Source: Bdellovibrionales bacterium (lineage in GTDB: Bacteria; Bdellovibrionota; Bacteriovoracia; Bacteriovoracales; Bacteriovoracaceae). From it: a stretch of 17,390 bases of DNA. Location of the stretch: contig SXUH01000283.1 in the NCBI GenBank assembly GCA_005791855.1, positions 1 to 17,390 on the forward strand. Direction: 5' to 3'. The notes beneath the pieces were generated by a model, which saw only the letters and a program-made list of their open reading frames with translations, was not told where the DNA came from and did not search any database. The stretch's first letter is position 1, and each line of letters starts with the position of its first letter. This document shows positions 1-17,390 of this stretch, piece by piece. A program made the position numbers and the translations under genes.

Positions 1-18
1 GAGTTCTTCGTCGGTCAT
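1..18 (-). CDS. Start of an unknown gene, cut by the window edge
   Basis: An ATG on the minus strand at 18 opens a frame reading MTDEEL before the window ends. Its ATG overlaps the TGA stop of the TatD-type gene by four bases (ATGA), the usual sign of translational coupling in an operon. No separate Shine-Dalgarno is visible, which fits coupling. Six residues are not enough to name the product. Confidence 0.5.
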
Positions 19-704
19 TCGAGGATTCGAGAAATTTTTTTGAAGTTGAGCCAGACCTGGGCCTTCAGGAACTCGAGGTCGAGCTTGAGGTTCTCCGAGG
101 CCCGGAGGTAGATGTCGTGGATGTCCAGGTGCTTCTGGTCGTCCGTCTCGAGGAAGAGGCTCTCCAGGGGGACGAGCGGAAGGAGCTCCCGGATCTGCGG
201 AGAGTTGTCGATGGAGAGGCCGAAGGAGAAGAAGCACTTCGGATGGAGCCGCAGGAGGTCTCGCAGGAGCTGCTCGTTCCCTCTGAAGTCGTGGAAGATC
301 CACGGCGTGGTGGGTTTCTTCTCCTTGATCTTCTGGAGGAAGTCGGACCCCGAGCGCACGCTGTGGATCACGAGCGGCAGCTGGTGCTTCTCCGCAAGGT
401 CCAGGTGCCAGTCGAAGAGCTCGTTCTGCTTCTCGAGGAACTCCGGGGACATCCGGTCCAGGCCCGTCTCGCCGATCGCCCAGACCTTCCCGGTTTCCAC
501 CAGGTGCCGGATGTGGCCTTGGACCTTGGTGATCTCCTCCTCCGTGTAGTCCTCGAGCCACCAGGGATGGACCCCCGCCGAGGCGTAGGCCCGGGGAGGC
601 TTCTCCAGGCAGAGTTCCTCCAGGGAGAGGCACTCCACACTCACGGCGTCGGCAGTCTCCTGTCGCCGGTGAGTGTGGATGTCGAGGTACGGGAGCGTCT
701 TCAA
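15..704 (-). CDS. TatD family metal-dependent hydrolase (putative DNase)
   Basis: Cytoplasmic TIM-barrel hydrolase of the TatD family, members of which are metal-dependent nucleases acting on DNA 3' ends. The expected ligand motifs are present in order: DIHTH (H10, H12), GETGLDR with E79, VIHSVR with H114, IFHDFRG with H138, and LETDD with D188. At 229 aa it is somewhat shorter than the roughly 260 aa usual for the family; the region between the first histidines and GVHPWW is compact. The start is TTG at 704. The upstream TAAGG, made partly from the stop codon of the preceding gene, serves as Shine-Dalgarno, so translation is probably coupled. The gene overlaps the next one downstream by ATGA. 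The family call is firm; the exact substrate is not. Confidence 0.9.
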   Translation of the reverse strand: MKTLPYLDIHTHRRQETADAVSVECLSLEELCLEKPPRAYASAGVHPWWLEDYTEEEITKVQGHIRHLVETGKVWAIGETGLDRMSPEFLEKQNELFDWHLDLAEKHQLPLVIHSVRSGSDFLQKIKEKKPTTPWIFHDFRGNEQLLRDLLRLHPKCFFSFGLSIDNSPQIRELLPLVPLESLFLETDDQKHLDIHDIYLRASENLKLDLEFLKAQVWLNFKKISRILE

Positions 705-710
705 AGAACC

Positions 711-1010
711 TTAGTAGCAGCTGATGGAGTGGTGGACGTACGAGACGCGGTCGTTGAAGTCTCTGTTGTAGATCGTCCGGTACGAGGTGAACCCGGCCGC
801 GACGAAGTCCGAGAAGTACTCGGTCCGGAACCGGCCGGACCAGTAGGAGAAGTTGATCCAGCCGCTGCAGCTGACGTGGAACTGGGTATCGTTCCGGATC
901 TCAACCTGGACGTTGTTGCCCCACTGGTAGACCCGAGGCTCGACGAGTCTCTGAGCGAACACAGACATAGAACAGATCATCAAAGCGATAGCTAGAAATG
1001 TTTTTTTCAT
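711..1010 (-). CDS. Small secreted protein of unknown function
   Basis: A 99-residue protein with a clear signal peptide (MKKTFLAIALMICSMSVFAQ, cleavage after A19). The mature part is about 80 residues, rich in aromatic residues, with two cysteines (one in SCSGW, one second from the end), so one disulfide is possible. I do not recognise the family. An open frame extends upstream to 1082, but ATG 1010 is preferred: it starts the signal peptide, has AGGGGA just upstream, and lies behind a good promoter. It is the first gene of a leftward operon; the TatD-type gene begins six bases after its stop. Confidence 0.8.
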   Translation of the reverse strand: MKKTFLAIALMICSMSVFAQRLVEPRVYQWGNNVQVEIRNDTQFHVSCSGWINFSYWSGRFRTEYFSDFVAAGFTSYRTIYNRDFNDRVSYVHHSISCY

Positions 1011-1028
1011 GAAGTCCCCTTTGTGATA

Positions 1029-1057
1029 TTTAAACAGAGAACCGCGGGCCTCGTCAA
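1029..1057 (-). promoter_or_regulatory. Sigma-70-type promoter for the secreted protein/TatD operon
   Basis: On the minus strand, TTGACG (1057-1052) is followed after 17 bases by TTTAAA (1034-1029). The -35 box matches consensus at five of six positions, the -10 box at four. Transcription would begin near 1022, leaving a short leader that carries AGGGGA before the ATG at 1010. The element lies between divergent genes. Confidence 0.55.
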
Positions 1058-1075
1058 ATTTCAATGGAGCCGACC

Positions 1076-1711
1076 ATGTCATGGATACCGGAAGAGATAC
1101 AAAGCTATTGCGTTAACCACTCCACCCGTCCCTCGGAGATCGCAAAGAAGTTGCAGGACTTCACCGTGCAATCTGTCCACGGCAGCAACATGCTCATCGG
1201 AGAAATGGAAGCGAGCGTCCTAACATTTCTCATAAAGTTAGGGCGGGTAAGAAGCGTACTGGAGTTCGGAACCTACACGGGCTACTCCGCTCTAGTCATG
1301 GCCGAGCAGCTCCCCGACGACGGAACCGTGACCACCATCGACGTGAACGTCGAGACCTGCAAGATCGCCCGCCGCTTCTGGGACGAGTCTCCGCACGGGA
1401 AGAAGATCACGCAGATCCTGAAGCCGGGCCTCGCGGCGATGGAGGAGCTCACCGCGAAGTTCGACCTCGTCTTCATCGACGCCGACAAGAACAACTACTC
1501 GAACTACCTGCAGTGGTCCCTCGAACACTTGAGTCCCACGGGGATCATCGTCGTCGACAACACTCTGTGGTCGGGGAAGGTGCTCACGCCGGGCCTAGAC
1601 CGGCAGACCGATTCGATCAGAGAACACAACGAGAGAGTGAATTCCCTCTCGGGATACACGAAGACGCTCCTGCCGATTCGAGACGGAATGTACCTCATCC
1701 AAAAAACCTGA
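1076..1711 (+). CDS. SAM-dependent O-methyltransferase (caffeoyl-CoA OMT-like)
   Basis: A 211-residue class I methyltransferase of the Methyltransf_3 family (bacterial caffeoyl-CoA/catechol O-methyltransferase-like), about the normal family length. The SAM-binding motif I is VLEFGTYTGYSA (61-72), followed by the acidic ribose-binding strand end TTIDVN (87-91). FIDADK with D135 and DNTLWSGK (161-168) carry the usual divalent-metal ligands, and the family C-terminal signature LPIRDGMYL is at 199-207. These enzymes methylate vicinal hydroxyls on small aromatic acceptors with Mg2+; the acceptor here is unknown. ATG 1076 is preferred to ATG 1064 because GGAG at 1066-1069 sits six bases ahead of it. 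It is divergent from the secreted-protein operon. Confidence 0.9.
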   Translation: MSWIPEEIQSYCVNHSTRPSEIAKKLQDFTVQSVHGSNMLIGEMEASVLTFLIKLGRVRSVLEFGTYTGYSALVMAEQLPDDGTVTTIDVNVETCKIARRFWDESPHGKKITQILKPGLAAMEELTAKFDLVFIDADKNNYSNYLQWSLEHLSPTGIIVVDNTLWSGKVLTPGLDRQTDSIREHNERVNSLSGYTKTLLPIRDGMYLIQKT

Positions 1712-1826
1712 CTTTTCCTTTCGGCCCGACGCCGGCTCAAGATTAGCATAATTTCATCTTGCGCTTGTTTCAAAATTCTCAACCTGAGTCATACTAGAGC
1801 CAGGACTTAAGCAGGATGGAGGTCTT

Positions 1827-2237
1827 ATGCGTCTGAGGGAACTACTGGTCATCGTCGTAGCAGGTTTCTTGTTGGTGTTCATCACACCGACGTTCAATAA
1901 AGAATCACGGGCCCTCGAAAGACAAGCGCAGGAGGCGAGTCCCTCCGAGCTTCTGGAAGAAGAACACACCTTCCGCATCGTCTACCGCGTTCCATCCTCC
2001 AAGGAAGAATCGATCGCCGACATTATCTGGATGAAAAAAGCTGCGGAGGTTGCAACCTCTGAAGGCGTACCCTATTTCAATGTCCTCGAGCAAAAAGTGA
2101 CGAAGCGCTATGTTAAAAAGTATGACACTGAGCTCTCTATCATCGAAGGAATCATTCAACTTGACCCTGATCCTATGCGTGGCGAGTTCGATGCTAGAGA
2201 AATCACAAGTTTAGTTCTTACTGACGCTGGCTATTAA
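1827..2237 (+). CDS. Membrane-anchored protein of unknown function
   Basis: A 136-residue protein with an N-terminal hydrophobic segment (about residues 5-21, LLVIVVAGFLLVFIT) that could be a signal anchor; no lipobox and no good cleavage site is seen. A soluble part follows, with HTFRIVYRV (47-55) and, near 70-85, KKAAEVATSEGVPYFNVLE. That layout, a strand followed by an 'AAE...G..YF.V' helix-strand unit, recalls the CC0125/CC1285-type lipoproteins of proteobacteria, a weak resemblance judged by eye. GGAGG at 1818-1822 gives a good ribosome binding site. The second half is richer in A and T than the neighbouring genes. Confidence 0.75.
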   Translation: MRLRELLVIVVAGFLLVFITPTFNKESRALERQAQEASPSELLEEEHTFRIVYRVPSSKEESIADIIWMKKAAEVATSEGVPYFNVLEQKVTKRYVKKYDTELSIIEGIIQLDPDPMRGEFDAREITSLVLTDAGY

Positions 2238-2302
2238 TAGCGAAGCAAAATTTTAACTAAAGGCACTGGCCCATCTTTCCAAATGCGGTGAGTCTCATCT
2301 AA

Positions 2303-2325
2303 CCTCCAGCGAAAAAAACTGGAGG
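2303..2325 (+). promoter_or_regulatory. Leader hairpin that buries the Shine-Dalgarno of the transglutaminase gene
   Basis: CCTCCAG (2303-2309) pairs perfectly with CTGGAGG (2319-2325) across a nine-base loop of mostly A. The 3' arm contains the whole GGAGG Shine-Dalgarno for the ATG at 2331, so the folded mRNA would hide it. This suggests control of translation by temperature, ligand, small RNA or ribosome availability; which one is not visible. Confidence 0.55.
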
Positions 2326-2330
2326 AAAAT

Positions 2331-3386
2331 ATGCAATGGATGAGTTTCATTGTCCTGAACTTTGTTCTTATGAGTGGGGCGTTCTCTGCTCCCCTTGGGA
2401 TTGATCACGAATGGGATGGCGTCTCCGATCCGCTCATCATGAGCAGCACCTTCGAGAGAAATTTTGCGAAGATGCCATTGGTCGGAAAGGTCGGCGACCC
2501 GGAGAAGTTCTGGTCCGGTGACTACTGGGCCCTCTACCTCGGGAACATCAACTACCGCTGGAACGCTCCCTATAAGACCGGCTACAACCTCCGATCGCCG
2601 AACCGGCAGCGGGCGATGAGCATGTCCCAAGCGGAGCTCGCAGAGCTCGCTCCGTCGGAGAAGTACGACCTCCTCACGGGCCGCTACGACTACCCGCTTC
2701 GGAACGACGTCTACGACCACTCTTATCCGCGGGCCGCGGAGTGGGAAGGGATCTGCCACGGCTGGGCTCCGGCGACCATGAACCACAAGGAACCGAAACC
2801 CAAGACCCTGACCAACCCTGAAGGGATCAAGATTCCCTTCGGGTCCTCGGACATCAAGGCCCTCCTGAGCTACTACTACGCCTACAAGTACGAGGTGGAG
2901 AGCACCTACCAGATGGGCGAGCGCTGCTACGGTCGCCGCTGCTACGAGGACCTCAACGCCGGTGCCTTCCACATCGTCCTCGCCAACAAGGTCGGGATCG
3001 AGAAGGTCGGCTTCCTGGGTGACATCGACCGCACCGCGGAGGTCTGGAACCATCCGATCAGCGCCTACTCCACTTCCGTGGTCAGCACCTTCAACTCCCC
3101 GACCCGGTACTCGGCGTACGGAACGGTCAAGGTGGTCCGGGTGCGGACGGAGATGACCTACGTCGACGAGTCCGAGAAGAACACCTGGCTCCCGCTCCTG
3201 GGGACCGCGGATCAGATCAACAAGGTGAAGCTCTACGAGTACTACCTGGACATCAACGCCAAGGAAGAGATCATCGGCGGCGAGTGGATCTCCGCCGAGC
3301 GGCCTGACTTCCTCTGGACCGTCCCGAAGGTGCAGAAGTTCGAAGGGATGATGTCCCGCCTGTCCGAACTCACAAACGATAAGTAA
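2331..3386 (+). CDS. Exported transglutaminase of the elicitor (GP42-like) family
   Basis: A 351-residue precursor with a signal peptide (cleavage likely after AFSA, residue 20). The body matches the transglutaminase-elicitor family known from Phytophthora GP42 and some bacteria. Key segments are GICHGWAPA with candidate catalytic C142, GAFHIVLAN with H214, GDIDRTAEVWNHP with D231/D233, and GGEWISAERPDFLW (316-329) near the end. VWNHP at 238-242 lines up with the start of the Pep-13 motif (VWNQP...). These enzymes form glutamyl-lysine isopeptide bonds; secretion suggests action on envelope or foreign proteins. ATG 2331 is chosen over the in-frame ATG at 2340 because GGAGG lies five bases upstream. 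It is a single-gene unit closed by a terminator. Confidence 0.85.
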   Translation: MQWMSFIVLNFVLMSGAFSAPLGIDHEWDGVSDPLIMSSTFERNFAKMPLVGKVGDPEKFWSGDYWALYLGNINYRWNAPYKTGYNLRSPNRQRAMSMSQAELAELAPSEKYDLLTGRYDYPLRNDVYDHSYPRAAEWEGICHGWAPATMNHKEPKPKTLTNPEGIKIPFGSSDIKALLSYYYAYKYEVESTYQMGERCYGRRCYEDLNAGAFHIVLANKVGIEKVGFLGDIDRTAEVWNHPISAYSTSVVSTFNSPTRYSAYGTVKVVRVRTEMTYVDESEKNTWLPLLGTADQINKVKLYEYYLDINAKEEIIGGEWISAERPDFLWTVPKVQKFEGMMSRLSELTNDK

Positions 3387-3397
3387 GCCCGTTTCTG

Positions 3398-3430
3398 GCC
3401 CCCGGGCAGCGTGTCCCGGGGGCTTTCCTC
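3398..3430 (+). terminator. Intrinsic terminator after the transglutaminase gene
   Basis: GCCCCCGGG (3398-3406) pairs perfectly with CCCGGGGGC (3415-3423) over an eight-base loop and is followed by the T/C-rich tail TTTCCTCTCT. It begins 11 bases after the stop codon. Confidence 0.8.
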
Positions 3431-3464
3431 TCTACCCGTTCCTCACTCTTCTAAGGATGACATC

Positions 3465-3872
3465 ATGGCAAACCAGTACACGGGCTCCTGCCTCTGCGGA
3501 CAGCTGAGGTACGAGGTCGAAGGAAGCTTCGAGAGCTTCTACCTGTGCCACTGCCGGCACTGCCAGAAGGACACGGGGTCCGCCCACTCGGCGAACCTCT
3601 TCTCCGCGAGCGGGAAGCTCCGCTGGCTCACGGGCAGCGAGGGCCTTCGCACCTACACCCTCCCCGGGACCCGGCACGCGAAGAGCTTCTGCGGCGTCTG
3701 TAGCTCCGCCCTCCCTTCCCTCCAGCTCGGCGGCACACTCCTCGTCGTCCCCGCCGGGAGCCTCGAGGGCGAAATTTCTCTGGCACCCACGGCCCATCTG
3801 TTCTGCGCGAGCCGCGCGGGCTGGGACCGGGAGCTGGAGAAGGTAGTACAGCTCCCCGGGCTTCCGGGCTGA
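3465..3872 (+). CDS. GFA/CENP-V family zinc-binding protein
   Basis: A 135-residue cytoplasmic protein of the glutathione-dependent formaldehyde-activating (GFA)/CENP-V fold. Its zinc cysteines are in the expected order: CLCG (C9, C11), CHCRHC (C28, C30, C33) and FCGVCSS (C76, C79). The length is typical for the family. Founding members bind glutathione and were proposed to speed its reaction with formaldehyde, but most bacterial homologues have no proven reaction, so only the fold should be trusted. An upstream in-frame ATG at 3411 lies inside the preceding terminator; ATG 3465 has AAGGA at 3453-3457 and starts the conserved region. No partner gene is adjacent. Confidence 0.9.
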   Translation: MANQYTGSCLCGQLRYEVEGSFESFYLCHCRHCQKDTGSAHSANLFSASGKLRWLTGSEGLRTYTLPGTRHAKSFCGVCSSALPSLQLGGTLLVVPAGSLEGEISLAPTAHLFCASRAGWDRELEKVVQLPGLPG

Positions 3873-3876
3873 GCGC

Positions 3877-3911
3877 AAAAAAAAAGGCCGGAATCATTTT
3901 TGATTCCGGCC
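3877..3911 (-). terminator. Strong terminator between convergent genes
   Basis: GGCCGGAATCA (3886-3896) and TGATTCCGGCC (3901-3911) form a perfect 11-bp stem with a TTTT loop. Nine A residues at 3877-3885 become a run of U on the minus-strand transcript, so this mainly ends the leftward lipoprotein mRNA. It may also stop the rightward GFA gene, although that side has no T run. Confidence 0.88.
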
Positions 3912-3935
3912 CTTAAACGGGATCGACTTAAAAAA

Positions 3936-4337
3936 TTAGAGGTTAACGACGACGGTCTTAGTCTCGCCGGTCTTAACGATGGAGAACTGGACGTTCTTGT
4001 CGTTGACGACTTCGACGTTGGCGTCGCAGTCAGAAACGACGATCTGAACCTTACCGGCAGTCGGAGCGTCGAACTTAACGGTGAGGACCTGCGGCTCAAC
4101 CGAACGGTCAACTTTCACCGGGCTCTTGTCGAGGCACTCGTTGGCAACGGTTGTTCCGTTGATGTCGACGGATGCCTTAGCTGGGTAGTTCTTCCCGACC
4201 ATAGAAATTCTCCAGTCCATCAGCTGCTTGGTGACAGGCTGGATGGCCTTCTTCTTAGAGCTGCTGCTGCTGTCTTTGCCGCAGGCAACTGCGAATAAGA
4301 GTGATGATGCGAGAGCGAGGTTGAGACATGTTTTCAT
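3936..4337 (-). CDS. Small lipoprotein of unknown function
   Basis: A 133-residue precursor with a signal sequence ending in the lipobox-like AVAC, giving lipidated C19. Residues 22-30 form a Ser5-Lys3 linker. The remaining roughly 100 residues are rich in beta-branched residues (VQIVVSDCDANVEVV near 95-110), suggesting a small beta-sandwich, with two cysteines (about 68 and 103) that could form a disulfide. I do not recognise the family. The -3 alanine of the lipobox is less usual than leucine, so lipidation is probable, not certain. AAGGA and AGGA lie upstream of the ATG. It is a single-gene unit with its own terminator. Confidence 0.82.
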   Translation of the reverse strand: MKTCLNLALASSLLFAVACGKDSSSSSKKKAIQPVTKQLMDWRISMVGKNYPAKASVDINGTTVANECLDKSPVKVDRSVEPQVLTVKFDAPTAGKVQIVVSDCDANVEVVNDKNVQFSIVKTGETKTVVVNL

Positions 4338-4360
4338 ATTCCTGATCCTTTTCGTTTAAT

Positions 4361-4381
4361 TAATGACCGTGGAGGTCATTA
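4361..4381. repeat. Inverted repeat in the lipoprotein leader
   Basis: TAATGACC (4361-4368) and GGTCATTA (4374-4381) form a perfect 8-bp stem with a five-base loop. On the plus strand GTTTTTATA follows, like a weak terminator, but no plus-strand gene ends here. On the minus strand it lies in the leader about 24 bases ahead of the lipoprotein ATG, where it could be an operator or an mRNA-stabilising hairpin. Confidence 0.45.
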
Positions 4382-4546
4382 GTTTTTATATTAGTGCAAA
4401 GCATTTCGTTCTTACTGACGGCGCAATAGCTATCATGGCTCGATGAACCAATACAAGAGATTAAAAAAATATTTTTTCGCAATCCTCGAATGAAACTTTA
4501 GGAATCTTGAGATAGTTTGAAGAAGTTAAAAAACACGAACGATGCG

Positions 4547-4570
4547 CTTTGCTAGCACAGAGTAGCAAAG
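4547..4570. repeat. Inverted repeat just downstream of the recombinase gene
   Basis: CTTTGCTA (4547-4554) and TAGCAAAG (4563-4570) are perfect inverted copies around the eight-base centre GCACAGAG. The repeat lies 28 bases beyond the recombinase stop codon. The form (two arms, 8-bp centre) is like a tyrosine-recombinase crossover site, but the hairpin could equally be part of a transcription terminator: a run of six T on the minus strand lies about 13 bases past it. Confidence 0.5.
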
Positions 4571-4597
4571 GTCACTGTGGCACCAATGTGTTGGGCG

Positions 4598-5548
4598 TCA
4601 AAGGTCCAAGCTGAGAGATTGGTGAATTTTTAGCCGCCGCTTGTTATAAGCTTTTGTCATGGAAATATCTTTGTGTCCGACAAAATCTGCCACTCTCTCG
4701 AGCGGATGCCCCTTGTCTAAGAGCATGCCGATGACGGTGGCCCTCGCCGAGTGGATGGTGATGTTTCCAGTGACGCCGATCTTCTTTGCGTAGCGCTTGA
4801 TGATGTAGTTGAGGGACTTGGGATCCAGGGCCTTGTTGAGATTCCCGTCGAGCGCGTTGCGTGTCGGACGGAAGATGTAGTCCTCCGGCCGCATGGAGTA
4901 GTTTTGGGCCTCGCACCAACGGAGGTAGTCGCCGAGGGCCGCCTCGACCTTCGGGTTCATGGGCGTCACCATCTCCTGCGCGCCCTTGGCCTTGTAGCGG
5001 ACGACGGTGAAGCCGTTCTCTTCCCCGAGGTTCTTGAACTTCAGTTCGGAGACCTCCCGGTGACGCATGCCCGTGGTGAAGAAGAGGTGGAGGATCGCCT
5101 TGTGGAGCTTCCCCGGGCCGGTCTGCGTGTCAATGGCGTTCAGGAGGTCGACCACCTGTTCGTCGGTGAGGTCCTGGGTCTTCACCTCCTTGGCGATGCG
5201 GAAGCGCTTGACCCGGGCGATGGGATTCTTCTCCAGGAGGTTCATGTCCATGAGGTAGTCGTAGAACGACCAGAGGGTCGCGAGCGTGCGGTTCACGCTC
5301 CGCTGGGAGTAGTTCTCCTTCAGGAGGTGGTCCTTGAAGGCCACGGCGTGTGAGTGCTCGACCTTGAGCTCGTTGAACATCCGGAACCGCTCCTTCAGGA
5401 AGAGGAGGAACTTCCGCAGGTCCCGGGTGTAGGCGTCTCTGGTGTGCCGGGAGGAGAAGTTGTGGATGAAGCCGTAGTAGATCTTGTTCCGGTCGAACTC
5501 GGCGAACTTTCCGATCTCGAAGCCTGAGAAGTTCTGCACCGAGCTCAT
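4598..5548 (-). CDS. Tyrosine recombinase (Xer/integrase type)
   Basis: A 316-residue site-specific recombinase. The N-terminal core-binding, SAM-like domain spans about 25-110 (SSRHTRDAYTRDLRKFLLFL near 32-51), and the catalytic domain about 125-310. All catalytic residues can be placed: R162 in TTGMRHREV, K188 in the beta hairpin YKAKGAQ, H266 and R269 in HSAR, H292 in GHKDIS, and Y301 in KAYNKR. Size and single core-binding domain are Xer-like, but I do not assign xerC or xerD. The frame is open upstream, but ATG 5548 is preferred: it follows GGGGAG and its ATGA overlaps the stop of the upstream gene. It is cotranscribed with a probable DNA-binding protein and lies between two inverted repeats, suggesting a dedicated recombination unit. 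Confidence 0.9.
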   Translation of the reverse strand: MSSVQNFSGFEIGKFAEFDRNKIYYGFIHNFSSRHTRDAYTRDLRKFLLFLKERFRMFNELKVEHSHAVAFKDHLLKENYSQRSVNRTLATLWSFYDYLMDMNLLEKNPIARVKRFRIAKEVKTQDLTDEQVVDLLNAIDTQTGPGKLHKAILHLFFTTGMRHREVSELKFKNLGEENGFTVVRYKAKGAQEMVTPMNPKVEAALGDYLRWCEAQNYSMRPEDYIFRPTRNALDGNLNKALDPKSLNYIIKRYAKKIGVTGNITIHSARATVIGMLLDKGHPLERVADFVGHKDISMTKAYNKRRLKIHQSLSLDL

Positions 5549-6129
5549 GCGCGCTCCCCTTTCTTCTGGGCCCAGTCCAGGCAGAAGGAGAGCACGGCCC
5601 ACTCGTCCTTCGGCAGGATCCGGAAGAGGTTCTTCGGATTGTACGCCTGGATCCGGACGATGATCAGCACGTGGTTCACGGCCTTGGTGATGTCCGCGCG
5701 CTCCCGGGGCCCGAGCTCGAGCTTCTTCCCCTTCTTCACGTCCCCGGAGTAGGACTTGAGGACCTTCTCCACGTTCTGCAGGCTTTCCTTCATGATCTGC
5801 AGCTGGTCCTTCTGCCGGCGCTTCATCTCGATGAACTGGTCGATGATGAAGCGGATCTTCCGGCCACGGCCCAGGTCGGATTTCCCGGGGACCCGAAGGC
5901 CGTCTAAAAACTCCAGGTATTTCTTGGCGAGGCAGAGGGTGAAATTTTTGGCCTTGAGATCATCTTCGACCCGAGGTCTACCGGGAGATTTTTTGAGCTT
6001 TTTGAAGGCCGGCTGCGGCGTTAAAAATTTTTCGATCAAAACTTCCGGCGCTACTTTCTGCGTAGCGTCCGAGAGCCCGGATTTTAAAATTTTTTTCAGG
6101 ACGCTTATGCTTTGCTCAGTTTCATTCAT
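5545..6129 (-). CDS. Probable DNA-binding partner of the recombinase (AT-hook plus RHH-like)
   Basis: A 194-residue basic protein of no named family that I recognise. SPGRPR at 48-53 is the core of an AT-hook, a minor-groove binding motif. It is followed by a strand-like KNFTLCLA (61-68) and two helices (KKYLEFLDGL; RKIRFIIDQFIEMKRR), the order expected of a ribbon-helix-helix fold. A likely coiled coil follows (about 100-128), then a hydrophobic C-terminal region with LLIIVRI-like and EWAVLSFCLDW stretches. Start: ATG 6129 with GGAG six bases upstream, rather than in-frame TTG 6141. The stop overlaps the recombinase start by ATGA. Role inferred from context: repressor, accessory factor or directionality factor. 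The first quarter is more AT-rich than the rest. Confidence 0.78.
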   Translation of the reverse strand: MNETEQSISVLKKILKSGLSDATQKVAPEVLIEKFLTPQPAFKKLKKSPGRPRVEDDLKAKNFTLCLAKKYLEFLDGLRVPGKSDLGRGRKIRFIIDQFIEMKRRQKDQLQIMKESLQNVEKVLKSYSGDVKKGKKLELGPRERADITKAVNHVLIIVRIQAYNPKNLFRILPKDEWAVLSFCLDWAQKKGERA

Positions 6130-6161
6130 TTTTGACTCCAAAAAACGATAGTGAGGGCATC

Positions 6162-6187
6162 TACCGCATAATTCCCCTTATGAGGTA
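6162..6187. other. dif-like inverted repeat, candidate Xer-type recombination site
   Basis: Arms TACCGCATAA (6162-6171) and TTATGAGGTA (6178-6187) are inverted copies matching at nine of ten positions around the six-base centre TTCCCC. E. coli dif has an 11-base XerC arm ending CGCATAA, a six-base centre and a XerD arm beginning TTATG; the inner part of both arms and the centre length are the same here. It lies 33 bases upstream of the recombinase operon. Alternatively it is an operator for the RHH-like protein. Confidence 0.6.
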
Positions 6188-6252
6188 TAAAAATAGTGTA
6201 TTTGAATTGATCTAATTTAACTAATAAAATTGAACTAGTTTTAATGGGAAAA

Positions 6253-6266
6253 ATGCGCATACGCAT
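6253..6266. repeat. Short inverted repeat upstream of the acyltransferase gene
   Basis: ATGCG (6253-6257) and CGCAT (6262-6266) flank CATA. The first eight bases, ATGCGCAT, are themselves a palindrome and recur at 7190-7197, beyond the other end of the acyltransferase gene. It may be a regulator site; no regulator can be named. Confidence 0.3.
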
Positions 6267-6283
6267 AGGTGACTAAAATGGTA

Positions 6284-6313
6284 TTTCATTATTCCGCCAG
6301 ATTCATTTAAACT
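6284..6313 (+). promoter_or_regulatory. Possible promoter giving a leaderless acyltransferase mRNA
   Basis: TTTCAT (6284-6289) and TAAACT (6308-6313) are 18 bases apart. The match to consensus is moderate, but the predicted start of transcription falls on or next to the ATG at 6321, and no Shine-Dalgarno is present, so the mRNA may be leaderless. Confidence 0.3.
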
Positions 6314-6320
6314 AGCTCTC

Positions 6321-7139
6321 ATGATCAAAACAAACGTCGAACTCTGTCCGCCGAAACGGCTGAGCCCCTGGAGGAAAATCTCCCTCGGAACCTGGAAACC
6401 GATCGGAGATTCCCAGGTGTACTGCGAACTCAAGGTCAACGCGGAACCGGCCCTCCGGCGGATCGAGGAGCTCAACCGGACTCTGCCGACGAAGATCACG
6501 CTCACGCACTTCGTGGGAAAGGTCATGGGGATCGTCCTCCGGGAGGTTCCGGACCTCAACGCCATCGTGCGGCTCGGGAACATCTACCCGCGGAAGAACG
6601 TGGACATCTTCTTCCAGATCGTCCACGACCAGACCGAGCTCTCGGGCCACGTGATCCGGAACATCGACCAGAAGTCCTTCCTGCAGATCTCAACGGAGCT
6701 CACGAAGACCGCGTCCTCCGTGCGCTCCGGAGAGGATCTGAACTTCAAGAAGATCAAGAAGACCTGGAGCTTCATCCCCGGATGGTTGGCCTGGTTGGTT
6801 CTGGACCTGATCGGGTTCTTAAGCTATGGCCTGAACCTCAACATCAAGGGCCTGGAGGTCCCGCGGGACGCCTTCGGCAGCATGATGATCACCAACATCG
6901 GAAGCCTCGGGTTCAGCTCGGCGTTCGTTCCGCTGGTGCCGTACACGTACACGCCGGCGGTGCTCGCCATGGGGAAAGCGGAGTTCCAACCGTACTGTGA
7001 CGATGCCGGGAATGTGAAAGCACAGAAGCAGATCAGTCTTTGTTGCACCTTCGATCACCGGTTACTCGACGGCGCACGAGGTTCGCAGATGGTGAAAATT
7101 CTCAAGCACTACTTCGAAAATCCGCAATTGTTGGACTAG
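6321..7139 (+). CDS. Stand-alone 2-oxoacid dehydrogenase E2-type acyltransferase domain
   Basis: A 272-residue protein consisting of the catalytic domain of 2-oxoacid dehydrogenase acyltransferases (the chloramphenicol-acetyltransferase-like fold) with no lipoyl or subunit-binding domain. The active-site motif FDHRLLDG is intact (H246, D250). SMMITNIGSLGF (187-198) and the N-terminal LSPWRKISLGTW (14-25) are also typical. A hydrophobic stretch at about 153-170 (GWLAWLVLDLIGFLSYG) is unusual for an E2 core and may associate with membrane. No E1 or E3 gene is nearby, so a role in pyruvate or 2-oxoglutarate dehydrogenase is unlikely; an acyl transfer to another thiol or hydroxyl acceptor is inferred. 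No Shine-Dalgarno is seen. Confidence 0.88.
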   Translation: MIKTNVELCPPKRLSPWRKISLGTWKPIGDSQVYCELKVNAEPALRRIEELNRTLPTKITLTHFVGKVMGIVLREVPDLNAIVRLGNIYPRKNVDIFFQIVHDQTELSGHVIRNIDQKSFLQISTELTKTASSVRSGEDLNFKKIKKTWSFIPGWLAWLVLDLIGFLSYGLNLNIKGLEVPRDAFGSMMITNIGSLGFSSAFVPLVPYTYTPAVLAMGKAEFQPYCDDAGNVKAQKQISLCCTFDHRLLDGARGSQMVKILKHYFENPQLLD

Positions 7140-7209
7140 TTATTTTTAAACGAGTTGTGTTTGTTTTTATTTAAATCAAATTTAGGAATATGCGCATCTT
7201 GCGGATGAC

Positions 7210-7237
7210 TTGTCGCACCTAGGGCCATATTTAATTT
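7210..7237 (+). promoter_or_regulatory. Possible promoter of the secreted orphan gene
   Basis: TTGTCG (7210-7215) and TAATTT (7232-7237) are spaced by 16 bases in the AT-rich gap before the gene at 7293. Transcription would begin near 7244, giving a leader of about 50 bases with a good Shine-Dalgarno. Confidence 0.35.
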
Positions 7238-7292
7238 GAACCCATTCTCCTCTAGACCTAAGCTACCAATGCTTTAACCAGAGAGGAATTCC

Positions 7293-8135
7293 ATGAAGCT
7301 TGCCAGTCTCCTCGTTCTCTTCAGCGTCTCCGCCACGGCGGCCACCCAGTACGAACTCCGGGGCGCCTACCCTCACCCGTCGCTGAAGAAAGACGCTCAG
7401 TTCACTCTGCGCTGGGTGGAAGATAAGGGGAAGATCCAGGGGAAGTACGACGACTCCATCTCCCGCAGGTCCGTCGAGCTCATCGGCGCCCGCGGCGACC
7501 AGAGCCGCATCTTCCGCGTGGACCTCGGAGACAACACCCAGGGCGTGGGCTCGGTCACCTTCATCACCTCCGAAGCCGAGGCCAACGCGGTTGGGTCGAA
7601 GGTGCCGGTGAGTGTCGTCACGCAAGACCGGCGCGGGTACCCCCTCGCCTCCGACATCGTCACGGCGAACCTCGTCGCCCTGGGGACGGTGCAGAGACAG
7701 GAAGAGAACTGCGAGGAGGGCTTCGGAAGCCTCCGCGGCTACTGCGGAGTCTACGAAGGAATGGTCTCGGAGAACTCGGACGCCTCGAAGACCTGCAACC
7801 TAACCGACGGGATCACTCCGTCGCTCCAGCTAGATCCGCAGGGGAACGTCCTCCTTCACATCGGCGCGGTCTCCGAGCTCGCACCGGCACCGGTTCATCG
7901 CATCGGCCGGGTGAGCACGAATCCGCGGGGCCCGCGGGTGGATGTGATGAGCAGAGAGTGCAGGCCGCTGGCGGGGACGACCTTCCCGGGGGATAACTGC
8001 AAGCGGGTGAACCTCGTGGGAAGCTTCGGAGAGCGCGGAGGTTCCCGGCGCTTCACCGGGACCTACAACATCGTCGACGAGAAGACCGGAGCGAACTGCA
8101 GCTACCAGCTCTCCCTGAACCTCCGGAGCGAGTAG
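7293..8135 (+). CDS. Secreted protein of unknown function, six cysteines
   Basis: A 280-residue precursor with a short signal peptide (cleavage after about residue 16 or 17, SATA-A). Residues 18 to about 135 contain no cysteine and look all-beta (QYELRGAYPHPS, FTLRWVEDKGKIQGKYDD). Residues 136-280 hold six cysteines (140, 151, 168, 223, 236, 269), enough for three disulfides, so two domains are likely. Both domains carry a similar 'G.y...f.L....gki.G.Y' strand pattern (residues 24-52 and 243-258), perhaps an internal repeat. I do not recognise the family. AGAGGA lies just ahead of the ATG. It precedes the Hsp70-like gene by 62 bases, but that gene seems to have its own promoter. Confidence 0.82.
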   Translation: MKLASLLVLFSVSATAATQYELRGAYPHPSLKKDAQFTLRWVEDKGKIQGKYDDSISRRSVELIGARGDQSRIFRVDLGDNTQGVGSVTFITSEAEANAVGSKVPVSVVTQDRRGYPLASDIVTANLVALGTVQRQEENCEEGFGSLRGYCGVYEGMVSENSDASKTCNLTDGITPSLQLDPQGNVLLHIGAVSELAPAPVHRIGRVSTNPRGPRVDVMSRECRPLAGTTFPGDNCKRVNLVGSFGERGGSRRFTGTYNIVDEKTGANCSYQLSLNLRSE

Positions 8136-8162
8136 GGCCTTCCGGGTCGGCGTCGAGAGTCC

Positions 8163-8191
8163 TTGCCCTGAACACGGATTCGCCAGATAAT
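8163..8191 (+). promoter_or_regulatory. Promoter for a leaderless Hsp70-like mRNA
   Basis: TTGCCC (8163-8168) and GATAAT (8186-8191) are separated by the ideal 17 bases. Counting six or seven bases past the -10 box puts the start of transcription at about 8198, the A of the ATG. There is no Shine-Dalgarno, so leaderless translation is the simplest reading. Confidence 0.55.
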
Positions 8192-8197
8192 CAATCG

Positions 8198-9448
8198 ATG
8201 TACTACGCCGTCGACTTCGGAACCTCCAACTCTCTTCTGACCTTCGTCCCCGAGCACGGGGAGCCGGTTCCGATCCCGCTGGACGGGAGCGGGCCCGTCC
8301 TGCGGTCTCTCCTCTACACGCCGGAGCAGCACCGGTGGTACTTCGGGACAGAGGCCATCACCGAGTACGGACTCCACGGCGGCGAAGGTCGCTTCTTCCG
8401 GTCGATCAAGAAGTTCCTCCCCGAGCCGAGCTACGGCGGAACCACGGTCTTCGGGAAGACCATGGGGATCTCGGACCTCGTGGCCGTGTTCCTCTCGGAG
8501 CTGCGGCGGAGGGCCGATGCGTTCACGGGGAAGAAGGTCGACCGGCTAGTCCTGGGAAGGCCCGCGCTCTATTCCCTGGATAAGGAGCAGGACCGGCTCG
8601 CGGAGGACCGGATGCGCAGAGGCGGAGAGCTCGCGGGGTTCAAGGAGATCCACTTCTGTCCCGAGCCCGTGGCTGCGGGCCTGGACTACAGCCTGGCCTC
8701 GAAGAAAGAAACGGTGGTGCTCATCGCCGACTTCGGCGGCGGGACCTCGGACTTCACCCTGCTGAAGTTCCACCAGGGAGGGTTCTCCGACAAGGACATC
8801 CTCGGGCTCTCCGGCGTGTTCCTCGCGGGGGATGCGCTCGACGGGATGCTGATGCGGGACTTCGTCGCTCCCCACTTCGGATCGAGGTTCGAGTACCGGC
8901 TCCCGGGAAGTTCAAACGTCCTGCGCTTCCCGCGGAACCTCTTGACCAAGATCTGCTCGCCGGCGCACGTCACCCACCTGCGGGACAAGGACACCTGGGA
9001 GTTCCTCCAGGGGATCCGGAAGTTCGCCCTCTCCGCGGAAGACCAGAGACGGCTGGGCCAGCTCATGACCCTGGTGGATCACCAGCTCGGGTTCCCGCTC
9101 TTCCACGAGATCGAGAAGACCAAGATTGGCCTTACCCGGAGGCCCGCGGAGACCTTCCGCATGGCCTACCCGGGGATCGCCATCGAAGAGCCGGTCGCGA
9201 AGGAAGACTTCGAGGTGAGTGTGGCGCCGACGGTCGCCGAGATCATGAACGAACTCATGGACGTCTTCCGGCAATCGGGCCTCACCCCGCAGGACGTGGA
9301 CCAGGTGTGCCTCACCGGAGGGACCTCGCAGTTCCCCCTCATCCGAGCGCGGATCGAGGCCATCTTCGGGGAGGAGAAGCTCGTCGACCACAACATCTAC
9401 CAGTCGGTGGTCGGGGGCCTGGCCCTCTTCGCGAAGGGACTTACCTAA
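8198..9448 (+). CDS. Hsp70-family ATPase, YegD-like, without substrate-binding domain
   Basis: A 416-residue actin-fold ATPase of the Hsp70 superfamily, closest by eye to the YegD group. Phosphate-1 motif DFGTSNS is at 6-12, connect-1-like FCPEPVAAGLDY at 153-164, phosphate-2 DFGGGTSDF at 178-186, and the adenosine motif TGGTSQFP at 373-380. The protein ends right after the nucleotide-binding domain, so it lacks the peptide-binding beta domain and lid of DnaK. Its clients are unknown. It faces the subtilase gene, and the two stop codons overlap by eight bases. It has a strong promoter of its own that would give a leaderless mRNA. Confidence 0.9.
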   Translation: MYYAVDFGTSNSLLTFVPEHGEPVPIPLDGSGPVLRSLLYTPEQHRWYFGTEAITEYGLHGGEGRFFRSIKKFLPEPSYGGTTVFGKTMGISDLVAVFLSELRRRADAFTGKKVDRLVLGRPALYSLDKEQDRLAEDRMRRGGELAGFKEIHFCPEPVAAGLDYSLASKKETVVLIADFGGGTSDFTLLKFHQGGFSDKDILGLSGVFLAGDALDGMLMRDFVAPHFGSRFEYRLPGSSNVLRFPRNLLTKICSPAHVTHLRDKDTWEFLQGIRKFALSAEDQRRLGQLMTLVDHQLGFPLFHEIEKTKIGLTRRPAETFRMAYPGIAIEEPVAKEDFEVSVAPTVAEIMNELMDVFRQSGLTPQDVDQVCLTGGTSQFPLIRARIEAIFGEEKLVDHNIYQSVVGGLALFAKGLT

Positions 9449-10577
9449 CGGCGATCACGTCGGAGGTGCTATCCTTATCACTCGAGACCACGCCGCCTGA
9501 TCTGGGCACTCCGCCGGTCAGGAGCAGGAGTCCGGAGAAGTGCGGGGCCGCCATGGACGTCCCGCTCATGCGCGTGTAGGTCCCGCCCTTGGAGGTGGAG
9601 TAGATGTTGTCTCCGGGGGCGGAGTAGTCCACGGGCGGGTTCCCGTAGTTGGACCAGGAGGTCAGGTAGTCGCCGCGGCCGAAGGCCGAGATGGTGTAGA
9701 GCCTGGTAGCGTTGGCCCGGGCCGGGGAGTAGTTGTTGGCGTTGGCCCCGTTGTTTCCGGCGGCCACCACGACCCAGGCGCCCTTGGCGGCGATCCTCTT
9801 CACGGCGTCGTCCATGGCCTGGCTCGCACCTCCCCCGAGGCTCAGGTTCACGACCTCGCCGACTTTGACGTTGGCGTAGACGTAGTCAAGGCCCGAGAGC
9901 AGGGAGGTCGCGGTGGATTCTCCATTGGCCGCGAGGACCTTGATCCCGACGATGAGCGTGTTGGAGGCCACACCCCGCATGCCGATGGAGTTATTCTTCG
10001 CGCCGATGATTCCCGCCACGTGGGTCCCGTGGCCGTGGTCATCGTTGGCCGTAGCGGTGCCGACGAAGGACCGGCTTCGGGCCTTGTCCACGTTGAGGTC
10101 CGGGTGACAGAGGTCGACACCGGTGTCCACCACCCAGGCGACCTTCCCTGTTCCTCCGCCGTAGCCGATGCGCTGGGGTCCCCAGCCGAGGAGCTCCGTT
10201 GGTTGGGAAACGGGGGCCGGACAGTAGTTGGTCGTCTGCATGACGGAGATGACCTGGTCGGCCTCGATCCGGAGCACGCGGGGGTCGAGTTTTAAGAGTG
10301 CGAGCTCGGCCTTACTGAGAGACGCCGAGAAGCCGCGGAAGACGTTAGAGTAGATGCTCTTGACCCGGGCCTCGTCGATCCCGTGGGAACTCAGGAGGTC
10401 CAGGACCTTTCCTCGGACAAGGCCCCGGAGCCGATCACCGATGGCCGTCGTCGAACCTTCCTTCAAGATCACCAGGTACTTGCCGGGGATGGTCCGGAGC
10501 TTGGTCTCAGTTTGAGCGAAGGAGAGATTTGAAAGGAAGAGAGCTGCGACTGTAAGGTATCTAAAACGTTCCCTCAT
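9441..10577 (-). CDS. Exported subtilisin-family serine protease (S8) with I9 propeptide
   Basis: A 378-residue preproenzyme. The signal peptide is cleaved after about A21. An inhibitor-I9 propeptide follows (about 33-111: GKYLVILKEG, then FRGFSASLSKAELALLKLDP), which acts as folding chaperone and inhibitor. The catalytic domain has the full triad: D151 in VVDTGVD, H183 in HGHGTHVAG, and S341 in SGTSMAAP, with oxyanion N275 in AAGNNG. The layout is that of proteinase K-type subtilases. There is no extra C-terminal domain, so it is probably released to the periplasm or outside. GGAGG four bases ahead of the ATG is a strong ribosome binding site. It converges on the Hsp70-like gene with overlapping stops. 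Confidence 0.95.
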   Translation of the reverse strand: MRERFRYLTVAALFLSNLSFAQTETKLRTIPGKYLVILKEGSTTAIGDRLRGLVRGKVLDLLSSHGIDEARVKSIYSNVFRGFSASLSKAELALLKLDPRVLRIEADQVISVMQTTNYCPAPVSQPTELLGWGPQRIGYGGGTGKVAWVVDTGVDLCHPDLNVDKARSRSFVGTATANDDHGHGTHVAGIIGAKNNSIGMRGVASNTLIVGIKVLAANGESTATSLLSGLDYVYANVKVGEVVNLSLGGGASQAMDDAVKRIAAKGAWVVVAAGNNGANANNYSPARANATRLYTISAFGRGDYLTSWSNYGNPPVDYSAPGDNIYSTSKGGTYTRMSGTSMAAPHFSGLLLLTGGVPRSGGVVSSDKDSTSDVIAVR

Positions 10578-10621
10578 GGAACCTCCACGTGAATCTGTGA
10601 ATAGAAATTCTTTCTTCCCGC

Positions 10622-10649
10622 ATTCTAGGAAGCGCGAACCTTTTTAAAA
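10622..10649 (-). promoter_or_regulatory. Possible promoter of the subtilase gene
   Basis: On the minus strand TAGAAT (10627-10622), five of six to consensus, lies 16 bases after TTTTAA (10649-10644), a poor -35 box. It would give a leader of about 40 bases. Confidence 0.3.
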
Positions 10650-10740
10650 ACTAAATAGTGCCAGGGTAAATTGCTTTTAATTAAGACTCGCATGATTCTG
10701 CCGTGTTGCGGCGACAGCCGGGAGAGATATCGGACTTCCC

Positions 10741-10768
10741 TTGACTTCTATTTCATCGTCTCCATCTT
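10741..10768 (+). promoter_or_regulatory. Possible promoter for a leaderless rhomboid mRNA
   Basis: TTGACT (10741-10746), five of six to consensus, is followed after 16 bases by CATCTT (10763-10768), a weak -10 box. The -35 box lies 34 bases ahead of the ATG, nearly the same as for the Hsp70-like gene. The AGGGGA that directly touches the ATG is too close to act as a Shine-Dalgarno. Confidence 0.35.
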
Positions 10769-10774
10769 AGGGGA

Positions 10775-11503
10775 ATGAAGAAGAGACTTTATAAAATCTA
10801 TCTCTCGAAGAAACCGGAACCGTTGAACGTCCTCATGGGCCTTCTCGGTCTGCTGGTCCTCGTGGTCATCCACTTCGCGGACGTGAACCACCTCACTCGC
10901 TTCCGGGACCTCTTCGCCGCGAGCGGTGAGCAGGTCTTTGGCCTAGGAGAGCACTGGCGGCTCTTCACCACCACCCTGGTCCACGCGGACCTCGACCACC
11001 TCGCCCTCAACTCCATCGCCTTCACCCTCCTCGCGGTCCTCCTCAACACGTACTTCGGTTTACTGTTGTTTCCGATCACGAGTCTCCTCTCGGGAGCGGT
11101 GATCAACCTCATCGTCCTGAGCTTCTACCCGCCGGGCGTGACCCTCGTCGGGATCTCCGGAGTGATCTACTTCATGGCCGCGTTCTGGCTCACCATGTAC
11201 GCCTTCATCGAACGCCGGATCTCCGCCGGGAAACGGCTCATCAACATCTGCGCCATGTCGCTGATCTTCCTCTTCCCCCAGGGAGGAATCCTCGAGGAGC
11301 GGGTGAGCTACGCCTCCCACGCGGTGGGGTTCGTGCTGGGAGTGCTCTTCGCGCTCGGCTACCAGTGGAGGATGAAGGAGAAGTTCCTCGCGGCCGAGGT
11401 GTGGGTGGACGACCCGCCGGACGTGGACGACGAGCTCCTGGACTTCCTCAGCCAGAACCACGAGTTCATGACCGAGGACGACCAGAAGTACTACTACCAC
11501 TAG
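10775..11503 (+). CDS. Rhomboid-family intramembrane serine protease
   Basis: A 242-residue inner-membrane protein with about six transmembrane helices. Rhomboid signatures are complete: HWRLFTTTLVHADLDHLALN (60-79) carries WR and the H-x4-H-x3-N pattern (H70, H75, N79) of helix 2; VGISGV holds nucleophile S128; SYASHAVGFVLGVLFALG holds the second catalytic residue, H182. Rhomboids cut transmembrane helices of client proteins in the bilayer; the client here is unknown. A cytoplasmic tail of about 40 residues is strongly acidic (DDPPDVDDELLDF) and ends in KYYYH. It converges on the next gene, and both stops lie in the shared palindrome CTAG. Confidence 0.92.
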   Translation: MKKRLYKIYLSKKPEPLNVLMGLLGLLVLVVIHFADVNHLTRFRDLFAASGEQVFGLGEHWRLFTTTLVHADLDHLALNSIAFTLLAVLLNTYFGLLLFPITSLLSGAVINLIVLSFYPPGVTLVGISGVIYFMAAFWLTMYAFIERRISAGKRLINICAMSLIFLFPQGGILEERVSYASHAVGFVLGVLFALGYQWRMKEKFLAAEVWVDDPPDVDDELLDFLSQNHEFMTEDDQKYYYH

Positions 11504-13230
11504 GGAGCGGGCTTCCCTCTGCAGAAGGCGTCCTGGAAGTTCAAGAGGCTCCGGGCATCGGCCTGGAGGATCTGCAGGTGCGAGTGGACGTAGGGGCTCT
11601 CGTTGCTCGTGGTCCCTTTCCGATCGGAGAGCGCTCCGCCGCCGATCCCGCCGATGGTTCCGATCTGGACCCAGCCCTTGGAGTTCCGCGGGTTCGATCG
11701 CTTGCCGAGCATGGAAGGAGTCCCGAGGTGGTTCGGGTTGTAGATCACGTTGCGGTATCTCCCGAAGCGCTTGTAGTTCAGGAGGTAGCTGCCGGCGGTG
11801 GCCCACAGGCCCCCGGGGCCAGTGGAGGTCCAGTTGTCCGGAGCGAAGGTTGGCCGGGTGAGGTCGTCGCTGAGGTTCTTATCGGCGTAGAGGTGCATGC
11901 GGGCGAAGGAGTCGTAGCCCGCGAGGAGGTAGGAAGCGGTCTTGAGCTCGCGCTTCCTGCAACCATGGGTGGCGTCTTTCTTACAGACCTTTCCATCTCT
12001 CTCCCAGACATGGTCCGGGATGAGGCCATACCCCGATCCGGTTGCTAGCGCAGCTCCGTCGCCGAAGCTCTCGGAGAGGATCCCGTCGCACTCATCGCGG
12101 AAGGCCTCGGAGAGCTTGTGCCCCTGGGCCGGGTTGCGGATGACGGTGTCGATGGTCTGCTGGACCTCTTCCACCACCTTTGCTTTCTGTGCGGCGGAGA
12201 GGGTTTCGAAGTAATCGTAGCCGGGGGCCCCCTCCTCGGCGAGGGCCTTGTTCTCCGAACTGATCACCGCGTTTCGCATGAGGTACATGGAACCTTCGAG
12301 CTTGTGGCAGGTGTTCTCCTGGATGTCACAGTAGGGTTCGAATACGGTGGTCCCTTTCATCGCCGAGGCGAAGATCGCCCGGAGGGCGGGGGTGTGGATC
12401 ACGGTCTCGAAGTTCTTTGCGACGTAGCTCATGTACGCGAGGTCGTCGAGGCTCGTGACCTTGGAGGTGGCAAAGAGCGTCTTCATCTGCTGGGCCTTGG
12501 AGTCGCAGCTCTCCGGAGACTGGATGATCTTCTCGAGCTTGAGCATCATGGCCAAGCCGACGCTCGACTTCGACAGGGTCTGCGTCGGTCCCTTCGGCGC
12601 GGGTACGAACTGCGGCGCGCTCACCGTCGGAAGCGAGCAGTCCTTCAACGTGAGTCTTGAGGAAATTTCCTCCTCGGTCTCGTGGAAGCAGGATTCCTGA
12701 ACGTAGTCGCTCACGATCTCCTCCGCCTGCGCGGGCCGGACGGACCGGAGCTGGTTGTAGCGGTTGGTCGCCTGCTGGCCTTCCCGGCTGATGGCCTGGC
12801 TGATTTCCTTGGTCATGGACTTACTCGGGTCCGGATGGATCCGGTTCCGGATCACACCGTAGTAAGCGTTGAGGCCCATCCCGAACTCTTTCTTAAAGGA
12901 GATCTCCGCGGCCATATCCTGGACGACGTCGAGACGGGCGTCGCAGTCGAAGGCATCGAGGTAGTAGGTCTTCTCGATGGTCGGAAGGAATCTCATCCCC
13001 TTGAGCCTCTTCCCGTCTTGGATGCAGACCTTCTTATAGGCCTCAAGGTGCCGCAGATTCTGGATCAAGGCCAGGTCTCCCTGGTTGTAGCCTCGCGAGG
13101 CCTTCGACTCAGCAACGGCGGCGCAGTTGCGGGATTCGGCGGCGACCTTCCGGACGGTCTGGTCTTTGGTGAGATCGTGGTAGGCACAGGACGAGAGAAC
13201 GAAGAGCGGGAAGGCCAAGAGGTATTTCAT
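11500..13230 (-). CDS. Large lipoprotein with degenerate M23 (LytM)-like C-terminus
   Basis: A 576-residue precursor. The lipobox LSSC puts lipidated cysteine at 15. Residues 20-400 are mostly helical, hold many scattered cysteines, and match nothing I recognise. The last 140 residues show the outline of an M23/LytM domain: HLYAD (H446-x3-D450, like HxxxD), a GSYLL strand, YNPNHLG, a glycine turn IGTIGGIGGG, and YVHSHLQI with H549-x-H551 (like HxH). If real, it would be a peptidoglycan endopeptidase or an inactive regulator, tethered by lipid. The match is remote and by eye. ATG 13230 is preferred to TTG 13242 because GGAG lies six bases upstream and the signal peptide starts there. It converges on the rhomboid gene. 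Confidence 0.8.
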   Translation of the reverse strand: MKYLLAFPLFVLSSCAYHDLTKDQTVRKVAAESRNCAAVAESKASRGYNQGDLALIQNLRHLEAYKKVCIQDGKRLKGMRFLPTIEKTYYLDAFDCDARLDVVQDMAAEISFKKEFGMGLNAYYGVIRNRIHPDPSKSMTKEISQAISREGQQATNRYNQLRSVRPAQAEEIVSDYVQESCFHETEEEISSRLTLKDCSLPTVSAPQFVPAPKGPTQTLSKSSVGLAMMLKLEKIIQSPESCDSKAQQMKTLFATSKVTSLDDLAYMSYVAKNFETVIHTPALRAIFASAMKGTTVFEPYCDIQENTCHKLEGSMYLMRNAVISSENKALAEEGAPGYDYFETLSAAQKAKVVEEVQQTIDTVIRNPAQGHKLSEAFRDECDGILSESFGDGAALATGSGYGLIPDHVWERDGKVCKKDATHGCRKRELKTASYLLAGYDSFARMHLYADKNLSDDLTRPTFAPDNWTSTGPGGLWATAGSYLLNYKRFGRYRNVIYNPNHLGTPSMLGKRSNPRNSKGWVQIGTIGGIGGGALSDRKGTTSNESPYVHSHLQILQADARSLLNFQDAFCRGKPAP

Positions 13231-13320
13231 AGGTGACTCCAAGGTAGTAACACCTTATCGGCACAGAGGGTTCCTGGGCTTAATTAAAAAACCATAATCG
13301 TCGGATGAAAGGATACCTTT

Positions 13321-14760
13321 TTACAAAGGCTTACCAAGGTACTTCCAAGAAAATTGAGCTCGAACCTCGGGAGCGGCGTTGATCCGCTCCCGGAGAACCC
13401 AGCTCACGGTGTTCAGGACCATCTCCTTCTCTTCTAGGGGCCAGCTCGAGTGCATCCCAATCCAGGAAAGCCACAAGGCCGCAACCGCGTGAGACCCTCC
13501 GCTCTCGAAGTCCTCGGTGACGGTCGGGTCACAGTTATGGCCCGCGGAGGTGGCGCACTTGACGTGTCCGTAGACCGGAATGCCGATGTGCCGAGTCTCA
13601 TGGATGATCTGGCCCGCGAGCCCGACTCCCAGATTCAGGGGCCCCTCGAAGTCGTAGTCCGCACGGCTGATGTGGATCAGGCCCCGCACCTGATCGGCGT
13701 ACGGCGTTCCCGGATCTGCGACGTAGACAAGGCCCTTGAGCCTCCGGGCGACCCAGTCGAGCATGGAAGCCGGGGGCCTTGTGACCTTCTGTCCGGGGAT
13801 GATCGGAGTCGGGTCCAGCTTCTGGTAGAAGAATTCGGTGCGATCGAGGACGTAGGCAGCGCGAGCTGTGAGCATGGCCACTCGCTCCTGGTCGGTGAGC
13901 TCCGAGACGTCGTACCCGCAGGCCAAGGGGCCCGGGGCCCAGTTGGGCCTCAGCTTCCCGTAGTAGGTCTTCTCCCAGAGGTCGCTTAGAACTTTACAAT
14001 TTGGAAGCCTCTGCCCCGGGAGACACTTCCAACCATTGTTCGCCTTCGGGTCCCGAACGGCGGCCCTCCCGCCGAGCTCCCGGCAAGCGCCGTCCACGTC
14101 CAGGAACCACTCCCCGCCGCCGCTGGCGCACCTCCAGCCACTCCTATCCTTTGGTTCCTTCCTGGCCGCCGCGGACTCTCCGTGCCACCGTCGGCAGTGG
14201 GAGTTCAGGTCGACGTCGAAGTTCCTACTGGGTTGCTCGAGTCCGCGCGACCTCGTCCCCAGGCACTGCCAGTCGTAGTCTGTTTTCTTCCCGACCCGGA
14301 CGGCGGCCCGCCCACCGAGTTCGCGGCAGGCCCCGTTCAGATCAACATCCCAGGTGGTCTGTCCGTCGGAGCAGAGCCAGCCGTTGGCCGCCGCCGGAGA
14401 GTTCAGCGCGTGGGCGTAGTATCCGTGCCACCGCCGACAGTGGTCGTTGAGGTCGAGGGGAAAATGTCCGGGGACCTTCGCCGGGACGCGGCCCCGGAGG
14501 CACTGCCACCCGTTGTTCGAGAGGGAACCGACCCGGACGGCTCCCCCGCCGCCGATCTCCCGGCAGGCGCCGTTCATGTCGATGTCCCAGTTGGTCTGTC
14601 CGTCGGTGCAGAGCCAGCCGAAGGCCACGGAGTGGTTCCGGGTCGCATAGGACCTTTCACCGTGCCACTTGCGGCAGTGGGTGTTGAGGTCGACGTCCAT
14701 GTTCTGGGCCCACGCCCCTGGGATTTGAATAAGAATGACGGCCAGGAGGAAGAGGCGCAT
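13321..14760 (-). CDS. Secreted protein: three lectin-like Cys repeats plus HExxH domain
   Basis: A 479-residue precursor with a signal peptide ending AWA (residue 18). Three tandem units follow, at 21-87, 102-166 and 182-246. Each has two halves: DLN.HCR.WHG..GW.C, then (W)D.D..GACRE.GG.AAVR..GW.C. This resembles cysteine repeats I associate with sugar-binding or wall-binding exoproteins, but no family name is certain. The C-terminal part (about 250-479) contains IIHETRHIG, an HExxH zinc motif (H387, E388, H391), then HVKC, CDPTVTEDFESGGSHAVAALW, whose acidic and His residues could supply the third ligand. So it may be a metallopeptidase targeted by its repeats. ATG 14760 has AAGGA upstream and begins the signal peptide; an in-frame start further up lacks support. 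Confidence 0.85.
   Translation of the reverse strand: MRLFLLAVILIQIPGAWAQNMDVDLNTHCRKWHGERSYATRNHSVAFGWLCTDGQTNWDIDMNGACREIGGGGAVRVGSLSNNGWQCLRGRVPAKVPGHFPLDLNDHCRRWHGYYAHALNSPAAANGWLCSDGQTTWDVDLNGACRELGGRAAVRVGKKTDYDWQCLGTRSRGLEQPSRNFDVDLNSHCRRWHGESAAARKEPKDRSGWRCASGGGEWFLDVDGACRELGGRAAVRDPKANNGWKCLPGQRLPNCKVLSDLWEKTYYGKLRPNWAPGPLACGYDVSELTDQERVAMLTARAAYVLDRTEFFYQKLDPTPIIPGQKVTRPPASMLDWVARRLKGLVYVADPGTPYADQVRGLIHISRADYDFEGPLNLGVGLAGQIIHETRHIGIPVYGHVKCATSAGHNCDPTVTEDFESGGSHAVAALWLSWIGMHSSWPLEEKEMVLNTVSWVLRERINAAPEVRAQFSWKYLGKPL
14023..14217 (-). repeat. Cys-repeat unit 3 of the HExxH protein
   Basis: Encodes residues 182-246. It has the same DLN.HCR.WHG / GACRELGGRAAVR / GW.C frame as the other units. 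The second half is nearly the same as in unit 2 (GACRELGGRAAVR in both), while the first half differs more. Confidence 0.8.
14263..14457 (-). repeat. Cys-repeat unit 2 of the HExxH protein
   Basis: Encodes residues 102-166. GWLCSDGQTTWDVDLNGACRE closely follows unit 1 (GWLCTDGQTNWDIDMNGACRE, one residue change in five), pointing to duplication within the gene. Confidence 0.8.
14500..14700 (-). repeat. Cys-repeat unit 1 of the HExxH protein
   Basis: Encodes residues 21-87, directly after the signal peptide, with the four conserved cysteines and the WHG and GW.C motifs shared by units 2 and 3. Confidence 0.8.
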
Positions 14761-14844
14761 ATGATCCTTTGTAGGTGGTGCCCTCGGCATCCTACTACCG
14801 CTACGGCATCCAGTTCATCGGACGGGTAATTTTTTCTTCCCCCC

Positions 14845-14878
14845 TACCTCGGGGCCCTGGTCCGGGGTAAAGGACCAG
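14845..14878 (+). promoter_or_regulatory. Two mutually exclusive hairpins in the leader of the two-repeat Cys protein
   Basis: TACCTCGG (14845-14852) can pair with CCGGGGTA (14862-14869), eight pairs with one G-U. CTGGTCC (14857-14863) can pair with GGACCAG (14872-14878), seven pairs. The two stems share bases 14862-14863 and each uses the other's loop, so only one can form. GGTCC at 14859-14863 could also reach GGACC at 14893-14897, next to the Shine-Dalgarno. Such overlap is typical of switching leaders but could be chance in GC-rich DNA. Confidence 0.4.
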
Positions 14879-14901
14879 AAACACTCAACCAAGGACCTCC
14901 C

Positions 14902-15219
14902 ATGAAATCCATCGTTTTCATCTTCACTCTCACCCTCTCGGGCCTCACCTTCTCTCAAAGCACAGGAATCTGCCGGGCCAAGATCGGAAGTTCCCACATG
15001 GAGCCAGTCTGCCGCATGCAGGGCGAGGGGCATAACGGGAAGCAGCTCTGTAAGATGACCTTCGGCTGCGAATGGATCTCCATCACCAGCGTCGGGGTCT
15101 GTACCAACACGCCGGGGAACGAGCACATGGCCCTCCTCTGCCGGAACCAAGGGAACATCGGGACCAACGGAGAGTTCTGTAAGATGACCCGCGGGTGCCA
15201 GTGGGTCGAGCTCGACTAG
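14902..15219 (+). CDS. Small secreted protein made of two four-cysteine repeats
   Basis: A 105-residue precursor with a signal peptide (cleavage near residue 18-20). The mature protein is two copies of a 43-residue unit with exactly equal cysteine spacing: C24-x12-C37-x12-C50-x5-C56 and C67-x12-C80-x12-C93-x5-C99. Each unit begins G(I/V)C, contains CKMT.GC.W and ends with an aromatic residue. I recognise no named family; a disulfide-bonded binding or inhibitor module is a guess from size and pattern. AAGGA at 14891-14895 gives the ribosome binding site. It is divergent from the HExxH protein gene, which is also cysteine-repeat rich, so a shared use is possible. Confidence 0.82.
   Translation: MKSIVFIFTLTLSGLTFSQSTGICRAKIGSSHMEPVCRMQGEGHNGKQLCKMTFGCEWISITSVGVCTNTPGNEHMALLCRNQGNIGTNGEFCKMTRGCQWVELD
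14965..15078 (+). repeat. First four-cysteine unit
   Basis: Encodes residues 22-59 of the two-repeat protein, with cysteines at 24, 37, 50 and 56 and the motif LCKMTFGCEW. Confidence 0.75.
15094..15207 (+). repeat. Second four-cysteine unit
   Basis: Encodes residues 65-102, with cysteines at 67, 80, 93 and 99 and the motif FCKMTRGCQW. The offset from the first unit is 43 residues throughout, with no insertion or deletion between cysteines. Confidence 0.75.
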
Positions 15220-15232
15220 AAAAACTAGCTAG

Positions 15233-15253
15233 TTAATCGGCATTAAATTTTTT
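15233..15253 (+). terminator. Weak terminator after the two-repeat gene
   Basis: TTAAT (15233-15237) and ATTAA (15242-15246) form a short AT stem with a CGGC loop, followed by A and six T. The stem is weak; the T run makes it a plausible but poor terminator. Confidence 0.3.
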
Positions 15254-15278
15254 CGTCCGGAGGGTCGAAGGAGCAGGC

Positions 15279-15950
15279 ATGAAACACACCATGCTCCACG
15301 GTCGGAAGTCTTGGTCGATTGAAGAGTCTCTTCAAGTAGCCACGGACAGGCCAAACCCCATCGTCACCTTCGCACCCGTCTGGACCCAAGGGAAGAAGTG
15401 GTTCCCAAGGCCCGGGGACCGGCACGCGCTCCTTCTGTTCAAACGGGTCATGCCGAAGAAGGTTTCGTTCAAACGCGCCTACAGCGGCTGGCGGGCGTCG
15501 GGTGCGCACGAGGAAGCCGAGCTCGGCGAGGGCCGAGCCTTCCTGCGCTGGCTCCAGAAGCACGAACTCTCCATCGACTGGTGCGAGCGGGACTTCGAGC
15601 CCCACCCCTACTTCGCACACCCGGAGGCCCCCCGGCACGATCCGGAGGACGAGATGGCCCAGGGGCTAAGCTTCGCGGTGAGGCCCGTGCACGTGAAGGG
15701 ACGGAACGTGAAGCTCTACGTGCGGGATGACGACATGCTGGGGCTCCTGAATCTCCCCTATGGGGAGGAGACGGACTTCCTGGAACTGGTGATGAGCTAC
15801 GTGGCCCAGCGGTTCCAGTGGGAGGCCTGGCGGGCGCCGGCGCCGAGTTTTTTAGACTGGGTGGTGTCGCAGGCGAAGAGGCCTGTGTTCGACCTGGGCC
15901 AGCTGGGGTTCAGATCCATTTGTGATGGCCCAGGTCTTAGAACTTCTTGA
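15279..15950 (+). CDS. Cytoplasmic protein of unknown function
   Basis: A 223-residue protein with no signal peptide, membrane helix or motif I recognise. It is rich in Trp and Arg and in acidic clusters (HDPEDEMAQG near 119-128; VRDDDMLGLL near 148-157). A segment at about 130-155 (LSFAVRPVHVKGRNVKLYVRDDD) looks like paired beta strands, and helices are likely in the C-terminal third. AAGGAG five bases before the ATG is a strong ribosome binding site, and codon use matches the neighbours, so the gene is probably real. The last 14 bases overlap the end of the convergent fibre gene. No context points to a job. Confidence 0.75.
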   Translation: MKHTMLHGRKSWSIEESLQVATDRPNPIVTFAPVWTQGKKWFPRPGDRHALLLFKRVMPKKVSFKRAYSGWRASGAHEEAELGEGRAFLRWLQKHELSIDWCERDFEPHPYFAHPEAPRHDPEDEMAQGLSFAVRPVHVKGRNVKLYVRDDDMLGLLNLPYGEETDFLELVMSYVAQRFQWEAWRAPAPSFLDWVVSQAKRPVFDLGQLGFRSICDGPGLRTS

Positions 15951-17382
15951 TCCCGTAGATGAAGTCACCGCTTTGGATGGTAAAACCTGCACCTGGAGAA
16001 CCAGAGCAATCAAGAACGAGTTCCACCTGGTCCGCGGCGGCGAGCTTGTGGAACTTTTTCAAGCCCTTCGGGGTTCCGTTATTGACGATGATTTGAAACA
16101 CCGGCTGGGCACCGTTGACGATTGACGTTGGAAAAACTTCGACAGCAAACTCATACACCCCTGCGTCCGGAGCGGTGAAGATGTTAGAAGAAGTGTTGTA
16201 AGCTCCTCCGAGGTTTTCGGAAGCTATCACTGCGGGTGCCCTTTCTTGGGACCCACAGGTAATTGGCAGGTTCGCCGAAAGGCTCGTGCTCAAGAATCGA
16301 ACGGGGTCGAACTTCACGTTTCTCCAAGAGAACCCGTCGTAGAATTTCAACTTTTTTAAGTTGTTGTCGAAGAACACCATCCCCTCTGCCCCGGTCGGAT
16401 TCGTAGCCATTCTCGGTACGAGCATACCAGTGGTTCCCTGGAGATCGAGCACAGCCTGCGGTGTCGAGGTTCCAATCCCGACCTTGCCGGTATTGAAGTA
16501 GATGTCCGATCCGGTAACGGTCCAGACAGATGGTGTCGCCACTCCGTCGACGTAACCTTTCGTCGCGGCGTCCGTGGAGGCAGTTGGGGCGCCGAGGTTC
16601 GTGATCCTATATGCTCCGAGGTTTAGGGCTCCGGTCATGGTACCGCCAGAGAGGGGGAGCTTACTGGAATCTACGATGTTCGTGCACAGAGGTTCGTTAC
16701 TCACGTTGAAGGATAGGGTCTGGCCGACGGCACAGGAAAAGGTCGCAAGGTTCCCGGAGCCGTCCGAGGTATAGAGCCGATTTGCGGTTAGGTTAAGGTA
16801 GAGGGTGGAGGTGCCTCCCGAGTGGTTGTAGGCCAGAGGTGAGCTCGCGGTGACGGACTTATATTCAAGGCCCGAACCTGCGCTATCCATTCCAAGATAC
16901 TTGTACGCAGCTCCGCCACCAGTGAGTCCGGTCCCCCCTTTACTCAGGGGAATTGCGCTCGCGAGGTTTGCGGGATTCAGGTTCGTGAGGTTCGATGCGT
17001 TCACAGCTGGAAGATGGCCACTACCGTCGAGCTGGACGATTTTATTAGCTGAGGTTCCGACGTCGACGTTGATCGTTCCGGATGTCGTGATCGTCCCTCC
17101 GGTCAGACCGGTTCCGGCGACGACTGAAGTCACAGTTCCACCTACCCCAGGCGTGACACACGCTGGAACCCCGGTCGCGCTGAAGCCAAGGATCTGGGAG
17201 CTCGTGCACGCGAGCAGTGGACCAAGGAAGGTGGTGATGTTATTAAAGTTGGTGTTCATCGCAGACGCGGAGATCGCAGTGTTCGGCGCAAAGGGGGTGA
17301 TGGGGATGGTCGCCACCGCGCTCGCCGCCGAGCTCAAGGCCAGTGTGCCGATAAAGGTAAGAGTATTGATTGAGTTTTTCAT
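15937..17382 (-). CDS. Exported trimeric-fibre adhesin, MAT-like, with C1q/TNF-like tip
   Basis: A 481-residue precursor with a signal peptide (cleavage after about SAASA, residue 22). The low-complexity Gly/Thr/Ser shaft carries fibre motifs: GTVTSVVAGTGLTGG (82-96), IPLSKGGTGLTGG (144-156), the phage-tail-fibre segment LPLSGGTMTGALNLG (242-256) with ASTDAATKGYVDG (268-280), and VGIGTSTPQAVLDLQGTTG (301-319). An EGMVFFDNNLKKLKFYDG linker follows, then a jelly-roll C-terminus (about 365-481: FTAPDAGVYEFAVEV, then GDFIYGIKKF) like C1q/TNF heads. This plan fits the mosaic adhesive trimer proteins of Bdellovibrio, which bind prey-cell targets with varied tips. The tip ligand is unknown. Its promoter lies outside the window; the stop overlaps the convergent gene by 14 bases. 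Confidence 0.85.
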   Translation of the reverse strand: MKNSINTLTFIGTLALSSAASAVATIPITPFAPNTAISASAMNTNFNNITTFLGPLLACTSSQILGFSATGVPACVTPGVGGTVTSVVAGTGLTGGTITTSGTINVDVGTSANKIVQLDGSGHLPAVNASNLTNLNPANLASAIPLSKGGTGLTGGGAAYKYLGMDSAGSGLEYKSVTASSPLAYNHSGGTSTLYLNLTANRLYTSDGSGNLATFSCAVGQTLSFNVSNEPLCTNIVDSSKLPLSGGTMTGALNLGAYRITNLGAPTASTDAATKGYVDGVATPSVWTVTGSDIYFNTGKVGIGTSTPQAVLDLQGTTGMLVPRMATNPTGAEGMVFFDNNLKKLKFYDGFSWRNVKFDPVRFLSTSLSANLPITCGSQERAPAVIASENLGGAYNTSSNIFTAPDAGVYEFAVEVFPTSIVNGAQPVFQIIVNNGTPKGLKKFHKLAAADQVELVLDCSGSPGAGFTIQSGDFIYGIKKF

Positions 17383-17390
17383 TATGGCCC

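Follow-up and report, generated by a model that had tools for sequence, protein, structure and literature searches.

We predict that the window, the whole 17,390-nucleotide stretch of Bdellovibrionales DNA analyzed here, probably carries a second dif/Xer-like resolution cassette, patchily distributed, horizontally exchanged and with its own accessory protein, beside the primary dif of its genus. The cassette would comprise two repeats with a core site, a partner gene and a recombinase gene, laid out in the window as follows.

4598..5548 (ATG at 5548), minus strand: tyrosine recombinase, 316 aa, Phage_integrase and SAM-like N-terminal domain, from domain matches.
5545..6129 (ATG at 6129), minus strand: partner protein, 194 aa, predicted helical, from the open reading frame and its homologues.
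6162..6187, minus strand: dif-like core site, TACCTCATAA GGGGAA TTATGCGGTA on the coding (minus) strand.
6195..6200, minus strand: candidate -10 hexamer TACACT (weak) in the interval between repeats and site, by eye from the module alignment.
6202..6219, minus strand: operator-like AT-rich repeat 2, TAAATTAGATCAATTCAA, proximal to the site; a similar repeat stands in the same place in related modules.
6225..6242, minus strand: operator-like AT-rich repeat 1, AAAACTAGTTCAATTTTA, whose start is 23 bp from that of repeat 2.

Positions 6162-6187 read TACCGCATAA TTCCCC TTATGAGGTA, two 10-bp arms that pair at nine of ten positions around a six-base centre, just as an earlier note, made from the window alone, had described. 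This is the dif/Xer layout of two inverted ~11-bp arms and a 6-bp centre, and the site is intergenic, with the partner/recombinase operon on one side and the gene at 6321 on the other. The likeness to classical dif that the note had seen is confined to the inner CGCATAA and TTATG; neither the centre nor the outer arms share it. Arms this good at a spacer of exactly 6 occurred four times in the window versus 0.75 expected under a Markov model (40 resamplings, maximum 3), and equally good arms occurred once in the 179-bp stretch 6142-6320 versus 0.0125 expected. Taken alone, the window gives little evidence; the case is carried by conservation from genome to genome. A consensus promoter scan returned nothing on the minus strand and, on the opposite strand, a single hit, equal to the shuffle mean. 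Upstream of the repeats, at 6251-6270, we also saw a tandem pair of CGCATA half-site-like words, by eye absent from the aligned relatives.

Downstream of the site, a two-gene operon on the minus strand encodes the partner protein and then the tyrosine recombinase. We took R162, K188, H266, R269, H292 and Y301 to be the catalytic positions of the recombinase. These presumed catalytic R, K, H, R, H and Y were unchanged in all 15 aligned relatives, consistent with the note's reading of a complete recombinase in the adjoining operon and with the dedicated tyrosine recombinase, catalytic residues included, that marks a dif/Xer system. An assignment as an XerC, XerD or XerS equivalog was rejected, as the NCBIfam scores fell far under the cut-offs (XerC, 131.5 against 335.15 bits; XerD, 129.9 against 329.6; XerS, 56.7 against 267). 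Going by its sequence pattern, the partner may be a ribbon-helix-helix protein. It matched no family in Pfam, NCBIfam, PHROG or PADLOC at the default limit; its AF2 monomer (mean pLDDT 78.5) has helices and no strand, and no PDB fold matched the model at E≤0.001. A weak ParD/RHH match appeared in two of 69 members of the partner family (best E 0.1).

The partner was present in 15 of the 58 genomes searched, and recombinase relatives of at least 55% identity in 14, all from the window's genus (14/26). The recombinase looks dispensable, since 12 of the 26 genus genomes, many of them incomplete, are without it; in G011 there is just a 57-aa piece, and G024 has an additional broken copy. Five named loci among the recombinase relatives are labelled Bacteriovoracaceae or Bacteriovorax stolpii. 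In three genus genomes (at loci L003, L110 and L112), an Xer-like protein stands beside a ribD-like gene and by eye misses several catalytic residues.

The core CATAANGGGNATTATG was found exactly, and once each, in 12 of the 14 genomes that have a recombinase relative, namely G000 (the window's own genome), G002, G003, G004, G006, G009, G010, G012, G013, G014, G016 and G019, several of which are incomplete. A single copy per genome (n=12), intergenic in the window, is what a dif/Xer site would show. Among the remaining 46 genomes, exact cores occurred in three (G018, G032 and G039), and those of G018 and G032 are missing the upstream repeats. We counted exact matches only; one-mismatch matches are chance-like, with some match in 39 of 58 genomes and a reversed control widely matched too. 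Across its forms, the site keeps a centre of six bases, and its arms pair at 9/10 positions in the window, 10/10 in G014 and 7/10 in the commonest form. The two AT-rich repeats lie upstream, ~23 bp apart, the nearer one ~31 bp from the profile start, and conservation reaches from the repeats to ~15 bp beyond the site and falls off on either side (column count over 11 of 13 modules, without G012 and G024). A profile of this module scored 48-54 bits at the site versus at most 9.4 bits elsewhere in eight contigs, the profile having been built from sites including those it then scored. Repeat matches at ≤4 mismatches were scattered throughout contigs.

The sister-clade recombinases (in G024, G007 and as a second copy in G002) come with the core TGATAA-NGGGCA-TTATCA, exact on 3/3 operon contigs; relative to the main type both arms are changed, and two similar repeats are kept. 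A fourth exact copy of this core, with repeats present, occurs in G018 (82% complete), where we looked for a sister-clade recombinase and found none. An exception is G004, with a main-type site and a recombinase of 60% identity that in one tree branches with the sister clade. Because both arms change together between recombinase groups, we predict, from sequence comparison, that the repeat is very likely the core site of its own recombinase; the note's suggestion of a dif-like site with a dedicated recombinase gains from the exact core in 12 of 14 genomes and from the changed arms of the three sister-clade recombinases. In G009, site and operon are parted: the operon leader keeps the repeats and is missing the site, and repeats plus site stand 105 kb from the operon, with no operon there, at the position of the operon and site in G016. 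The AT-rich repeats of this genome are found both with and without the site. Since G009 has repeats and site without the operon, the repeat is more than a promoter.

A second, different palindrome, TGCACGATAA-N6-TTATCGTGCA, was found in 23 of the 26 genus genomes at ≤2 mismatches and in 25 at ≤3 (three mismatches in G008 and G015; not in G014). Beyond the genus it occurs in G029, G034, and G055 with 3 mismatches, and its reversed control matched in one of 58 genomes. In the window's own genome, it lies at C422:4745-4770. A form near CTGCACGATAA-N6-TTATCGTGCAG has, in all seven contigs compared, a MoxR-type gene adjoining and an asd-like gene 1.5-16 kb away, both gene names being given by eye; a MoxR-type gene was in the available flank at 17 of 28 loci, and the 2.2-kb piece G000:C422 showed neither gene. 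The best skew changepoint was 4-14 kb away from this palindrome in six of seven contigs; in G019 only the cumulative-skew maximum agrees, at 5 kb (first 200 kb of the contig). The type A recombinase, which we pair with the palindrome, is present in 23 of the 26 genus genomes and in G029 and G034. We infer that the palindrome is the predicted primary dif of the genus. Among the open-licence matches listed, no account of a dif site in Bacteriovorax was found by title or start of abstract.

Known dif forms were rejected as candidates. A consensus scan of eight contigs for canonical XerCD dif gave a best match of 20/28, and a composite string 18/25; the Bdellovibrio dif reached 20/28. The XerD-arm core pattern occurred in 20 of 26 genus genomes, about the reversed-control frequency, and its G016 matches were confined to the neighbourhood of the origin. 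Further copies of the predicted dif, differing in their centres, occur at G024:C9:29377 (on the same contig as the G024 cassette), G002:C54:11353 and G024:C4:27365 and are possible integrated elements, and the viral contigs L315-L318 (IMG/VR) carry the palindrome with different centres, as expected of dif-integrating phages.

Our best reading of these sequences is that the second system coexists with the predicted dif in the same terminus region. A position in the terminus region, for which the note had suggested a GC-skew check, held wherever distances could be taken: in all eight measurable genomes of the 12 that bear the core, the predicted dif is 0.4-111 kb away from the window-type site (G009, 0.4 kb; G016, 2.6; G002, 3.0; G006, 12.9; G010, 38.6; G004, 41.0; G019, 102; G003, 111). 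The best skew changepoint was ≤30 kb from the window-type site in five of eight contigs and 107 kb from it in G003; in G019 the cumulative-skew maximum was 97 kb away, and the 98-kb contig of G012 had no sign change. The changepoint of G016 was 7.9 kb from the window-type site versus 10.5 kb from the other palindrome. The window-type loci occupy three gene neighbourhoods (the G002 one read in part); that of G000 is common to G010 and G004, and the insertion point differs. By a hand estimate, the chance of lying ≤111 kb away is ~6% per neighbourhood and ~3 in 10,000 for three, assuming three independent neighbourhoods and with the 111-kb limit picked post hoc. Linkage of the window-type site to the terminus region is suggestive.

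A tree of 24 proteins places the recombinase of six other genera as sister group to the window clade (support 0.89), and a seventh relative, in G042, groups with type A. If the 3.44-Mb contig of G027 is its chromosome, the relative there stands 38 kb away from the position opposite dnaA. We also scanned the DNA upstream of seven other relatives (G027, G028, G030, G031, G032, G035 and G042) for palindromes. In G031 (L041), a perfect 11-6-11 dyad stands 131 bp before the recombinase gene and may be the dif of its genus, and G032 has an 11-7-11 dyad; the dyads of G027, G028, G030 and G035 were weaker or farther off, and G042 had none. Within the window's genus, the recombinase follows the type A tree only partly (rank correlation rho 0.38, 78 pairs, 13 genomes); exchange of the cassette between genomes is therefore likely and mobility plausible. 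We reasoned that dimer resolution is the best explanation because of the single copy, the terminus linkage and this kinship, and chromosome-dimer resolution would be the function of the cassette.

As the main alternative, a small mobile cassette of recombinase and partner, sometimes with toxin-antitoxin-like cargo, may spread from chromosome to chromosome and use the site for attachment or mobility, an explanation that we regard as rather doubtful. Patchiness across the genus, the tree conflict, the differing neighbourhoods and the two cassette types in G002 are consistent with it, as is cargo between site and partner gene: an AbiEi/AbiEii-type pair in G002 (C109) and, in G007, a gene for a DUF6036 nucleotidyltransferase together with another gene. 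However, each genome has a single core and no second flanking copy, the main-type operon neighbours look ordinary (seven proteins, three genomes read), and all eight measurable copies are ≤111 kb from the predicted dif. Moreover, no plasmid or phage record matched the recombinase at 60% identity or more, the matches listed (20 of 517 and 20 of 94) being at 25-32%, and the viral contigs had no partner relative or exact site match. One core per genome, the lack of a flanking second copy and ordinary-looking neighbours where read also tell against an element integrated at dif, which the note had offered; an IMEX would have two flanking dif-type sites, and a single exact core per genome was found. 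AbiEi/AbiEii-type or DUF6036 nucleotidyltransferase pairs also stand directly 5' of the partner gene at L026:1-1291, L023:124-1297 and L025:26-1190, and at L025 no recombinase was found adjoining the partner gene.

It is unlikely that the repeat is a regulatory leader, acting on the partner-recombinase operon as an operator or an RNA hairpin. The site does lie just 5' of the operon in most genomes, and RNA folds run through the arms in some versions (window, -8.3 kcal/mol; G014, -21.6; G018, -18.6), but the commonest form has three of ten arm pairs broken and no fold through the arms, the window is without any Rfam match, and G009 has a module without the operon and an operon without the site. 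The note's idea of an operator for the partner passes rather to the two separate upstream AT-rich repeats, which are the likelier operators.

We consider it very improbable that the window site is the primary dif of the lineage, served by a one-recombinase Xer system: its dif-type layout, its own recombinase and its nearness to the skew switch in two genomes, G009 and G016 (in the latter slightly closer to the changepoint than the other palindrome), would suit that role, but 23 of 26 genus genomes, among them G000, carry the other palindrome at ≤2 mismatches, in 7/7 contigs it has the MoxR-type gene adjoining and the asd-like gene 1.5-16 kb off, and a recombinase in 14 of 26 genus genomes is not universal. 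Given the better-conserved palindrome near the GC-skew switch and the 14/26 count, the note's reading of this site as the chromosome-dimer resolution locus of the lineage is not supported. Of the two observations by which the note would have judged its proposal, a better palindrome does lie near the skew switch, whereas the repeat is conserved beside homologous recombinases.

In the second resolution cassette that we favor, the recombinase would bind each arm, and a dimer or replicated sister chromosomes would bring two sites together for recombination at the site. The partner, which we expect to bind the two fixed-distance repeats, might serve there as an accessory or topological factor, by analogy with ArgR and PepA at cer. 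XerCD acts at cer/psi with accessory sequences and the proteins ArgR and PepA. Like that system, the window cassette has a core with accessory repeats at constant spacing and, should the partner bind them, an accessory DNA-binding protein; unlike it, the cassette is chromosomal, its partner is without a family match, and its recombinase is co-encoded. XerS/difSL, XerH/difH and XerL of Legionellales each have one tyrosine recombinase and a ~28-bp inverted site with a short centre, which is near the terminus and often beside the recombinase gene, according to the available text of two papers (PMC2731167, PMC9765430). The window system shares with them the single recombinase and the inverted site with a short centre near the terminus, but it is a second, non-universal system beside another terminus palindrome, and it includes a partner gene as well as two conserved repeats. 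A further paper (PMC3025954) describes a species that has xerC and xerD and, close to the skew switch, a xerS as well; a site for this second system was not found there. As in that species, there are two Xer-type systems per genome, one near the terminus; in contrast to it, a site is proposed here for the second system and followed over 12 genomes. In the open-licence literature, we found no match combining tyrosine recombinase, dif-like, ribbon-helix-helix and chromosome.

Tentatively, and as a possibility rather than an expectation, the family may be midway through a change of dimer-resolution system, in which an older one-recombinase system persists beside a newer, nearly universal dif. In such a change, the accessory protein and repeats could free the older system from FtsK, and selection would hold a transferable second site at single copy and near the terminus. 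Bdellovibrio filaments contain several chromosomes before division (PMC11318664). For the replacement of one chromosome-dimer resolution system by another, a single genus here offers genomes with and without the second system, one of them with site and operon parted, and a predicted primary dif as near as 0.4 kb. If this is true, replacement, redundancy and the reason for the terminus position would be testable in relatives of predatory bacteria.
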